In this document: piece by piece, positions 1 through 64,000 of the stretch
How the letters are laid out: the number at the start of each line of letters is the position of its first letter
Position numbering within the stretch: position 1 is the stretch's first letter
NCBI GenBank assembly: GCA_024637035.1
Contig: JAGXFW010000016.1
Location: forward strand, 1 to 64,000
Reading direction: 5' to 3'
DNA length: 64,000 nt
Source of the DNA: Actinomycetes bacterium
GTDB taxonomy: Bacteria > Actinomycetota > Thermoleophilia > RBG-16-64-13
Position numbers and translations under genes: made by a program
Notes under the pieces: generated by a model
Database searches by the model: none
What the model was told of the DNA's origin: nothing
Seen by the model: only the letters and a program-made list of their open reading frames with translations

Positions 1-1064
<1,064 letters not shown>

Positions 1065-1134
1065 GAACATCATTATTGCCACTATGTAGATTTGAAGGTG
1101 CATACGGAGCGTAAACCGACACTGCATCCGAGGT

Positions 1135-1252
<118 letters not shown>

Positions 1253-1259
1253 TTATTTT

Positions 1260-1291
1260 GAGCCCGCCAGAAATGGCGGGCTCTTCCTTTT
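1260..1291 (+). terminator. Rho-independent terminator of the rrn operon
   Basis: A perfect 10-bp stem, GAGCCCGCCA (1260-1269) and TGGCGGGCTC (1274-1283), closes a GAAA tetraloop. The T-rich tract TTCCTTTT follows at 1284-1291. It sits 8 bases after the 5S gene and is the clearest classical terminator in the window. The bases from here to 1454 hold no feature I can support. Confidence 0.93.
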
Positions 1292-1454
1292 GCCTGACTG
1301 GGAAGGGGTCTACGCGCCGGCATTTGGCCCCATTCTGGCTCGGTCGCCCCCCCGTGCTGCGATCGCGCCGCTGGGGTGTGCCGTTGTTTTCCGCTCGCTG
1401 GTTTCCGGTGGGGATCGGCACTCCTTCTGTTCGAATCCATACTGGGGGTTGGTC

Positions 1455-1943
1455 ATGGGTCTGACGGTCGATGTGCCTCAGGGAGCCGTGCAGCTCGAGG
1501 AGCGGTGGAGTAGGTTGGGCGAAGTGGTCCTCCTCCTCGGACTACCGATCGGGATGTTGTTCGTATCGCTGGTACTGCTACTCGACTTGTCGGGCGGCCT
1601 GGAACCTCAGGGTCTGATCGTAGATAGCCCGGCGGCGGTCCTGCTCTTCTACTTTCTTCTCATGTTGCCGTACAGTGTCGCGGGGGGAGCGCTGGAGGCC
1701 GTGTATGGCGCTCGGACTCGAGTCGTGCCGTGTTGCTTCTTTGTGATGCTGGGAGTTGCCGCCGGAATCGTATTCCCGGTGGTGGTGGTGTCGGGGCTAG
1801 GTGTTCTTTCGGACCTCGCCTCGATGTGGGCCCTCTTGGGGGCGGGGACCTTGATACAGATGGTCGCTGCCGGGGCTTCGTTGATCTTGGTGAGACGAAC
1901 CAGGACGGTGCAGGGCTTGCGTGCCCGGGCCGCTTCTGGGTAG
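1455..1943 (+). CDS. Small integral membrane protein, unknown function
   Basis: A 162-residue product from ATG at 1455, preceded by a G-rich stretch that is only a weak ribosome binding site. The same frame is open upstream through the 5S gene, so the true start cannot be upstream of the terminator; 1455 is the first reasonable ATG. Four hydrophobic segments are visible, at about residues 25-48, 59-81, 91-117 and 121-146, with a basic C-terminal tail that would sit in the cytoplasm. No catalytic motif is recognised. It stands alone between the rrn terminator and dapA, 65 bases before the dapA start, and could be cotranscribed with dapA. Confidence 0.55.
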   Translation: MGLTVDVPQGAVQLEERWSRLGEVVLLLGLPIGMLFVSLVLLLDLSGGLEPQGLIVDSPAAVLLFYFLLMLPYSVAGGALEAVYGARTRVVPCCFFVMLGVAAGIVFPVVVVSGLGVLSDLASMWALLGAGTLIQMVAAGASLILVRRTRTVQGLRARAASG

Positions 1944-2008
1944 AGTGAGCGTTCTGCCGGTGCCGCCTGTTCGGGCGCCACCGGTCTCAATCAAACGGAG
2001 GAGCATCG

Positions 2009-2914
2009 GTGGTCGGCAAGACAGAGTGGAGACTGAAGGGTGTGATCGTGCCGTTGATCACTCCGTTCAACGTGGACCTGAGTGTCGATTGGGCCGGCCT
2101 GCGCCGACTCGTCGACTACTACGTCGAAGAAATAGGGTGCGACGGATTGGTGCCGTGCGGGACCACCGGCGAGTCGCCCACCTTGAGCCACGACGAGCAT
2201 GCCGAAGTGATACGCGTGGTCATCGAGCAGACGAACAAGCGTGTCCCCGTCATCGCCGGCGCGGGTTCGAATTCCACGCGAGAGGCGATCGAACTCACGA
2301 AGGCGGCTCAGGAGGCTGGGGCCGACGCGACGCTTCAGGTGTGCCCCTACTACAACAAGCCGACGCAGGAAGGGATCTTTCGGCATTTCCAGGCTGTCAG
2401 TGAGGCGGCGGACCTTCCGGTGATCGTGTACAACATCCCCGGCCGAACGGGCCGGAATATCGAGCCCTCGACGATCATCCGGATGTGGGCGGAGATCCCG
2501 CAGGTGGTGGGGCTCAAGGACGCATCCGGCGACCTCCAGCAGGCAATGGCCGTCTTGGCGGACACTGATCGGGACACTTTCCAGGTGTACTCTGGCGAGG
2601 ACATCATGACCTTCGCGCTCCTATGTCACGGCGGTGCGGGTGCCATCGCGGCGGTTGCCCACGTCGTGGGTCGCGAGGTCGGGGAGATGTGCTCCTCGGT
2701 ATGGTCGGGCGATGTGGCACGTGCTCGCGAGTTGCATTTCCACACCATGCCGATCGTGGAGGCTCTCTTCGTGGAGCCGAATCCCGCTCCGGTCAAGCAG
2801 GCTCTGGAGTGGATGGGCCTCCCGGCTGGTCCGCTTCGCCCGCCACTCGAGCGGATGACCGAACGAGGCCAAGCCGTGCTGCGCGCTGCCATGGAAGCGG
2901 GCGGCTGGATCTAG
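2009..2914 (+). CDS. dapA: 4-hydroxy-tetrahydrodipicolinate synthase
   Basis: DapA condenses pyruvate with aspartate semialdehyde, the first committed step to diaminopimelate and lysine, in the cytoplasm. The 301-residue length is typical of the family. Visible signatures are the pyruvate-binding GTTGE motif near residue 50, the PYYNKPTQEG segment near 113-122, the Tyr of VIVYNIPGRTG near 140, and the Schiff-base Lys in VGLKDASG near 170. The GTG start at 2009 is supported by GGAGGAG at 1997-2003, five bases upstream. No dapB or lysA lies nearby, so lysine genes are scattered in this genome. Confidence 0.95.
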   Translation: MVGKTEWRLKGVIVPLITPFNVDLSVDWAGLRRLVDYYVEEIGCDGLVPCGTTGESPTLSHDEHAEVIRVVIEQTNKRVPVIAGAGSNSTREAIELTKAAQEAGADATLQVCPYYNKPTQEGIFRHFQAVSEAADLPVIVYNIPGRTGRNIEPSTIIRMWAEIPQVVGLKDASGDLQQAMAVLADTDRDTFQVYSGEDIMTFALLCHGGAGAIAAVAHVVGREVGEMCSSVWSGDVARARELHFHTMPIVEALFVEPNPAPVKQALEWMGLPAGPLRPPLERMTERGQAVLRAAMEAGGWI

Positions 2915-2980
2915 GGCGATCGCTGCTAGTCTCGGCGTCGGGATCCGCCCTACGCCGAGACCCCTCGGGTGTTCCCTCAT

Positions 2981-3394
2981 TCAGTCAGGCGACTGCCCGG
3001 AGTTCTTGTCGACCCCCCCGGCCCACCCGCGGTCGTATGCGAGCGGTATCAGGTAGCCGAGGAAGAGCGTCGCCAGCACGTTGATCGCCACGATCAGGTA
3101 GGCGTTCGGCACCTCGAACACGATCGCCAGCATGCTGAACACGATGCCGACCCAGAAGGTGAGAGTGCCGGCGAACGTCGGGAAGGAGCGGTCGGGGTAG
3201 TGTCGCACGTACACCCTGGCGTACAGTTCGCTGAAGCCTGGACCGACCCATAGGGTTCCCCCGATGAAGATGGCCGCTATGACCCACGGCAACTCCCCGG
3301 CCGAGAGACTACTCACGGAGAGATATACCCCGAGCGACAGGACGATGCTGAAGAGGAATCCGGGCACGATCCCGGTTCGATAGGCGCGTCCCAT
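2981..3394 (-). CDS. Conserved-looking four-helix membrane protein, unknown function
   Basis: A 137-residue product read on the minus strand. The open frame extends further upstream, but ATG at 3394 is preferred because AAAGGGAG lies about nine bases before it and the first membrane segment follows at once. Four hydrophobic helices are evident at about residues 8-28, 34-54, 70-90 and 95-118, linked by short loops, with a polar C-terminus. No cofactor or catalytic motif is seen. It is divergent from the FAD/Fe-S oxidoreductase gene and shares the 247-base intergenic region with it. It converges on dapA. I do not recognise the family. Confidence 0.65.
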   Translation of the reverse strand: MGRAYRTGIVPGFLFSIVLSLGVYLSVSSLSAGELPWVIAAIFIGGTLWVGPGFSELYARVYVRHYPDRSFPTFAGTLTFWVGIVFSMLAIVFEVPNAYLIVAINVLATLFLGYLIPLAYDRGWAGGVDKNSGQSPD

Positions 3395-3511
3395 GTGTCT
3401 GCACTCCCTTTCGCGTTGACCCTCAGGATGGGGTCTCAATTCGCTCGCATCCCCATTGTCCCCGGACGAGCGCGCCGAAGCAACAGATTTTGTGAATTGG
3501 TACTCAAGTAC

Positions 3512-3540
3512 TGGACGATAATCGCCGAGTGCTGTACTAT
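3512..3540 (+). promoter_or_regulatory. Candidate housekeeping promoter of the FAD/Fe-S oxidoreductase
   Basis: TGGACG at 3512-3517 and TACTAT at 3535-3540 are separated by 17 bases. Each matches four of six positions of the standard -35 and -10 boxes. A small palindrome, GTACT-CA-AGTAC, lies at 3500-3511 just upstream. Transcription would start about where the operator-like repeat at 3550 begins. Confidence 0.45.
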
Positions 3541-3549
3541 TGCGACGCA

Positions 3550-3571
3550 ATACCCATAGGGGTATGGGTAT
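3550..3571 (+). promoter_or_regulatory. CsoR/CstR-family-like operator (inverted repeat)
   Basis: ATACCC-ATAG-GGGTAT occupies 3550-3565, and the overlapping perfect repeat TACCCATA-GGGG-TATGGGTA occupies 3551-3570. TACCC/GGGTA half sites with a short G/C-rich centre are characteristic of CsoR-family repressor operators, whose members sense copper, persulfide or formaldehyde. It lies just downstream of the candidate -10 box and about 70 bases before the start codon, where a bound repressor would block initiation. No CsoR-family gene is in the window. The repeat is directly seen; the regulator is inferred. Confidence 0.5.
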
Positions 3572-3641
3572 CAATCCGCACATTCCGTCTCTTGCGTTGG
3601 TGCGGTGACAAGTGTGAACGAATGCACAAGGTGAGGTCAAC

Positions 3642-6600
3642 ATGAACGAGGCAGTCCAGGAGAGGCTCGTGTCAATCTTCGGTGAGAAGGACGTGTCCTT
3701 CGATCGGGTCGAGCGGAAGTTGTACTCGCACGATGTCGGCAGTATCCCGAAGCTCGTGAAACCGTTCATGCCCGGAGGCATCGCGGGGGGCGTGGTGCGG
3801 CCGCGCACCGAAGGATCCATCGTGGAATTGGTGAAGCTCGCGAAGGCCCAGGATCTACAATTGGTTCCCCGCGGAGCAGCGACCGCCGGCTACGGCGGCG
3901 CGATTCCCAACGAGGACGCAGTAGTGGTGGATATGCGTCGCTTCAAGCGTATCGTCTCCATCGACGCCGAGAAGATGACCGCGACCGTTGAAGCCGGTGT
4001 CGTGTGGAAGGACCTGCAGGCGGTTCTCGAAGAGCACGACCTCGAGCTCCTCATGTACCCGACGAGCGCTCCCAGTTCGACCGTTGGCGGATGGCTCGCC
4101 CAGGGTGGCTCGGGTTACGGGAGCTATCAGAACGGCTGGTTCAAAGACGTCGTGCTCTCGGCGCGCGTGGTGCTGCCAACGGGCGAGACCAAGACGTTCG
4201 AGGGTGGAGAACTGGCCGAGGTGTCCGAAGCAGAGGGCATGACGGGGTTCATCACTCAGGTCACCTTCCGGGTGGCCCCGAAGGATGACGTCTACCTGTT
4301 GGCGGCCTCATTCGCGTCGGCCTCAAGCCTCCAGCGTGCCGTCGCGGCGATGTCCACAGGGAAGCTACCGCTCTGGTCTGTGAGTTTCATCAATCCTAGC
4401 GCTGTCCGCCTTGGGAAGCATCTACCGGCGAAGACACACCACGGCCACCCCGTCCACGCCGTCCACACCCCTCCGGAAGTCGAGGAGAGCTTCGTGGTGC
4501 TCATGGCATGGCATGGAGCGGTTGGTGACCTAGTCGGTCAGCTCACGGAGATCGTGGGGACAGCGGGCGGGTCGGTGCTTCCCGAAGATGTCGCGCAACA
4601 CGAATGGGAACTCCGTTTCAGCCCGATGAGGGTCAAGCGTATCGGGCCTTCGTTGATTCCCACCGAGGTAGTGGTGCCGGTTGAGGCTCTGGGCGCGGTC
4701 CTCGACGAGATCGACGAGAAGGTCGACCTTCCGATCGTGATCGAAGGTGTGGGAGTCCGAGGCGACGAGTTCGTCTTGCTGGGATTCATACCTCATGACG
4801 AACGCACCTTCGGCTACAACGTCGCCTTCGGTCTTGCTCTATCCGTGATCAAGATCGCGCGCCAGCACGGCGGTCGAGCCTATTCCACCGGTATCTACTT
4901 CAAACGACACGCTGATGAGGTCTTGGGTACCGAGAGAGTCCGTGCACTCGAGGCCTACAAGAACGAGGTTGATCCTCAGGGCCTCATGAACCCTGGGAAG
5001 GTGTACGGCGACAGCGCGCTCACTTCTATCCTTGGCATGGCCGAGAGCTTCGAGCCTCTGGTGCGTTCGGTCGCGAACAGCTTCGAGTCCGAACTCGGAG
5101 AGGAGTTCGACAGGAACAACAAGGGTATCCCGGAAGAGGTGGCGCGCTACGCCTTCGCCTGTGCTCAGTGCGGTTACTGCGTCGAAGGTTGCACCCAGTT
5201 CTCCGGCCGTGGGTGGGAATCGCAATCCCCGCGTGGCAAGTGGTACTTCCTGCGCGAGGTGTTGCAGGGGCGAGAGGAGATAACCCAAGAGTGGGTGGAT
5301 AATTTCCTCCTCTGCACGACGTGTGAACGCTGCGAGAACGAATGCCCGCTGAACCTGCCCATCGAACCTGCGTGGGGTCTGCTGCGCGGCGCCCTCATCA
5401 ACGACCAGGGCAAGATGACGTTCCCGCCGTTCGAGATGATGGCCGCGTCGATGAAGAAGGAAGGCAACATCTGGGCCGGCTATCGTAAGGACCGTGACGG
5501 GTGGCTCCCAGAGCACCTGCGCGAGACGCTGCCGACGAACTCGAAGACCGCCTTCTTCGCCGGTTGCACGGCGAGCTACGTGGAGCAGGACATCGCCATC
5601 GGCACCGCGGAACTGCTGAACAAAGCCGGTGTCGAGTTCGCGTACGTGGGTAACGAAGAGAACTGCTGCGGTATCCCCATGCTCGTCTCCGGACGGTGGG
5701 ACGTGTGGGAGTCCAACATGAGACAGAATATCGACACGATGAAGGCTCACGGGGTAGAAGAGGTCATCACTTCGTGCCCCGCGTGCTACCTCGTGTGGAA
5801 GACATACTATCCGCAGTGGGCGGAGAAGCTCGGCATCGAGTACAACTTGGATGCGAAGCACTACTCAGAAGTACTGACGGAGAAGATCCAGGCGGGCGAA
5901 TTGGAGCTGCCCGGCACGATCGAGAAGACGGTGACGTTCCACGACTCGTGTCACGCCGGACGAGCGTGCGGTTTGTACGAACCGCCCCGTGAACTCCTGG
6001 AAGCGATCCCTGGTATCGAGCTGAAGGAAATGGCTCACAATCGCGAGGATGCCCTCTGTTGCGGGTCTGTCCTCACCTTGATCGGTGAGACCCCCGTTGC
6101 CCACGACGTCGGGGCCATGAGGCTGCAAGAGGCCTTGGACATCGGTGTGAAGGACGTGGTCGCACTCTGCCCGTGCTGCCAGTTCCAGCTGCGGGTGAGC
6201 GCCAACGCCACCGGCATGGACGTGGAGGTGCACGACCTCGCGCATCTGGCGGCCGAATCCCTGGGTGTGGTACTGCCCGACCCGAACGAAGAGACCATGG
6301 CCAACTGGCGGGTGTTCGATCAGATGATCCGCCTCATGCAGCCCGAGAACATGGCCGCGATCATGGAGGGGCTCTTCCCACAGATGATGGATGCGATGCC
6401 CATGGGCATGGGCAAGATGATGTACGCGATGGCCAAAGTGCCGGGAGCCCTCGACCTGATGAAGCCCATCATGCCGAAGATGTTCCCGATGCTCATGCCG
6501 GCCATCATGCCGAAGGTGATGCCGGACATGCTCGAGGCGGTGGGCAAGTACATAGACATGCCCGACCACATGCGGGAGCAGATGCCCGATCTGTTGCCCG

Positions 6601-6719
6601 AGACCATGGACGCTTTGATGCCGAACATGCTCCCCTTGATCATGCCGTATATTGTGCCGGCGATGATCGCGTATCTGAAGAAGGGTAAGGAAGAACCCGG
6701 GGTTCGAGCGGCCGCGTAA
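3642..6719 (+). CDS. FAD-linked oxidase / Fe-S oxidoreductase (GlcD-GlpC type fusion) with methionine-rich C-terminal tail
   Basis: A 1025-residue flavo-iron-sulfur protein of the D-lactate/glycolate dehydrogenase superfamily. In order: FAD-binding type 4 domain (about 45-190), FAD-oxidase C-terminal domain (about 220-450), two 4Fe-4S sets with Cys 507/510/513/517 and 558/561/564/568, and two CCG domains, one with NCCGIP near 674 and a second ending in LCPCCQ near 842. It should oxidise a 2-hydroxyacid and pass electrons to an acceptor; the substrate is not predictable. From about residue 886 the tail holds 29 Met in ~130 residues, many as MP or MxxM, which is unusual for the family. ATG at 3642 has GGTGAGG upstream. 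The gene is monocistronic behind the operator at 3550. Confidence 0.85.
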   Translation: MNEAVQERLVSIFGEKDVSFDRVERKLYSHDVGSIPKLVKPFMPGGIAGGVVRPRTEGSIVELVKLAKAQDLQLVPRGAATAGYGGAIPNEDAVVVDMRRFKRIVSIDAEKMTATVEAGVVWKDLQAVLEEHDLELLMYPTSAPSSTVGGWLAQGGSGYGSYQNGWFKDVVLSARVVLPTGETKTFEGGELAEVSEAEGMTGFITQVTFRVAPKDDVYLLAASFASASSLQRAVAAMSTGKLPLWSVSFINPSAVRLGKHLPAKTHHGHPVHAVHTPPEVEESFVVLMAWHGAVGDLVGQLTEIVGTAGGSVLPEDVAQHEWELRFSPMRVKRIGPSLIPTEVVVPVEALGAVLDEIDEKVDLPIVIEGVGVRGDEFVLLGFIPHDERTFGYNVAFGLALSVIKIARQHGGRAYSTGIYFKRHADEVLGTERVRALEAYKNEVDPQGLMNPGKVYGDSALTSILGMAESFEPLVRSVANSFESELGEEFDRNNKGIPEEVARYAFACAQCGYCVEGCTQFSGRGWESQSPRGKWYFLREVLQGREEITQEWVDNFLLCTTCERCENECPLNLPIEPAWGLLRGALINDQGKMTFPPFEMMAASMKKEGNIWAGYRKDRDGWLPEHLRETLPTNSKTAFFAGCTASYVEQDIAIGTAELLNKAGVEFAYVGNEENCCGIPMLVSGRWDVWESNMRQNIDTMKAHGVEEVITSCPACYLVWKTYYPQWAEKLGIEYNLDAKHYSEVLTEKIQAGELELPGTIEKTVTFHDSCHAGRACGLYEPPRELLEAIPGIELKEMAHNREDALCCGSVLTLIGETPVAHDVGAMRLQEALDIGVKDVVALCPCCQFQLRVSANATGMDVEVHDLAHLAAESLGVVLPDPNEETMANWRVFDQMIRLMQPENMAAIMEGLFPQMMDAMPMGMGKMMYAMAKVPGALDLMKPIMPKMFPMLMPAIMPKVMPDMLEAVGKYIDMPDHMREQMPDLLPETMDALMPNMLPLIMPYIVPAMIAYLKKGKEEPGVRAAA

Positions 6720-6800
6720 GCCGCTTCGGTCTCCACATGTGGGTTCTCGAGGATCGGATCGAGCCCGATCGCCTATCGGAGCACCACGCTTCGATGGGCG

Positions 6801-6820
6801 ATTCGGACTTTGGTCCGATT
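6801..6820 (+). terminator. Weak hairpin after the oxidoreductase
   Basis: TTCGGAC (6802-6808) pairs with GTCCGAT (6813-6819) with one mismatch at the base, around a TTTG loop. Only a few T residues follow. It may end the oxidoreductase transcript. The rest of 6720-6994 shows no supportable gene; a 118-codon frame there overlaps pilD by 100 bases and has no family-like composition. Confidence 0.25.
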
Positions 6821-6994
6821 CTCCCCTCCCACCGGGTGCTGTAGAGTACACGCACGACGACCGGAGCAACGCATGGAGGCACATCCTCCACAGACCGAAT
6901 GGTCAGGCGCCGTTGCCGCTTCAGGTATACGGCCGGTCGGTCGATATAGAGTCTACGGTCGCCGACAGGCCACGGGAGGGCATCAGGAACCGAC

Positions 6995-7756
6995 ATGAGC
7001 GGGCTCGATCTATACCTTGCTGCTTGTTCCATGCTCCTCGGAGGAGTGGTTGGGAGCTTCCTGAACGTCGTCATCCATCGCCTTCCGATCGATGAATCCA
7101 TAGTGAGCCCCGGATCCCGGTGCCCGGAGTGCGGACACACCATCCGCTGGCGTCACAACATCCCGGTGCTGGGTTGGCTCGCGCTCAGGGGGCGTTGTCA
7201 TGACTGTGGGGCGGCCATCTCGTTGCGCTACCCCGCGGTCGAAGGGCTCACGGCTCTCTTGTTCTTGGCCGCGTTCCTTGCGTATGGGATCCAGCCCAGG
7301 ACTGCCTTCATGTGGGCCTTCCTTGCCACGTTGGTCGTCGTGACCTTCATCGACATCGATCATCGCATCATCCCGAACAAGATCGTGGTGCCGGGGAGCG
7401 TCATCGGGTTCGGCGCATCTACAGCCTTGGATCCGAGCCGCTGGTGGCACTATATTGCTGCCGGGCTGGGCGCGTCGGGGTTCCTATTGATCCTGGGTAT
7501 TATCTGGCGCGGAGGGATGGGCATGGGCGACGTGAAGATGGCGCTCATGATGGGTGTGGTCCTGGGCTCGTCTGTTATGGTGGCTCTCTTCGCTTCTTTC
7601 CTCGTCGGCGGCATCGGAGGGGCTCTGCTCATTGCCACTGGGATCCGAGGTAGGAAAGACCGCGTTCCCTTCGGCCCGTATCTGGCTATCGGCAGCGTCT
7701 TCGCCGTCTTCGCCGGGTCGCCGCTTCTTGAGTGGTATGTGAGGTCCTTTCTATGA
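6995..7756 (+). CDS. pilD: Type IV prepilin peptidase (A24 family, leader peptidase/N-methyltransferase)
   Basis: This integral membrane aspartic protease cleaves the basic leader of prepilins and usually N-methylates the new Phe. The 253 residues show the full bacterial form: the N-terminal methylase-type domain with GSFLNVVIHRLP near 20-31, a zinc site of Cys 43, 46, 68 and 71, and about seven membrane segments. The catalytic aspartates lie at D120/D122 (FIDIDHRIIPN) and D179 (GMGMGDVK). ATG at 6995 is preceded by AGGA six bases upstream. It stands directly before the pilMNOP cluster but about 260 bases from it, with a separate promoter in between, so the two may be independently expressed. 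Confidence 0.95.
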   Translation: MSGLDLYLAACSMLLGGVVGSFLNVVIHRLPIDESIVSPGSRCPECGHTIRWRHNIPVLGWLALRGRCHDCGAAISLRYPAVEGLTALLFLAAFLAYGIQPRTAFMWAFLATLVVVTFIDIDHRIIPNKIVVPGSVIGFGASTALDPSRWWHYIAAGLGASGFLLILGIIWRGGMGMGDVKMALMMGVVLGSSVMVALFASFLVGGIGGALLIATGIRGRKDRVPFGPYLAIGSVFAVFAGSPLLEWYVRSFL

Positions 7757-7847
7757 GGTTCCCTTGGCGCAATGGACTATCGACCGTATCGGCGCAGTGG
7801 TCCGGCGCGTTGATATGCTCGATGCGGTACCTTCTGGGAGCGTATGA

Positions 7848-7876
7848 TTGACACTCGCAAGGCGGCAGGATACATT
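7848..7876 (+). promoter_or_regulatory. Strong candidate promoter of the pilMNOP operon
   Basis: A perfect -35 box TTGACA (7848-7853) is separated by 17 bases from TACATT (7871-7876). Transcription would start near 7883, leaving a leader of about 135 bases before pilM. This is the best-matching -35 box I found in the window. Confidence 0.65.
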
Positions 7877-7882
7877 GGGGCG

Positions 7883-8019
7883 CGGCCCGAACGTGGGCGA
7901 TGCCGTGGCATGAACAGCAAAGCTGGGCAGGAGAAACTGGAGAGACGGTCGAACATCTCTTCGGTTGAAGTGGAGGGTTCTTTCGGGAACCCGCGACCGC
8001 AAGTCTAGGTTCGGTGGAG
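7883..8019 (+). other. Structured 5' leader of pilM
   Basis: The leader contains several short hairpins: ATGCC-GT-GGCAT near 7900, CAGC-AAA-GCTG near 7915-7925, and GGGTTC-TTTCGG-GAACCC at 7975-7992. None is followed by a T-run, so they are not obvious terminators. I looked for the c-di-GMP-I and c-di-GMP-II riboswitch cores and did not find them. Function is unknown. Confidence 0.3.
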
Positions 8020-9129
8020 ATGGCTCTAACGGGTACGAGACAAGACAGCATCGGGCTCGACATCGGCAAGTCGAGCATCATCGGTGTGCAGCTGTCAGGC
8101 AAAGCTCCCGCCGCCGTGCTGCGGGCCTTCCACGAGCGGACGATCCCTGAGGGAGTGGTCTTCGAGGGTGAGGTTGTCGATGTCGACCTCCTCACCCAGG
8201 AGCTGAAGGCCTTCATGCGCGAAGCGCGCATGAAGGGGAAAGTCGTCCAGTTGGGCGTGGGCAACCAGAAGGTGATCGTAAGGAACATCGAGACTCCCGA
8301 GATGAGTGACGACGAGCTTCGGGGAGCCATCGAGTTCCAGGCGCAGGATTACATCCCCATCCCAGTGGCTGAGGCCGTGCTCGACTTCCAGGTGGTCTCG
8401 CGCTATACCGATCAGGATGGAGTGGCAAAGCAGCGTGTTCTGCTGGTTGCCGCCCAGAGAGACATGGTCGAGCGGTTCCTCTTGGCTGTCAAGAAGGCCG
8501 GCCTTACCGTCGCCGGCATCGATGCGTCGGCGTTCGCACTAGTCCGCGGGTTGAGTCCATCAGTGTCTTTCGTGGACCAAGGTGCCGAAGAGGGCGTTGC
8601 TCTCGGCGTGGTGAACATCTCGTCATCTGTGTCGAGTCTTGTCGTCGCTGTTGACGGGGTGCCCAGGTTCACTCGTACCATCGACTTCGCGCACGATCAT
8701 TTCACGAGGATCCTCATCGAGAACCAGGGAGTCGAACCGGACGATGCGGAGAACCTGATCGAAGGCATCGGCCTGCCGGGTGCTCTTGCCCCTGATCTCG
8801 AGACCTACAATCAAGTCACCGTGGACGAAGTGCACGGCATCCTCGGTTCGGCCGCAGACGAGCTCGCCGATGAGGTGCGCCGGTCCATCGACTACTTCCA
8901 AAGTCAGGACTATACGACCCGTCTGGAATCGTTGGTGCTTACCGGAAGGGGCGCCCTGTTGCGGAACCTCGACTCGTATCTTGCTGAGTCCCTTGGGCTG
9001 AATGTCATGGTCGGTAACCCCTTGCTCAAGGTTGGAGAGGTCGCCAAGGGTATCGATGCGGATTCGCTCATGCTTATCGCTCCGAGACTAGCCGTGGCGG
9101 TTGGTCTGGCCCTGGACGAGGTGGAGTGA
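8020..9129 (+). CDS. pilM: Type IV pilus assembly protein PilM (actin-like ATPase)
   Basis: PilM is a cytoplasmic actin/FtsA-fold protein that binds the N-terminus of PilN and couples the inner-membrane alignment complex to the motor. The phosphate-1 signature LDIGKSSIIGVQL lies near residues 11-23, and a second nucleotide-binding block (LVLTGRGALL) lies near 307. Length of about 369 residues fits the family. ATG at 8020 is chosen; an in-frame GTG at 8014 is possible, since AGG at 8007-8009 would serve it with four bases of spacing. The stop overlaps the pilN start by one base (TGATG), indicating coupled translation. Confidence 0.93.
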   Translation: MALTGTRQDSIGLDIGKSSIIGVQLSGKAPAAVLRAFHERTIPEGVVFEGEVVDVDLLTQELKAFMREARMKGKVVQLGVGNQKVIVRNIETPEMSDDELRGAIEFQAQDYIPIPVAEAVLDFQVVSRYTDQDGVAKQRVLLVAAQRDMVERFLLAVKKAGLTVAGIDASAFALVRGLSPSVSFVDQGAEEGVALGVVNISSSVSSLVVAVDGVPRFTRTIDFAHDHFTRILIENQGVEPDDAENLIEGIGLPGALAPDLETYNQVTVDEVHGILGSAADELADEVRRSIDYFQSQDYTTRLESLVLTGRGALLRNLDSYLAESLGLNVMVGNPLLKVGEVAKGIDADSLMLIAPRLAVAVGLALDEVE

Positions 9130-9797
9130 TGGTTCGGCGCATCAACCTGGTTCCAGTCGACCAGCGGCAGCGCACGAGGACCGACCTTGGGTTTGTGGCT
9201 CTTGGCGTCGCGGCGGTGGTCGTGCTGGTGGGTCTGGCGTTCGGCTACTTCTACTACAGCGGAGCACTATCCGACAAAGAGGCTGAACTGGCCGACCTTC
9301 AGTCTCAGAACGCGCAATTGACGGCGCAGTTGGCCGCGTTGGGCAAGTTCCAGGAGATCGAGACTCAGAGGCAAGCGGCGGAAGACCTCGCCCGCGTCAT
9401 CTACGCGGGGAGGACTCTGGTGTCCGAGGTCCTTGGCGACTTGAGTCTCGTCGTGCCCGACAACGTGTGGTTCAGCACCATCAGCGTCACGGCAGGCGAT
9501 CCGCCACCTGTGCCCATCCCGGGTCAGGCAGACGGCGCCACTCCGGCCGTAGTCACCCAGGGGAGTCTATCGATAACGGGCAACACCTATAGCTTCGAAG
9601 ATGTCGCACGGTTCCTCGTGCGGCTCGATCAGATGCCCTCCCTAGGTTCGGTGGTGTTGGGCTCGGCGGGCGAGCCGGTTGGAGCGGTCGATCCGGCCAA
9701 GGACGTGCGTGGCTTCTCGGTGACCGCCACGGTGTACAACACGCAGACCGAGGATACCCAGTTGCCCGTGAGTCGAGTCGAGGTGGAGGCACCGTGA
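9129..9797 (+). CDS. pilN: Type IV pilus inner-membrane assembly protein PilN
   Basis: A 222-residue bitopic membrane protein. It begins MVRRINLVPVDQR, the classic PilN N-terminus that docks onto PilM. One membrane helix follows at about residues 21-42, then a coiled coil (about 46-80) rich in Gln, Ala and Leu, and a periplasm-type ferredoxin-like domain. The family partners with PilO. ATG at 9129 shares its A with the pilM stop and has GAGGTGGAG upstream. The 3' end overlaps pilO by four bases (GTGA). Confidence 0.92.
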   Translation: MVRRINLVPVDQRQRTRTDLGFVALGVAAVVVLVGLAFGYFYYSGALSDKEAELADLQSQNAQLTAQLAALGKFQEIETQRQAAEDLARVIYAGRTLVSEVLGDLSLVVPDNVWFSTISVTAGDPPPVPIPGQADGATPAVVTQGSLSITGNTYSFEDVARFLVRLDQMPSLGSVVLGSAGEPVGAVDPAKDVRGFSVTATVYNTQTEDTQLPVSRVEVEAP

Positions 9798-10372
9798 GCC
9801 GGCGCAACATCTACATCATCGCCGCCGTCGTGCTTGTGTTGATCGTCGTCGCCTATTGGTTCCTGCTCTTGGACCCGCTGCGTGGGAAGATCACCGCGGT
9901 CGACACGCAGATCGAGACCGAGATGAATACTTTGGCCCAGAACCAGGCCCAGCTGGCCCAATTGGAGCAGACGAAGCTCGATGCTCGCCGCAACCAGGGA
10001 CGCATCGTGGAGCTGGCCAAGATGGTGCCCGCCCGCACCGAGTTGCCGAGTCTTCTGCTCCAGATCCAGGACTTGGCCACGGAGTCGGGCATAGAGTTCA
10101 TGACCATCGCACCGAGTGTCGCCACATCGGCGGGGTTGTACGAGTATGTGACTCTCGGGGCGAAGTTCGAAGGCACCTTCTTCGACCTGAATGATTTCAT
10201 CTACAGGGCGGAGCAGATGGCTGCCGGGCCGGGCAGGATCCTCGCGGTGAAGAGCTTGAACCTGGCGCCCAAGAGTGAAGACCTCGCCAAGGCGTCTCCG
10301 CGCCTCGAGGTCACCATGACGATGAACGCGTTCCAGCGTACCGCGCCGGAGAATCTGGTGCCGATCCAATGA
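9794..10372 (+). CDS. pilO: Type IV pilus inner-membrane assembly protein PilO
   Basis: A 192-residue protein with an N-terminal membrane helix (residues 6-26), a coiled coil (about 33-75, with repeated Gln/Leu heptads) and a C-terminal PilO domain with the FFDLNDFIYRAEQM segment near 129-142. It heterodimerises with PilN on the outer face of the membrane. The GTG start at 9794 overlaps the pilN stop, and the stop overlaps the next gene by ATGA. The product of pilQ would not be expected if the cell is monoderm. Confidence 0.92.
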   Translation: MSRRNIYIIAAVVLVLIVVAYWFLLLDPLRGKITAVDTQIETEMNTLAQNQAQLAQLEQTKLDARRNQGRIVELAKMVPARTELPSLLLQIQDLATESGIEFMTIAPSVATSAGLYEYVTLGAKFEGTFFDLNDFIYRAEQMAAGPGRILAVKSLNLAPKSEDLAKASPRLEVTMTMNAFQRTAPENLVPIQ

Positions 10373-10965
10373 AAGGGCGCCGATCGATGCATGGTAGGGC
10401 GGCTACAACCGGTCTGATAGTGGTGATCCTCATAGCGGCGCTGGCACTCCTCGTTGGGGGCTGTGGGTTGTTCGGGGGGGATGATCCCGCGCAGACTGAC
10501 GAACCGGTGGTCACGGGAGAGACCCTCTCCCCGGTGACCGAAGACCTGACCGGCGACACGGCAGCCGTAGCTCTCGACGAACTCTCGACTTTCCAGAGCA
10601 AGGACCCGTTCCGCCAGCAGGCGCTGCCGCCGACCACCGCCACAACAGGCACCGGGTCGACCGGCACGACTGGTTCCACCACGAGCACCACGGGGAATGG
10701 CTCTACGACCACCACCAAGCCGAGCGGAATCAAGACCGCTCTGCATAGCCTCAAGGTGCTTTCGATCGATGTGGTCAACGGAGTGCCCACGGTGACGTTC
10801 GAGGTGGACGACACTGTATATGAGGACAAGAAGGTTGGGGCCGTGGTCTCCACAACATGGGGACAGATCGAGGTTGTCTCGATCGATGCTGAGGAACAGG
10901 TGGTAGTGTTCCTGCATGGCAGCGAGTTGAGGACTCTGGGAGTCGGGCAGGAGTTCCTTAAGTAG
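10369..10965 (+). CDS. PilP-like lipoprotein or anchored protein closing the pilMNO operon
   Basis: A 198-residue protein with a basic N-terminus and one hydrophobic segment (about residues 14-29) ending LLVGGC, a near-lipobox with Cys about 32. A KDPF motif (about 79-82) follows, the hallmark of PilP, then a Thr/Ser/Gly-rich linker (about 90-115). The C-terminal ~75 residues look like the small beta domain of PilP. In diderm pili PilP links PilNO to the secretin; here it probably plays the same alignment role in the envelope. ATG at 10369 overlaps the pilO stop (ATGA). An alternative ATG lies at 10387. Assignment rests on position, KDPF and topology. Confidence 0.7.
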   Translation: MKGRRSMHGRAATTGLIVVILIAALALLVGGCGLFGGDDPAQTDEPVVTGETLSPVTEDLTGDTAAVALDELSTFQSKDPFRQQALPPTTATTGTGSTGTTGSTTSTTGNGSTTTTKPSGIKTALHSLKVLSIDVVNGVPTVTFEVDDTVYEDKKVGAVVSTTWGQIEVVSIDAEEQVVVFLHGSELRTLGVGQEFLK

Positions 10966-10998
10966 GGTGAGATCAAGAAACCCCTGGCCAGTAGGTCC

Positions 10999-11021
10999 GA
11001 CGGCGCCCCGGGGGCGCCGTC
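10999..11021 (+). terminator. GC-rich hairpin between the pil operon and aroC
   Basis: GACGGCGCC (10999-11007) and GGCGCCGTC (11013-11021) form a perfect 9-bp stem around CCGGG. The following gtcagtttgg has only a short T-run, so it is a hairpin terminator of the weak-tail type. It ends 34 bases before the aroC start and probably separates the pil transcript from the shikimate operon. Confidence 0.6.
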
Positions 11022-11055
11022 GTCAGTTTGGCAGGGTGATGCGGAGGAGGGCGGG

Positions 11056-12246
11056 GTGAGCGGCCTTCGGTTGGTGACTGCGGGGGAGTCCCATGGACCC
11101 GCCGAGCTCTGTGTGCTTGAGGGTGTCCCCGCGGGCCTGCGGGTGGAAGCGACCAGCATCGACCGCGATCTTGCGCGGCGTCAGCGCGGATACGGTCGCG
11201 GCGGGCGGATGGACATCGAGAGGGACTGCGTGCGGATACTCGCCGGCGTCCGCCTCGGCCGCACCCTCGGCACGCCCGTGTGCCTGCTGGTGGAGAACCG
11301 TGACCATGACTCGTGGCGACCTTCCATGCAGCCGGAGCCCGAGGAGGGCTGGATCGTTGACGCGGTGACCGTCCCCCGTCCGGGTCACGCCGATTTCGCC
11401 GGAATGGCCAAGTACGATACCGGGGATGCCCGCGACATACTCGAGCGTTCGAGTGCGAGAGAGACGGTGGGCCGCGTGGCCGCCGGTTCCATCGCGCGGC
11501 TCCTTCTTGCTGAAGTGGGGGTGGAAGTGCGGGGGTTCGTGAGGAGCCTGGGCGGCGTCGGCCTCTCGATCGATTTTCCGGGGCTCGACGCGGCGGAGGT
11601 CGATTGGGCTTCCGTGGACACCTCGGAGTGCGGTTGCCCGGATCCTGCCGTCGAGAGAGAGATGAAGGACCTCGTCGACAGCGCGCGGTTGAGCGGTGAG
11701 TCTCTGGGAGGAGTGTTCGAGATCTGGGCGTGGGGCATGTGCCCCGGCGTGGGAGGGTTCGCCTCGGTGGGCGATCGTCTGGACGGTCGCCTGATGGGTG
11801 CTGTCGGCTCCATCCCGGCCATCAAGGGGGTGGAGATCGGCATGGGGTTCGCCGCAGCCGACCTCCCGGGCTCCGGGGTGCACGACCCGTTTCACGCGGG
11901 CCTAGGGGCCGTGGTGCGCCCCACGAACCGTGCCGGCGGTCTGGAAGGAGGGATGACGAACGGCATGCCTCTCATCCTGCGTGCGGCGATGAAGCCCATT
12001 CCGACCCTGATGAAGCCACTTGCTTCGGTCGACCTGCGAGATGGCTCCGAGGTAAGCGCGCACAAGGAACGGAGCGACGTAGAGGCCGTCGCGGCTGCGC
12101 GTGTCGTGGGGGAAGCTATGGTGGCTCTCGAGTTGGCGTCTGCGTACCTTGAGAAGTTCGGCGGCGACACCGTCGGGCAGTTCCGCTCGAGCGTACATGT
12201 GTACGAGGCAGGATTGGAGGAGCGCGGTCTGTGGCGAAGGTCATAG
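11056..12246 (+). CDS. aroC: Chorismate synthase
   Basis: AroC converts EPSP to chorismate using reduced FMN, the last step of the common aromatic pathway. The 396 residues carry the expected blocks: GESHGPAELCVLEGVP at the N-terminus, the RRQRGYGRGGRMDIE segment near 37-51, and an ARETVGRVAAG block near 134-144. The GTG start at 11056 has an excellent GGAGGAGG five bases upstream. It opens a tightly overlapped aroC-aroK-aroB-aroQ cluster; its 3' end overlaps aroK by 16 bases. Confidence 0.96.
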   Translation: MSGLRLVTAGESHGPAELCVLEGVPAGLRVEATSIDRDLARRQRGYGRGGRMDIERDCVRILAGVRLGRTLGTPVCLLVENRDHDSWRPSMQPEPEEGWIVDAVTVPRPGHADFAGMAKYDTGDARDILERSSARETVGRVAAGSIARLLLAEVGVEVRGFVRSLGGVGLSIDFPGLDAAEVDWASVDTSECGCPDPAVEREMKDLVDSARLSGESLGGVFEIWAWGMCPGVGGFASVGDRLDGRLMGAVGSIPAIKGVEIGMGFAAADLPGSGVHDPFHAGLGAVVRPTNRAGGLEGGMTNGMPLILRAAMKPIPTLMKPLASVDLRDGSEVSAHKERSDVEAVAAARVVGEAMVALELASAYLEKFGGDTVGQFRSSVHVYEAGLEERGLWRRS

Positions 12247-12785
12247 CCGTTTCCGGGTACATGGGCGCGGGGAAGAGCGTAGTCGGAGCACGCGCCGCAT
12301 CGACTCTCGGATGGGAGTTCGTCGACCTCGATCAGTTCGTCGATTCGACGACCGGTCGCACGCCGGAGGAGATATTCGCGAGCCAGGGCGAACAGGGGTT
12401 CCGAGCCGTCGAACTCGAATGTCTCAGGGAAGTCGTGGGGCGGGCGAGGATGGGCCCCGGTCTCGTGCTGGCGTTGGGGGGCGGCGCGCTGACGTCGCCG
12501 GAGGCGGCGGCTATCGTGGCGGACAGTGCTGTGGTGGTCTTTCTGCGGATGTGTCCTGAGGTAGGCTGGGCTAGGGTGGAGGGTTCTGGGAGGCCGCTCG
12601 CCCGTTCGTGGGAGGGATTCGCGGCGCTCGCCGCGGAGAGGGAGTCGATGTACCTGAAGACCGCAGACGAGATCGTCGAGACATCGGGTCTCTCCGTCGA
12701 GGAGGTAACCGAGCGAGTCGTGGACATCGCTCGACGACGATTCGGAGCGGATAGGCCCGTGGTCGATCAGGAGCTTGGAAGATGA
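12231..12785 (+). CDS. aroK: Shikimate kinase
   Basis: This small P-loop kinase phosphorylates shikimate at the 3-hydroxyl. Its 184 residues include Walker A GYMGAGKS (residues 9-16), the DLD shikimate-binding motif near 33-35, and a second glycine block LALGGGALTS near 79-88. The GTG start at 12231 lies inside the aroC coding end, and the stop overlaps aroB (ATGA). There is no fused shikimate dehydrogenase domain. Confidence 0.95.
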   Translation: MAKVIAVSGYMGAGKSVVGARAASTLGWEFVDLDQFVDSTTGRTPEEIFASQGEQGFRAVELECLREVVGRARMGPGLVLALGGGALTSPEAAAIVADSAVVVFLRMCPEVGWARVEGSGRPLARSWEGFAALAAERESMYLKTADEIVETSGLSVEEVTERVVDIARRRFGADRPVVDQELGR

Positions 12786-13873
12786 CGTGGGGCATCGACC
12801 TGATAGGGACCCGCCAGCCGTCGTCGATCGTGGGAGGGGAGAACGCGCTCGGCGTCCTGGCGGAGAGGGCCGCTCTGGTCCGGGGGGCCGGCATTCGTAT
12901 CTTCCTGGTGACTGACAAGAACGTCGAAGCGGCGTGGGGTGGATCCGTCATGCCGTTGTTGTCGGAGTCGTTCGGAGCCGAGGGCATGCGCGTTCTGACT
13001 CCGGGAGAAGCCAGCAAGTCGGCCGCGTCGGCGGTCATGTGCTGGGACTGGTTGTCGGAGGTCGGAGCCCGTCGGGACGACATCGTGGTGGCATTCGGCG
13101 GAGGCATGGTGGGAGATCTGGCCGGTTTCGTGGCGGCGACCTACCTGCGAGGAGTGAGGCTGTGGCAGGTACCGACGACCCTACTCTCGCAGGTCGATTC
13201 GAGCGTCGGGGGGAAGGTGGCCGTGAACCTGCCCAACGGCAAGAACCTCGTCGGTGCGTTCCACCAACCGGAACTGGTCGTGGTCTACCCGGGCTTTCTG
13301 TCGACCCTCTCCGTGGCTGAGTATGCCTCGGGCCTCGGCGAAGTCGTGAAGTACGCCCTTTTGTCCGACGGAGGACTCCTCGACATGCTGGATACCAAGA
13401 CCACCGCGATCCTCGCGCGCGAACCGACTACTCTCAGTCACATCGTCGAGCAGTGCGTGACTTTCAAGGCGGTGGTGGTAGGGGAGGATGAGACTGATCG
13501 TGGACGCCGCGCGATTCTCAACCTGGGTCATACGTTCGGTCATGCCCTCGAGTCCACTCTCGGCTACAACGTGCTACCTCACGGAGCGGCCGTATCACTG
13601 GGACTCGTGGCGGCTCTCGCGGTGAGCGAGACAGCTGTGGGCCTGTCTGAGAGCGTCCGCCCACGCGTAGTCCGATTGCTCGCGCACCTGGGGCTGCCCA
13701 CGCGGATGCCGGATCTGGCCTTCGGACCTATCCTGGAAGCCATGGGGCGCGACAAGAAGGCCACCGCCGACGGCATCGGCTTCGTGTGCCTGTGCTCTGT
13801 TGGTACGCCACAGTGGGGGGTGCGCGTGGATGAAGAGACGCTGCGTGGCGGATTAGAAGCGATCACGGCATGA
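12782..13873 (+). CDS. aroB: 3-dehydroquinate synthase
   Basis: AroB cyclises DAHP to 3-dehydroquinate with NAD and a divalent metal. The 363 residues show the NAD-binding block VAFGGGMVGDLAGFVAATYL near 104-123 and the PTTLLSQVDSSVGGKVAVN block near 131-149. Metal ligands are in GLGEVVKYALL and LNLGHTFGHALE near 241-252. Length is normal. ATG at 12782 overlaps the aroK stop, and the stop overlaps aroQ (ATGA), so translation should be coupled through the operon. Confidence 0.96.
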   Translation: MTWGIDLIGTRQPSSIVGGENALGVLAERAALVRGAGIRIFLVTDKNVEAAWGGSVMPLLSESFGAEGMRVLTPGEASKSAASAVMCWDWLSEVGARRDDIVVAFGGGMVGDLAGFVAATYLRGVRLWQVPTTLLSQVDSSVGGKVAVNLPNGKNLVGAFHQPELVVVYPGFLSTLSVAEYASGLGEVVKYALLSDGGLLDMLDTKTTAILAREPTTLSHIVEQCVTFKAVVVGEDETDRGRRAILNLGHTFGHALESTLGYNVLPHGAAVSLGLVAALAVSETAVGLSESVRPRVVRLLAHLGLPTRMPDLAFGPILEAMGRDKKATADGIGFVCLCSVGTPQWGVRVDEETLRGGLEAITA

Positions 13874-14397
13874 GTGAGAGAGGTACGGATCCGACGAGTG
13901 AGCCATCCGAGTCGACGGGCGAGACGCCTGACTCCCGCCTTCTCGTGGTTCTTCACGGCGTCAATCTCGGGCTACTCGGCGAGCGCCCTGTCATCCACTA
14001 CGGGCGGGTCACGCTGCCCGAGTTGGAGGCGATCGTGTGCGAAGAGGCGCGCGCGCATGGGTGGCGCTGCGAGTGCCATCAGACCGACCATGAGGGCGAG
14101 TTCGTCCAGCTCGTACACGCCGGCCGGCACGCGGACGCCCTACTCGTGAACCCTGGCGCCTGGACGCACTACAGCTATGCCATCCGAGACGCCCTGGAGT
14201 TGGTCACCGGGCCGGTGGCTGAGGTGCACCTATCGGATATCGAGGGGCGCGAGGATTGGCGGAGGGTGTCGGTCGTGGCCGACGTTGCATCGGTGAGGAT
14301 GGCGGGACGTGGACCCGACGGGTACCGTGAGGCGGTGCGCGCTCTGGTCGAGCTCGTGGAGAGTGGTGATGCTGGGACGCCGAAGGAGGGATCGTGA
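13870..14397 (+). CDS. aroQ: 3-dehydroquinate dehydratase, type II
   Basis: A 175-residue protein matching the dodecameric type II dehydroquinase. Catalytic Arg39 and Tyr44 lie in LGERPVIHYG. The flexible-lid block is followed by QTDHEGEFVQ (71-80), the substrate loop NPGAWTHYSYAIRDAL (94-109), and His120 in VAEVHLSD. The usual NGPNLN signature is HGVNLG here, so the enzyme is somewhat diverged, but the active-site residues are intact. A polar extension of about 20 residues precedes the domain. It overlaps aroB and pepP by four bases each. Confidence 0.88.
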   Translation: MSERGTDPTSEPSESTGETPDSRLLVVLHGVNLGLLGERPVIHYGRVTLPELEAIVCEEARAHGWRCECHQTDHEGEFVQLVHAGRHADALLVNPGAWTHYSYAIRDALELVTGPVAEVHLSDIEGREDWRRVSVVADVASVRMAGRGPDGYREAVRALVELVESGDAGTPKEGS

Positions 14398-15491
14398 CGC
14401 AGGTGGTGACTCGCAGCGGGGAGTTCGAGGCTCGGATCGGGGCATTGCGGGAACGACTCGTGGCCGAGGAGCTCGCCGCGCTGGTCGTGCTGGACCACCT
14501 GAACATCAGGTATCTCACTGGGTTCACGGGCAGCGCGGGAGTGGTGGTGGTGCTCCCGGAGGAGATCGTGCTGCTCTCGGACTTCCGGTACCGCACCCAG
14601 GCACGGGAACAGGCGGCCTATGCTCGATTCGTCGAGGTCGAGGGCCATGTCTCCGATCTGCTTGCTGAAGTCCTCGCGGAAGCCGATGGGCGGGTGGGGG
14701 TAGAGAACGACCAGCTGACGGTGCCGCAGTGGGAGCGTTTCGAGCCGAGACTCCGAGCGGTGGAGCCGGTCCTGGTGAACGGACTTGTGTCCGATCTGCG
14801 CCGCTTCAAGTCTGTCGATGAGATACGCGCGATAAGCGAGGCGTGCCGCTTGACTGTGGCGCTGATGGACCGAGTGCGCGAGATCGGGGTCGTCGGCAGG
14901 AGCGAGCGCGATGTGGCTCTCGACCTTGAGATGTGGGCGCGGCGCAATGGATCGGACGAGGTGCCTTTCACGTACATAGTGGCCTACGGCTCGAACGGCG
15001 CGAAACCCCACTCAGTCGCCGGAGACGCTGTGATCGGCGAGGGTGGCCTACTCGTCGTCGACATCGGCACTACGATCGACGGGTACTCCAGCGACATGAC
15101 CCGCACTTTCGCTACCGGCGACGTGGAGAGCGAGTGTCGTCGGGCGTATGACGTCACGCTCGAGGCGCAGGAAGCGGCGCGCGCCTGTGCCGGGCCTGGG
15201 GTACCGTGTTCGGAGGTCGATCGCGTTGCCCGCGAGATCATAGAAGGGCATGGTCTTGGCGAGCTGTTCAAACACGGACTGGGTCATGGTGTCGGCCTCG
15301 ACGTGCACGAGGCGCCTACCTTGAGTCAACGTTCGGAGGATGTCCTGGCCCAGGGGATGGTCGTTACGATCGAACCGGGGGTGTACCTGGAAGGTTCGTG
15401 CGGCGTCAGGATCGAGGACACCGTCGTTGTGACCGCCGTGGGGATCGAGGTGCTGACACCGTACGAGCGCGGGTTCACGGTCGTACGCTAG
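14394..15491 (+). CDS. pepP: Xaa-Pro aminopeptidase (M24B metallopeptidase)
   Basis: This 365-residue creatinase-fold peptidase removes N-terminal residues before proline. The N-terminal creatinase domain (about 15-140) precedes the catalytic pita-bread domain. The five metal ligands are all present: the two Asp of [16 protein letters not shown] (near 223-234), His in [14 protein letters not shown] (near 297), and the Glu residues in TIEPGVYL and VRIEDTV. The GTG start at 14394 has AAGGAGGG three bases upstream and overlaps the aroQ stop. The aroQ-pepP-efp order is common in Gram-positive bacteria, where PepP may clear Pro peptides beside EF-P. Confidence 0.94.
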
Positions 15492-15636
15492 CAGTCAACC
15501 CAGCCCGGCGGCCAGCCCAGGGTAGACGGTCACCTTGCTGAAATGCTGCCGTGGTTCGTGTAGAATGCAGCATCACGAGTCGGGCGTCCGGCGATGGACC
15601 GGTGCCGACGACTTTTTTTTCTTAGGAGGCCGATTG

Positions 15637-16194
15637 GTGATATCCACCAACCAATTCCGTACGGGCATGACTGTCCGATATGAAGACGAGAACTACCGCA
15701 TCGTAGATTTCCAGCACGTCAAGCCGGGCAAGGGCGGTGCGTTCGTCCGCACGAAGCTGAAAAGCCTGGCCACAGGCCGCGTGGTCGACAAGACGTTTCG
15801 TCCGGAGCAGAAGTTCGAGCAGGTGCGCGTGGAGAGCAGGACCATGCAATACCTCTACGATGAACCTGACTCTGTTGTCTTCATGGATTCCGAGTCGTTC
15901 GAGCAGGTAAGTCTGCCCAAGAGTCTGCTCGAGGGACGATACGACCTCATGAAGGTGAACATGGAAGTCGATCTGCTTCTGGTGGATGGGCAGCCGTCGG
16001 ACATGGAGTTGCCCACCTTCGTCGATCTGGAAGTCACAGATACGGCTCCCGGCGTGCGCGGCGATACGGTGAGCGGCGGCACCAAGGAAGCCGTTCTAGA
16101 GACCGGGGCAACCCTTCAGGTGCCGTTGTTCGTCGAGACGGGCACCGTGATCCGCATCGATACTCGGACTCGCGAGTACAATACGCGCGTCTGA
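15637..16194 (+). CDS. efp: Translation elongation factor P
   Basis: EF-P rescues ribosomes stalled at polyproline. The 185-residue product from GTG 15637 has exactly the family length with KOW-like and two OB domains; the modification-site loop VKPGKGGAF places the modifiable Lys at residue 32. The start is decided by AGGAGG at 15624-15629, seven bases upstream. Longer frames starting upstream would only add a non-family extension. A T8 tract lies just before the Shine-Dalgarno sequence. The C-terminal signature near 150-168 (VLETGATLQVPLFVETGTVI) is present. No lysine-modifying EpmA/EpmB or YmfI is nearby. Confidence 0.96.
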   Translation: MISTNQFRTGMTVRYEDENYRIVDFQHVKPGKGGAFVRTKLKSLATGRVVDKTFRPEQKFEQVRVESRTMQYLYDEPDSVVFMDSESFEQVSLPKSLLEGRYDLMKVNMEVDLLLVDGQPSDMELPTFVDLEVTDTAPGVRGDTVSGGTKEAVLETGATLQVPLFVETGTVIRIDTRTREYNTRV

Positions 16195-16244
16195 TCCGAC
16201 CCGCGGCGCGCCCTCACGAGTGCCGCGAGCCATCAGGAGACCCC

Positions 16245-18152
16245 ATGAGATCTCGACAGATCAAGATCACAGATACCAGCTTGCGAGATGCCCACCAGTC
16301 ACTCTGGGCTACTCGGATGCGTATCGGCCACATGGTGCCGGTCCTACGAAAGATGGATCAGATCGGCTTCCATTCGATGGAGGTCTGGGGCGGGGCTACC
16401 TTCGACACATGCCTTCGTTTCCTCGACGAGAATCCGTGGGAGCGCTTGCGCACGATCAAGCATCACTGCCGCCGGACTCCGCTTCAGATGCTCCTGCGCG
16501 GGCAGAATCTCGTGGGCTATCGTCACTACAGTGATGAGATCGTGCGTGACTTCGTCTTGCACGCGGCCGATTCGGGCGTCGACATCTTCCGGGTGTTCGA
16601 TGCATTGAACGACACGCGCAATCACCGTGCGGCGGTCGAGGCGATCAAGGAAGCGGGTAAGCACTATCAGGGTGCGGTCGTGTTCACGATCAGCCCGGTG
16701 CACACTCTCGATCACTACGTCGAGACCGCGCTCGAACTGGTGGCACTCGGCGCCGACAGCATCTGCATCAAAGACATGGCGGCGCTGTTGTCGCCATACT
16801 TCGCCGAGCGTCTGATCACTCGGCTGAAACGGGAGATCGACCTACCGCTGCAGTTGCACTGCCACTACATCGGCGGCCTCGCACCCATGACCTACCTGAA
16901 GGCCATCGAGGCCGGCGTGGATGTGGTCGACACCGCCACCGTGCCACTGGCGTTCGGAGCCAGTCAGCCGGCGACCGAGATGCTGGTGACGGCGCTCAAG
17001 GGCACTCCTTACGACACGGAACTCGATCTTGACGCGCTCTTCGAGGTGGCGGAGTACTTCGAGGGTGTGCGCGACGCCGGTGGATTCGAGCGCGGTGTCA
17101 CCTCCCTCACACACATGAAGGTATATTCGCATCAGGTCCCCGGAGGCATGATCTCGAACCTCATCTCGCAGTTGAAGGAACAGAAGGCCGAGGATCGACT
17201 ACAAGAGGTTCTGGAGGAGATCCCTAAAGTGCGGGCTGAGGTCGGCTATCCTCCTCTGGTCACTCCCATGAGCCAGATCGTGGGAACTCAAGCCGTTCTC
17301 AACATCCTGATCGGCAAGCGCTGGCAAGTCGTGCCGGATGAGATGAAGGCCTACCTGCGTGGTCGATACGGGAGAGCCCCGGGTCCCATCGACCCGGATA
17401 TAAGGCGTAGGGTCCTGGGCGATGAGGAGTCCATCAGTGTGAGGCCCGCGGACCTCATCAGTGAGACCCTCGAGCAGTATCGCGAAGAGATCGGCTCACT
17501 TGCCCGCAGCGAGGAAGACGTGATCAGCTACGCCCTCTTCCCGAACGCGGCACGTAGCTACTTCGAGCGTCGTCACAGCGGGGCCGAGCAGGATGTGTTC
17601 CTCACGGGCGAGGCCGAAGTCGAGCCCGCCCCGGCGCCGCCGAGTGTGGGCGGCGACCGCGTGCGCGACCTGATAAAGGCGGTCGAGAGCTCCGACATCG
17701 ACGAAGTGACAGTCGAAGACGCGGGGATGCGCATCACGATCAGAAAGGGTGGGCAGCCGCGCACAGACCCGGCCTTCGCCCAACCCGCGTTCGCTCCACA
17801 ACAAGCAGTCGCCGAGCCGGCGCTCGTGCCGGTGGGCGCACCCCAGCTGGAGTCCGCCGTCGGGGGCCCCCAGGCTGTCGCGCCCGTGCCTGGTGCCGAC
17901 ACCGGCTTCTATGAGGTCGTTGCGCCGATGGTGGGTACGTTCTATTCGGCACCATCACCCACGAATCCGCCGTTCGTCGAGGTCGGCACACACGTGGATG
18001 AAGGCGACGCCCTGTGCATCCTCGAAGCCATGAAACTCATGAACGAGGTGGCCTCGGAGGTCTCGGGCACGATACGGACCGTGTTCGTCAGCGACGCGCA
18101 GCCCGTCGAGTACGGCCAGCCGCTTTTCGCGGTGGAACTCGACCAGCCCTAG
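16245..18152 (+). CDS. Pyruvate carboxylase subunit B-type protein: carboxyltransferase domain fused to a complete AccB-like biotin carrier
   Basis: A 635-residue protein. Residues about 1-280 are the TIM-barrel carboxyltransferase (ITDTSLRDAHQSLWATRMR, metal-binding LHCHYIGG near 203-210). The conserved domain follows to about 460. After a Pro/Ala-rich linker, the C-terminal ~165 residues look like an AccB: an N-terminal segment (VRDLIKAVESSDIDEVTVED near 471-490), another Pro/Ala/Gln linker, then a biotinyl domain with EAMKLMNEV near 592-600. With the biotin carboxylase encoded next it should form a two-subunit pyruvate carboxylase or oxaloacetate decarboxylase. No membrane beta subunit is seen, which favours pyruvate carboxylase. 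ATG at 16245 has AGGAG upstream. It sits exactly where accB is expected. Confidence 0.88.
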   Translation: MRSRQIKITDTSLRDAHQSLWATRMRIGHMVPVLRKMDQIGFHSMEVWGGATFDTCLRFLDENPWERLRTIKHHCRRTPLQMLLRGQNLVGYRHYSDEIVRDFVLHAADSGVDIFRVFDALNDTRNHRAAVEAIKEAGKHYQGAVVFTISPVHTLDHYVETALELVALGADSICIKDMAALLSPYFAERLITRLKREIDLPLQLHCHYIGGLAPMTYLKAIEAGVDVVDTATVPLAFGASQPATEMLVTALKGTPYDTELDLDALFEVAEYFEGVRDAGGFERGVTSLTHMKVYSHQVPGGMISNLISQLKEQKAEDRLQEVLEEIPKVRAEVGYPPLVTPMSQIVGTQAVLNILIGKRWQVVPDEMKAYLRGRYGRAPGPIDPDIRRRVLGDEESISVRPADLISETLEQYREEIGSLARSEEDVISYALFPNAARSYFERRHSGAEQDVFLTGEAEVEPAPAPPSVGGDRVRDLIKAVESSDIDEVTVEDAGMRITIRKGGQPRTDPAFAQPAFAPQQAVAEPALVPVGAPQLESAVGGPQAVAPVPGADTGFYEVVAPMVGTFYSAPSPTNPPFVEVGTHVDEGDALCILEAMKLMNEVASEVSGTIRTVFVSDAQPVEYGQPLFAVELDQP

Positions 18153-19541
18153 ATGACGCCCGTATTCGAGCGCATCCTGGTCGCCAACCGGGGCGAGATA
18201 GCGCTACGGGTCATCAGGGCGTGCCATGAGATGGGTATCGAGGCGGTGGCGGTGTATTCCACCGCGGACGCCGAGGCCGCGCACGTGCTGGCCGCCGATC
18301 GGGCCCTGCGCATCGGCCCCCCCGATCCACGGCGCAGCTACCTGAGTATCCCGAGCATCGTGGCGGCCGCCCGCATGGCAGGGTGTGACGCTGTGCACCC
18401 GGGCTACGGCTTCCTGTCGGAGAACTCGACCTTCGCGCGCGCCTGTGTCGATAACGACATCGTGTTCATAGGCCCCACGCCTGACAGCATGGACAATCTG
18501 GGCGACAAGTCCCTGGCGAAGCAGATCATGGCCGAGGCCGGGCTCCCGACCATCCCCGGCACGGCGGGTGTCCTAGAGAGCATCGACGAAGCCAGGCGGG
18601 TCGCCGCTGAGTTGGGCTACCCGGTGATGTTGAAGGCCTCCGCCGGGGGCGGCGGCCGAGGCATGCGTCTCGTGGAAGAGCCCGAGGACATCGAGCGGTC
18701 GTACCTGGCTGCCTCGGCTGAGGCGGAGGGCGCATTCGGCAACGGCGAGCTCTACCTCGAGAAGGTGATCATGCGCCCACATCACGTCGAGGTGCAGGTG
18801 ATCGGTGACGGGAAGGGTGGAGTACTCACACTGGGGGAGCGGGATTGCTCCATCCAGCGACGGCATCAGAAGGTGTTGGAGGAGTCCCCATCACCGCTCC
18901 TCGACGACACCACCCGCGCACACCTCGCTGAGTTGGTCACCAAGGCCTGCGGTGCGATCGACTACCTGAGTGCCGGCACCCTAGAGTTCCTCGCCGACGA
19001 GCACCGCGACTTCTACTTCATGGAGATGAACACCCGCGTCCAGGTCGAGCATCCAGTGACCGAGATGGTGACGGGGATCGACGTGATCCGGGAGCAGATA
19101 CGAGTTGCGGCGGGTCTCCCGCTCTCGCGGGTCGGCAGCGTCGAGCCGACGGGGCACGCGATCGAATTCCGCATCAATGCAGAAGACCCGGGCAAGAACT
19201 TCCTCCCTCGTGGCGGCACCATCGAACGCCTTCGGCTTCCCGGCGGCCCGGGCGTGCGCGTCGACACCCACCTCTACGAGGGCTACACGGTGCCCACGAA
19301 CTACGACTCCCTCTTGGCGAAGCTGATCGTATGGGACGAAGACCGGAAGTCCTGTATCGCCCGAGGGGTCCGCTGTCTGAAAGAACTCGAAGTGGTCGGA
19401 GTGCCGACCACGCGAGACTTGCACCTGGACATACTGGGTCACCCTGACTTCATCGCCGGGAACATCTCGACTGCCTTCCTCGAAGAAGCCAGAGGGGACT
19501 TGGCCTCGATGAACGCCGACAAGGGAGGTGTGCGGGCATGA
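18153..19541 (+). CDS. accC: Biotin carboxylase (acetyl-CoA/pyruvate carboxylase subunit)
   Basis: This ATP-grasp enzyme carboxylates carrier-bound biotin. Its 462 residues show the N-terminal RILVANRGEIALRVIRAC, the ATP-grasp glycine loop KASAGGGGRGMRLVE near 161-175, RDCSIQRRHQKVLEESPSP near 230-248, and the MNTRVQVEHPVTE catalytic block near 291-303. The ATG immediately follows the previous stop with no spacer, so it is cotranslated with the carboxyltransferase/carrier fusion. Its stop overlaps the asp23 gene (ATGA). It could also serve an acetyl-CoA carboxylase whose other subunits are elsewhere. Confidence 0.94.
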   Translation: MTPVFERILVANRGEIALRVIRACHEMGIEAVAVYSTADAEAAHVLAADRALRIGPPDPRRSYLSIPSIVAAARMAGCDAVHPGYGFLSENSTFARACVDNDIVFIGPTPDSMDNLGDKSLAKQIMAEAGLPTIPGTAGVLESIDEARRVAAELGYPVMLKASAGGGGRGMRLVEEPEDIERSYLAASAEAEGAFGNGELYLEKVIMRPHHVEVQVIGDGKGGVLTLGERDCSIQRRHQKVLEESPSPLLDDTTRAHLAELVTKACGAIDYLSAGTLEFLADEHRDFYFMEMNTRVQVEHPVTEMVTGIDVIREQIRVAAGLPLSRVGSVEPTGHAIEFRINAEDPGKNFLPRGGTIERLRLPGGPGVRVDTHLYEGYTVPTNYDSLLAKLIVWDEDRKSCIARGVRCLKELEVVGVPTTRDLHLDILGHPDFIAGNISTAFLEEARGDLASMNADKGGVRA

Positions 19542-19897
19542 GCAAGGATGGACGAACGGTGTTCACCGATGGTGGGCTCGGTGACGTTGCTGACTATCAG
19601 ATCTCTTCCTCTGTGCTCCAGTCGATCGTGCGTTGGTCTGTGGCGTCCGAACCGAGAGTGCGGCTTCATCGTGAGGGGCCGCGGCCGGGTCGAAGAGACG
19701 CGGAGATCGTGGTGGTGGAAGGAGTCGGCTCCGTGGTGGTGCACCTGCTCGCCCTGTTCGGTGAAGATCTGCCCGAGCTGGGAGAAGCTGTCAAGGAACT
19801 GGTCGCCTCTCGCCTCGCCCGGATGACCGGTCTGCGCGTCGCGCGCGTAGATGTTCACTTCGACGGAGTCTTCCCTCCGCCGGAAGGCAACGCCTGA
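19538..19897 (+). CDS. Asp23/Gls24 family envelope stress response protein
   Basis: A 119-residue Asp23/Gls24 (DUF322) domain protein. Typical features are an early YQISSSVLQSIVRWSV helix (about 20-35), a VVVVEG...VVVHLLALFGEDLPELG core, and the C-terminal LRVARVDVHFDGV strand, which resembles the family's end. Function in actinobacteria is poorly defined; members associate with the membrane or alkaline stress. Its place between accC and nusB is the usual Gram-positive order. Overlaps accC by four bases; nusB follows one base after its stop. Confidence 0.8.
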   Translation: MSKDGRTVFTDGGLGDVADYQISSSVLQSIVRWSVASEPRVRLHREGPRPGRRDAEIVVVEGVGSVVVHLLALFGEDLPELGEAVKELVASRLARMTGLRVARVDVHFDGVFPPPEGNA

Positions 19898-19898
19898 C

Positions 19899-20303
19899 GT
19901 GGCTACCGGCAGACGACGGGCACGCAAAGAGGCGCTCTTCTTCCTATATCAGCAAGACCTTCTGGGTCTCACGCCCGAAGCCGCGGTGATACGGCGTGCC
20001 GCCGCGCGGCCCGAAGAGATGGATCCATACCAGAGACGCCTGGTCGAGGGAGTGGCCGAGCATCTAGTCGAGATCGATGCGGAGCTCGGACGACGACTGG
20101 AAGGCTGGACTCTCGACCGCCTGGCCCCGCTCGAGCGGAATCTGCTCCGACTGGGGCTCTTCGAGCTGCGCTGGGCGTCGGAGAACCCGCCCGCCGTGAC
20201 CATCTCGGAAGCCGTCGAACTTGCAAAGCGGTACTGCTCCGACGAGGCCGCCCGGCTCGTCAACGGTGTCCTCGGTGCCCTGGCGGGCGAGGAGCGATCC
20301 TGA
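19899..20303 (+). CDS. nusB: Transcription antitermination factor NusB
   Basis: NusB binds boxA RNA with NusE and supports rRNA antitermination. The GTG start at 19899 gives a 134-residue product, the normal family length; upstream extension of the frame overlaps the asp23 gene and is rejected. The N-terminal RRARKEALFFLYQQDL helix and the C-terminal PPAVTISEAVELAKRYCSDEAARLVNGVLG signature region (about 100-128) are clear. GGAAGG lies about eleven bases upstream, inside the asp23 coding end. It is the last gene before the inverted repeat at 20362. Confidence 0.93.
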   Translation: MATGRRRARKEALFFLYQQDLLGLTPEAAVIRRAAARPEEMDPYQRRLVEGVAEHLVEIDAELGRRLEGWTLDRLAPLERNLLRLGLFELRWASENPPAVTISEAVELAKRYCSDEAARLVNGVLGALAGEERS

Positions 20304-20361
20304 GACGGCCTGGGCTGGTCCGGACACACCCGGCGGTGGGCCCGAGGACGGGCGGCGGGTG

Positions 20362-20388
20362 GCGTGAGCGCGCATCCGGCGCTCACGC
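20362..20388 (+). terminator. Strong 10-bp inverted repeat between nusB and dxs
   Basis: GCGTGAGCGC (20362-20371) and GCGCTCACGC (20379-20388) are perfect complements around GCATCCG. No T-run follows. It may be a hairpin terminator for the aro-nusB operon, or an operator, since it ends just upstream of where the dxs -35 region would be. Confidence 0.55.
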
Positions 20389-20414
20389 GTATCTCGGCAA
20401 CACGGACGACGGAG

Positions 20415-20420
20415 TATAAT
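20415..20420 (+). promoter_or_regulatory. Consensus -10 box of the dxs operon
   Basis: A perfect TATAAT lies 11 bases before the dxs ATG. No good -35 box is seen (tctcgg at 20392 at 17-base spacing). If used, the mRNA would start at about 20427, so the leader is only about 5 bases for ATG 20432, or about 14 for GTG 20441. Confidence 0.5.
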
Positions 20421-20431
20421 CAGCGCCTAGG

Positions 20432-22342
20432 ATGGATTCCGTGCCACCAAGACTGCTGGACCAGCTGCGTCTGCCCGAGGACCTGCACACCCTGTCGGCA
20501 GCGGATTTGCGCAGGCTCGCGAGTGAGGTGCGCCTCGAGATCATCGAGTCGATCGCGTGCGTCGGCGGACACCTGGGGCCCTCCCTGGGAGTCGTGGAAC
20601 TCGCAATCGCCCTGCATGCCGAACTGCAGAGCCCTCGGGACAAGATCGTGTGGGATGTGGGCCATCAAGCCTATCCGCACAAGTTGCTCACCGGTCGGGC
20701 TGATCGATTCGCCACGATCCGCTCATACGGCGGCCTCTCCGGCTTTCCGAAGCCGAGTGAGAGCGAGCATGACGCCTTCGGCACTGGTCATAGCAGCACG
20801 TCGGTGAGCGTCGGCGTGGGCCTCGCGGAGGCTGCCCGTCTGAGCGGTGAGAACGACGTGGGCCGTGTGGTCTCGGTGATCGGCGATGGCGCCCTCACCG
20901 GAGGTATGGCCTACGAGGGCCTGAACCAAGCAGGCCATCTGCGTACGCCTCTCGTGGTGGTCTTGAACGACAATGAGATGTCCATCCGGCCGAACGTCGG
21001 AGCGATCAGCTCCTACCTCACGCGCTTGCGTGCCGAGCCTTCGTTCTACCGCTTCCGTCGCGACCTGGAGCGCCGCGTACAGCAGTTCCCGCGAATCGGA
21101 GAGCGCGTGTACGCGATGGGAGAGCATGTCAAAGAGGGGGTCAAGGCGGCGCTCGTGCCCGGCATGCTGTTCGAGGAGTTGGGCTTCACGTACATCGGGG
21201 TCACCGATGGTCACGACATCGAGGCGCTGCGCGCAGACATCCGCCGCGCCCTCGCGGTGAACGGCCCCGTGCTCTTGCACGTGCGCACCATCAAGGGGAA
21301 GGGCTATTCACCAGCCGAACAGGCGCCCGACCGCTTTCACGGCACTTCGCCGTTCTCGGTTCCCACGGGCGAGTGCGAGCCCGCGGGTGACGCTCCACCA
21401 ACCTACACCGAGGTGTTCGGTCGTACCCTGGTCGAACTTGCCCGTCGTGACAGTCGGGTCGTAGGCATCACGGCCGCGATGGCGGCGGGAACGGGCCTGG
21501 ACCATCTGGAGCGCGAGTTCCCAAAGCGTTTCTTCGACGTGGGTATCGCGGAAGGCCACGCGGTAGGCTTTGCGGCGGGCCTCGCCGCCGCGGGCATGCG
21601 GCCGGTGGTGGCCCTGTACTCGACGTTCCTTCAGCGCGCCTACGACCAGGTGATCCACGACGTGTGCCTTCCTGGGCTGCCGGTGGTGTTCGCCATCGAT
21701 CGGGCGGGGTTGGTCGGGGAAGACGGGCCCACCCATCATGGCGCATTCGATATCTCATTCCTTCGCTCGGTGCCGGGTCTGACTATCCTGGCTCCGAAGG
21801 ATGAGGTGGAACTGCAGACTCTGTTGGCGACCGCCCTCGCTTTGGAGCGTCCAGTCGCGCTGCGCTATCCTCGGGGCCGGGGGCTGGGCTTGCCGTTGGT
21901 CGACCTGCCGGAGGCCATCACGGGGCCCTGGGTCGAGGTGATCCGGGGCGGGAGTGGGGTGTTGCTCCTGGCTACCGGCGCGGGGGTGCGGCTGGCGGAT
22001 GAGGCGTCCGCGATCTTGACCGAGCGCGGTGTGGATGCGACCGTAGCCAACGTACGAATGATCTCTCCCTTGGACGAAGACGCGCTCGTCCCGCTCTTGG
22101 AGACCCACTCCGTAGTGGTGACGGTGGAGGAGAACACAGTCGTGGGAGGCTTCGGCTCCGGCGTGGCCGACCTACTTCAGCGAGCGGGTCTTCAGCGGCC
22201 GCTCAGCATGGTCGGGCTTCCGGACCAATTCGTCACGCATGGTGACATCAAGTCGCTGCACGCGCAGGTAGGCTTCACCGCCGAGAGGGTCGCCGAGACG
22301 GCCGTGTCGCTGTTGGCGTCCGCGGAGACCCGCGGAGCGTGA
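20432..22342 (+). CDS. dxs: 1-deoxy-D-xylulose-5-phosphate synthase
   Basis: Dxs joins pyruvate and glyceraldehyde 3-phosphate with thiamine diphosphate, the first step of the MEP isoprenoid pathway; ispH of the same pathway lies at 47.3 kb. The 636 residues carry the TPP motif GDGALTGGMAYEGLN near 150-164, the HSSTSVSVGVGLA block near 117-130 and the pyrimidine-binding domain with DVGIAEGHAVGFAAGLA near 370-386. ATG 20432 is listed; GTG at 20441 has better spacing from AGGATGG and is a real alternative. The stop overlaps tlyA (GTGA). Confidence 0.95.
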   Translation: MDSVPPRLLDQLRLPEDLHTLSAADLRRLASEVRLEIIESIACVGGHLGPSLGVVELAIALHAELQSPRDKIVWDVGHQAYPHKLLTGRADRFATIRSYGGLSGFPKPSESEHDAFGTGHSSTSVSVGVGLAEAARLSGENDVGRVVSVIGDGALTGGMAYEGLNQAGHLRTPLVVVLNDNEMSIRPNVGAISSYLTRLRAEPSFYRFRRDLERRVQQFPRIGERVYAMGEHVKEGVKAALVPGMLFEELGFTYIGVTDGHDIEALRADIRRALAVNGPVLLHVRTIKGKGYSPAEQAPDRFHGTSPFSVPTGECEPAGDAPPTYTEVFGRTLVELARRDSRVVGITAAMAAGTGLDHLEREFPKRFFDVGIAEGHAVGFAAGLAAAGMRPVVALYSTFLQRAYDQVIHDVCLPGLPVVFAIDRAGLVGEDGPTHHGAFDISFLRSVPGLTILAPKDEVELQTLLATALALERPVALRYPRGRGLGLPLVDLPEAITGPWVEVIRGGSGVLLLATGAGVRLADEASAILTERGVDATVANVRMISPLDEDALVPLLETHSVVVTVEENTVVGGFGSGVADLLQRAGLQRPLSMVGLPDQFVTHGDIKSLHAQVGFTAERVAETAVSLLASAETRGA

Positions 22343-23163
22343 CTCCCGCTCGAGTCCGGCTCGATCAGATGTTGGTCGACAGAGGGCTCGTCGATAGCCG
22401 GAACATCGGTCGGTCCTTGATCATGGCCGGCGACGTATCGGTGGATGGTCGCGTCATCGACAAGGCCGGTACCGCGGTGCCGGTGTCGGCGAGCGTCGTG
22501 CTCAAGTCGCGCCCTCGTTTCGTGTCCCGCGCCGGCGAGAAACTGGCGCACGCGCTCGAGGCATTGCAGGTCGACCCTCAAGGGACCCGTGCGCTGGATG
22601 TCGGCGCGTCCACGGGTGGGTTCGTTGATTGCTTGTTGCAGAACGGCGCGGTGGAAGTGATCGCCTTGGACGTTGGGTATGGGCAGCTCGATGTGCGACT
22701 GCGCAACGATCCACGTGTGACTGTGCTGGAGCGTGTGAACGCAAGAGCACTCAAGCCTGATTCCCTGCCGTTCGTGCCGGATCTTCTGACCATCGATGTG
22801 TCGTTCATCTCGCTGGCGAAGGTGCTGCCTGCCGTGATCGGCTGTATGGCCCCGACGTTCACCGGCCTTCTGCTTGTGAAACCGCAGTTCGAGGCCGGCG
22901 CGGCCCGCGTCGGCAAGGGTGGCATCGTGAGAGACCCCAAGGTGCACGAAGACGTGCTCACGAGCGTCGGTGCCACTCTAGTGCAGCTCGGATTGGCGGT
23001 CGATGGACTGTGCGACTCGGGGTTGCCCGGCGTAGGGGGGAACGTGGAGTTCGTGTTCCGCGTGGATAGAGGTAGAGGGGAGGGGGCACTGCCTGCTACC
23101 CTGGAGCACATGATCGCCAAGGTCGTGCGTGCCGTCAATCTGGAAGGGACTTCGGGTGAGTGA
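22339..23163 (+). CDS. tlyA: TlyA family rRNA (cytidine-2'-O)-methyltransferase
   Basis: A 274-residue fusion of an N-terminal S4 RNA-binding domain (about 3-63, VRLDQMLVDRGLVDSRNIGR) and an FtsJ-like SAM methyltransferase, with the glycine-rich LDVGASTGGFVDCLL near 88-102. TlyA 2'-O-methylates cytidines in 16S and 23S rRNA in mycobacteria and confers capreomycin sensitivity; in other bacteria it is annotated as a hemolysin, probably wrongly. GTG at 22339 overlaps the dxs stop; tlyA-nadK-recN is a conserved order in Gram-positives. Confidence 0.93.
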   Translation: MTPARVRLDQMLVDRGLVDSRNIGRSLIMAGDVSVDGRVIDKAGTAVPVSASVVLKSRPRFVSRAGEKLAHALEALQVDPQGTRALDVGASTGGFVDCLLQNGAVEVIALDVGYGQLDVRLRNDPRVTVLERVNARALKPDSLPFVPDLLTIDVSFISLAKVLPAVIGCMAPTFTGLLLVKPQFEAGAARVGKGGIVRDPKVHEDVLTSVGATLVQLGLAVDGLCDSGLPGVGGNVEFVFRVDRGRGEGALPATLEHMIAKVVRAVNLEGTSGE

Positions 23164-24025
23164 TCCGATCAGAAGCGTGGCCCTGTTCACGCACCAGGTG
23201 AGGGAGGTGGCTGCCCCAGTCGTGGCCGAGGTGCTCCCATTCCTGGAGGCGCGGGGCATACGACTTCTACTCCCCCCTGGGGAGACGCTGAAGCACCCCG
23301 GACTGATCGATGTGGGCGGCGAAGGCTGCTGTGAAGTCGCGCGCGAAGAACTGACCGAGGCGGATCTTTGCTTGGTATTGGGCGGCGACGGCACGATGCT
23401 ACGCGCGCTCCGGCTCACGCGTGACCTGGGTGTTCCCGTGGCGGGTATCAATCTAGGGCGTGTGGGTTTTCTTGCCACGATCCAGAAGGACAAGCTCGAG
23501 CGCGATCTCGCTCGGCTCTTGGACGGCGAATACGTTGCCCAGCCCCTACTCGGTCTCACGACTTCGAACAACGGATCCGAGCTGCGTGCGGTGAACGACC
23601 TTGTCATCGGGAGAGGGAGGGAGGGCGGCATCTGTCATATCTCGTACGGTGTCAACGGCGTGCCCCTGTTCGATGTTCGCGCAGACGCTCTCATCATCTC
23701 GACTCCCGCCGGGTCGACGGCGTACAATCTGGCGGTGGGTGGTCCCGTACTCGGGGTCGATGTGCAGGGCTATGTGGTGTCGTATGTGGCGCCGCACGCG
23801 TTGGCGGTGAGGTCGGTGGTGCTGGCGGCCGCCGACGTGGTCACGATGCGTAATGAATCGAAGCACACGGCTGTGGACATACTCTCTGACGGAGAGCATG
23901 TGGGCTCCCTGCCGGCTCTCGCCGAACTCGAGGTGCGTACCGCCCCGGCGCTCGCGACGCTCGCCCTGCTTCCGGAGAGCGACTTCTATCGCAACTTCGC
24001 CCAGCGGTTCGTGGGAGAGGCCTGA
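23156..24025 (+). CDS. nadK: NAD kinase
   Basis: NadK phosphorylates NAD to NADP. The start is GTG 23156, chosen because GGAAGGG lies seven bases upstream; the frame is open further but would overlap tlyA more. The 289 residues include the GGDGTMLRALR motif near 75-85, the NDLVIGRG block near 147-154, and the STPAGSTAYNLAVGGPVL motif near 182-199, all diagnostic. It overlaps the tlyA end by eight bases and is followed after seven bases by recN. Confidence 0.95.
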   Translation: MSDPIRSVALFTHQVREVAAPVVAEVLPFLEARGIRLLLPPGETLKHPGLIDVGGEGCCEVAREELTEADLCLVLGGDGTMLRALRLTRDLGVPVAGINLGRVGFLATIQKDKLERDLARLLDGEYVAQPLLGLTTSNNGSELRAVNDLVIGRGREGGICHISYGVNGVPLFDVRADALIISTPAGSTAYNLAVGGPVLGVDVQGYVVSYVAPHALAVRSVVLAAADVVTMRNESKHTAVDILSDGEHVGSLPALAELEVRTAPALATLALLPESDFYRNFAQRFVGEA

Positions 24026-24032
24026 GGTACGG

Positions 24033-28654
<4,622 letters not shown>

Positions 28655-28655
<1 letters not shown>

Positions 28656-29317
28656 TGGGCGGCGCCGACCGCATGGGGCACGTCGACCGCATGGGGCACG
28701 TCGAGGATACGGGAGACGCCGTGCGCTCAGGTGGCACCGACCCGGCAACGTCACCCGCATGGAGCGATCCTCCGAGCGCTGAGGAGCTACCCCGAGTGGT
28801 CTCGTCCCGCCGGGTCTTCACCGGTCGCGTCGTGAATCTGAGGGTCGACGAGATCGATACCGGTGACGGGGTCTATACGCGCGAGGTCATCGAGCATCCC
28901 GGGGCCGTGGTGGTCGCGGCTGTCGACGCGACCGGCAGGATAGCGCTCGTGCGGCAGTATCGGCATGCGGTGGGAGGGTATCTGCTGGAACTTCCCGCAG
29001 GAGGCCTCGAGCCTGAAGAGGCACCGCTGGAGGCTGCCCGCCGGGAGTTGCGTGAGGAGACCGGTCTCGTCGCCACCGAGTGGGTGCATCTTGGCTCGTT
29101 CTTCGCCTCGCCCGGGTTCTTGCGTGAAGAACTGCACGCGTTCCTGGCCAGCGGACTGGATTCGGTGCCGATGGACCCCGATGAAGACGAGGTCATCGAG
29201 CTGATCTGGAAACCCCTGGCCGATGTGGTGAGCGAAGTGGAGCACCTGAGGGACGCAAAGACCTTGGCGACTCTTCTTCTCGTGGAGCGGCATATGACCG
29301 CGCTCCACAGCACGTGA
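28655..29317 (+). CDS. NUDIX hydrolase, probable ADP-ribose pyrophosphatase
   Basis: A 220-residue protein. The Nudix box is complete: Gly, spacer, Glu, then ARRELREETGL, spanning about residues 108-131. The preceding segment (VVVAAVDATGRIALVRQYRHAVG) is typical of the NudF/ADP-ribose pyrophosphatase group. The first ~45 residues are polar and low in complexity and encode a tandem DRMGHV repeat, so the true start may be one of the internal ATGs at 28672 or 28690. ATG 28655 overlaps the upstream stop by one base. In Bacillus nudF also lies a few genes upstream of xerD-drm-punA, matching the order here. Confidence 0.85.
28666..28701 (+). repeat. Perfect tandem 18-bp duplication in the NUDIX N-terminus
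   Basis: The unit cgaccgcatggggcacgt occurs twice in a row (28666-28683 and 28684-28701). It is in frame and adds six residues (DRMGHV) twice. Each copy carries an in-frame ATG, which could alter the start codon in use. Confidence 0.9.
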
Positions 29318-29381
29318 GTGAGGTAGGAAGGATCGGGCCGTTCGGGGCGACTGGGACGGTGGAGATAAGAGAGGTGGACTG

Positions 29382-30506
29382 GTGCGAATAGGGGTCCTCA
29401 AGGAAGTCAAAGCCGACGAGCACAGGGTGTCTCTGACTCCCGCCGGAGCGCTGGAGTTGACTCGACGCGGCCACGACGTCTTCGTCGAGCAGGGAGCCGG
29501 AGAGTCGTCGGCGCTCACGGATGAGGCGTACTCAGCGGCCGGCGCGCAGGTGCTGGAGGGTCCGCAGGCGGTGTTCGAGAGAGCCGAACTCCTACTCAAG
29601 GTGAAGGAGCCCTTGAGAGACGAGTGCATGCGCATGCGGGCGGGTCAGATCATGTTCACCTACCTTCACCTCGCGCCGAATCCGAGCCTAACACGGGAGC
29701 TCCTCGAGAGCGGAGCCACCTACGTGGCATACGAGACCGTGGAGACCGCCAACGGTCATCTGCCTCTACTCGCTCCGATGAGTGAGGTGGCCGGGCGGCT
29801 GGCGCCGCACGCGGGCGCCCACCTTCTCGAACGAATGAACGGCGGCAAGGGCAAACTGCTGGGAGGCGTGACGGGGGTGGCAGCAGCGAGCGTCGTGGTG
29901 CTCGGCGCGGGCATCGCCGGGAAGAACGCGGCCCTCGTGGCTTCGGGCATGCGCGCTCGGGTCACCGTGATCGATATCAGCACCGAGCGCCTCACCGAGG
30001 TCGAGCACATGCTCCCAGGCGTGGAGACGCTCATGAGCAACCAGCTCACCATCCAAGAGGAGGTCGCCGCGGCCGATCTAGTGATCGGCGCGGTGCACGT
30101 GCCGGGCGCCCGCGCGCCCCTGCTCGTGTCGGAAGACGTGGTGGCGACCATGCAACCCGGCTCGGTCGTGGTGGACATGAGTATCGACCAGGGAGGGTGC
30201 TTTGCGACCTCTCGCATGACCACGCATCGAGATCCTACGTTCATCGAGCACGGCGTGGTGCACTACTGCGTCGGCAACATGGCTGGTGTGGTGCCCATCA
30301 CCGCCACCCTGGCCCTCACGAACGCGACGCTGCCGTACGTCATCTATATGGCCGATCTAGGGCTTTCGTCCGCTGCGCGATCCGACCAGACGTTGGCCCG
30401 CGGCATCAACGTGATGGAGGGGAAGGTCACCAACTCACGGGTGGCCGAAGCCACCGGTCACAACTACTTCCCCCTGGATAGCCTGCTTCCTATCGAGTAC
30501 ATGTAG
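29382..30506 (+). CDS. ald: Alanine dehydrogenase
   Basis: Ald reversibly deaminates alanine to pyruvate with NAD. The 374 residues show the RIGVLKEVKADEHRVSLTP N-terminus containing the substrate Arg and Lys, His near 97 in FTYLHLAPN, and the NAD Rossmann glycine motif VVLGAGIAGKNAALVASGM near 171-189. Also seen is MSIDQGGCF near 267-275. Its length matches the family. GTG 29382 follows GAGGTGG. A 64-base gap separates it from the NUDIX gene, so it may have its own promoter (gataag near 29364 as a weak -10). Confidence 0.96.
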   Translation: MRIGVLKEVKADEHRVSLTPAGALELTRRGHDVFVEQGAGESSALTDEAYSAAGAQVLEGPQAVFERAELLLKVKEPLRDECMRMRAGQIMFTYLHLAPNPSLTRELLESGATYVAYETVETANGHLPLLAPMSEVAGRLAPHAGAHLLERMNGGKGKLLGGVTGVAAASVVVLGAGIAGKNAALVASGMRARVTVIDISTERLTEVEHMLPGVETLMSNQLTIQEEVAAADLVIGAVHVPGARAPLLVSEDVVATMQPGSVVVDMSIDQGGCFATSRMTTHRDPTFIEHGVVHYCVGNMAGVVPITATLALTNATLPYVIYMADLGLSSAARSDQTLARGINVMEGKVTNSRVAEATGHNYFPLDSLLPIEYM

Positions 30507-30526
30507 GCGTCGCAGCGAGCGCCCAC

Positions 30527-31453
30527 GTGCACGCCGCCCCGCCACTGAAGAGAACGCCGGAAGCATTGACGCAGTACCTCGCGTCGCTGCGGTCCGAACG
30601 CGGCCTCGCGGAGCTCACGGTCGCATCGTACCGCCGTGATCTGCTCCAATTGAGCGCGCACCTCGAGCCCCGAGCCTCTTCTCTCGAAGAGGCCTCCATC
30701 GATGAACTGCGCTCCTTTCTATCCGAGGGCATGTGGAAGCCCTCTACAAGGGCGCGCAAGACGGCCGCGATCCGCTCGTTCTATGGGTACCTCGTGTCGG
30801 TCACCCGCATCGAGAGCGATCCCAGCGAGGCGCTGCTTGCGCCCAGGTCGCCGGCGGGCCTTCCCAAGCCGCTCACCGTCGCTCAGGTCGATCGACTGCT
30901 TTCGCGGCCGCCGGCCACGCCCGCAGGCCATCGCGACAGGGCGTTGCTCGAAGTACTGTACGGAGCCGGCCTGAGGGCTTCGGAGGCGGTCTCCCTGCGT
31001 CTGCAGGATATCGACCTCGACGTCGGGTTCGTACGGACTGTGGGCAAGGGATCGAAAGAACGTGTCGTCCCGTTGGGCAGGAAGGCCGTGGAGGCGGTGA
31101 GCGCGTATCTTTCTCGCGGGCGCCCTGGACTTGGACGCGCGGGGGTGCTCAAGCCGGCGGAGGTGTTCCTCAATGTACGGGGGCGCGCCCTGTCCCGACA
31201 AGGTCTCCACCTGATAGTCAAGAAGTACGCTAAGCTGGCGGGCCTCAGCGACGAGGTGTCCGCTCACACCCTGCGCCACTCGTTCGCCACACATCTCGTG
31301 GAAGGGGGCGCGGACTTGCGCGCCGTGCAGGAGATGCTGGGCCATGCGGACCTTTCCACCACCCAGGTGTACACGCACGTGAGCGCGGCGCACCTTCGCC
31401 GGGTCTACGACGAGGCGCATCCGCGCGCTCGCCATATTGAGGAGGGTGCCTGA
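30527..31453 (+). CDS. xerD: Tyrosine recombinase XerD
   Basis: XerD with XerC resolves chromosome dimers at dif. The 308 residues contain the N-terminal SAM-like core-binding domain (about 12-100) and the catalytic domain with the full active site: Arg in [12 protein letters not shown], Lys in [16 protein letters not shown], the second His in [10 protein letters not shown], and nucleophile Tyr in QVYTHV near 285. The GTG start at 30527 is 20 bases after ald; no strong Shine-Dalgarno is seen. The stop shares a base with deoB. This is a housekeeping recombinase; no mobile-element hallmark is near. Confidence 0.92.
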
Positions 31454-33525
31454 TGGCTCGGTTCGTGATGATGATCCTCGATGGAGTGGGCGCCGGAGCG
31501 CTCCCGGATGCCGCCGACTACGGCGACACCGACTCGAACACATTGGGCAACCTCGCCGCCCTCGTGCCGCTCGACCTGCCGAATCTCCGCGCTCTCGGTC
31601 TCGGCAACATCCTACCGCTCAAGGGGATACCCCCGGTCGCCGCGCCTCTCGCTCTCCCCGGGGTATTGGCGGAACTCTCAGCGGGCAAGGACACGACCGC
31701 CGGCCACTGGGAGCACATGGGGGTGGTCACCAGGGAGGCGCAACCCACGTTCCCCGACGGGTTCCCGCCTGACGTGATCGCGGGCTTCGAAACAGCCGTG
31801 GGTCGAAAGGTGCTCGGGAACAAGGCGGCATCGGGAACGGAGATCATCGCGGAGTTGGGCGAAAGGCACCTGGAGACAGGCAGACCGATCGTGTACACGT
31901 CGGCCGACAGCGTCTTCCAGATCGCCTGTCATGTCGACGTCATCCCCTTGGAGGAGCTCTACCGGTATTGTGAGATCGCGCGCGCGATCCTGACCGGGCC
32001 CAACGGAGTGGGCAGGGTCATCGCTCGCCCGTTCACCGGGACTCCGGGGGCTTTCGTGCGCACGAAAGACCGCAAGGACTTCTCACTGGAGCCCCCCAGC
32101 CCCACCTACCTCGATCTGTTGACGGGATCGGGGGTGCCCGTGGTGGGCATCGGCAAGATCTACCAGATCTTTGCCGGTCGCGGTGTGACCGAACAGGTGA
32201 AGGTCGGCTCCAACGAGGACAACCTCGCAACCCTCGTCGCCCGGTTGGGATCCGACGCCGAAGGCCTCATATTCACCAACCTGGTCGATTTCGACATGGT
32301 CTGGGGTCATAGGAACGATGTCGATGGGTTTGCCGCCGGTCTGGAGGCGGCGGACCGTGCACTTCCCTCGGTCCTCTCACTTCTGGGCCCCGATGACCGA
32401 TTGCTGATCACGGCGGACCACGGCGTGGACCCGACCACGGTGAGTACGGATCACAGCCGAGAATACGTACCCCTCTTGTACTATCCGCGCCCAGTCGGCC
32501 TACCCGCTCGCACCTACGTGGGGACGATGGCCGACACGGGGGCGACCGCGTATCACCATCTCACGGGGCGACAGCCCGGTCTGGGCGGAACGCCTCTTGA
32601 AGAGGGGCGCCCTGCGCACGGATGGCGAGACTACCCGACGGTGTATGGACGAGCGGTCTCGTTCGATGGGGATGACGCGGCACGAGAAGGCCACCGTGGC
32701 GCCGCGGAGGGGGGAAGGGAGGGTGAGCCTTCCGCGGTCTGTGCGGACGACCTGGCGGCGGCCGCGGAAGTGCTTCAAGGCGCGCTGGGCGATGCCCCAG
32801 AGTGGGCCGTGATCCTCGGCTCCGGACTGGATGAGGTCGCTTCCGCCCTCGACTCTCCGGTCGAGGTGGGCTACGAGGAGGTGCCCGGTTGGATCCGCGG
32901 TACCGTACCGGGCCACGCGGGGCGCATCGCGGCGGGTGAGCTGAACGGCGTGCGCATCGCGATACTCCGCGGAAGGGCACACGGCTATGAGGGTCACGAT
33001 CTGGGCCAGACGCAGGCGCCGGTACGTACTCTTGCGTGCTGGGGAGTGCGGCGACTGATAGTCACCAATGCCTGTGGAGGCTTGGACCCGACCTTGCGCC
33101 CCGGCGAGGTGACCGCGGTCGAGAGCGTGCTTGACCTGCAACTCACGATGCCCGATGGAGAGCCCGAACGTGTTCCGGGCACCGATCCCGAAGCTCTGCG
33201 GATCCTGGAGACCGAGGGAGCGAGAGGCGTATGCTACGCTGCCCTTTCGGGCCCCCAGTACGAGACCGAAGCTGAGGTGCGGGTACTACGCGAACTCGGT
33301 GCTCAGACGGTGGGCATGTCTACCGCGGCGGAGGTACGGGCTGCGCGGGAAACGGGCCTCGGAGTAGTCGTGCTGAGCGTCGTGACCAACGTGGCTGCTG
33401 AAAAGGGCCTGACCGGTCTCGAGGCCCATCAGGAGGTGGTGGAGATGTCAGCGAGGGCTTCCGCGCGCGTGGCTGAGCTCGTGGGAAGACTGGTCATCAG
33501 CGAGACGCCGGAGGGTTGGAGTTGA
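31453..33525 (+). CDS. Phosphopentomutase :: purine nucleoside phosphorylase fusion
   Basis: A single 690-residue frame. Residues 1 to ~395 are phosphopentomutase (DeoB): MILDGVGAG at the metal site, [10 protein letters not shown] with the phospho-Thr near 80, and TADHGVD plus [12 protein letters not shown] near the C-terminal metal site. After a polar linker (~396-440) a complete trimeric-type purine nucleoside phosphorylase follows, with phosphate loop ILGSGL at 454-459, [42 protein letters not shown] and VTNVAAE. Together these turn purine nucleoside plus phosphate into base and ribose 5-phosphate. ATG 31453 is coupled to xerD with GGAGGG upstream. In Bacillus the same two genes (drm, punA) are adjacent but separate. 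Fusion is seen directly; both parts look catalytically intact. Confidence 0.92.
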
Positions 33526-34820
33526 GAGCTGTAGATCTGATAGCGGCCAAGCGTCGCGGGGAGGCGCACACCACCGACGAACTCCAATGGCTGATATCGG
33601 AGTACGTGGCCGGTCGCGTGCCCGACTACCAGATCTCGGCCTGGTTGATGGCGGTCTGCTTCCAGGGCCTGGATCGCGCGGAGACCTTCGCACTTACACA
33701 GGCCATGGTCGAGAGCGGGGAGACGATCGACCTCAGCGACATCGCCCCCGTGATCGCCGACAAGCACTCGACGGGCGGCGTGGGAGACAAGGTATCGATC
33801 GCGTTGGGCCCGCTGGTAGCCGCCTGCGGACTCCCGTTCGCCAAGATGAGCGGGCGCGGTCTGGGGCACTCGGGGGGCACGATAGACAAGCTCGAGTCGA
33901 TCCCGGGGTTCCGCACCGACTTGACTCCCGCCGAGTTCCGGGGGCACTTGTCCCGCGCCGGCGTCGTGATCTCCGGACAGAGTCCGACTCTCGTCCCGGC
34001 CGACCGCCTACTCTACTCCTTACGCGATGTCACGAGCACGGTGGAGCAGGGGGCCTTGATCGCGTCGAGCGTCATGAGCAAGAAGATCGCGGTGGGAGCG
34101 ACGGCGATAGTGCTCGATGTGAAGGTGGGTGCGGGAGCGTTCTTGCAGGAGCAGGAGGAAGCACGCCGCGTCGCCCGCACCATGATCGAGCTCGGAGAGG
34201 ATGCGGGGCGCTCGGTGCGGGCCGTGCTGACCGCCATGGACGAGCCCCTGGGGCTTGCGGTGGGGAACGCTCTCGAGGTGCGTGAGGCCTTCGACGTCCT
34301 CCATGGAAGAGGACCGGACGACCTGCGGCAGGTGGTGATCACGCTTGCGGCGCATCTTCTAGTCATGGCTGGCCTGGCCGTTGATCTCCCGGCTGGTCGA
34401 GCTCTCGCTCTCGGTCACCTGCAAGACGGTAGCGCTCTCCAGAAGGCCAGGGAGTGGGTGAAAGAGCAGGGTGGCGACGCGGAGGCCGTGGACGGGATAG
34501 GACTTCCGGAATCGGAGTTCGTGATGCCGGCGAAAGCCGCCAAATCCGGGTGGGTGCACTACGTGGCTGCGACGACAGTGGCCGAGGCGGGTTTATTGCT
34601 GGGCGCAGGGCGGGAAACCAAGGAAGCAGCGATCGACCACGCGGTGGGAGTGGTGATCGCGACGCCGACAGGATCCCGAGTGCGCCGTGGGGACGTTGTT
34701 GCGTTGATCCATGCCAACGACGAACGACTGGGCCGGGAGGCGGTGGAGTTGGTGAGCGCCGCGTTCCGGATAGGCCGGGACCCCATGCAACTACCAGAGG
34801 TCTTGATCGACGCGATATGA
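33522..34820 (+). CDS. pdp: Pyrimidine-nucleoside phosphorylase
   Basis: It phosphorolyses uridine or thymidine, completing nucleoside salvage with the upstream fusion. A TTG start at 33522 is chosen: GGAGGG at 33510-33515 is six bases away and the protein then begins [14 protein letters not shown], the usual family start. The 432 residues include the glycosyltransferase family 3 signature [12 protein letters not shown] near 84-95, the [19 protein letters not shown] block near 110-128 and a C-terminal PYNP domain. The stop of the fusion overlaps the start (TTGA). Confidence 0.94.
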
Positions 34821-34852
34821 TAGCTGCAAGCTGACGGCGGATGGAGGACTGA

Positions 34853-35617
34853 GTGCGTCGGGACTGGGATATCCCCATTCTGGATGAGCCTGCCGATGGG
34901 CGGGAGAAGAAGCGCTTCTCGTGGCGGCTCGCGAAGAGGATCGTTCTGAACCTGTTCGTGCTGACCGCCTTCGTGGGCGCTGTCTACGCCCTCTATACCC
35001 TGGTCGAGAGCTCCGGCATCCTCGATCCGGCTGAGGTGCAAGCGCAGATGGCCTTCGAGGACATCCCGGAGAACTACGTGCAGGTGGAGAGGATCAAGAC
35101 TGCAGTCGAGACCGGTCTCGTGCCGGCTGCCGCCGGCACCCGCTTCGGGCCGACCGATCCGATGGACCGCACCCAGTTGGCGACGGCAGTGGTCTTGGCC
35201 ATGGGCTGGGAGTTGGACGGCCAAGCCAACCAGATCTTCGATGACGTGGAAGCCGACGCGACTACCATCGACGACTCCGACTACATCGCGGCGATCTTCT
35301 GGCACCACGCGATGTCCGGCACCGGGGACGACCCGCTGGTGTTCTCCCCCGACGCCTCCGCCTCTGTGCGTCTGATGCTCCTCGTGATGGGGCGCGCGGC
35401 GACCGAGGAACTTCCGGAAGTGGACGAGATGGGGGACGTCATCGCAGACCTCGAGCTCACGTCCGACGAGAAGGAAGCATTCCAGCGTCTGCTTGACGCA
35501 CAGATCCTGGACGGGACTGCGATCCAGCCGGGCATCACCGACCTTGACGGTCCCGTGCTGCGGGAACAGCTGGCAATCGCAGCGGTGAACCTGAAAGCCT
35601 TCATCGACCGGCAGTAG
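34853..35617 (+). CDS. Membrane-anchored protein with SLH-like repeats
   Basis: A 254-residue protein. A charged cytoplasmic N-terminus (about 1-26) leads to one membrane helix (about 31-50). The outside portion contains a clear S-layer-homology-like repeat at about 70-122 (FEDIPENY, RFGPTDPMDRTQLATAVVLAMG) and a second weaker repeat to about 195. SLH domains bind secondary cell-wall polymers, so this may tether membrane and wall. GTG 34853 has GGAGG five bases upstream. It follows pdp by 32 bases and may be cotranscribed with the nucleoside genes, though no functional link is apparent. Confidence 0.65.
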   Translation: MRRDWDIPILDEPADGREKKRFSWRLAKRIVLNLFVLTAFVGAVYALYTLVESSGILDPAEVQAQMAFEDIPENYVQVERIKTAVETGLVPAAAGTRFGPTDPMDRTQLATAVVLAMGWELDGQANQIFDDVEADATTIDDSDYIAAIFWHHAMSGTGDDPLVFSPDASASVRLMLLVMGRAATEELPEVDEMGDVIADLELTSDEKEAFQRLLDAQILDGTAIQPGITDLDGPVLREQLAIAAVNLKAFIDRQ

Positions 35618-35629
35618 TACGCCCCAGCC

Positions 35630-38338
35630 ATGCCGACCCCTTCGGCGGATATCAGGGCAGTCTCTGTCATCACTACCCATCAGAACGCCGACTTCGACGC
35701 GTTCGCCGCGGCCGTTGGCGCCTCCCGACTGTATCCCGACGCCCGCATCGTGTTCGCCGGGTCTCTGAACCGCAACGTGCGAGAGTTCGTCAGCCTGCAC
35801 GGCGAGGAGTTGCCTCTTCTGCCGTTCCGGTCGCTCGATCTGGATTCGGTCCGCCGCCTGGTCGTGGTCGACACCTCCGACTGCGTTCGCCTGGCTGAAC
35901 TCGGTGCCTTGTGCGAGAGGGAAGAGGTGGAGGTGGTCGTGTTCGACCACCACGGGGGCGAGCCGGACGAACGGCCCTCGTTCGTGCGTGGCGAGAACTG
36001 GGTCGTGTCGGATGACGGTGCCCTGGCCACCGCGATGGTATACATTCTTCGGGAACGCGAGCTCGCCATCTCACCCCTTGAGGCCACCATCTTCGCGCTT
36101 GGCATCCATGAAGACACGGGATCGCTCACCTACCCTCGAACCACCGTGCGTGATGCCGAGATGTTGGCTATCTGCATGAGGTTGGGCGCTTCACAGGCTC
36201 TGATCGAGCGCTACCTGCACAACCCGCTCACGGCTGAGCAGCGGGAGTTGCTGCTCAGGGTAGTGGACCACGTCAAGGTCGAGTATGTGAAGGGCCAGGA
36301 GGTGCACGTGGCGGTACTCGACAACCCGGGGTACGTGGATGGGCTTAGCGTGATCGCGCACAAGGCGATGGATCTACTGAACTCGGACGTCCTGTTCCAG
36401 GTAGTCGAGATGGAGGAGCGTCAGTTCGTCACCGCCCGCTCCCGCTCGAGGATGGTGGACGTGGGCGCACTTCTGCAAGGATTGGGAGGAGGGGGCCATC
36501 CCCAAGCGGGATCGGCTGTGCTTCGCGATGTGACCTCCGCCGAGATAGTCCGACGTCTGCTCGAGGAGATGGAGGCTGCGGCGCCGGCCATGCCGACCGC
36601 CGCTGATGTGATGAGTCGCCCCGTTCGTTTCATCGACTCGAACACCTCTGTCGAGGATGCGCTCTTCACCGCCCAGCGCTACGGCCACTCGGGCATATCG
36701 GTGAAGGAGGATGGACGTGTCGTGGGGATCGTCGCGAGGCGCGACCTTGACAAGGCGGTACGCCATGGGCTGGGCCACGCGCCGGTGAAGGGGGTCATGA
36801 CGCGCAACGTGGTGTTCGCATCCGCCTCGGCGACCCTGGACGAACTTCAGCGGCTCATGGCTGATACGAACGTAGGCCGACTTCCCGTCCTGGCCGATGA
36901 AGCGTATTCCCGCGCCGATAGAAGCGGGGTCGTGAAGGTCTCGGATGTCATCGGGATGGCCACGCGCACCGACGTGTTGGCGGCGCAGCACGGCATGTCC
37001 CCGTCTGGTCCGCGAGTAGGTGTGACTGCGTGCACCTTGGAGTATCTTGGCGATCTACCCACGTTCGGACGTCTCTTCAAGGCTGTGGCGGCGATCTCCG
37101 AGGAGTTCACCGGTGTGTATCTGGTGGGGGGCTTCGTTCGTGATCTGCTCCTCGGACGCCAGAACTTCGATATCGACATCGCTGTCGAGGGCGACGGTAT
37201 CGATTTCGCCCGTCGCTTGGCGCGCGCGCTCGGCGGGCGCGTGCGAGCGCACCAGAAGTTCCAAACCGCCGTCGTCTTGCTTCCGCCCGGCTCGGTGGGT
37301 GATGAACCCCTCACGGTCAACAGGGGAGTGGAGCCGTTCCACGTCGACGTTGCTACCACGCGCACTGAGTTCTACGACTATCCCGCAGCACTGCCCAGCG
37401 TGGAGCATGCTTCTATCCGACAAGACCTCTTCCGCCGCGATTTCACGGTGAACGCGATGGCGGTGTCTCTCAAGGGCGATGACCTGGGCACCGTGATCGA
37501 CTTCTTCGGGGGGTTGGAGGATCTGGAAGTCGGCGTGATCAAGGTGTTGCACAACCTGAGCTTCATCGAGGACCCCACGCGTATCTTCCGAGCCGTACGC
37601 TACGAGAACCGCTACGGCTTTCGTATGGACGAACATACCAAGGCGATGGCGCGCGCTTGTGTCGACATGCACCTGGTCGGCGACCTCTCGAGCGCGCGGC
37701 TGCGCGACGAACTGGTGGCCCTTCTCGGCGAGGCGGACGTGTCATATACGCTCGCGCGCCTGTTCGACCTGGGCGTGGCACGACAGGTGCACCCGAAGTT
37801 GGCCACCGGCGCGCGCACGGTGGCATTGATCCGGGCTTTGGACGAACTGGCCATGCGGCTCGACCTGAACGCGGAAGTGGTACCCTGGCGGCTGCGGCTC
37901 GCAGCAGTCACGCGCAACATGACCCACGAGGAGCTCTTCATGTGGCTGGAGAAGTTGAGATTGAAGCACGCCGACAGGCAGGTGCTCCGCGCGAGCGTGA
38001 TCTTGGGCTCCCACCTCACGCAGCAGCTGACGGATGAGGACCTCGACGACTGGGGACTCTACCGGCTGCTGAAGAAGGTACCCGTCGAGGCCCTGATATT
38101 CTGCATGGGCCGCGCGGGGGCGGGACGCGCCTACTCTCAGTTCGAGCGGTTCCTCGCTGTGTTGAGAGGGCGTACTATTGAGGTGTCTGGAGCTGATCTG
38201 ATCGCCCTCGGCGTTCGGGAAGGGCCTGGAGTGGGGCGCATCCTACGGGCGCTCACACGCCTGCGTGTCGAAGGCGGCTTGAAGACTCGAGCCGAACAGA
38301 TCGCGGCGGCGCGAGCTCACCTCGGGGGGGCGGCATGA
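35630..38338 (+). CDS. DHH phosphoesterase - CBS pair - poly(A) polymerase/tRNA nucleotidyltransferase
   Basis: A 902-residue multidomain protein. Order: DHH domain (about 1-165; NADFDA, VVDTSD, VFDHHGG, GIHEDTGSLTY), DHHA1 (about 215-310, ending GGGGHPQAGSAV), two CBS domains (about 320-375 and 380-455), then a class II nucleotidyltransferase head (about 475-620; LVGGFVRDLLLG, FDIDIAVEGD, RRDFTVNAMA) with RNA-binding helical parts to the end. The head suggests addition of A or CCA to tRNA 3' ends; the DHH part suggests phosphodiester cleavage, and CBS domains suggest adenylate sensing. ATG 35630 lacks a clear Shine-Dalgarno. Similar chains occur in Aquifex and some other phyla, where CCA addition is split between enzymes. 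Confidence 0.88.
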   Translation: MPTPSADIRAVSVITTHQNADFDAFAAAVGASRLYPDARIVFAGSLNRNVREFVSLHGEELPLLPFRSLDLDSVRRLVVVDTSDCVRLAELGALCEREEVEVVVFDHHGGEPDERPSFVRGENWVVSDDGALATAMVYILRERELAISPLEATIFALGIHEDTGSLTYPRTTVRDAEMLAICMRLGASQALIERYLHNPLTAEQRELLLRVVDHVKVEYVKGQEVHVAVLDNPGYVDGLSVIAHKAMDLLNSDVLFQVVEMEERQFVTARSRSRMVDVGALLQGLGGGGHPQAGSAVLRDVTSAEIVRRLLEEMEAAAPAMPTAADVMSRPVRFIDSNTSVEDALFTAQRYGHSGISVKEDGRVVGIVARRDLDKAVRHGLGHAPVKGVMTRNVVFASASATLDELQRLMADTNVGRLPVLADEAYSRADRSGVVKVSDVIGMATRTDVLAAQHGMSPSGPRVGVTACTLEYLGDLPTFGRLFKAVAAISEEFTGVYLVGGFVRDLLLGRQNFDIDIAVEGDGIDFARRLARALGGRVRAHQKFQTAVVLLPPGSVGDEPLTVNRGVEPFHVDVATTRTEFYDYPAALPSVEHASIRQDLFRRDFTVNAMAVSLKGDDLGTVIDFFGGLEDLEVGVIKVLHNLSFIEDPTRIFRAVRYENRYGFRMDEHTKAMARACVDMHLVGDLSSARLRDELVALLGEADVSYTLARLFDLGVARQVHPKLATGARTVALIRALDELAMRLDLNAEVVPWRLRLAAVTRNMTHEELFMWLEKLRLKHADRQVLRASVILGSHLTQQLTDEDLDDWGLYRLLKKVPVEALIFCMGRAGAGRAYSQFERFLAVLRGRTIEVSGADLIALGVREGPGVGRILRALTRLRVEGGLKTRAEQIAAARAHLGGAA

Positions 38339-38381
38339 GCCTCAGCCTCAGCCCGCGACCACGGCCTCGGGAAGACGTCTG

Positions 38382-39032
38382 ATGTCCGAGATCCTCGGTC
38401 TGGTCTTCCTGCTCCCGATCCTCCTCATCTCCATGGCCGCCCATGAAGTCGCTCACGGCGCCATGGCGAATCGCCTTGGTGACCCCACCGCCAAGGAGCA
38501 TGGACGACTCACCGCCAATCCCCTCAAGCACCTCGACCCCCTCGGCACGCTCATGTTCGTGATCACCTACATAGGGGGCGGATTCATCTTCGGCTGGGCG
38601 AAGCCGGTGCCCGTGAATCCGTGGTACTTCAAAGACCACCAACGCGGGATGATGATCGTGGGGCTGGCCGGGCCGATGACGAACTTCCTCATCGCAATCA
38701 TGCTTGCTGCCCTGCTGAACGCCCTCGCGCCGGCCTCAGCGACCATCGCGGCCATGAGCGGCGGCTCGACCCTGTTCGAGGTGCTGTTCCTAGCGTTCCA
38801 GGTGAACGTGGTGCTCGGCATCTTCAATCTGGTGCCCATCCCACCGCTTGATGGCTCGCGCGTGATCGCCGGCTTCATGTCGCGAGAGATGTACGCGCGC
38901 TGGTCGGGTCTCGATCGCTACGGCATCTTGATCATCCTGGCCGTCTTCTTCGTGCTTCCCGGACCCTTCCGCTCTATCCTGGGGGGAGCATTCGACGTGA
39001 TCAGTCGGGTGCTGCTGCCCGCGTACTTCTGA
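38382..39032 (+). CDS. Site-2 protease family (M50B) membrane metalloprotease
   Basis: A 216-residue polytopic protein with the zinc motif HEVAH (residues 21-25) in the first membrane region and the third ligand in NLVPIPPLDGSR near 150-161. It belongs to the compact M50B group without PDZ domain (YwhC/SpoIVFB-like). About five to six membrane helices are apparent. Such proteases cut regulatory proteins within the membrane. ATG 38382 has GGGAAG upstream. It lies 43 bases after the DHH-CBS protein; an M50 gene just before scpA is frequent in Gram-positive genomes. Confidence 0.9.
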   Translation: MSEILGLVFLLPILLISMAAHEVAHGAMANRLGDPTAKEHGRLTANPLKHLDPLGTLMFVITYIGGGFIFGWAKPVPVNPWYFKDHQRGMMIVGLAGPMTNFLIAIMLAALLNALAPASATIAAMSGGSTLFEVLFLAFQVNVVLGIFNLVPIPPLDGSRVIAGFMSREMYARWSGLDRYGILIILAVFFVLPGPFRSILGGAFDVISRVLLPAYF

Positions 39033-39127
39033 GCATCAGACGCGCGGTCGGGCCCGTCGACTCGACGACGAACCCGACAGCATCGTCCTCTAGGGGTCTC
39101 CCTCTCCGACGTTGGCACGCAGCGCCT

Positions 39128-39156
39128 TTGCCTTCGAGGCATCCGTCACGTATCAT
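39128..39156 (+). promoter_or_regulatory. Candidate promoter of the scpA-gpsA operon
   Basis: TTGCCT (39128-39133) and TATCAT (39151-39156) are 17 bases apart; four and five of six positions match the consensus. The predicted start is near 39163. It is the only good promoter I see before the 12-kb chain of overlapping genes. Confidence 0.55.
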
Positions 39157-39168
39157 GATATTCCGACT

Positions 39169-39240
39169 ATGGTAGCTCTCACCCGCTCAGAGTCGGTCCT
39201 TGGTCGCCCACCGGGCGCCGGTCCCCGCCACCGCTCATGA
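39169..39240 (+). CDS. Possible 23-codon leader ORF overlapping the scpA start
   Basis: ATG at 39169 lies about six bases from the predicted transcription start and opens a 23-residue frame. It ends with TGA at 39238-39240, overlapping the scpA ATG by the ATGA arrangement. scpA itself has no Shine-Dalgarno, so the small frame could deliver ribosomes to scpA by coupling. The peptide (MVALTRSESVLGRPPG...) resembles nothing I know. Only the geometry supports it. Confidence 0.3.
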   Translation: MVALTRSESVLGRPPGAGPRHRS

Positions 39241-39971
39241 GGCTCCTCGACCTGGATCTTGAGGTCTATCAGGGCCCCTTCGACCTGCTCTTCACCCTGA
39301 TCCTTCGCGAGGAAGTGGACATCTTCGAAGTGCCCATCGTGGAAGTCATCCTCGCCTACGTAGAGGGCTTGGCTGACGAAGGATCGGCTGACTGGGAGGG
39401 TCTCACCGAGTTCCTGGTGTTGATCAGCTCGTTGCTGGAGCTGAAGTCTCGCGTGTTGCTACCCGAGGAGCGCATCGGGGAGGAAGACCAAGACCTCGAG
39501 ATGACCCGCGAGATGCTGCTCGCGCGGCTTGTGGCCTATCGCCGCTTCAAGATGGCGGCCTTGGCATTCGCCGAGATACGGGAAGCTCAGCGGGGAAGGA
39601 TCGTCCGTCGGCCCTGCCGCGAGTCTCGCCGGGTGTTGACAGCCGGTGCGGACATCGCCGGAACTCAACAACCCGCCGCGCTGAAGGTCGCCCTCGAGAG
39701 ACTCGTGGAAGTCCATAGGCCCCCCGACACCAGCCACGTGGCCGTACTTCGAGTGGGCCTGAACCGCCAGATCGCCGCCATCCGGCGCATGCTGCGCAGT
39801 CGCGGCACGTTCTCCTTCGAGGAGGAGTTCGGGCGCGACGAGCCCATGGTGCAGGCTGTGAGCCTGCTTGCCCTGCTTGGTCTCATGGCTCGAGGAGATG
39901 TGACGGTGATCCAACGTGACCATTTCGGAGACATCACGATCGCGGCGGTGCGCGCCCGCCGTATCGCTTAG
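39237..39971 (+). CDS. scpA: Segregation and condensation protein A (kleisin)
   Basis: ScpA bridges SMC heads and ScpB in the bacterial condensin. The 244-residue product opens with the family pattern (YQGPFDLLFTLILREEVDIF near 11-30), continues with LVLISSLLELKSRVLLP near 61-77, and ends with a winged-helix region (VTVIQRDHFGDI near 222-233). Start ATG 39237 lacks its own ribosome binding site; see the leader ORF. It heads scpA-scpB-rluB. Confidence 0.93.
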   Translation: MRLLDLDLEVYQGPFDLLFTLILREEVDIFEVPIVEVILAYVEGLADEGSADWEGLTEFLVLISSLLELKSRVLLPEERIGEEDQDLEMTREMLLARLVAYRRFKMAALAFAEIREAQRGRIVRRPCRESRRVLTAGADIAGTQQPAALKVALERLVEVHRPPDTSHVAVLRVGLNRQIAAIRRMLRSRGTFSFEEEFGRDEPMVQAVSLLALLGLMARGDVTVIQRDHFGDITIAAVRARRIA

Positions 39972-39981
39972 GACGGTGTCG

Positions 39982-40575
39982 ATGGACGACCGGCATCGCC
40001 TTCGCCTCGAGGTCGAGGCCCTGCTCTTCGCCTCCGGTCGCCCGCTTCCGGTGGAGAGGCTCGCAGAGGCTGCGTCCCACGCGCGCCCGGTCTCCACGGA
40101 GTCTATTGTCGAGTGCCTCGAGGTTCTTCAGGGGGAGTTCCCTGTCGGCGGTGCCCGGGGGTTCGAGCTCGCCTGCGTGGCCGGTGGGTGGCTCTTTCGA
40201 ACGAACGCGGTCGCCGAGTCGGCGCTCTCTCGCTTGTTCGACGTGCCTGAAGATCCACGGCTGTCTCCTGCCGCGCTGGAGACTTTGGCAATAGTCGCCT
40301 ACCTTCAGCCCGTGTCTCGCCCTGAGATCACCGAGATCCGCGGGGTGAACTCCGACTCGGCGCTCCACACGCTGCTCGACCGGGAGATGGTGCGTGAGAT
40401 GGGGCGTCGCGATGGGCCGGGAGCGGCGGTGTTGTATGGCACGACAGAGCGATTCCAGATCGCCTTCGATCTGCCCGGTCTCGACCAGTTGCCCCCTCTT
40501 TCGGAGTTCGAAGTGGGCGAGGAGCAGAGAGAAGAGCTCAGGCGGCGGTTGGGGGTCATGGTCCAGCCCGAATGA
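39982..40575 (+). CDS. scpB: Segregation and condensation protein B
   Basis: ScpB dimers bind ScpA and complete the SMC complex. ATG 39982 is chosen, with AGGA eight bases upstream; GTG 39976 is too close to it. The 197 residues hold two winged-helix domains, with LRLEVEALLFASGRPLPVERLA near 7-28 and the signature LETLAIVAYLQPVSRPEITEIRGVNSD (about 96-122). The stop overlaps rluB (ATGA). Confidence 0.93.
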   Translation: MDDRHRLRLEVEALLFASGRPLPVERLAEAASHARPVSTESIVECLEVLQGEFPVGGARGFELACVAGGWLFRTNAVAESALSRLFDVPEDPRLSPAALETLAIVAYLQPVSRPEITEIRGVNSDSALHTLLDREMVREMGRRDGPGAAVLYGTTERFQIAFDLPGLDQLPPLSEFEVGEEQREELRRRLGVMVQPE

Positions 40576-41315
40576 GCGAGCGCCTGCAGCGGGTACTGGC
40601 GTCTGCCGGGTTCGGCTCGCGAAGGTCATGTGAGGAACTGATCCGCGCCGGACGAGTGGCCGTGGACGGCGCTCCGGCCGTTCTCGGCATGTCCGTCGAT
40701 CCGCTCGTTGAGAAGGTCACCGTCGACGGGCGTGAGATCGTGATCGCGGCTACTGAGTACTGGCTCTTGAACAAACCCGCTGGTGTGGTGGCGACGGCCG
40801 ATGACCCCCAAGGCCGGCGAACGGTGGTAGACTGCGTGCCTACGGAAACGCGTGTGTTTCCGGTCGGTCGTCTGGACGCGGCGACCACGGGTCTGCTCCT
40901 GATCACCAACGATGGCGCTCTTACTCATCGTCTTCTGCACCCGTCGTACGGAGTCGAGAAGGTGTACGAGGTCATCGCCCGGGGGCGGGTCAGCGAAGCG
41001 ACGGCGCGTCGGCTGTCCGAAGGAGTCGAGCTGGAGGATGGCGTCACCGCTCCGGCCAACGTCCATCTCGTCTCGGTCGGGAGGAACAGCGTCCTGACCC
41101 TGACCCTGCACGAAGGCCGCAATCGGCAGGTGCGCCGCATGTTGGAGGCCGTGGGACACCCTGTGGTCAGCCTCCATCGCCTGCGATTCGGACCGCTCAC
41201 CGATGTCGGGATGTTCGTTGGAGCGGTGCGGCGCCTGCGAGGGCCGGAGATCGAGGATCTGAAGCGGGCCGTCTACGGGGACGACGATCCGTGCGTGAAA
41301 GGGAACGAGGTTTGA
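40572..41315 (+). CDS. rluB: Ribosomal large subunit pseudouridine synthase B family (RluB/RsuA)
   Basis: A 247-residue S4 domain (RLQRVLASAGFGSRRSCEELI near 4-24) plus RsuA/RluB-type pseudouridine synthase. The catalytic Asp is in VGRLDAATTGLLLITNDG near 97-114, and HEGRNRQVRRMLEAVGHPV near 179-197 is the other hallmark. It probably modifies 23S rRNA near the peptidyl-transferase centre. It is the conserved third gene after scpAB. Its stop overlaps the hisC TTG start. Confidence 0.93.
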   Translation: MSERLQRVLASAGFGSRRSCEELIRAGRVAVDGAPAVLGMSVDPLVEKVTVDGREIVIAATEYWLLNKPAGVVATADDPQGRRTVVDCVPTETRVFPVGRLDAATTGLLLITNDGALTHRLLHPSYGVEKVYEVIARGRVSEATARRLSEGVELEDGVTAPANVHLVSVGRNSVLTLTLHEGRNRQVRRMLEAVGHPVVSLHRLRFGPLTDVGMFVGAVRRLRGPEIEDLKRAVYGDDDPCVKGNEV

Positions 41316-42424
41316 CCGCGCAGTTCAACAGAGCTTTGGAAATGCTGGTTCCGTACAAGGCCGGTCCGCCGCTATCCGAGATCCGTCGCCGATACGATAT
41401 CGATCGGGTGGTCGAACTTGGGGCGAACGAGTGCGCTGAAGGACCTTTCCCTGAGGTCGTGGCCGCGCTGACCGCGTCGCTAGTCGGGCTCAACCGATAC
41501 CCTTCTGGAGACAGTGAAGAACTGAGGGCCTTTCTCGCCGACAGGCTGGGCGTCGAGCCGGGGGCCCTGATGTTCGGGAACGGGTCGTGCGACCTTCTGA
41601 TGCTCTTGGGCGAAGCGGTGCTTGGCCCGGGGACGCACGTGGTGTACGCGGACCCCTCGTTCGTCGTCTACAAGAGCATCGCGCTGGCTCGGCAGGCCGA
41701 GTTCGACGCAGTCCCCCTACGCGAGCACCGGCACGACCTCGAAGCCATGAAACGGGCCGTTCGCGAGGACACACGTCTGCTCATCGTGTGCGAACCGAAC
41801 AACCCCAGCGGCACGTGCGTGGGTCCGGCTGCCCTGCGCGACCTGATGGAGTCCATCCCTTCCGAGACACTGGTGGTGTTCGATGAGGCCTACACGGAAT
41901 ATGTGACCCGGTCGGACCTCGAGGATACTGTGCCGTGGCTGCAGGACTACGAGAACCTCGTGATCCTCAGGACGTTCTCCAAGATATACGGACTGGCGGG
42001 CCTTCGAATAGGCTACGGTCTCGCGCATGCCGACGTCGTCGATGCCATCGACAAGGTGCGGCAACCATACAACGTGTCGACGCTCGCCCAGGTGGCGGCG
42101 CTCGAGGCGCTGCGCCACCCGCAGCGAGTCGCCGAACGACGGGATCACGTGGCCGGGGAGCGAGTGCGAATCGGCGAGATGCTCACCGCGTTGGGCCGTC
42201 CCTGGGTGCCCTCTAAGGCCAATTTCATGCTCGTAGGGATCGAGGGACTACTTACTGCTGCCGCCGAGGTGCCCACCGCACTACTCGAACGAGGAGTACT
42301 CGTGCGATCGGGATGGGGCATCGGGTACCCGGGGTGGGTTCGCGCGACGGTTGGTACGAAAGAGGAGAACGATCTGTTCCTGGGCGCGCTCGGCGACCTG
42401 GTAGGCGAGGAGGAGCCCATATGA
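41312..42424 (+). CDS. hisC: Histidinol-phosphate aminotransferase family (HisC-like)
   Basis: A 370-residue class I PLP aminotransferase. Motifs: NECAEGPFPEV near 36-46, GSCDLLMLLGEAVLGPG near 90-106, CEPNNPSGTCVG near 160-171, DEAYTEY near 191, and the PLP Lys in LRTFSKIYGLAGLRIGY near 217-233. TTG 41312 gives an overlapping junction with rluB; an upstream GTG at 41291 would add seven residues. Being next to aroF, tyrA and aroA, it may act on prephenate or phenylpyruvate as well as, or rather than, histidinol phosphate. Confidence 0.87.
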   Translation: MTAQFNRALEMLVPYKAGPPLSEIRRRYDIDRVVELGANECAEGPFPEVVAALTASLVGLNRYPSGDSEELRAFLADRLGVEPGALMFGNGSCDLLMLLGEAVLGPGTHVVYADPSFVVYKSIALARQAEFDAVPLREHRHDLEAMKRAVREDTRLLIVCEPNNPSGTCVGPAALRDLMESIPSETLVVFDEAYTEYVTRSDLEDTVPWLQDYENLVILRTFSKIYGLAGLRIGYGLAHADVVDAIDKVRQPYNVSTLAQVAALEALRHPQRVAERRDHVAGERVRIGEMLTALGRPWVPSKANFMLVGIEGLLTAAAEVPTALLERGVLVRSGWGIGYPGWVRATVGTKEENDLFLGALGDLVGEEEPI

Positions 42425-43467
42425 ACCTTTTTGAAGGTGGCAGCATCGAGACCATGATCGTCATGAGGGAAGGTACTACTCCGGTGGAAGTGGAGCACGT
42501 GCTCGAGCGGCTCGCGGAAGCCGGTGCTCGTGGTCACGTCTCTACGGGAGACACGGTCACGGTGATCGGGGTCATGGGGGATCGCGAGGTCATCGCCGGG
42601 ATCCCCTTGGAAGCGTACCCCGGGGTCGAGAAGATCCTGCCGATCCTCCGTCCCTACAAGCTCGTGAGTCGCGAGTTCCGCACGAGCGACACGATCATCG
42701 AGGTGGGGGGCACCAAGATCGGCGGGACTCACGTGGCACTTATCGCCGGACCGTGCTCCGTTGAGAGCAGAGAGCAGTTCCTTTCGGCGGCCGATTCTAT
42801 GAAGGAGGCCGGTGCATCGATGCTGCGGGGCGGGGCATACAAGCCGCGCACGTCGCCGTACGCCTTCCAAGGTCTGGGTGTGGAGGCGCTTGAGATCCTG
42901 GCGGAGGCGCGCGAACGCACGGGCCTTCCCGTGGTCACCGAACTCATGGACCCCCGCCATCTCGACGCCGTGGTCGAGTACGCCGACGTCATCCAGATCG
43001 GCGCTCGCAACATGCAGAACTTCTATCTGCTTTCGGCAGTGGGTCAGGTAGAGAAGCCGGTGCTGCTCAAGCGCGGCCTCTCGGCCACCTTGGACGAGTT
43101 GCTCATGGCGGCCGAGTACATCGTGAAGGAGGGCAACAACCGAGTGATCCTCTGCGAGCGCGGTATCCGCACGTTCGAGACTGCCACACGCAACACCCTC
43201 GATCTCTCCGCCATCCCCATCCTCAAGCAGCGTTCCCACTTGCCGGTGATCGTCGACCCGAGCCACGCAACCGGCAAGGTGGACCTGGTCGAACCGCTCT
43301 CACTGGCCGCGATCGCCGCCGGTGCCGATGGACTCATGATCGAAGCGCATCCCGTGCCCGAAGCCGCTCTCTGCGACGGCGGGCAGTCGCTCAATCCACG
43401 AGAGTTCGCGCGCACCGCGAAGCGCATCGCCGAACTGGCCCACTGGTTCGGGAAGACAGTAGGGTAG
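42421..43467 (+). CDS. aroF: 3-deoxy-7-phosphoheptulonate synthase, type I-beta
   Basis: DAHP synthase condenses PEP with erythrose 4-phosphate, the entry to the aromatic pathway. The 348 residues comprise an N-terminal ferredoxin-like domain (about 7-85), which in Thermotoga provides Tyr/Phe feedback control, and the TIM barrel with LIAGPCSVES near 107-116, GGAYKPRTSPYAFQGLG near 138-154 and IGARNMQNF near 195. ATG 42421 has GAGGAGG seven bases upstream and overlaps the hisC stop. No chorismate mutase domain is fused. Confidence 0.95.
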   Translation: MNLFEGGSIETMIVMREGTTPVEVEHVLERLAEAGARGHVSTGDTVTVIGVMGDREVIAGIPLEAYPGVEKILPILRPYKLVSREFRTSDTIIEVGGTKIGGTHVALIAGPCSVESREQFLSAADSMKEAGASMLRGGAYKPRTSPYAFQGLGVEALEILAEARERTGLPVVTELMDPRHLDAVVEYADVIQIGARNMQNFYLLSAVGQVEKPVLLKRGLSATLDELLMAAEYIVKEGNNRVILCERGIRTFETATRNTLDLSAIPILKQRSHLPVIVDPSHATGKVDLVEPLSLAAIAAGADGLMIEAHPVPEAALCDGGQSLNPREFARTAKRIAELAHWFGKTVG

Positions 43468-43470
43468 CGC

Positions 43471-44607
43471 GTGGTCCCCACCAGCGAGACCCTGTCCGTG
43501 CAGACTCTCGCTCTTCTCGGCGTTGGGATGATGGGCGGCAGCCTCGCCCTGGCAGCACGGAGGAGTGGTGACGTCCCCGAGGTGAGGGGATACGATGCCG
43601 ACCCGCGGGCTCTCGACGAGGCACTGGCCGCCGGGGTGATCACTCGTCGGTGTTCCTCGGTCGCCGAGGCGTGTGCGGGGGCAGACCTCGTGGTCGTGTG
43701 CACGCCGGTCCGGAGCATCCCCGACCTTGTCGAGGAAGCGGCGCGCGTCCAACCGCCGCCACGCCTGATCACCGATATCGGGAGCACCAAGGGTGCGCTG
43801 GTCGCGGGGCTCTCGAACGCGGCCCGCACCCGGTTCATCGCAGGGCATCCCATCTGCGGAGCCGAGACCAGCGGTGTGCGGTTCGCGCGGGCAGACCTGT
43901 TCGACCGGGCCATCTACTTCTTGTGCCCATCCGATGATTCCCCCGCTGAACTTCACGAGGAATTGCATGCGTTCGTGGCGTCGCTGGGCGCACGCCCCAT
44001 CGCACTTGGCGCCGATGCCCACGACAGGATCATGGCTCTGGTGAGCCACGTGCCGCACGTGCTTGCTAACATCCTCATGACCGAGGTCGGGGGGTTCGAG
44101 GCTTCCGGGCGCCGCGCGATGTTCTCCGTGGGCCCGAGCTTCAAAGACCTCACGCGCGTGGCGGGATCGAACCCACCCATGTGGCGCGACATCTTCTTCG
44201 ATAACCGCGAGGCTCTCATCCTATCGCTCAAGAGCGTCGCGGCCGACATCATGATGCTGTGCGAGAACCTGCGCGACGGCGACGAGGAGACGGTCCTCCG
44301 CGGAATAAACACAGCGGCCTCCTATCGCCGGGAGCTTCTCCAACACGAGGACATCGTCCTCGACACTCTGTACCGCGTGACCGTGCGTATCCCCGACGAG
44401 CCCGGGGTGCTGTCGAGGGTGATGACGTCACTCGGCAACGCGAACATCAATATAGAAGACCTGACCTTGCATCACTTCAGCCGAGTCGTGGGTGGGGATC
44501 TCGTGCTGTTCGTCAACGGAGAAGAAGAGGCGGGCTCCGCCCGGGCGCTCGCCGAGTCCCTCGGCTATCCGACCGTGGTCTCGTTCGTCGGAGTAGTCTC
44601 GGAATGA
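43471..44607 (+). CDS. tyrA: Prephenate dehydrogenase with C-terminal ACT domain
   Basis: TyrA oxidatively decarboxylates prephenate to 4-hydroxyphenylpyruvate. The NAD fold opens with LLGVGMMGGSLALAAR near 15-30; the catalytic-region GHPICGAETSG near 129-139 and SHVPHVLAN near 191-199 are present. The last ~75 residues form an ACT domain (VRIPDEPGVLSRVMTSLGNA near 310-329), so tyrosine feedback is likely. GTG 43471 is three bases after the aroF stop. The stop overlaps aroA. Confidence 0.93.
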   Translation: MVPTSETLSVQTLALLGVGMMGGSLALAARRSGDVPEVRGYDADPRALDEALAAGVITRRCSSVAEACAGADLVVVCTPVRSIPDLVEEAARVQPPPRLITDIGSTKGALVAGLSNAARTRFIAGHPICGAETSGVRFARADLFDRAIYFLCPSDDSPAELHEELHAFVASLGARPIALGADAHDRIMALVSHVPHVLANILMTEVGGFEASGRRAMFSVGPSFKDLTRVAGSNPPMWRDIFFDNREALILSLKSVAADIMMLCENLRDGDEETVLRGINTAASYRRELLQHEDIVLDTLYRVTVRIPDEPGVLSRVMTSLGNANINIEDLTLHHFSRVVGGDLVLFVNGEEEAGSARALAESLGYPTVVSFVGVVSE

Positions 44608-45932
44608 ACCAGGGCCACCTCTTCCTGCCTGCCTCAGAGGGCCTGCGGGGCACCGTCGAGGTGCCCGGCGACAAGTCGATCTCGCACCGTTCCATCCTCT
44701 TCGGAGCCGTCTCTGACGGACCGGTGGTAGTGAACGGCTTCCTTGAGTCGGCGGACACGCTCGCTACGGTGGACGCGGTGCGTGCGCTCGGAGTCTCGGT
44801 CGAGTTCGTAGGTTCCGGGCACGTGGTCGTGCATGGGGTCAGGTGGGAGGGCCTGCGCGAGCCCGAAGATGTGATCGATGTTCGGAACGCGGGCACGCTG
44901 ATGCGGTTGCTGCCCGGGTTGGTCGCCGCGTCGCCCTTCCTCACTGTACTCAGGGGCGACGAGAGTATCCGCCGCCGGCCCATGTCGCGCGTCCTGCGGC
45001 CGCTCGAAGCGATGGGCGCCCGGGTATGGGGACGCAAGGGCAACACCTTACCTCCGGTGGGCATCATGGGCGGGCCCCTGCGGGGCTGTGAGCATCACCT
45101 TGCCGTCGCCTCGGCACAGGTGAAGTCCTGTCTCTTGCTGGCGGGCCTCAGGGCGTCGGGCACCACGCTGGTGGTGGAGCCGGGCGTGTCTCGAGATCAC
45201 ACGGAACGGCTTCTCCTGTCGGGCGGCGCGCGATTACAGCGTACTGCCGAGCCCGACGGCTCTGTGCACATCACGGTCGAGCCCATGGAAGCCCTTGGTC
45301 TTCGCGAGATCATGGTGCCCGGGGATCTCAGTTCGGCCGCGTTCCTGATCGTGGCGGCCCTCATCGTCCCTGGGTCGGCGATCACCGTGCAGAAGGTGGG
45401 CCTGAATCCCACGAGAACCGGGCTGCTGGCCGTGCTCGATCGGATGGGGGCGCGATTGGCGGTGAGTGTCTACGACGACGCCGCTCCCGAACCGACCGGT
45501 TCCATCCAGGCGGAGTATCGCTCGTTGTCGGCCACGGATGTCACCCCAGAAGAGGTACCCCTTCTGATCGACGAACTGCCTTTGTGGGCGCTGGCCGCAG
45601 CACAGGCGAGCGGCACCTCACGGCTTCGAGGGGCGGCCGAGCTACGAGTGAAGGAGAGCGACCGCTTGGCGGCGGTCACGGAGGCCTTGAGGGCTCTCGG
45701 CGTGACGGTGACCGAGTACGACGACGGACTGGATATCGTCGGGCGCCCTGGAGTATGGACCGGGGCCGCGATACGTGCGCGCGGCGACCATCGGGTTGCT
45801 ATGCTTGGAGCCACAGCCGGGCTTGCCTCGAGCGAGGGTGTGCACGTGGACGACGTAGAGTGCATCGACGTTTCGTTCCCGGGGTTCGCTGATACGATGG
45901 AAGTGTTGAGTTCGCCGGGGGGCGACAGATGA
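44604..45932 (+). CDS. aroA: 3-phosphoshikimate 1-carboxyvinyltransferase (EPSP synthase)
   Basis: AroA joins shikimate 3-phosphate and PEP. ATG 44604 gives 442 residues, normal size; the open frame runs further upstream inside tyrA and is not used. Motifs: PGDKSISHRSILFGA near 20-34 with the PEP/S3P Lys, the NAGTLMRLLPGL loop near 95-106, SAQVKSCLLLAGL near 171-183, LNPTRTGLL near 270, and the RVKESDRL block near 349-356. Whether the enzyme is class I or II is not clear from this reading. It completes aroF-tyrA-aroA; cmk follows by overlap. Confidence 0.95.
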   Translation: MNQGHLFLPASEGLRGTVEVPGDKSISHRSILFGAVSDGPVVVNGFLESADTLATVDAVRALGVSVEFVGSGHVVVHGVRWEGLREPEDVIDVRNAGTLMRLLPGLVAASPFLTVLRGDESIRRRPMSRVLRPLEAMGARVWGRKGNTLPPVGIMGGPLRGCEHHLAVASAQVKSCLLLAGLRASGTTLVVEPGVSRDHTERLLLSGGARLQRTAEPDGSVHITVEPMEALGLREIMVPGDLSSAAFLIVAALIVPGSAITVQKVGLNPTRTGLLAVLDRMGARLAVSVYDDAAPEPTGSIQAEYRSLSATDVTPEEVPLLIDELPLWALAAAQASGTSRLRGAAELRVKESDRLAAVTEALRALGVTVTEYDDGLDIVGRPGVWTGAAIRARGDHRVAMLGATAGLASSEGVHVDDVECIDVSFPGFADTMEVLSSPGGDR

Positions 45933-46612
45933 TCATTGCCATCGACGGGCCCGCGGGCTCGGGCAAGAGCACCATCGCACAGGCTGTCGGAGAGCGTCTG
46001 GGCCTCACCTACGTGGATACCGGGGCGATGTACCGCGCCGTGACCCTCCTTGCCCTCGAACAAGGCATCTCGCTCGAAGATGACGACGCATTGGGGTCCC
46101 TCGCGCTCGAACTGGAACTGGAGTTCTCGGAATCCGCCCAAGGGGCCCCGCGCGTGCAGGTGGGTGGTCGCGACGTGACCAACGCACTACGCGAGCCTCT
46201 GGTGAGCCAGAAGGTCTCGTACGTGGCCGCGCATCGCAAGGTGCGCGAAGCCCTGAAGCTGCGGCAGCGTGCCATGGCCGAGATGGGAGACGTGGTGCTT
46301 GAGGGCCGGGACATCGGTACCGTCGTGTGTCCTCGTGCCGACCTCAAGGTGTTCTTGACCGCATCGGTGGGAGTCAGGGCCATCCGACGGAAGCGTCAAC
46401 TGGAGGAACAGGGCATCGTCGTCTCCGCCAAGACGCTCGAGCGAGAGATACTCCTACGTGACAGTCACGATTCCACGCGTTCGATCGCGCCGCTCAAGAA
46501 GCCGCGTGATGCCGTCGAGATCGACACCACGGATCTGAGCATCGAAGAGGTGGTCGAGCGGATAGAAGCCGAGGCGGCTGCCGTGGGAAGCGATCGGGGC
46601 GGCTCGTGTTGA
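45929..46612 (+). CDS. cmk: Cytidylate kinase
   Basis: Cmk phosphorylates CMP and dCMP. The 227 residues show the P-loop GPAGSGKSTIAQAV near 7-20, YVDTGAMYRAVTLLAL near 28-43, a VVLEGRDIGTVVCP block near 127-140, and LLRDSHDSTRSIAPLK near 179-194. It is the usual neighbour of aroA in many phyla. ATG 45929 overlaps the aroA stop; the stop overlaps plsC. Confidence 0.96.
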   Translation: MIIAIDGPAGSGKSTIAQAVGERLGLTYVDTGAMYRAVTLLALEQGISLEDDDALGSLALELELEFSESAQGAPRVQVGGRDVTNALREPLVSQKVSYVAAHRKVREALKLRQRAMAEMGDVVLEGRDIGTVVCPRADLKVFLTASVGVRAIRRKRQLEEQGIVVSAKTLEREILLRDSHDSTRSIAPLKKPRDAVEIDTTDLSIEEVVERIEAEAAAVGSDRGGSC

Positions 46613-47256
46613 GGCGGGGTCCGCGCGATGAGCGGCTGTATAGGCTTGTCAGACTACTCATCCGCGTCCCCTTCCGGGTGCTCTTTCGCATGCGGATAGA
46701 GGGGATCGAGAATGTCCCCAACGAGGGGGCGGTGCTCCTGGCAGTGAACCACGTGTCCAACATCGATCCGGTGTTCATCGGTGTGGCGGCCCCACGGCAG
46801 ACCCATTTCATGGCGAAGTCGGAGTTGTGGAAGTCGGCACCGCTGGGTCGTTTTGTCGAAGGCCTGGGTGCCTTTCCTGTGCGCCGAGGCGAAGCTGACA
46901 GAGAAGCCATCCGCACTGCTGTGGGCTATCTGGGTGACGGGTGCGTCGTGGGCATCTTCCCCGAGGGCACCAGGCAGCGAGCCGGCCGCTTGGGGCAAGC
47001 ACTACCGGGGTTCGCGCTACTTGCCCTCCGCGATGATGTGATCACGATCCCGGTGGCTCTTTCCGGCACGGAACGCATCATGCGTGGTGGCGTCCCGAGG
47101 CTGCCTCGTGTCTGTGTGACGTTCGGCAGTCCGCTGGATGTCGATGTCGAGGGCCTTCCGCGCGGCGCCCGCCACGAGGAGATCGGCGGTCGCTTGATGA
47201 CGCGCCTCGCCGCCATGCTGGGCCATGTTCCCGCGACGGTGGAGTCCGGCGGATGA
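46606..47256 (+). CDS. plsC: 1-acyl-sn-glycerol-3-phosphate acyltransferase
   Basis: PlsC adds the second acyl chain in phosphatidic acid synthesis at the inner membrane face. The 216 residues have the acyltransferase motifs NHVSNIDP near 46-53 and FPEGTRQRAGRLG near 119-131, and the phosphate-binding region between. GTG 46606 is listed; TTG 46609 (TTGA overlap with cmk) is possible. With plsY and gpsA downstream, this operon holds much of the phospholipid entry pathway. Confidence 0.93.
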   Translation: MLRRGPRDERLYRLVRLLIRVPFRVLFRMRIEGIENVPNEGAVLLAVNHVSNIDPVFIGVAAPRQTHFMAKSELWKSAPLGRFVEGLGAFPVRRGEADREAIRTAVGYLGDGCVVGIFPEGTRQRAGRLGQALPGFALLALRDDVITIPVALSGTERIMRGGVPRLPRVCVTFGSPLDVDVEGLPRGARHEEIGGRLMTRLAAMLGHVPATVESGG

Positions 47257-48101
47257 GCGATATCCGCATAGTGGTGCCCGCCTCGGCCGGCTTCTGTTGG
47301 GGTGTGGAGCGTGCCCTTGAGATCGCGCGAGACGCGGTCTTGACAAGTCCGGCGCCTGTCGACACCTTGGGACCTCTCATCCACAACCCCGGCGTGATCG
47401 CTGAGCTGGAGGCCGAGGGCATCGGTCGTGTTGAGGACCCCGGCGCCAAGACCGAGGGCACGATCATCATACGTTCGCACGGGATCCCGATCGAGGTGAA
47501 AGACTTGTTGGAACAGAGCGACATCCAGGTGGTCGACGCCACCTGTACCTTCGTCAAGGCCGCGCAAGACAAGGCGGCGCGCCTTCAGGCCGAAGGCTAC
47601 ACCGTGATGATCCTGGGAGAAGCTGAGCATCCAGAGGTGCTTGGTATTCGGTCCCACGCCGGCCCCGACGCGGTGGTGCTTGAAGAACCGGATCAGATAC
47701 CTGAGCGGGTCGATGGGCGGAAGGTCGGCGTGGTGGTCCAGACCACCCAGTCGCAGGCGCGCCTTGCCGCGCTGTCGGCGGCTCTCGCTCCTCGAGTTCG
47801 AGAACTCCGCGTGTTCAACACTATCTGCAGCGCCACAGAGCGGCGCCAGCGGGAGACCGTAGAGTTGGCCGAAGGGGTGGATCTGGTCATCGTAGTGGGG
47901 GGGAGGGACTCCGGCAATACTGCGCGACTCGCACAGTTGAGTTCTGCGGTGCAGCCTCGCTCGTTCCACGTCGAAGGCCCGCTTGAGATCCGTCGGGAGT
48001 GGCTGGACGGCGTCGATTCTGTCGGGGTCACAGCCGGCGCCTCGACCCCTCCCGCTCAGATCGAGGCTGTCGTAGCCAGAATAAGGGAGTTTTCGTCATG
48101 A
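47253..48101 (+). CDS. ispH: 4-hydroxy-3-methylbut-2-enyl diphosphate reductase
   Basis: IspH is the last MEP-pathway enzyme, a 4Fe-4S protein making IPP and DMAPP. The three cluster cysteines are at 15 (SAGFCWGVERAL), 98 (VDATCTFV) and 192 (NTICSATERRQ). HGIPIEV near 76 and the GEAEHPEVLG segment near 122-131 add conserved residues. The 282-residue length is normal. ATG 47253 overlaps plsC and the stop overlaps der. The fusion with ribosomal protein S1 known in Clostridia is absent. Confidence 0.96.
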   Translation: MSDIRIVVPASAGFCWGVERALEIARDAVLTSPAPVDTLGPLIHNPGVIAELEAEGIGRVEDPGAKTEGTIIIRSHGIPIEVKDLLEQSDIQVVDATCTFVKAAQDKAARLQAEGYTVMILGEAEHPEVLGIRSHAGPDAVVLEEPDQIPERVDGRKVGVVVQTTQSQARLAALSAALAPRVRELRVFNTICSATERRQRETVELAEGVDLVIVVGGRDSGNTARLAQLSSAVQPRSFHVEGPLEIRREWLDGVDSVGVTAGASTPPAQIEAVVARIREFSS

Positions 48102-49423
48102 CGTTAGCGGCTTCACTGCCTCGCGTAGCGATCGTGGGCTATCCGAACGTGGGCAAGTCTACGTTCTTCAATCGGATCACGGAGACCCGAGAAGCGGTGG
48201 TGGCCCCCGAGGCGGGGGTGACTCGCGACCGCAAAGAAGGCTTTGCTGAATGGCTCCACCGCTCGTTCGTGCTCGTCGATACCGGGGGCATCGACCTCAA
48301 GGCGAAGGAACCGCTGTCCGACCAGGTGCGCATGCAGGCTCGTCAGGCGGTGGATCTTGCGGCGGTGGTCGTCTTCCTTACGGACGGGAAGGCGGGCGTC
48401 GGCCCGCAAGAGCACGAGATCGCCGAGATCCTGCGCCGCAGTGACGTACCCGTCGTGCTCGCGGTGAACAAGATAGACCTACGCCCGGCCGATGAGCGGC
48501 AGAACGAGTACTGGGAACTCGGGCTGGGGACGCCTCACGGCGTCTCCGCTGAGCACGGCCTGGGCATCGGCGACGTGCTTGACGCGATAATCGCCGCGCT
48601 TCCCGAGCCTGCTGCGGAAGAGGAAGGGTCCGCTCCGGTGAACGTGGCGATCGTGGGCCGGCCGAACGTGGGGAAGAGTTCGATACTGAACGCCCTTCTG
48701 GGAGAGGAGCGCACCATCGTGTCCCCGATCCCCGGGACCACGCGCGACGCGATCGACACGCTCATAGAGTACGAGGGTACTCCCGTCAATCTCGTCGACA
48801 CCGCCGGACTTCGTCGACGGGGCAAACGGAGCGAGTACAGCGTCGAATTCTACAGCTCCTTGCGGACCATCAAGGCCCTCGAGCGGAGTGACGTGGCTTT
48901 GGTGGTCGTGGATGCACGCGAGGGATTGGTCGATCTCGATCTGCAGGTGGCGTACGAGGCCCAGCGGGCCCGATGCGCGACGGCGGTGCTGTTCAACAAG
49001 TGGGACGAGTCGACGATCGATCTCGACATGGTCACAGCGCGCCTCAATGCGAAGGTGCAGATGAGACCGCCCTGGGTGACTATCTCGGCCCTCACCGGTC
49101 GCAACCTCGGGAGGATCGTCCCTCTGGCCCTCGACCTGTACGGTCGGTATTCGACTCGCATCCCGACGGCGGCCCTCAACACCTGGCTCGAAGACCTGAG
49201 AGCACGCAAGGACCCACCGCAGCGCCGCGGCAAGTCTCTGAAGCTCTTCTACATCGTGCAGTACGAGGAATCGCCACCTCGGTTCAAGGTCATGGTGAAC
49301 TCCAAGGCCCTGATCACGCGCAGCTATGGCTACTTCTTGGAGAACAGGTTGCGCGACGCTTTCGCGCTGTGGGGGATCCCCTTGGTGATCGACTTTGAAG
49401 GGAAGGAAGAGCGCTACTCGTGA
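48098..49423 (+). CDS. der: Ribosome biogenesis GTPase Der (EngA)
   Basis: Der is the essential GTPase with two consecutive G domains and a KH-like domain. ATG 48098 has AGGGAG upstream and overlaps ispH by four bases; 441 residues. G1 motifs are GYPNVGKSTFFN (14-25) and GRPNVGKSSILN near 186-197; NKID near 125 and NKWD near 304 are the G4 motifs, and both G3 motifs read DTGG and DTAG. The C-terminal KH-like domain ends in KEERYS. Confidence 0.96.
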   Translation: MTLAASLPRVAIVGYPNVGKSTFFNRITETREAVVAPEAGVTRDRKEGFAEWLHRSFVLVDTGGIDLKAKEPLSDQVRMQARQAVDLAAVVVFLTDGKAGVGPQEHEIAEILRRSDVPVVLAVNKIDLRPADERQNEYWELGLGTPHGVSAEHGLGIGDVLDAIIAALPEPAAEEEGSAPVNVAIVGRPNVGKSSILNALLGEERTIVSPIPGTTRDAIDTLIEYEGTPVNLVDTAGLRRRGKRSEYSVEFYSSLRTIKALERSDVALVVVDAREGLVDLDLQVAYEAQRARCATAVLFNKWDESTIDLDMVTARLNAKVQMRPPWVTISALTGRNLGRIVPLALDLYGRYSTRIPTAALNTWLEDLRARKDPPQRRGKSLKLFYIVQYEESPPRFKVMVNSKALITRSYGYFLENRLRDAFALWGIPLVIDFEGKEERYS

Positions 49424-50151
49424 CGGTCGCCGCTCTCGTCGTGTTGGCCTACGTGATCGGGTCGTTGTCGCCCAGCGTGCTCCTGGGAAAGGCCGCCCGG
49501 GGCATCGATATCCGGGAGCACGGCAGCGGCAACGCGGGCGCGACGAACGCGTTCCGAGTGCTCGGCACCCCGCTGGGAGTGGCGGTATTGCTTCTCGACG
49601 TTGCCAAAGGTTTCGCACCGGTGATGATCGCGCGAGTCCTCGTGGACCCTGACTGGACCGTCCTCGTGGCGCTGGCGGCGATCGCGGGCCACAACTACTC
49701 GATCTTTCTGAGAGGCCGCGGGGGTAAGGGGGTGGCAACCGGGGCCGGCGTTCTGCTCGCGATGATGCCTATCTCGGCTGTGATCCTTGTCGCCTTGTTC
49801 GGCGTGGTGCTCCTCTCCACATCCTACGTTTCGGCGGCTTCGGTCATAGCTGCGCTCGGTCTGCCGGTGCTTGCGATGGTGGCCGGGCAGCCTACGCCGT
49901 ATCTACTGTTCTCCCTTGCGGCTTCTGGTATCGTCGTGTGGGCGCACCGCGGCAACGTGCGCAGATTGCTCAGGGGCACGGAGTCGAAGAGCGGGCTCAG
50001 CTGGTCGCGCGTGTCGACCTTCCTCGTTCGCCGCGAGTGGGGTGGGGGGGTGCAGCTGAGCGGCCGGATGGTGATCCTCTCGCCGACCTGCACGAGGATG
50101 CCGACGATGGGGGTACGTCGTGAGCCAACAGAGGACATTCGTCCCGCGTGA
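49420..50151 (+). CDS. plsY: Acyl-phosphate:glycerol-3-phosphate acyltransferase
   Basis: PlsY makes lysophosphatidate from acyl phosphate and glycerol 3-phosphate in the membrane. Motifs: GSLSPSVLLGKAARGIDIRE near 14-33, GSGNAGATNAFRVLG near 36-50 and GHNYSIFLRGRGGKGVAT near 90-107, with about five membrane helices. The 243 residues are longer than the usual ~200: after RRLLRGTESK near 182-191 a polar tail of about 50 residues follows and its gene end overlaps gpsA by 32 bases. GTG 49420 overlaps the der stop. Confidence 0.92.
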   Translation: MTVAALVVLAYVIGSLSPSVLLGKAARGIDIREHGSGNAGATNAFRVLGTPLGVAVLLLDVAKGFAPVMIARVLVDPDWTVLVALAAIAGHNYSIFLRGRGGKGVATGAGVLLAMMPISAVILVALFGVVLLSTSYVSAASVIAALGLPVLAMVAGQPTPYLLFSLAASGIVVWAHRGNVRRLLRGTESKSGLSWSRVSTFLVRREWGGGVQLSGRMVILSPTCTRMPTMGVRREPTEDIRPA

Positions 50152-51160
50152 CGGAGAGGCCTTCGTCGTCGCCGTGATCGGGGCCGGCAGTTGGGGCACG
50201 GCCATGGCACGACACTTGGCCCTTCTCGGCGCCCGCACTAGGCTCTTGGGCAGACGTCCAGAGCAGGCGGCCGCTATCCTGCAATCAGGACACAACCCGG
50301 AATACCTCGTGAAGACGGCTCTTCCTCCCACACTTGGGGCCGGCATCTACACGGAAGGCGATCTCTTCGACGTCGATCTGATCGTGATGGCAGTGCCGAG
50401 CAAAGCGTACGGCGTTGTGGCCGAGTCTCTCGCGGAGCGCATTCCGAACAACGTGGGCGTGCTCAGCCTTACTAAGGGTGTCGAACCCGCCACCCTCCGT
50501 CGTTTCTCGGAACTCCTGAAAGACGTCTGGCGGGCTGTGACCCCGCGCGTCGCGGTTCTCTCCGGCCCCAATCACGCCGAGGAAGTCACCCTCGACCAAC
50601 CTACGGCCACAGTCATCGCATCGGACGACGCGGAGTTCGCCGAGGCCTTGCAGGAACTCCTGTCCACAGAGACGTTCAGAGCATACGTGAACCGCGACCT
50701 CGTCGGCGTCGAGGTGGCCAGCGCCGTGAAGAACATCATCGCGGTGGCCACAGGCATGGGTGACGGTGTCGGATACGGCGACAACGCGCGCGCCGCCCTC
50801 ATGACGCGAGGCATCGCCGAGATGGCTCGACTTGGCATCGCGTTGGGGGCGCAGCCGCTGACCTTCGCCGGGCTGGCTGGCTTGGGCGATCTGGTCGCCA
50901 CATGTACCTCGCGCCACAGTCGCAACCGATTGGCCGGCGAACTCATCGCCCACGGGCATTCTCCCGACGAGATCGAATCCAAGATAGGCATGGTGGCGGA
51001 GGGACTCACCGCCGCCCCCGCGATCCTACGTCTCGCGCGATCCAAGGGCGTCGAGATGCCCATCACCGAGAACGTGGTCGCGGTCGTCTACGAGGGGAAG
51101 AGCGTGCGCGACAGCGTGCGCGATCTCATGTTGCGAGAACGGCGCCCCGAGCATCACTAG
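50120..51160 (+). CDS. gpsA: NAD(P)H-dependent glycerol-3-phosphate dehydrogenase
   Basis: GpsA reduces dihydroxyacetone phosphate to glycerol 3-phosphate for PlsY. The 346 residues have the NAD motif VAVIGAGSWGTAMARHL near 17-33, the LTKGVE block near 115-120, the catalytic Lys in SAVKNIIAVATGMGDG near 202-217, and the C-terminal GLAGLGDLVATCTSRHSRN region. GTG 50120 gives a 32-base overlap with plsY; no in-frame start further down keeps the whole NAD motif. It ends the 12-kb overlapped operon; the tRNA promoter follows. Confidence 0.95.
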   Translation: MSQQRTFVPRDGEAFVVAVIGAGSWGTAMARHLALLGARTRLLGRRPEQAAAILQSGHNPEYLVKTALPPTLGAGIYTEGDLFDVDLIVMAVPSKAYGVVAESLAERIPNNVGVLSLTKGVEPATLRRFSELLKDVWRAVTPRVAVLSGPNHAEEVTLDQPTATVIASDDAEFAEALQELLSTETFRAYVNRDLVGVEVASAVKNIIAVATGMGDGVGYGDNARAALMTRGIAEMARLGIALGAQPLTFAGLAGLGDLVATCTSRHSRNRLAGELIAHGHSPDEIESKIGMVAEGLTAAPAILRLARSKGVEMPITENVVAVVYEGKSVRDSVRDLMLRERRPEHH

Positions 51161-51177
51161 CCGGGTCGAGCGTTTGC

Positions 51178-51183
51178 TATACT
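51178..51183 (+). promoter_or_regulatory. -10 box of the tRNA-Pro gene
   Basis: TATACT matches five of six positions and ends 11 bases before the tRNA 5' end. A convincing -35 is not seen in the gpsA 3' end. Confidence 0.45.
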
Positions 51184-51194
51184 GACCCCTGCGT

Positions 51195-51268
51195 CGGGAC
51201 GTGGCGCAGTCTGGTAGCGCATCCGGCTGGGGGCCGGGAGGTCGCCAGTTCGAATCTGGCCGTCCCGA
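51195..51268 (+). tRNA. tRNA-Pro (anticodon GGG)
   Basis: The cloverleaf closes well: acceptor CGGGACG with CGTCCCG, D stem GCGC/GCGC, anticodon stem TCCGG/CCGGG around loop CTGGGGG (anticodon GGG), and T stem GCCAG/CTGGC with loop TTCGAAT. Discriminator A is at 51268; CCA is not encoded. The anticodon reads CCC and CCT codons. The following 100 bases before pgsA show no gene. Confidence 0.96.
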
Positions 51269-51369
51269 CTTTGTCTTTCCTTGTGGGTTCCGGTCCGGGC
51301 TGGTGGAGTCCCGACCGGAGTGGTGCGCCTGCCGGCCACCGCACGTGAGCACGGTGAGGGAGGTGCGCG

Positions 51370-51909
51370 GTGGCGAACGTGTTGACCATGTTCAGACTGC
51401 TGATCATCCCCGTGTTCATCTACTTCTTGGCCGTCGATGATGGAGGTGGCTCTGTCATCGCGGGCATTCTGTTCGCGGTGGCATCCATCACCGACTGGCT
51501 TGACGGCCAGATAGCCCGGCGAACCGATACCGTAACCGACTTCGGACGTTTCGCTGACCCGTTGGCGGATCGCTTGCTCATCGGCAGCGCCCTCGTGATC
51601 CTACTTGTGAGCCATCGCCTTCCCACTGCCCCGTTGATGGCGGTGCTCGTGCGAGACGCGTATGTGATGGCGGGGTACTATGTGCTGAATCGCAAGGGCA
51701 TGCGAGTGCCGGTCAATCTGCTCGGCAGGATCAGCACGGCTGTATTGATGCTGGCCCTGTTCTTGGCTGTTTTGGGCGCGGATGTGGCGGAGCCTCTGTT
51801 CTGGGGGGGAGCTGTGTTGTCGTTCACGTCGGCCGTGGTCTATACGCGCCAGGGGGTGCGGCAGTTCCGACGACCGCGCCCAGGCGTCGTCGAACGAGCG
51901 GGCGCGTGA
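51370..51909 (+). CDS. pgsA: CDP-alcohol phosphatidyltransferase, probably phosphatidylglycerophosphate synthase
   Basis: This membrane enzyme makes phosphatidylglycerol phosphate or a related phospholipid. The 179 residues have the full catalytic motif with two Asp pairs, DGQIARR...[11 protein letters not shown] near 45-70. Several helices surround it. GTG 51370 follows GGGAGG. The family member is inferred: PgsA is commonest, but cardiolipin or inositol phosphate synthases share the motif. Followed after 16 bases by the nucleotidyltransferase fusion. Confidence 0.85.
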
Positions 51910-51925
51910 ACGAGAGGAGAGCACA

Positions 51926-54445
51926 GTGAAGGCTGTCGTCATGGCCGGTGGGCAAGGTACGCGACTGCGACCACTCACATCCAACCAACCGAAGCCCATG
52001 GTGCCGGTGGTCAACAAGCCTACTGCCCTGCACATCCTCGAGCTCCTTTCGAGACACGGTATCCAAGATGTCGTGATGACCGTGGCTTTCATGCCTCAGC
52101 TGCTCCAGAACTACTTCGGAGATGGCTCAGCCTTCGACATGCGCATCGAGTACAGCATCGAGGAGAGCCCTCTCGGCACCGCGGGCTCCGTCAAGAACGC
52201 CGAATCTTCGCTCGACGACACCTTTCTCGTGATCAGCGGTGACGCGCTCACCGATATCGATCTTGGGAAGGTCGTGGCCTTCCATCGTGAGCGAGAAGCC
52301 ATGGTGACCATCGCGCTCAAGAGCGTGGACAACCCGCTCGAGTTCGGCGTGGTCATCGTGGACGAAGACGGGAGGATCGAGAGGTTCTTGGAGAAGCCGG
52401 GGTGGGGTCAGGTCTTCTCGGACACTATCAACACGGGCATATACGTGCTCGAGCCGGAAGTCTTCGACCATATACCGGCGGGGCAACCCTTCGACTTCAG
52501 TCACGAGCTCTTCCCGCGTCTGCACGAATTGAGGAAGCCCCTGTACGGGATGCTGTGCGATGGCTACTGGCAGGATATCGGCACGCTGACCCAGTTCGTC
52601 CAAGCGAACCGTGATGCCCTCGACGGCAAAGTGCACGTGAATGTGCCGGGCGTGAGACTTCGCGGCAATGTGTGGCTGGGTCATGGAGTCGACCTCGAGA
52701 GTATCGACAAAGTCGAGGGTCCGGCGCTCATCGGTGACTACGCACGCGTTTCCCCGAATGCGACCATCGGGGCACATACCGTGCTGGGGAACAACGTGGT
52801 CGTGCGCGATGGCGCCTCGATCTCTGGGTCGGTGGTGGGTGACCGAGCATACGTCGGCCCCGGCGTCCGTATCACCGGCGCTGTGATCGGGTCCAACGTG
52901 GATCTGCGCGCCAACGCCGACGTCTCCGCGGGGGCCGTGTTGGGCGATGGCTGCTCGGTCGGTGAGAAGGCCGTCATCGGCAGCGACATCAAGATCTATC
53001 CAGACAAGGTGATCGAAGCCGGCGCTTCCGTCCGTTCCAGTGTGATCTGGGAGTCTCGTGGGCTGAGCTCTCTCTTCGGGAAGAGTGGAGTTCGCGGTCT
53101 CATCAATGTGGATATCACTCCCGAACTCGTGATGCGCCTTGCCATGTCGTACGGCACCGTCCTGAACCCGGGAGACGTCATCACCGCGAGCCGCGATTGG
53201 CACCCGGCCACGCGCGTGTTCAACCGTGCCCTCGTGGCGGGGCTCAACGCCACCGGCGTCTCGGTGCGCGACCTGCGGGTGGCTCCAGGGTCTCTCAACC
53301 GCTTCGACCTCCGCAGCGGCAGCTCCGCTGGAGGAGTGCATCTGCGAGTGTGTCGGGACAGCCCTGAAGAGGTCGAGATCCTCTTCTCGACCCCTCCAGG
53401 TATTCCGATCGGCCCGTCGGGGGAGCGGGCTATCGAGAACATCTTCTACCGGGAGGACTACCGTCGAGCATCTCCCGAGCAGATGGGCACGATCACCTTT
53501 CCCGCCAGGTTGCTAGAAGGCTATCTCGGCGCCTTACTCGCGTCGTGCGATGTCGATCGCATCCGTGACCGAAAGCTACGCTTGGTATTGGATCACGGGT
53601 TCTCCGCATCGTCGATCGTCTTGCCGAACCTCCTGCATTCCCTGAACGTAGAGGTAGTGAGCATCAACGCGGTCGCCGGTTCCGACCAGGCCCACCGCAC
53701 TGGAGGTGCGGATGATCCTGGAGATGGGCGTCTGCGGAAACTGGTGATCGCGATGGGGGCCGACGTGGGGGTCTGCGTGGACCCCGCGGCCGAAGGTGTC
53801 TACATCCTCGACGAGAACGGCGAACGCGTGGATGACGAGACTCTGCAGCTCTTTCTCATGCGTCACGTGTGCGAACGAAACGGGCCGGGCAACCTAGCTC
53901 TGCCGGTGCATGTGACCCGTCACGCCGATCAAGTGGCCGCCGAGTGTGGGGCCAACGTAGTGCGCACCCGGGCGGCCGACTCGGCCCTGTTCGCCGAGGC
54001 GACGCGCTCCCACACCATCTTCGCGGCGACGACTGAGGGCAGGTTCATACTGCCATCCTTCCTTCCCGCGCCCGATTCCTTGCTGAGCCTCGTTCTCATA
54101 CTGGAGGCGGTCTCCATGGGCGATGAGCCCGTGTCGGTGCTGATGGCCGACGTCCCCAAGGTGCTCATGGGCCACGTGGTCGTACCGTGCCCGTGGGGGG
54201 TGAAGGGCGGGGTCATGCGCCAGTTGGTGGAGGAGTTCAAGAACGAAAGGGTCTCCCTGCTCGACGGCATCAAGCTGGCTACAGGGAAAGATGACTGGGT
54301 TCAGTACCTGCCAGACGCCGGAGACCCGGTGTTCCACATCTACGCGGAAGCGGATACTGAGGAAGAGGTGGCTGCGCTACTGGCCACCCACACCGAGATC
54401 ATCGCGCGGGTCATCTCGGAACTCCAAGCCGACGCTGAAGGCTAG
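51926..54445 (+). CDS. Sugar nucleotidyltransferase - hexapeptide - degenerate phosphomannomutase-like fusion
   Basis: An 839-residue protein from GTG 51926, with GAGGAGA upstream. Residues 1-235 are a nucleotidyltransferase ([24 protein letters not shown]), about 245-365 a left-handed beta-helix of hexapeptide repeats, and about 375-839 follow the phosphohexomutase layout. The mutase part lacks the catalytic phosphoserine loop (family TASHNP; here a [11 protein letters not shown] stretch near 465-475), the metal loop DGDxDR (here [10 protein letters not shown] near 611-620) and the GEMSGH sugar loop. The protein probably makes a sugar nucleotide such as GDP-mannose and uses the mutase part for regulation or assembly. 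Chains of this layout are annotated mannose-1-phosphate guanylyltransferase in other phyla. Confidence 0.82.
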
Positions 54446-54457
54446 GTCCTGAATCGC

Positions 54458-56191
54458 ATGTCGAGGCTGTTCATCGGAGCGATGATGTGCTTAGTGGCCC
54501 TCTTCGGCGTGGGCGTACTCATGGTGGGGGGCATCGATCCCGGTTTGGTCGCCCCTGAGGTGACGGCCGGGGGCGTCGAACTCGGTGGACTTGACGCGGC
54601 GGGCGCCGCGGCTCTTCTGGAGGAACGACTGACTCCGCGCTCGTTCATCGAGATCGACCTGGTGGGGGAGGAAGGTGTCATGTCGGCGACCGCGGAAGAC
54701 GCCGGGATCTTCCTCGACACAGGCGCGACTGCTTCGGCTGCTCTGGCCGCAGGGTCTGCCGATGGGGTCAGGGACCGTGTGGTCAGGCTGGTCCCGTTCC
54801 TGCATGCCGAGGCTACCGACGTGCCCATCGCCTATCAGGTGGATGAGGTGCGCTGGACCTCGTTCGCCGACGAGGTCGCCATTCGCTTCGAGGTGCTGCG
54901 CAAGAACGCTCGCCTCGTGTTCGATTCCGGAAGGCCCAAGGCCGTGGCCGCTGTCACGGGTTCTGTGTTGGATCGTGATGCTTTGCGTGCAGCCTTCTTG
55001 GATGCTCTCTCCAACGAACGGAGCGAGGTGCGGGTGCCCCTGACTGTCCTGCCTCCCGCTGTGACGACCGAGGACGCCCAGGCCGCCCTGGACCAAGTGA
55101 AGCTCGCCCTCGCAGCGCCGCTGGCCCTGGCGTATCAGGGGGATGAGATCATGGTCTCGCCCGAGGAACTGGCGGCCATGGCTGAGTTCAACCCTTCGGG
55201 CGTCACATCAGGCTTGCCCTTCAGCTTCGACACTGAGGCTGCCCGAGGACTTCTGCAACCACGTCTTGCCGCGGTGGAAGACCCTCCGGTGGAAGCCGTG
55301 ATCGTCCCCAGCGAGGGAGAGAAGGGGTTCACGGTGCTTCCCAGCCGCGAGGGGACGCTGGTAGAGTGGCCGGCTCTGCTTGCCTCCATGGCGCGCGTCG
55401 CCTTCGAGGGGGGGAGAAGGTACGTTCCCATCCCTACGACCCAGGTTTCCCCTCGACTGACAACAGAGGACGCCAATCAGCTGGGAGAGCGGCGCGAGGT
55501 GGCTTCGTTCACGACCTACTTCAGCCCCGCCGACTCGGCGCGGGTGAACAACATCATCCTGGTTGCGAACCGACTTGACGGCGTGGTCATCAGACCGGGG
55601 GAGACCTTCTCCTTCAACAACACCGTCGGGCCGCGCACAAAGGAGGCAGGCTTCGACGAGGCACCGGTGATCCGCGACGGGGTGCTCACGCCCGGCGTTG
55701 GCGGCGGCATCTGTCAGGTCGCTACCACGCTCTTCAACGCGGCGTTCTTCGCCGGGCTACCGATCGTGGAGCGCAAGCCCCACTCGTTCTACATCGACCA
55801 CTACCCTATCGGGCGGGACGCGACGGTCTCGTATGGGGCCATCGACGTCCGTTTCACCAACGACTCGGACACAGTCCTATTGCTCTCGGTCACCGCCACC
55901 GATCGCTCGGTGGAAGCGGCCTTCGCCGCGCCGCAGTGGGATCGCTCGGTAGAGTACGAGACCTCACCGTTCCACGATCTAGTCGGGCCCCGTAGCTCCG
56001 AGCAGAACCCCCGCCGCCTGCGCGACCCCGCGTTGGCCCGCGGCACCACATCGCCTGTTGAGGCCGGAGTGGCGGGGCGCGCGGTGGAGGTGCGACGGGT
56101 GGTTCGGGATTCCTCAGGCAGAGTGGTGCACGAAGATATGTTCGACAGCACCTACGCTCCGAAGGATTGGGTGGTCCGCGTAGGGGGCTGA
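54458..56191 (+). CDS. VanW family protein with peptidoglycan-binding-like repeats
   Basis: A 577-residue envelope protein. One membrane segment or uncleaved signal spans about residues 5-26. Two PG-binding type 4-like regions (about 40-330) follow, then a VanW domain at about 344-485 with FSFNNTVGPRTKEAGF, GVGGGICQVATTLFNAAF and HPHSFY-like segments, and a C-terminal G5-like part (about 500-575). VanW is named from vancomycin-resistance clusters, but its function is unknown and it is widespread in Gram-positives. ATG 54458 is 12 bases after the previous gene. This is not evidence of resistance. Confidence 0.88.
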   Translation: MSRLFIGAMMCLVALFGVGVLMVGGIDPGLVAPEVTAGGVELGGLDAAGAAALLEERLTPRSFIEIDLVGEEGVMSATAEDAGIFLDTGATASAALAAGSADGVRDRVVRLVPFLHAEATDVPIAYQVDEVRWTSFADEVAIRFEVLRKNARLVFDSGRPKAVAAVTGSVLDRDALRAAFLDALSNERSEVRVPLTVLPPAVTTEDAQAALDQVKLALAAPLALAYQGDEIMVSPEELAAMAEFNPSGVTSGLPFSFDTEAARGLLQPRLAAVEDPPVEAVIVPSEGEKGFTVLPSREGTLVEWPALLASMARVAFEGGRRYVPIPTTQVSPRLTTEDANQLGERREVASFTTYFSPADSARVNNIILVANRLDGVVIRPGETFSFNNTVGPRTKEAGFDEAPVIRDGVLTPGVGGGICQVATTLFNAAFFAGLPIVERKPHSFYIDHYPIGRDATVSYGAIDVRFTNDSDTVLLLSVTATDRSVEAAFAAPQWDRSVEYETSPFHDLVGPRSSEQNPRRLRDPALARGTTSPVEAGVAGRAVEVRRVVRDSSGRVVHEDMFDSTYAPKDWVVRVGG

Positions 56192-56224
56192 GGTTCCCTG
56201 AGAAAGCGCGTAGCCGAGGGGAGA

Positions 56225-56263
56225 GGCCCGGCCGTTGGTGCTGTCGGTGCCCACGTCCGGGCC
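56225..56263. terminator. Possible bidirectional hairpin between convergent vanW and mglA-like genes
   Basis: GGCCCGG (56225-56231) and CCGGGCC (56257-56263) can pair across a 25-base loop. No T-run is seen on either strand. The genes converge here, so some terminator is expected. Confidence 0.3.
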
Positions 56264-56295
56264 CCGTTGGCACGGCGCGCTGGAGGCGGTCTCGC

Positions 56296-56880
56296 CTACG
56301 CCTGGCCGGTCTTGGCGATAACCTGCTTGCACACTGTCTTCAGGGTCTCGAAGACCCCCTGGCCCGTGAGCGCGCATGCTTCCGTCACGGGGGAGTTCGT
56401 GTGGTTGAGCAGTTCTTTGAGATCCTCCGCGGAGAAGATGTCGGTGAGATCGCGCTTGTTGAGCTGGATCACGAACCCGAGGCGAGACAGGTCGTCACCT
56501 TGGTCGAGGAGGTTGTCCCAGAGATTGAGGTAACTTTCGACGTTCTCGTCCAAACGAGTGATCTGACTGTCGGCGACCATCACCAGGCCGTCGACCCCCT
56601 GCAATACGAGTCGGCGCGACGCATTGTAGTACGACTGTCCTGGAACGGTGTAAAGGTGGAAGCGTGTCTTCATGCCCTTGACCGTTCCCAAGGATAGGGG
56701 GAGGAAGTCGAAATAGAGCGTGCGCTCCTCCTCCGTCGCGATGCTCACCAGCTTGCCCCGGGCGTTCGGGTTCACCTTCTTGTGGATGTACTGGATATTC
56801 GTGGTCTTGCCGCACAGACCACACCCGTAGTAGACGATCTTGTAGTTGATCTCGCGCGCTGCGAAATTGATCAGAGGCAC
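56296..56880 (-). CDS. MglA-like Ras-family GTPase
   Basis: A 194-residue small GTPase. The P-loop GCGLCGKT is at 19-26, with the MglA-type stretch TVPGQSYYNASRRLVLQGVDG near 78-98 (in two parts around a Ser/Tyr pair), VADSQ near 102, and NKRDL near 140. MglA controls polarity of type IV pili or gliding in Myxococcus and is paired with MglB. GTG at 56880 gives a start at PLINFAAREINYKIVYYG; longer frames run into the preceding gene. It is four bases after the roadblock gene. It may regulate the pili encoded elsewhere in the window. Confidence 0.88.
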   Translation of the reverse strand: MPLINFAAREINYKIVYYGCGLCGKTTNIQYIHKKVNPNARGKLVSIATEEERTLYFDFLPLSLGTVKGMKTRFHLYTVPGQSYYNASRRLVLQGVDGLVMVADSQITRLDENVESYLNLWDNLLDQGDDLSRLGFVIQLNKRDLTDIFSAEDLKELLNHTNSPVTEACALTGQGVFETLKTVCKQVIAKTGQA

Positions 56881-56884
56881 GAGG

Positions 56885-57379
56885 TCACTCCATGTCCGCG
56901 AACAGGTCGTCGATGGCCTCGTCCGCGAGGAGCGAGTAGTCATCGTCGATCATGAGGTTGGTCTGGTCGTCTTCGTCGTTCGAATCGAACACGGGCCTCA
57001 GCACTTCCACCGCCCGGTTCGTGTAGAGCCTCACCTTGCCCACTTGAGTCTCACGCCCGAAGGTGATCACCAGCAGGACCTGATCCGTGACCTGAGCCAC
57101 ATGCAGGTTGCTCTCGCGGCCTTCGTGGAACAGCAACGTGAACTCACGCTCGTGTAGTACCTCGGCGAGCTGCTGCGTGGCTGCGAACGAGCTGGCTGCA
57201 AGGGAAGCGAGAGACAGCGTATCGGGATGAGCTTCCACCGACGATGTGGTTATGGGCTGACCACTCGTCGAGACAAGGGCGATGAAGCGTGACCCCGAAA
57301 CCTGGCGCAGCTTGTTTAGGATGTCATCCACGAGCTGCATCTGCCGGTCGTTGATAACCAGCCCTTTGCGACGAGCCAA
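56885..57379 (-). CDS. Roadblock/LC7 domain protein (MglB-like)
   Basis: A 164-residue protein. The TTG start at 57379 is decided by a near-perfect AAGGAGGT at 57391-57384, four bases away. The Roadblock domain (about 10-125) shows DILNKLRQVSGSRFIALVS, a SLASLAASSFAATQQLAEVL helix, and LLVITFGRETQVGKVRLY. The C-terminal ~40 residues are strongly acidic (many Asp). MglB is the GTPase activator for MglA; the adjacent GTPase fits this. Upstream is the promoter region shared with the divergent DUF4388 gene. Confidence 0.85.
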   Translation of the reverse strand: MARRKGLVINDRQMQLVDDILNKLRQVSGSRFIALVSTSGQPITTSSVEAHPDTLSLASLAASSFAATQQLAEVLHEREFTLLFHEGRESNLHVAQVTDQVLLVITFGRETQVGKVRLYTNRAVEVLRPVFDSNDEDDQTNLMIDDDYSLLADEAIDDLFADME

Positions 57380-57458
57380 GAGCACCTCCTTGTGCACTGG
57401 TGAGCCGCTACGATACGGCCTGAAGCACGGGCAGAAGTATAACAAGGCCCTGTGGCCT

Positions 57459-57486
57459 TTGCTATGCGGGTCGCCGTTGGTAGAAT
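57459..57486 (+). promoter_or_regulatory. Candidate promoter of the DUF4388 gene
   Basis: TTGCTA (57459-57464) and TAGAAT (57481-57486) are 16 bases apart. The start would be near 57493, 34 bases before the ATG. The divergent roadblock gene starts at 57379, so its promoter must overlap this 147-base region. Confidence 0.45.
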
Positions 57487-57526
57487 CGCGAACGTTCATC
57501 ATCGGTTGGCGAGATACGGGAGTTCG

Positions 57527-57877
57527 ATGGCCTTTGTAGGTGACCTGAGGGACTTCGTGCTTCCTGAGATCCTCCAGGTGTTGGTGCATGGGAAGAAGAC
57601 GGGGGAGGTGAGACTCCGCTGTTCGGCCGATGCGACCGACGTAGACGGCCTCATAGTCATGGTCCGGGGGAGGATCATTCACACAGAGAGGAGTGGATTC
57701 GAGCCGGGCCTTGAGGCGTTCTGGAGTGTCATCGCCTTGGAGGAAGGCCGCTTCGCCTTCGAGTGCGCGGAAGTCACCGAACTCAGCTCTCAGGTGACCA
57801 TAGACAGAACCCTCGAGAGCCTCCTTCTCGAGAGGCTGAGTGACGAGCAGCACGCGAGTTCAGACACACGGGCTTGA
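57527..57877 (+). CDS. DUF4388 (PATAN-type) domain protein
   Basis: A 116-residue protein from ATG 57527, with GGGAG upstream. The pattern FVGDLRDFVLPEILQVLVHG at the N-terminus, then KTGEVRLRC, GLIVMVRGRIIHTE and ALEEGRFAFE, matches the DUF4388/PATAN family, often linked to motility and two-component regulation in bacteria with roadblock/MglA systems. It is divergent from the roadblock/GTPase pair, which supports a shared role. gcvH follows after 66 bases. Confidence 0.8.
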   Translation: MAFVGDLRDFVLPEILQVLVHGKKTGEVRLRCSADATDVDGLIVMVRGRIIHTERSGFEPGLEAFWSVIALEEGRFAFECAEVTELSSQVTIDRTLESLLLERLSDEQHASSDTRA

Positions 57878-57943
57878 CGCCTGGAGGGCCAGGATGCCTG
57901 TGCTATCATGTGGCCAGCCACGCTTGGCGAGAAAGGAGCGCTA

Positions 57944-58330
57944 GTGAATCCCAAGAACCTCAAGTACCACAAGGAGCACGATTGGGCCCGTATCGAGGGT
58001 GACGTTGCCGTACTCGGTGTAACCGACTACGCTCAGGAGGCCCTCGGCGACATCGTCTACATCGAGCTTCCCGAGGTAGGCACGGAGGTCTCCGCAGGTA
58101 GCACGTATGCCGAGATAGAGTCGGTGAAGGCGGTGTCCGACGTCTACGCTCCGCTGAGCGGCACGATCGTCGAGACCAACGAAGAAGTCGTAGATGCTCC
58201 CGAATTGATCAACGAGAGCCCCTACGAAGACGGGTGGCTCATCAAGGTCAAGTTGAGCGACCCGGCCGAACTCGACGAACTCATGTCGGCCGAGGAATAC
58301 GATCAGGCTCTCGCAGAGCTTGACGAGTGA
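57944..58330 (+). CDS. gcvH: Glycine cleavage system H protein
   Basis: GcvH carries aminomethyl-lipoate between glycine cleavage enzymes. GTG 57944 has AAAGGAGCG just upstream; 128 residues. The lipoyl Lys is K62 in EIESVKAVSDV, inside a hybrid-motif fold with GVTDYAQEALGDIVYIELP near 25-43. No gcvT or gcvP is nearby; in mycobacteria gcvH also sits apart, next to garA and a MerR gene, the same order found here. Confidence 0.95.
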   Translation: MNPKNLKYHKEHDWARIEGDVAVLGVTDYAQEALGDIVYIELPEVGTEVSAGSTYAEIESVKAVSDVYAPLSGTIVETNEEVVDAPELINESPYEDGWLIKVKLSDPAELDELMSAEEYDQALAELDE

Positions 58331-58364
58331 TCGTCGGCTCGTCCGACGCATAGGATCACATGGC

Positions 58365-58397
58365 ACGAAGGGCAGGCGCGCCACGTCTGCCCTTCGT
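58365..58397 (+). terminator. 11-bp hairpin after gcvH
   Basis: ACGAAGGGCAG (58365-58375) and CTGCCCTTCGT (58387-58397) pair perfectly. A second hairpin (aggtggcag/ctgccaacct) follows at about 58400-58424 with one bulge. No T-run follows either. They separate gcvH from the next promoter at 58435. Confidence 0.6.
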
Positions 58398-58434
58398 CGA
58401 AGGTGGCAGCGCGACTGCCAACCTCTAGTCAAGG

Positions 58435-58463
58435 TTGATGGTTCGTAGCCACGGGGGTATACT
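58435..58463 (+). promoter_or_regulatory. Promoter giving a leaderless mRNA for the RsiG-like gene
   Basis: TTGATG (58435-58440) and TATACT (58458-58463) are exactly 17 bases apart. Initiation about seven bases after the -10 falls at 58470-58471, on the ATG of the next gene. No Shine-Dalgarno of note precedes that ATG. Confidence 0.6.
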
Positions 58464-58470
58464 GGAACTC

Positions 58471-58749
58471 ATGAACGACTACGATACCTCATCTTTCGAA
58501 CTGCTCATCGACATACAGTCGAAGGGCGACGAAGAGATCAAGCTCCTTGCCGAGCACTTGGCGGAAGAGGAGCGAGAGGTCTCGAAGACGCGCCGCATCA
58601 TCCACGCAAAACTCGACATCTTGCGTGCTGAGATGGTCCGTCGCCTGCGAGACAAGCATTCGAGCGGCGAGAGCCTCTTTGGTGAAGGGGACGTCGAGAA
58701 ACTCAGCGGCATCCTCAGTTCCCGTGGGCTCGCTGACGAAGAACTCTGA
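58471..58749 (+). CDS. RsiG-like small coiled-coil protein (candidate c-di-GMP-binding anti-sigma)
   Basis: A 92-residue, mostly helical protein. The helix at about 26-62 carries E34-xxx-S38-xx-R41-xxx-H45-xxx-D49, matching the actinobacterial RsiG signature E(x3)S(x2)R(x3)Q(x3)D with Gln replaced by His. The preceding and following residues (EEEREVS, LDILRAEMVRRLRDK) also look like the family. In Streptomyces RsiG binds c-di-GMP and holds WhiG; short one-motif forms work as homodimers in deep-branching actinobacteria. Here only one motif is present. ATG 58471 is predicted to be at or next to the 5' mRNA end. It lies between gcvH and a garA-like gene. The sigma partner is unknown; none is adjacent. 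Confidence 0.72.
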   Translation: MNDYDTSSFELLIDIQSKGDEEIKLLAEHLAEEEREVSKTRRIIHAKLDILRAEMVRRLRDKHSSGESLFGEGDVEKLSGILSSRGLADEEL

Positions 58750-58764
58750 CGCGGAGGCTGTCCC

Positions 58765-59055
58765 ATGGGGGATAGGATCGCACGGGTTGTGAAGGGCATG
58801 GAGCAACTGTTCCACGAGCTCTCGGTGGGCGTCCGCGAGGAGAGGATCCTCCGCTACATCGTGACGGAGTTGAGCAAAGGTCGGAGCTTCGACCAAGTGA
58901 TGATCGACCCGTACGTCATCAACAACACCGATTCGGCGGACCGCACCCACATGCTTGAGAATCCGGAGGTGCTGCGTGGTATCGAGGATCAGATGGCAGC
59001 GGAGTTCTCGGACTACGAACGCCAACTGGCCCAAGTGAACGAAGGTGATGCATGA
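58765..59055 (+). CDS. Unknown 96-residue conserved-looking protein
   Basis: ATG 58765 has GGAGG seven bases upstream. The product is soluble and mostly helical (VKGMEQLFHELSVGVREERI, then a VTELSKGRSFDQVMIDPYV segment with a DPYVINN motif near 49-55, and an acidic tail). I do not recognise a family. Its position, 15 bases after the RsiG-like gene and overlapping the FHA gene by four bases (ATGA), suggests a shared transcript with both. No membrane segment or metal motif is seen. Confidence 0.7.
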   Translation: MGDRIARVVKGMEQLFHELSVGVREERILRYIVTELSKGRSFDQVMIDPYVINNTDSADRTHMLENPEVLRGIEDQMAAEFSDYERQLAQVNEGDA

Positions 59056-59519
59056 CCGCGTGCGCGAAGTGTTCTTTCGAGAACAGCGCGGACGCCAATT
59101 TCTGTAGCCGTTGTGGTAGCCGACTGATCATCACCGACCTCGCCGAGACTACTGTCACCTATGCGCCGCTCGAAGGGGACGAAGCTGGCACCGGTCCTGA
59201 GGCCCCCGGACAGACGAGCCGCTATCCTGTGCTCCTCATCCGGGCGGGGGGAGGGAGCGAGGGTGAGCAGATCGCCCTCGACAGTGATCTGTTGACCATC
59301 GGTCGCAACCCCGAAAGCCACTTGTTCCTCGACGATGTTACTGTCTCTCGCCACCACGCCCGCATCGTGCGCGATGCGACCGGCTACGCGGTCGAGGACC
59401 TGAACAGCCTGAACGGCACCTACGTCAACCGCGGCAGGGTCGAGCGGCAGCACCTCGCCGACGGTGACGAGTTGCAGATTGGAAAGTTCAAGCTGGCGTT
59501 CCTGGAACCGGTCGACTGA
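59052..59519 (+). CDS. FHA domain protein with N-terminal zinc ribbon, GarA/OdhI-like
   Basis: A 155-residue protein. Residues 4-21 hold a CxxC...CxxC zinc ribbon (Cys 4, 7, 18, 21). Then E32-T33-T34-V-T-Y resembles the ETT phospho-acceptor motif before the FHA domain of GarA and OdhI, which in mycobacteria is phosphorylated by Ser/Thr kinases to regulate 2-oxoglutarate metabolism. The FHA domain (about 60-150) is complete, with IGRNPESHLFLDD, VSRHHARI and NSLNGTYVN. GarA itself lacks a zinc ribbon. ATG 59052 overlaps the preceding gene; the stop shares one base with the MerR gene. Confidence 0.85.
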   Translation: MTACAKCSFENSADANFCSRCGSRLIITDLAETTVTYAPLEGDEAGTGPEAPGQTSRYPVLLIRAGGGSEGEQIALDSDLLTIGRNPESHLFLDDVTVSRHHARIVRDATGYAVEDLNSLNGTYVNRGRVERQHLADGDELQIGKFKLAFLEPVD

Positions 59520-60271
59520 TGATGGATCGCTCGCAGCGTCACGAGTCATCGGACGGAGAGGCTGCGGGAGAGGTCGAAGGCCGACCGGGGACCCTCTTGG
59601 CGATCGGCGGAGTCGTCGCGAGCCTCCGCGATGACTTCCCCGACTTGACCATCAGCAAGATCCGCTACTTGGAAGATCGGGGTCTTCTGTCGCCGGAGCG
59701 TACGCCGGGGGGATATCGCAAGTATGGCCCAGTAGCCGTGCGTACGCTGCGTACCATCCTGACTCTTCAGCGGGATGAGTTCCTGCCGCTCGACGTGATC
59801 AAGGAACGACTCCAGCGTGGCACTGCTTCGGCGCTCGGTCGCCCTCTTGCACCGTCGGGGCCTTTCGCTACGGCCCGAGGTCTCAAGCGCGAAGACCTAG
59901 CCTACTCGTGGGAACAGGCAATGAGCATCACCGGCGTTCCTGAGTCATTCCTCCGCGCTCTCGCCGAATTCCATCTTTTCGAGGTCGCCACCCCGATGAC
60001 TGAGACCATGCTCTCTGAATCGGACCTGGAGGTAGTGCGCATCTGCGAGCTCCTGAACCAGCACGGGGTCGAGCCCCGCAATCTGCGTGTTCTCAGTTCC
60101 TCGGCAGAGCGAGAGGCCGCGTTGCTAGCCCAGGTGGTTGCGCCCTCGATGAGATCGGCGAACAAGGACAGAAGGGACGAAGGGGTTCGAGCCCTGGCCG
60201 ATCTCGGTTCGTTGATGGCTCGTCTGCTCGACCTGCTTCTGTACCGTGAGCTTTCGCGGCTTGCCGACTGA
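59519..60271 (+). CDS. MerR family transcriptional regulator (FtsR-like, garA neighbour)
   Basis: A 250-residue protein with an N-terminal MerR winged-helix domain (about 25-100), including LTISKIRYLEDRGLLSPERT and GGYRKYGPVAVRTLRTIL. A helical region with SWEQAMSITGVPESFLRAL follows, and there is no Cys metal-binding site. A MerR gene of this type always follows garA in mycobacteria and corynebacteria; the corynebacterial FtsR activates ftsZ. ATG 59519 shares a base with the FHA stop; ATG 59522 is an alternative. Probable role: regulator of growth or division genes. 39 bases separate it from apt. Confidence 0.86.
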   Translation: MMDRSQRHESSDGEAAGEVEGRPGTLLAIGGVVASLRDDFPDLTISKIRYLEDRGLLSPERTPGGYRKYGPVAVRTLRTILTLQRDEFLPLDVIKERLQRGTASALGRPLAPSGPFATARGLKREDLAYSWEQAMSITGVPESFLRALAEFHLFEVATPMTETMLSESDLEVVRICELLNQHGVEPRNLRVLSSSAEREAALLAQVVAPSMRSANKDRRDEGVRALADLGSLMARLLDLLLYRELSRLAD

Positions 60272-60310
60272 CCACTAGACTGACCGTCCCCAGATGACCC
60301 GAGGAGCCCC

Positions 60311-60823
60311 ATGGATCTGAGCGCCTTCATCCGCGACGTACCTGACTTTCCGAAAGAGGGCATCATCTTCAAGGACATAATGCCGCTCTTACAGGACCCC
60401 GGGGCGCTTCGCCACACGGTAGACCGGCTTGCCGAGTTCAGTAGAGAGAAGTCTCCCGATCTGATCTTGGGTGCGGAAGCGAGAGGGTTCATCCTGGGTG
60501 CAGCACTTGCCTACGCGGTAGGTGCTGGATTCGCGGCGGCGCGCAAGCCGGGAAAGCTGCCATGGAACGTCGCTCGCGCCGAGTACGAGCTGGAGTACGG
60601 CGTGGATTGCCTAGAGATGCATCTGGACGCGATAGAACCGGGCCAGAGGGTCATCATCCATGACGATCTTCTCGCCACCGGAGGAACCGCGAGAGCCAAG
60701 ATCGAACTGGTGGAGAAGGCTGGCGGGATAGTGGCCGGCCTGGCCTTCGTGATCGAATTGGAGTTCCTCAAAGGTCGCGACCGGCTCAAGGGCTACGACG
60801 TCTTCAGTTTGATCCGCTACTGA
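60311..60823 (+). CDS. apt: Adenine phosphoribosyltransferase
   Basis: Apt salvages adenine with PRPP to AMP, complementing the purine phosphorolysis by the fusion at 31.5 kb. The 170 residues carry [20 protein letters not shown] at the N-terminus, [16 protein letters not shown] near 54-69, and the PRPP motif [17 protein letters not shown] near 114-130. ATG 60311 follows GAGGAG. No relA/spoT gene follows, unlike the arrangement in many actinobacteria. A terminator-like hairpin starts five bases after the stop. Confidence 0.95.
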
Positions 60824-60827
60824 TACG

Positions 60828-60864
60828 CATCGAGGGCCACTCACGGTGCGAGCGGCCCTCGATG
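60828..60864 (+). terminator. 11-bp hairpin after apt
   Basis: CATCGAGGGCC (60828-60838) and GGCCCTCGATG (60854-60864) pair perfectly across a 15-base loop. Only a few T residues follow, like other hairpins in this genome. Confidence 0.65.
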
Positions 60865-61253
60865 GTCTGTATGGACGAACACGGCACCCGGAAGCGCCGT
60901 CGGCAGCGTCCGTCGGGTGTTCCGACGGCTATAGGCGGATGCCACCTCCGGTCCTGAAGCCGCTGCGTCCGCAAAGCAAGCTGTCTATCTAGACCACCTC
61001 CTTTCTACGCTTGATAAGACAGTACAAGGCGAGAGCCCGTATTCTAAGCCCAAGATCGAGCCCACATCATCCATTCTTGGGCCGGGTCTCCAGGGATGGT
61101 GCGGGTGGGGCGTGGGCGCCGGAAAGCAAGACGACGGGCCGCACCATGAGGGGATCATCTCAAACCGACTTTACATAACATACATTATCGTGCGTGGAAG
61201 AAGAGTGAGGCGGGAGACCGGCGGCGGGTCGTCACCATGGGCCGCAGAATCGT
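60865..61253. other. Gene-free region with a candidate structured RNA
   Basis: No gene of family-like composition lies in these 389 bases. On the plus strand: hairpin CCGTCGG-GTGTT-CCGACGG (60910-60928), a possible enclosing helix GCAGCG/CGCTGC (60904-60909 with 60961-60966), CCACCTCC in a small loop (60942-60949), and CTGTCTATC/GATAAGACAG (60981-60989 with 61013-61022, one bulge) presenting CCACCTCCTTTCTACG in the loop. On the minus strand the same sites read as strong Shine-Dalgarno GGAGGTGG, the first upstream of a frame with no standard start close to it. A TAGAAT -10 box on the minus strand lies at 61046-61041. From 61047 to 61253 I see only a long inverted repeat (GCCCAAG/CTTGGGC near 61048 and 61076) and an AT-rich patch near 61170-61190. 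Confidence 0.4.
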
Positions 61254-62081
61254 TTAGAAGACCCGCTTGCTCAGGATCGCCCTGAGTCTGCCCAGGGCCT
61301 TGACGTGCTCACGCGACACAGCGCGCTGCGTGAGGCCGATCTCATCTGCCACTTCTTGCTGCGTCAGATCGCGGAAGAACAACAGGTAGATGATCTTCTT
61401 CTGGAGTTCGGAGAGCACGGCCAGCGCTTCGTACAAGACGATGCGGTCTTCTATCGGCAGCGAGAACGATTCAGCTCGGATCGATCGAACCAAGGCCTTG
61501 TCGGGCACACGTTCGTCGGACTCGTCAAGGGGCTCGTCCAACGAATGGACGTTGAGGTGTGCCTGCACCCTGATGATCTCCAGGAGACCCTTCTCCTGGA
61601 TGTTGACGAGTTCTGCGAGTTCCGAGATTGTCGGGGAACGGCCGTGCTCCCGGAAGAACTCAGCTTGTGATTCCACGATCTGCGAGTACAGACCTCGCGC
61701 CCACCGCGGTTGTCGCACGAGCATTGAATCTCGGAGGTGATGCCGGATCTCACCGTCGACGATAGCGATCGCGTAGGTAGCGAAGGTTGTGCCGCGAGTG
61801 TCGTCGAATCTGTGGATCGCCTTCATGAAGCCGAGGCGCGCCACTTGGAAAAGGTCTTCGTAGGGTTCCGATGAATAGGAGAACCGCTTCAGAACATGAT
61901 GTAGGAGTGGCGCGTTCTTCTCGAGAAGGTGGTCGAGTGCGGTCAAGTCTCCACGCCGGTACGCCGCCAACACGATCTCATTGGTCGAGAACGAACGTTC
62001 CGGAGTGCCGGCGGGCCGTGTCTTCCCTTCCGGCCCATCCGGGGCTCCAGAAGAACTCGCTGTATGCGTATCGTTTCCCAT
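61254..62081 (-). CDS. RNA polymerase sigma factor, SigB/SigF (group 3) type
   Basis: A 275-residue sigma-70 family protein. Region 2 (about 45-118) has EDLFQVARLGFMKAIHRFD and GEIRHHLRD at 110-118, the latter typical of SigB/SigF/SigG sigma factors. Region 3 (about 130-200) and region 4 (QEVADEIGLTQRAVSREHVK near 240-259) follow. ATG 62081 is preferred; a TTG at 62099 would add six residues. No rsbV/rsbW-type anti-sigma gene is adjacent. The gene lies downstream of pilC on the same strand, separated by a hairpin, so it may share a transcript or be attenuated. It could drive envelope, stress or pilus genes. Confidence 0.9.
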   Translation of the reverse strand: MGNDTHTASSSGAPDGPEGKTRPAGTPERSFSTNEIVLAAYRRGDLTALDHLLEKNAPLLHHVLKRFSYSSEPYEDLFQVARLGFMKAIHRFDDTRGTTFATYAIAIVDGEIRHHLRDSMLVRQPRWARGLYSQIVESQAEFFREHGRSPTISELAELVNIQEKGLLEIIRVQAHLNVHSLDEPLDESDERVPDKALVRSIRAESFSLPIEDRIVLYEALAVLSELQKKIIYLLFFRDLTQQEVADEIGLTQRAVSREHVKALGRLRAILSKRVF

Positions 62082-62097
62082 GATGAAGGCCCCACAC

Positions 62098-62124
62098 AAG
62101 GCACGCCCTCTGGGAGCGTGCCTT
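62098..62124 (-). terminator. Hairpin between pilC and the sigma gene
   Basis: AAGGCACGC (62098-62106) and GCGTGCCTT (62116-62124) form a perfect 9-bp stem around a 9-base loop. On the minus strand it starts 22 bases after the pilC stop and ends 17 bases before the sigma ATG. Without a T-run it may only reduce read-through into the sigma gene. Confidence 0.5.
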
Positions 62125-62145
62125 GTAGGTTGCTGAACGGCCTAG

Positions 62146-63360
62146 TTACTCGACCAGCTGGAACAGGTTGAAGATCGGGAGGTACATCGAGACGACCACA
62201 AGGCCGACGATACTCCCAATGAAGATCATCATGATCGGCTCGATGATCGACGTGAGCGACTTCACCGCGGAATCCACCTCGTCTTCGTAGAAGTCGGCGA
62301 TCTTGTGAAGCATGGTGTCGAGGGCGCCCGTTTCTTCCCCGATGGCGATCATCTGGGTGACCATCGGCGGAAACACCTTCACCTTCTCAAGAGGTCGCGA
62401 GATCGAATCACCGCTCTTGATGTTCTCCCTCACGGCTTCCATAGCGTACTCGATGACCGTGTTGCCTGAGGTCTTTCCGGTGATGTCGATGGCTTGCAGG
62501 ATCGGTACACCGGAGCTCACCAGGGTCGCCAGCGTGCGGCTGAAGCGCGAAACGGCGATCTTCTGGACAATGGGCCCCAACTTCATAGGTAGACGAAGCT
62601 TGATCTTGTCCCAAGTCTCGGTGCCTTGCTTCGTATTCTTGAGCCTCTTGGCACCGTAGAACAGTAGGAAGAGCGCCGGGAAGACAATGAACCAGAAGGA
62701 GCGCAGGAAGTCGCTTGCCCCCACCATGATCCTGGTGAGCAACGGCAATTGCCCGCCCAATCCATCGTACATCCCAGCGAACACCGGTATCACGAACAGG
62801 ATGAGGCCGAATAGCACAAGGATCGCAAAGACGAAGATCAGGATCGGGTAGGTCATGGCTGACTTGACCGATCTTCGGAGACTGTCGTCTTTCTCGAGCT
62901 GGGTCGCCAGGCGTTCGAGGGTCAAATCGAGCACGCCGCCGATCTCGCCGGCCCGGACCATGCTGACGTAGAGCCTGTCGAACGCGATCGGGTGCTTCTC
63001 GAAGGAGTCGGAGAGGGGCATACCTGCCTCGACATCCATGCGAACGGCCTGGATGATCTTCTTGAGGCGTGGGTTCTCGGTCTGCTCCTCCAGGATGTAG
63101 AGCGCCCGGAGCAACGCCAGCCCCGCGTTGATCATCGTGGCGAACTGACGAGAGAAGATGACCTTGTCGCGGAGCTTGACACTCGTCATCCCCTCGAGCA
63201 GTTCGCCGATGTTGGGCAGCCCCTTCTTCTCCTCGAGGGACATCACGGTAAGGCCGCGCCGTCGGAGTTCAGCCGCCACCGAGGCCTTTGACACCCCTTG
63301 TATCTCGCCGCCCATAATGTTGCCGCCCGACGGCTTGGCTGTGTATGTGAAGTTGGCCAT
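62146..63360 (-). CDS. pilC: Type IV pilus inner-membrane platform protein PilC
   Basis: PilC is the membrane platform for pilin extraction. The 404 residues have two GspF domains (about 70-195 and 270-395), each with FSRQFATMINAGLALL- or FSRTLATLVSSGVPIL-type segments, and three membrane helices near 172-193, 218-240 and 376-400. The N-terminal ~65 residues (MANFTYTAKPSGGNIMGGEI) are typical. ATG 63360 has AAGGAAGG upstream. The order pilT-pilC on the minus strand suggests pilB upstream, outside the window. Confidence 0.94.
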   Translation of the reverse strand: MANFTYTAKPSGGNIMGGEIQGVSKASVAAELRRRGLTVMSLEEKKGLPNIGELLEGMTSVKLRDKVIFSRQFATMINAGLALLRALYILEEQTENPRLKKIIQAVRMDVEAGMPLSDSFEKHPIAFDRLYVSMVRAGEIGGVLDLTLERLATQLEKDDSLRRSVKSAMTYPILIFVFAILVLFGLILFVIPVFAGMYDGLGGQLPLLTRIMVGASDFLRSFWFIVFPALFLLFYGAKRLKNTKQGTETWDKIKLRLPMKLGPIVQKIAVSRFSRTLATLVSSGVPILQAIDITGKTSGNTVIEYAMEAVRENIKSGDSISRPLEKVKVFPPMVTQMIAIGEETGALDTMLHKIADFYEDEVDSAVKSLTSIIEPIMMIFIGSIVGLVVVSMYLPIFNLFQLVE

Positions 63361-63413
63361 AGTGGTCCTTCCTTTCGCGCAGCGCTACCCGCGAACGCGC
63401 CTCGATCTGTGCG

Positions 63414-64000
63414 TCACGCAGCCCCGGATACGAGGAGTCGCCTGAGGTCTTCTGGATTCGACGATCGACGATCGGCCAGTTCCTTCGTGATCAGGCCTCG
63501 CCTCACGAGGTCGGCCAGCGTTGAGTCCATCGTCTGCATGCCGTGCTTCGTGCCCGTCTGCATGGTGGTGTAGATCTGGTGGGTCTTGCCTTCCCTGATG
63601 AGGTTCCGAACCGCGGGCGTCGGGACCAGGACCTCGACCGCGACGATCCGGCCCTTGCCGTCTCGTCGTTCGAGCAACTGCTGCGTCACGATGCCCTGGA
63701 TGGTCGCGGCGATCTGTACGCGGATCTGTTCCTGCTGATGCGGCGGGAAGACGTCGATGAGACGATCGATTGTCTGCGGCGCGTCTTGTGTATGAAGCGT
63801 TGCGAAGACCAGATGGCCGGTCTCCGCAGCCGTCAGAGCGGTTGTGATCGTCTCGAGATCACGGAGCTCCCCGACAAGTATGATGTCGGGGTCCTGCCGG
63901 AGGACGGACTTCAGGGCCTTGGCGAACGACTTGGTATCGGTTCCCACCTCACGCTGATTCACTATGCAGCCCTGATGGCGGTGGAGGAACTCGATCGGAT
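63414..64000 (-). CDS. pilT: Type IV pilus retraction ATPase PilT (partial, 5' end outside window)
   Basis: The C-terminal ~195 residues of a PilT/PilB-family ATPase. The Asp box region lies before the window; visible are the PilT HRHQGCIVNQREVGTD block, Walker B IILVGELRDLETI, the His box GHLVFATLHTQDAPQTIDRL and the retraction-type GIVTQQLLERRDGKGRIVAVE segment. The MQTMDSTLADLVRRGLI stretch near the end is typical of PilT. The frame continues open to base 64000. PilT depolymerises pili for twitching; a pilT-type (not pilB) assignment rests on these motifs. Confidence 0.93.
   Translation of the reverse strand, partial: PIEFLHRHQGCIVNQREVGTDTKSFAKALKSVLRQDPDIILVGELRDLETITTALTAAETGHLVFATLHTQDAPQTIDRLIDVFPPHQQEQIRVQIAATIQGIVTQQLLERRDGKGRIVAVEVLVPTPAVRNLIREGKTHQIYTTMQTGTKHGMQTMDSTLADLVRRGLITKELADRRSSNPEDLRRLLVSGAA

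Follow-up and report, generated by a model that had tools for sequence, protein, structure and literature searches.

What does a long methionine-rich tail do at the end of a FAD- and iron-sulfur-containing oxidoreductase? The question was raised by an ORF in a 64,000-nucleotide stretch of an Actinomycetes bacterium genome (contig JAGXFW010000016.1, positions 1–64,000), referred to here as the window. Pfam searches of its 1,025-aa product identified FAD_binding_4, FAD-oxidase_C, Fer4_17, and CCG (in two stretches). The last 140 residues had no match in Pfam or NCBIfam (Table 1).

Table 1. Parts of the oxidoreductase gene, with positions in the window and product residues in parentheses
Feature	Positions	Strand	Content or basis
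Whole ORF	3642..6719	+	FAD-linked oxidase half, ferredoxin-type 4Fe-4S region, two CCG (HdrB-like) domains, Met/Pro helical domain
FAD_binding_4 (aa 50-185)	3789..4196	+	Pfam PF01565, E 4.6e-38
FAD-oxidase_C (aa 219-454)	4296..5003	+	Pfam PF02913; D-lactate dehydrogenase-like by Foldseek; lacks HxGDGNxH / EHG metal motif
4Fe-4S region, Fer4_17 (aa 506-572)	5157..5357	+	Pfam; eight Cys invariant, 91/91
First CCG motif (C642, C675-C676, C712, C715)	5565..5786	+	Complete HdrB-type set; five Cys 91/91; EtfD alignment
Second CCG domain (aa 764-851; C770, C806-C807, C843, C846, plus C845)	5931..6194	+	Pfam PF02754; six Cys 91/91
Met/Pro helical domain proper (aa 882-1014)	6285..6683	+	Predicted by AlphaFold2, full length and alone; conservation
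Repeat block 1 (aa 941-964)	6462..6533	+	KPIM PKMF PMLM PAIM PKVM PDML; period-4 analysis
Repeat block 2 (aa 978-1009)	6573..6668	+	REQM PDLL PETM DALM PNML PLIM PYIV PAMI; period-4 analysis

Composition and predicted fold of the tail

The tail (positions 6297–6719; residues 886–1025 plus the stop codon) has 140 residues, including 29 methionines, 18 prolines, one histidine, and no cysteine. A preliminary description of the locus had called it methionine-rich, and its count of 29 is exact. The other 885 residues contain 21 methionines, and the binomial probability of at least 29 in the tail at the rate of the core is 5e-19. Of 683 background ORFs (neighbors in the fetched loci plus window ORFs), none has a 140-aa stretch with more than 19, far below the tail. 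Among the 174 stop-free stretches of at least 140 aa in the window, the richest after the tail is its own antisense (17 Met), followed by one with 9.

The same description placed these methionines often in MxM and MxxM patterns, which the spacing does not bear out. The window tail has three MxM (5.8 in shuffles) and seven MxxM (5.7 in shuffles). The enriched spacing is lag 4, which occurs 12 times for methionine (5.7 in shuffles, p 0.001) and eight times for proline (2.1 in shuffles, reached by 0 of 2,000). Observed/expected ratios over 91 tails are 0.19 for MxM, 1.35 for MxxM, 2.65 for methionine at lag 4, and 2.84 for proline at lag 4; MxM is depleted and MxxM barely enriched. Both repeat blocks consist of P-x-hydrophobic-Met tetrapeptides with a period of 4, with prolines at residues 945, 949, 953, 957, and 961 and at 982, 986, 994, 998, 1002, and 1006. 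Inside both blocks the hydrophobicity period is ~4.0, not 3.6, and the peak was reached by 2 and 0 of 1,000 permutations. Over the wider span of residues 901–1009, the best hydrophobicity period is 3.67.

AlphaFold2 modeling of the whole protein with an 80-row alignment gave a pLDDT of 90.4 and a pTM of 0.89, with a helical tail and block means of ~86–93 up to residue 1010. Modeled alone, the domain had a pLDDT of 90.5, a pTM of 0.77, and the same helices as in the full-length model. The predicted helices span residues 882–898, 901–909, 912–918, 920–930, 936–940, 944–970, and 975–1014. The repeats sit in the last two, of 27 and 40 residues, with a proline nearly every turn; AlphaFold2 may over-regularize helices of this kind. 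The tail is thus predicted to be a conserved, independently folding, all-helical domain of residues ~882–1014. It had been called flexible, and a flexible linker is rejected by both models. Such confident helix predictions, in a sequence with a proline at almost every turn, put to the test the view that proline breaks helices.

A Foldseek search with just the tail returned a single PDB match at an E value of 9.7, which amounts to no PDB relative. A VIA structural comparison gave a best Z of 2.4, to SipA. We make no claim of a new fold because that comparison was limited to two aligned chains, and a known fold is still possible. Pfam searches of 80 tails gave a best E value of 0.0069 and at most nine members per family. 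Within the tail region, a transmembrane-like stretch (KD19 maximum of at least 1.6) occurs in just 6 of 91 tails, so a transmembrane anchor there is unsupported, and any membrane contact would therefore be peripheral. The suggestion that the tail associates with membranes survives as possible hydrophobic or membrane contact, with no sign of a transmembrane helix. At 100 degrees, both long helices have weak hydrophobic moments and show a clear period of 4 instead.

Spread and conservation of the domain

The tail is present in one copy in the genome of the window. As a single-sequence query it matched 28 of the 296 genomes of the window's phylum, mostly in frames of ~1,000 aa, with some fragments at contig edges and one weak 64-aa frame. 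A scan of genome_contigs with a 26-row full-length alignment yielded 481 relatives. The best 80 were kept; as the top scorers, they are skewed to complete proteins. Each of the 80, bacterial or archaeal, carries 20 or more methionines within its final 140 aa. Together with the methionine statistics above, this rejects chance or a codon-bias artifact as the origin of the tail. The best 80 include Actinomycetota, Chloroflexi, Bacillota, Gemmatimonadota, Syntrophaceae and other Deltaproteobacteria, Zixibacteria, Aminicenantes, Acidobacteriota, Spirochaetales, and the archaeon Methanoperedens, and many are metagenome bins. Bacillota carriers in this set are Carboxydocella thermautotrophica, Neobacillus paridis, and Bacillus marasmi, and some Dehalococcoidia in it also carry the gene.

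Within the window's phylum, a family match at an E value of 1e-150 was found in 27 of 296 genomes, and the tail is present in 26 of these 27. The one without it (G220) has a 926-aa protein scoring 660 bits, compared with at least 1,037 bits for full-length tail-bearing proteins. A domain profile search of 990 genomes from four phyla found matches in 77 (30/296, 9/251, 28/196, and 10/247), counting short or broken fragments (G450, G172, G866, G712, and second matches in G146 and G939). Weak matches in G291, G187, and G304 were spurious on reading. The 28 of 196 come from the archaeal phylum that includes the Methanoperedens locus (L080); many of them are closed genomes that appear to be Methanosarcina-like. 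The comparison of orthologue tails, which the preliminary description had proposed, shows the tail to be family-wide (80/80 best-scoring relatives; 26/27 phylum genomes). Its view that the enzyme family normally lacks such a tail holds for GlcD/GlpC-type enzymes, where the tail is unusual, and fails for the enzyme's own orthologous family, which has it throughout.

Conservation was assessed in a 91-row alignment (A3) of the window sequence, 79 of the 80 best loci, and 11 of 29 loci from another fetch. L141, a duplicate of L046, was left out of alignments A3 and A4; broken or partial loci (L070, L047, L054, L059) were left out of alignment A1; and L001, L010, L011, L029, L037, and L041 were left out of a tail alignment. 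Averaged over 1,500 pairs drawn from the 91 sequences, pairwise identity reaches 63.8% in the ferredoxin-type part and 58.7% in the CCG pair, compared with 50.0% in the FAD half and 52.3% in the tail. The tail is as conserved as the FAD half. P901, P945, P986, M977, W889, and F892 are invariant in the 91 tails, and the methionines M977 (91/91), M989 (88/91), and M908 (87/91) are invariant or nearly so. Across the 23 columns in which methionine is the majority residue, it accounts for 1,726 of 2,075 residues, and nearly all others are leucine (180), isoleucine (61), phenylalanine (38), or valine (27). Such replacement fits residues of a hydrophobic surface or core. Cysteine is absent from 75 of the 91 tails and occurs once in each of the others; there are 0–2 histidines per tail, none of them conserved.

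Gene neighborhoods, split forms, and the role of the domain

There was no recurrent neighbor enzyme or carrier across the loci, and no constant gene that points to a partner or substrate. The enzyme gene of the window adjoins neither an ArsR gene nor a partner gene. At 26 of 77 loci, the 1.8 kb upstream of the enzyme gene contain an ArsR-like gene on the same strand. A Crp-like gene is next downstream at 10 of 80 (eight on the same strand), and a PocR + HTH gene is upstream at 5 of 80. At three Syntrophaceae/Deltaproteobacteria loci (L127, L138, L146), a FadL/TodX-type outer-membrane transporter is found between ArsR and the enzyme, assigned by Pfam for L127 and by 87% and 76% identity to the L127 protein for L138 and L146. 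The FadL-type neighbor hints at hydrophobic chemistry.

The preliminary description put forward copper binding as a hypothesis. On this reading the tail methionines would hold Cu(I), or another soft metal. The number of methionines, the near invariance of several, and the ArsR-type regulators upstream are compatible with this reading, as is an ArsP_1/HMA permease upstream at one locus (L088), which is, however, the only heavy-metal domain among 20 neighbor proteins run on Pfam. Against it stand the spacings proposed for Cu(I) binding, with MxM depleted and MxxM nearly neutral, the tails that lack cysteine, the unconserved histidines, and the almost exclusively hydrophobic substitutes in the methionine columns. 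Copper binding as the main function is rejected on spacing, substitution pattern, and the lack of conserved Cys/His, and binding of any soft metal by these residues is highly improbable.

A divided form of the enzyme suggests where the domain belongs. In one archaeon (L202), which shares its phylum with the Methanoperedens locus, two genes encode the enzyme, the first with the FAD and 4Fe-4S parts and the second, of ~400 aa, with both CCG domains and the tail; the start of the second overlaps the stop of the first and is preceded by GGAGG. Because this split keeps the tail on the CCG gene, the domain goes with the CCG half, and our best reading is that it belongs functionally to the Cys-rich HdrB-like half. 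Two sister proteins are tail-less, L151 (926 aa) and L205 (a 923-aa frame in the Carboxydocella thermautotrophica genome, which also encodes the tailed enzyme). They are 33–34% identical to the window enzyme over residues 2–901 and share its domain order, but stop after the first C-terminal helix and lack the Met/Pro domain. L151 adjoins genes that, judged by eye, are molybdopterin-oxidoreductase-like. One locus (L169) has a standalone domain copy of ~132 aa with no core upstream, which could be a gene or a remnant. This copy would suit an oligomerization or scaffolding module, in which two Met/Pro helix hairpins pack between subunits, and so would the folded all-helical prediction and a domain that is hydrophobic, conserved, and devoid of catalytic-type residues. 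The extreme content of methionine and proline is nevertheless unusual for plain helical packing, and we regard such a module as quite unlikely.

We tentatively favor a domain that provides hydrophobic docking where electrons would leave the HdrB-like half, facing a membrane carrier or a partner, a reading that is quite possible if still short of probable. The FAD half would take two electrons from a small organic substrate and pass them through two 4Fe-4S clusters to two putative HdrB-type noncubane clusters. Beside this exit, the Met/Pro domain would provide a soft, hydrophobic, peripheral docking surface. The acceptor on which docking would seat the enzyme would itself be hydrophobic, most likely a membrane with a quinone-type carrier and otherwise a hydrophobic partner protein; on the best reading, a hydrophobic substrate is also something the domain may face. 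The weak 100-degree moments of the long helices, unlike those of a classical amphipathic membrane helix, count against docking, as does the lack of a constant neighbor gene that would point to a partner or substrate. Part of the Dehalococcoidia is known to lack quinones, which counts against quinone docking given that some members carry the gene. Identifying the substrate, the acceptor, and the role of the domain would tell what this redox enzyme does in Methanosarcina-type methanogens and many anaerobes.

Comparison with known systems

The FAD half has the same FAD fold as D-lactate dehydrogenase/GlcD and alkyl-DHAP synthase. HxGDGNxH and EHG form the metal/substrate motif of D-lactate and D-2-hydroxyacid dehydrogenases. 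The fold match was made with Foldseek (E 4.6e-24) and HMMER to PDB 9qit, 8jdc, and 4bc7, whereas profile alignments to 8jdc and 9qgz show that the LDHD-type motif is missing here.

A function is on record for a methanogen enzyme with a possible bearing on the family. PMC11619418 describes Methanosarcina acetivorans MA4631 as a D-lactate dehydrogenase that acts with CydAB in O2 detoxification, and MA4632, the next locus number, as an archaeosine tRNA-ribosyltransferase. Three of the apparently Methanosarcina-like genomes (G726, G744, G717) have two FAD_binding_4 genes each. The shorter one (frame of 456–577 aa) lies beside a TGT-family match, and the tail-family gene is elsewhere. MA4631 as a member of the tail family is disfavored, as the TGT-adjoining gene is the shorter one; it is most likely a stand-alone enzyme encoded by a different gene. 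This assignment is weakened slightly by G726 and G744, where another TGT-family match is ~9 kb away from the tail-family gene. The function of MA4631 ought not to be carried over to the tail family, and no tested function was found for the tail-bearing family.

The CCG pair is HdrB-like by sequence, and its ten ligand cysteines (Table 1) are invariant in 91/91; the likeness may extend to the cluster type and to disulfide activity. Many of the bacteria that carry the enzyme are expected to lack CoM and CoB, unlike the setting of HdrB/HdrD. As in HdrB/HdrD of heterodisulfide reductase (PDB 5odc, 8rvv; match over residues ~640–886), both five-Cys CCG sets are complete. Unlike in those proteins, the pair is fused behind a FAD-linked oxidase half and is followed by the Met/Pro domain.

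The closest solved relative of the Fe-S half is EtfD, the mycobacterial ETF:menaquinone oxidoreductase (PDB 9ojn; E 8.9e-38, residues 558–881). As described in PMC13083937, EtfD contains a heme and five transmembrane helices, with Thr539 in place of a cluster cysteine and His583 in place of a bridging cysteine. EtfD also has a C-terminal extension, which is disordered there (same source) and contrasts with the predicted folded domain here. In the alignment with 9ojn, both CC pairs are intact in the window enzyme, with C676 at the position of Thr539 and A714 at that of His583 (C-P-A-C). Intact CC pairs, the bridging-type cysteines C715 and C846, and the alanine at the His583 position would also suit a lid or substrate gate over the HdrB-like site. 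Such a lid would shield the two noncubane clusters or steer a hydrophobic or thiol/disulfide substrate to them, in a one-chain FAD-linked disulfide reductase (or the reverse). The domain directly follows the second CCG domain and remains attached to the CCG half where the enzyme is split, and among NCBIfam families the enzyme best matches TfrB of thiol:fumarate reductase, with 144 bits where the cut-off is 385. Against a lid, no disulfide carrier gene was found recurring beside the enzyme in the loci, and the tail-less sister group has the CCG motifs without the domain, so a CCG site does not always need one. A lid is somewhat unlikely.

The open-licence literature searched, including PMC2702500, PMC3949148, and PMC5736913, yielded no prior description of the tail. 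In its fullest form the docking reading holds that an undescribed domain, a P-x-hydrophobic-Met helix hairpin with a proline per turn, docks an HdrB-like noncubane pair to a hydrophobic redox carrier. The enzyme would then be like heterodisulfide reductase but FAD-linked and made of one polypeptide, and its spread through bacteria and archaea would take in organisms without CoM/CoB; this whole combination is unlikely to hold in every part. The enzyme is a variation on the FAD plus HdrD/GlpC-type theme, with a domain unnamed in the databases and literature searched. It joins an HdrB-like double-cluster half to a flavin enzyme other than an ordinary lactate dehydrogenase, in many bacterial phyla and in archaea.

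Domain arrangement among relatives

The enzyme is encoded as two genes in one archaeon (G597, locus L202): one product is the FAD/4Fe-4S subunit and the other carries both HdrB-like cysteine-rich (CCG) domains and the tail, and the stop of one subunit gene overlaps the start of the other. The Met/Pro domain also occurs alone (about 132 aa, L169), either as a gene or as a remnant, flanked by a rluD-like gene and a secreted-metallopeptidase-like ORF, both named by eye. The tail-less sister enzyme in L151 adjoins genes assigned by eye as molybdopterin-oxidoreductase and ferredoxin-type, and its electron partner is therefore likely to differ. In a second archaeon (G744, L198), a 434-aa ORF, judged by eye to be transposase-like, breaks the enzyme gene; at least one genome can therefore do without the enzyme.

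Coordinates of the loci discussed
Locus	Positions	Strand	Feature
L202	4923-8050		two-gene enzyme
L169	5482-5886	-	standalone domain
L151	7916-10696		tail-less sister enzyme
L198	7766-12439		interrupted enzyme gene
L088	6679-7902		ArsP_1 permease
Window	6995-14397		genes 3' of enzyme

Neighboring genes

Genes downstream of the window enzyme were assigned by eye as prepilin peptidase and PilM/N/O-like, then chorismate/shikimate genes, with functions unrelated to the enzyme as far as seen. An ArsR-like gene lies upstream in 26 of 77 loci. Among 23 clustered upstream ArsR proteins, 10 contain one cysteine and 11 contain two; in many a cysteine directly precedes the HTH region, and in some a second is close to the C-terminus. 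One Gemmatimonadota genome (L088) encodes a permease with a heavy-metal-associated domain immediately upstream of the enzyme. In three loci (L127, L138, and L146) the gene order is ArsR, FadL/TodX-type transporter, enzyme, possibly an operon for a hydrophobic substrate.

What the first reader, a model, noticed from the sequence alone, without database searches (positions are those of the whole stretch)
58471..58749. RsiG-like c-di-GMP signature protein inside the gcvH-garA-merR neighbourhood
Seen: E34, S38, R41, H45 and D49 with spacing x3, x2, x3, x3 in a helix, i.e. the RsiG motif with Gln changed to His, in a 92-residue protein with a single motif copy. Established: RsiG of Streptomyces uses two copies of E(x3)S(x2)R(x3)Q(x3)D to bind c-di-GMP and restrain WhiG; one-copy forms act as homodimers. 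Inference: this organism has an RsiG-type c-di-GMP switch, but its sigma target is not adjacent. The only sigma factor in the window is SigB/SigF-type and lies beside pilC, so the switch may regulate pili. His at the Gln position could change ligand contact.
Basis: partly seen in the sequence, partly recalled or inferred. Interest (0 to 1): 0.78.

Follow-up and report, generated by a model that had tools for sequence, protein, structure and literature searches.

The report
c-di-GMP anti-sigma controlling type IV pili
The small gene is a genuine RsiG, a protein that holds back the sigma factor WhiG when the signal molecule c-di-GMP is high; WhiG lies elsewhere in this genome and a WhiG-type promoter sits in front of the pilin genes, here and in several relatives followed by a second, RNA-based c-di-GMP sensor, so pilus production appears to be locked twice by the same signal.

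Summary
The 92-aa protein at 58471-58749 is a single-motif RsiG (Pfam PF22802, 49.1 bits vs cut-off 27; matches to solved RsiG proteins). His at the Gln position is common, and a His-bearing RsiG binds c-di-GMP (PMC8325347), so it is no novelty. The proposed sigma partner is wrong: the SigF-like sigma at 61254-62081 lacks the WhiG residues that touch c-di-GMP, and the genome carries one canonical WhiG about 130 kb away. In 75 class genomes RsiG and WhiG agree in presence or absence in 72, and all 9 WhiG-lacking genomes lack PilM. The pilus guess holds by another route: a WhiG-type promoter lies upstream of pilA in 13 of 15 family genomes (a 14th scan hit looks unrelated; shuffles give 0.4). 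In six of the 13, this genome included, a c-di-GMP-I riboswitch match lies between promoter and pilA (two of the six below cut-off), usually with a terminator that reads as an OFF switch. RsiG is a new member of a known kind. The stacked control of pilA, and RsiG domains fused to unrelated proteins in related genomes, are the new parts. Nothing was tested at the bench.

The parts
58471..58749 (+). rsiG, single-motif anti-sigma factor, 92 aa
   Evidence: PF22802 49.1 bits vs cut-off 27; PDB RsiG matches; AlphaFold helices
58570..58617 (+). c-di-GMP motif E34-x3-S38-x2-R41-x3-H45-x3-D49
   Evidence: translation; E, S, R, H invariant and D nearly invariant in alignment
58765..59055 (+). co-oriented helical protein of unknown function (96 aa), between rsiG and the FHA gene in families f1 and f6, in one frame with rsiG in G004
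   Evidence: synteny; G004 joint ORF; no Pfam; AlphaFold pLDDT 68, no significant fold match
59052..59519 (+). zinc-ribbon + FHA domain protein (GarA/OdhI-like)
   Evidence: PF00498; OdhI model below cut-off; beside rsiG in all 27 loci compared
59519..60271 (+). ftsR, MerR-type regulator
   Evidence: NF050798 189.7 bits vs cut-off 150; syntenic
60311..60823 (+). apt, adenine phosphoribosyltransferase, next gene of the conserved block
   Evidence: PRK02304 models over cut-off; syntenic in most loci compared
57944..58330 (+). gcvH upstream of rsiG
   Evidence: PF01597 165.3 bits
61254..62081 (-). SigF-like sigma factor, directly after pilC on the same strand; rejected as RsiG partner
   Evidence: TIGR02980 182.7 bits, below its cut-off; HHVLKR in place of K-x3-G-R
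62146..63360 (-). pilC
   Evidence: PF00482 236 bits
63414..64000 (-). pilT-like ATPase, continues beyond the window; MshEN-bearing pilB follows at contig 64552-66330
   Evidence: PF00437; pilB also PF05157
6995..7756 (+). prepilin peptidase
   Evidence: PF06750, PF01478
8014..10372 (+). pilM-pilN-pilO; no WhiG-type promoter oriented into it
   Evidence: PF11104, PF05137 and PF04350; promoter scan

Best explanation
The gene encodes a single-motif RsiG that forms an antiparallel homodimer, binds two c-di-GMP molecules through E34/S38/R41/H45/D49 of each subunit, and in that state sequesters the genome's one WhiG sigma factor (contig C33:189.3-190.2 kb). When c-di-GMP falls, WhiG is released and transcribes pilin genes from TAAA/TCAA-N15/16-GCCGATA promoters: pilA (box at C33:138242, - strand) and a divergent pilin-like ORF (box at C33:139429, + strand). 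In this genome the pilA leader also holds a c-di-GMP-I riboswitch match whose predicted expression platform terminates transcription when ligand is bound, so c-di-GMP would shut pilA at initiation and again at elongation. Shown here by computation: RsiG identity, the single WhiG, co-occurrence, promoter footprint, riboswitch match, alternative pairing. Inferred from homologues: homodimer, c-di-GMP binding, WhiG sequestration, direction of both switches.
For: RsiG identity. Single WhiG: one FliA/WhiG hit over cut-off in the genome (269.7 bits); 303 bits to S. venezuelae WhiG 6pfj; PLVK-x3-GR found by pattern in 27 of 30 WhiG orthologues, the residues PMC8325347 reports as touching c-di-GMP. Co-occurrence in 75 genomes: RsiG+WhiG+ 64, RsiG-WhiG- 8, discordant 3 (Fisher 2e-8, not phylogeny-corrected); PilM absent in all 9 WhiG-lacking genomes. 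Promoter: scan hits at 2 mismatches or fewer upstream of pilA in 14 of 15 family genomes, of which 13 share the TAAAG/TCAAG-N-GCCGA form; shuffles mean 0.42, maximum 3 of 15; 8 of 314 control windows from non-pilin loci. In 19 kb around this genome's pilins the only two hits lie before pilA and before the divergent pilin-like ORF. Riboswitch RF03167: 59.7 bits vs cut-off 59 here; found in 10 of 20 pilA loci, seven at or over the cut-off; 9 of 10 leaders carry GGTTTGCC, complementary to aptamer GGCAAACC, within a terminator hairpin of -16.6 to -24.8 kcal/mol. No flagellin, which argues against a flagellar output.
Against: No biochemical test. This genome's two pilin boxes carry 2 mismatches each, and the genome-wide pattern count does not exceed its reversed control (29 vs 39), so the promoter case rests on conservation. 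pilB and pilMNO carry no oriented box. G010 and G014 have the riboswitch but not the shared box. The riboswitch score here is marginal, and GEMM-I riboswitches of Geobacter bind cGAMP (PMC8835794). G006 and G400 have WhiG and PilM but no detected RsiG; G256 has RsiG without WhiG. Orthologues are not independent, so p-values are optimistic.
Confidence: 0.8

Rival explanations
1. RsiG restrains the SigF-like sigma encoded beside pilC.
For: That sigma follows pilB-pilT-pilC on the same strand and lies beside pilC in several relatives.
Against: Below the FliA/WhiG cut-off; lacks K-x3-G-R (HHVLKR) in the orthologues compared; not found beside rsiG-apt in L075 or L077 although RsiG is kept; a canonical WhiG exists.
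Confidence: 0.06
2. The RsiG-WhiG pair is intact but its main output is not pili, and the pilin boxes are a minor part of the regulon.
For: Nine genomes keep RsiG and WhiG without a detected PilM; pilB and pilMNO have no box; the whole regulon was not mapped.
Against: The pilA box is conserved across the family, and WhiG absence always goes with PilM absence in this sample.
Confidence: 0.2
3. The protein has lost c-di-GMP sensing and is a constitutive WhiG anti-sigma or a relic.
For: His in place of Gln in the motif.
Against: All five motif positions are kept, and His is binding-competent in Conexibacter (PMC8325347); the same-genus copy is 91% identical.
Confidence: 0.04

Closest known systems
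Single-motif RsiG of Rubrobacter radiotolerans and of Thermoleophilia such as Conexibacter woesei (PMC8325347; PDB 7lq2-7lq4)
   Same: Size, one E3S2R3[Q/H]3D motif, WhiG in the genome, link to type IV pili
   Different: Here the link is a conserved pilA promoter plus, in some genomes, a leader riboswitch match; neither the riboswitch nor the rsiG-FHA-ftsR block appears in the parts of that paper I read (1-5 of 9)
Twin-motif RsiG of Streptomyces venezuelae (PDB 6pfj)
   Same: Same family and motif; WhiG partner
   Different: Two motifs in one chain, monomer, sporulation output
c-di-GMP-I-GGC riboswitch (RF03167)
   Same: Aptamer match in the pilA leader of this genome, just over the curated cut-off
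   Different: Ligand untested; here it lies downstream of a WhiG-type promoter
odhI/garA-ftsR cluster of Actinobacteria (PMC6683498)
   Same: FHA gene directly upstream of ftsR
   Different: Here rsiG lies upstream of the FHA gene and apt follows ftsR

Membership tests
RsiG (PF22802) | Profile score over the curated cut-off | tested here: met
   49.1 vs 27 bits
RsiG (PF22802) | E(x3)S(x2)R(x3)[Q/H](x3)D motif in a helix | tested here: met
   conserved; inside predicted helix 20-64
RsiG (PF22802) | Single-motif form with N- and C-terminal extensions around one long helix | tested here: met
   one motif in 92 aa; helices 3-16, 20-64, 74-83. Foldseek returned no RsiG hit, so the fold is not independent proof
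RsiG (PF22802) | WhiG present in the same genome | tested here: met
   one over cut-off; co-occurrence
RsiG (PF22802) | Homodimer, c-di-GMP binding, WhiG sequestration | not testable with these tools
   needs purified proteins
FliA/WhiG sigma (TIGR02479), C33:189.3-190.2 kb | Profile score over cut-off and K-x3-G-R contacts | tested here: met
   269.7 vs 189.6 bits; SPLVKYVAGR in the translation
SigB/SigF/SigG sigma (TIGR02980), 61254-62081 | Profile score over cut-off | tested here: not met
   182.7 vs 234.35 bits; related, not filed as a member
c-di-GMP-I-GGC riboswitch (RF03167), C33:138028-138102 | Covariance score over the gathering cut-off | tested here: met
   59.7 vs 59, marginal
c-di-GMP-I-GGC riboswitch (RF03167), C33:138028-138102 | Ligand is c-di-GMP | not testable with these tools
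   needs in-line probing or a binding assay

The most novel reading that the evidence does not exclude
RsiG's motif helix is a portable c-di-GMP input domain in this class: besides the anti-sigma it occurs fused to an AMP-binding acyl-CoA ligase (L063), to Clp_N domains (L171, L172) and, degenerate, to an HATPase_c_2 domain (L173), and as compact two-motif hairpins; and in the window's own family one signal controls pilA through two stacked sensors, protein and RNA.
Probability: 0.4. Interest if true: 0.75.

Novelty: new member of a known kind. Interest (0 to 1): 0.5.

Why it matters
It places an RsiG-WhiG switch in a lineage where its output can be read from promoters conserved across a family, and proposes that one second messenger acts on pilA at two steps, transcription initiation and leader termination. 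Both steps can be tested directly with purified parts or in a reporter strain.

Tried and rejected
Genome-wide WhiG consensus search: not enriched over its control; its one 1-mismatch hit lies inside an ORF. Flagellar output: no flagellin. SigF-like sigma as partner: rejected. WhiG boxes at pilB and pilMNO: none oriented into those operons. Foldseek of the RsiG and 96-aa models: no significant match. L183 as a complete OFF-switch leader: the aptamer scores 64 bits but no terminator and no GGTTTGCC were found. L179 aptamer: 49.7 bits, below cut-off. Literature search for a c-di-GMP riboswitch with pili in Rubrobacter/Actinobacteria: no paper held all terms.

Full report
What is there. The ORF at 58471-58749 encodes 92 aa with the motif at the stated residues. 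It scores 49.1 bits against Pfam RsiG (cut-off 27) and matches the solved RsiG proteins. A homologue is found in 38 of 41 genomes of the first search and in 240 of 396 sampled genomes of the phylum. Record titles of close relatives (Thermoleophilia, Gaiellales) place the genome in or near Thermoleophilia; the genome handles themselves are unnamed.

Neighbourhood. rsiG, the FHA gene and ftsR lie together in all 27 loci compared, including a Coriobacteriia record (L080) and two twin-motif loci; apt was found in most of them. A 96-aa protein lies between rsiG and the FHA gene in families f1 and f6; in G004 the two share one frame.

Partner. Fourteen region-2 sigma hits occur in the genome; one passes the FliA/WhiG cut-off. 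It lies beside a recombinase gene and dprA on one side and rpsB on the other. The SigF-like sigma in the window does not fit WhiG. RsiG and WhiG agree in 72 of 75 genomes; five of the eight double absences are one genus, g23, so independent losses are fewer.

Output. The pilin cluster lies at C33:133-143 kb. Upstream of pilA the scan at 2 mismatches or fewer finds a box in 14 of 15 family genomes. Thirteen share the TAAAG/TCAAG-N-GCCGA form; the L188 match has ACCCATAA as its -10 and looks unrelated, and L184 has none. Shuffles give a mean of 0.42 and a maximum of 3 of 15; control windows from other loci of the same family give 8 of 314.

Leader. RF03167 was found in 10 of the 20 pilA loci searched, seven at or over the cut-off. 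Six family genomes carry both the shared box and an aptamer match downstream of it: L177 (this genome), L178, L179, L181, L183 and L187; L178 (57.9) and L179 (49.7) are below the cut-off of 59. L184 and L188 carry the aptamer without the shared box. L194 (58.7, below cut-off) and L195 belong to another family and have a weaker box-like match upstream. In 9 of the 10 leaders GGTTTGCC, complementary to the aptamer arm GGCAAACC, lies in the 5' part of a terminator hairpin; L183 has neither. That arrangement predicts termination with ligand bound; direction is inferred, not shown. Boxes lie farther from the pilin motif where an aptamer is present (-338 to -376) than where none was found (-129 to -263).

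Limits. Everything is computation on assemblies, and the statistics treat orthologues as independent. Of PMC8325347 I read parts 1-5 of 9; of PMC6683498, PMC12452182 and PMC8835794 only search passages, and of PMC13232838 only the outline and abstract.

Noticed in passing
L063 (G020:C7:51000-58000), match at G020:C7:54556-54810 -: 761-aa open frame: AMP-binding acyl-CoA ligase (acetoacetyl-CoA synthetase-like) with a C-terminal tail holding two complete RsiG motifs; PF22802 33.8 bits vs cut-off 27. Seen in one genome.
   Followed up: partly
L171 (G321:C7:32001-38166) and L172 (G321:C43:3001-12000): Two Clp_N-domain proteins with a C-terminal RsiG domain, PF22802 54.3 and 53.8 bits. The motif is complete in L171; in L172 the Q/H position is Arg.
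   Followed up: partly
L173 (G293:C149:1-8000): HATPase_c_2 protein with a C-terminal RsiG-like stretch, 26.4 bits, just below the cut-off of 27, motif Asp replaced.
   Followed up: partly
L161, L163-L170, L175 (family f4 genomes): Compact ORFs with two RsiG-type helices in a hairpin. Both motifs are complete in L161, L164, L165, L168, L169, L170 and L175; one is altered in L163, L166 and L167. Three were scored with Pfam: two over the cut-off, one at 26.7 just under it.
   Followed up: partly
L061 (G020:C2) and L062 (G030:C78): Twin-motif RsiG at the same rsiG-FHA-ftsR locus within the class; L061 scores 114 bits. Bears on when the intragenic duplication occurred; no tree was made.
   Followed up: no
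window 58765-59055: 96-aa helical protein of unknown function beside rsiG; weak model, no significant fold match.
   Followed up: partly
L041:4552-6330 (contig C33:64552-66330): PilB with an MshEN domain (63.4 bits), a possible third c-di-GMP input; ligand residues not checked.
   Followed up: no
L041:15507-15659: 6S RNA match, 69.4 bits.
   Followed up: no
window 1-1252: 3' part of a 23S rRNA gene followed by 5S rRNA at the contig start.
   Followed up: no
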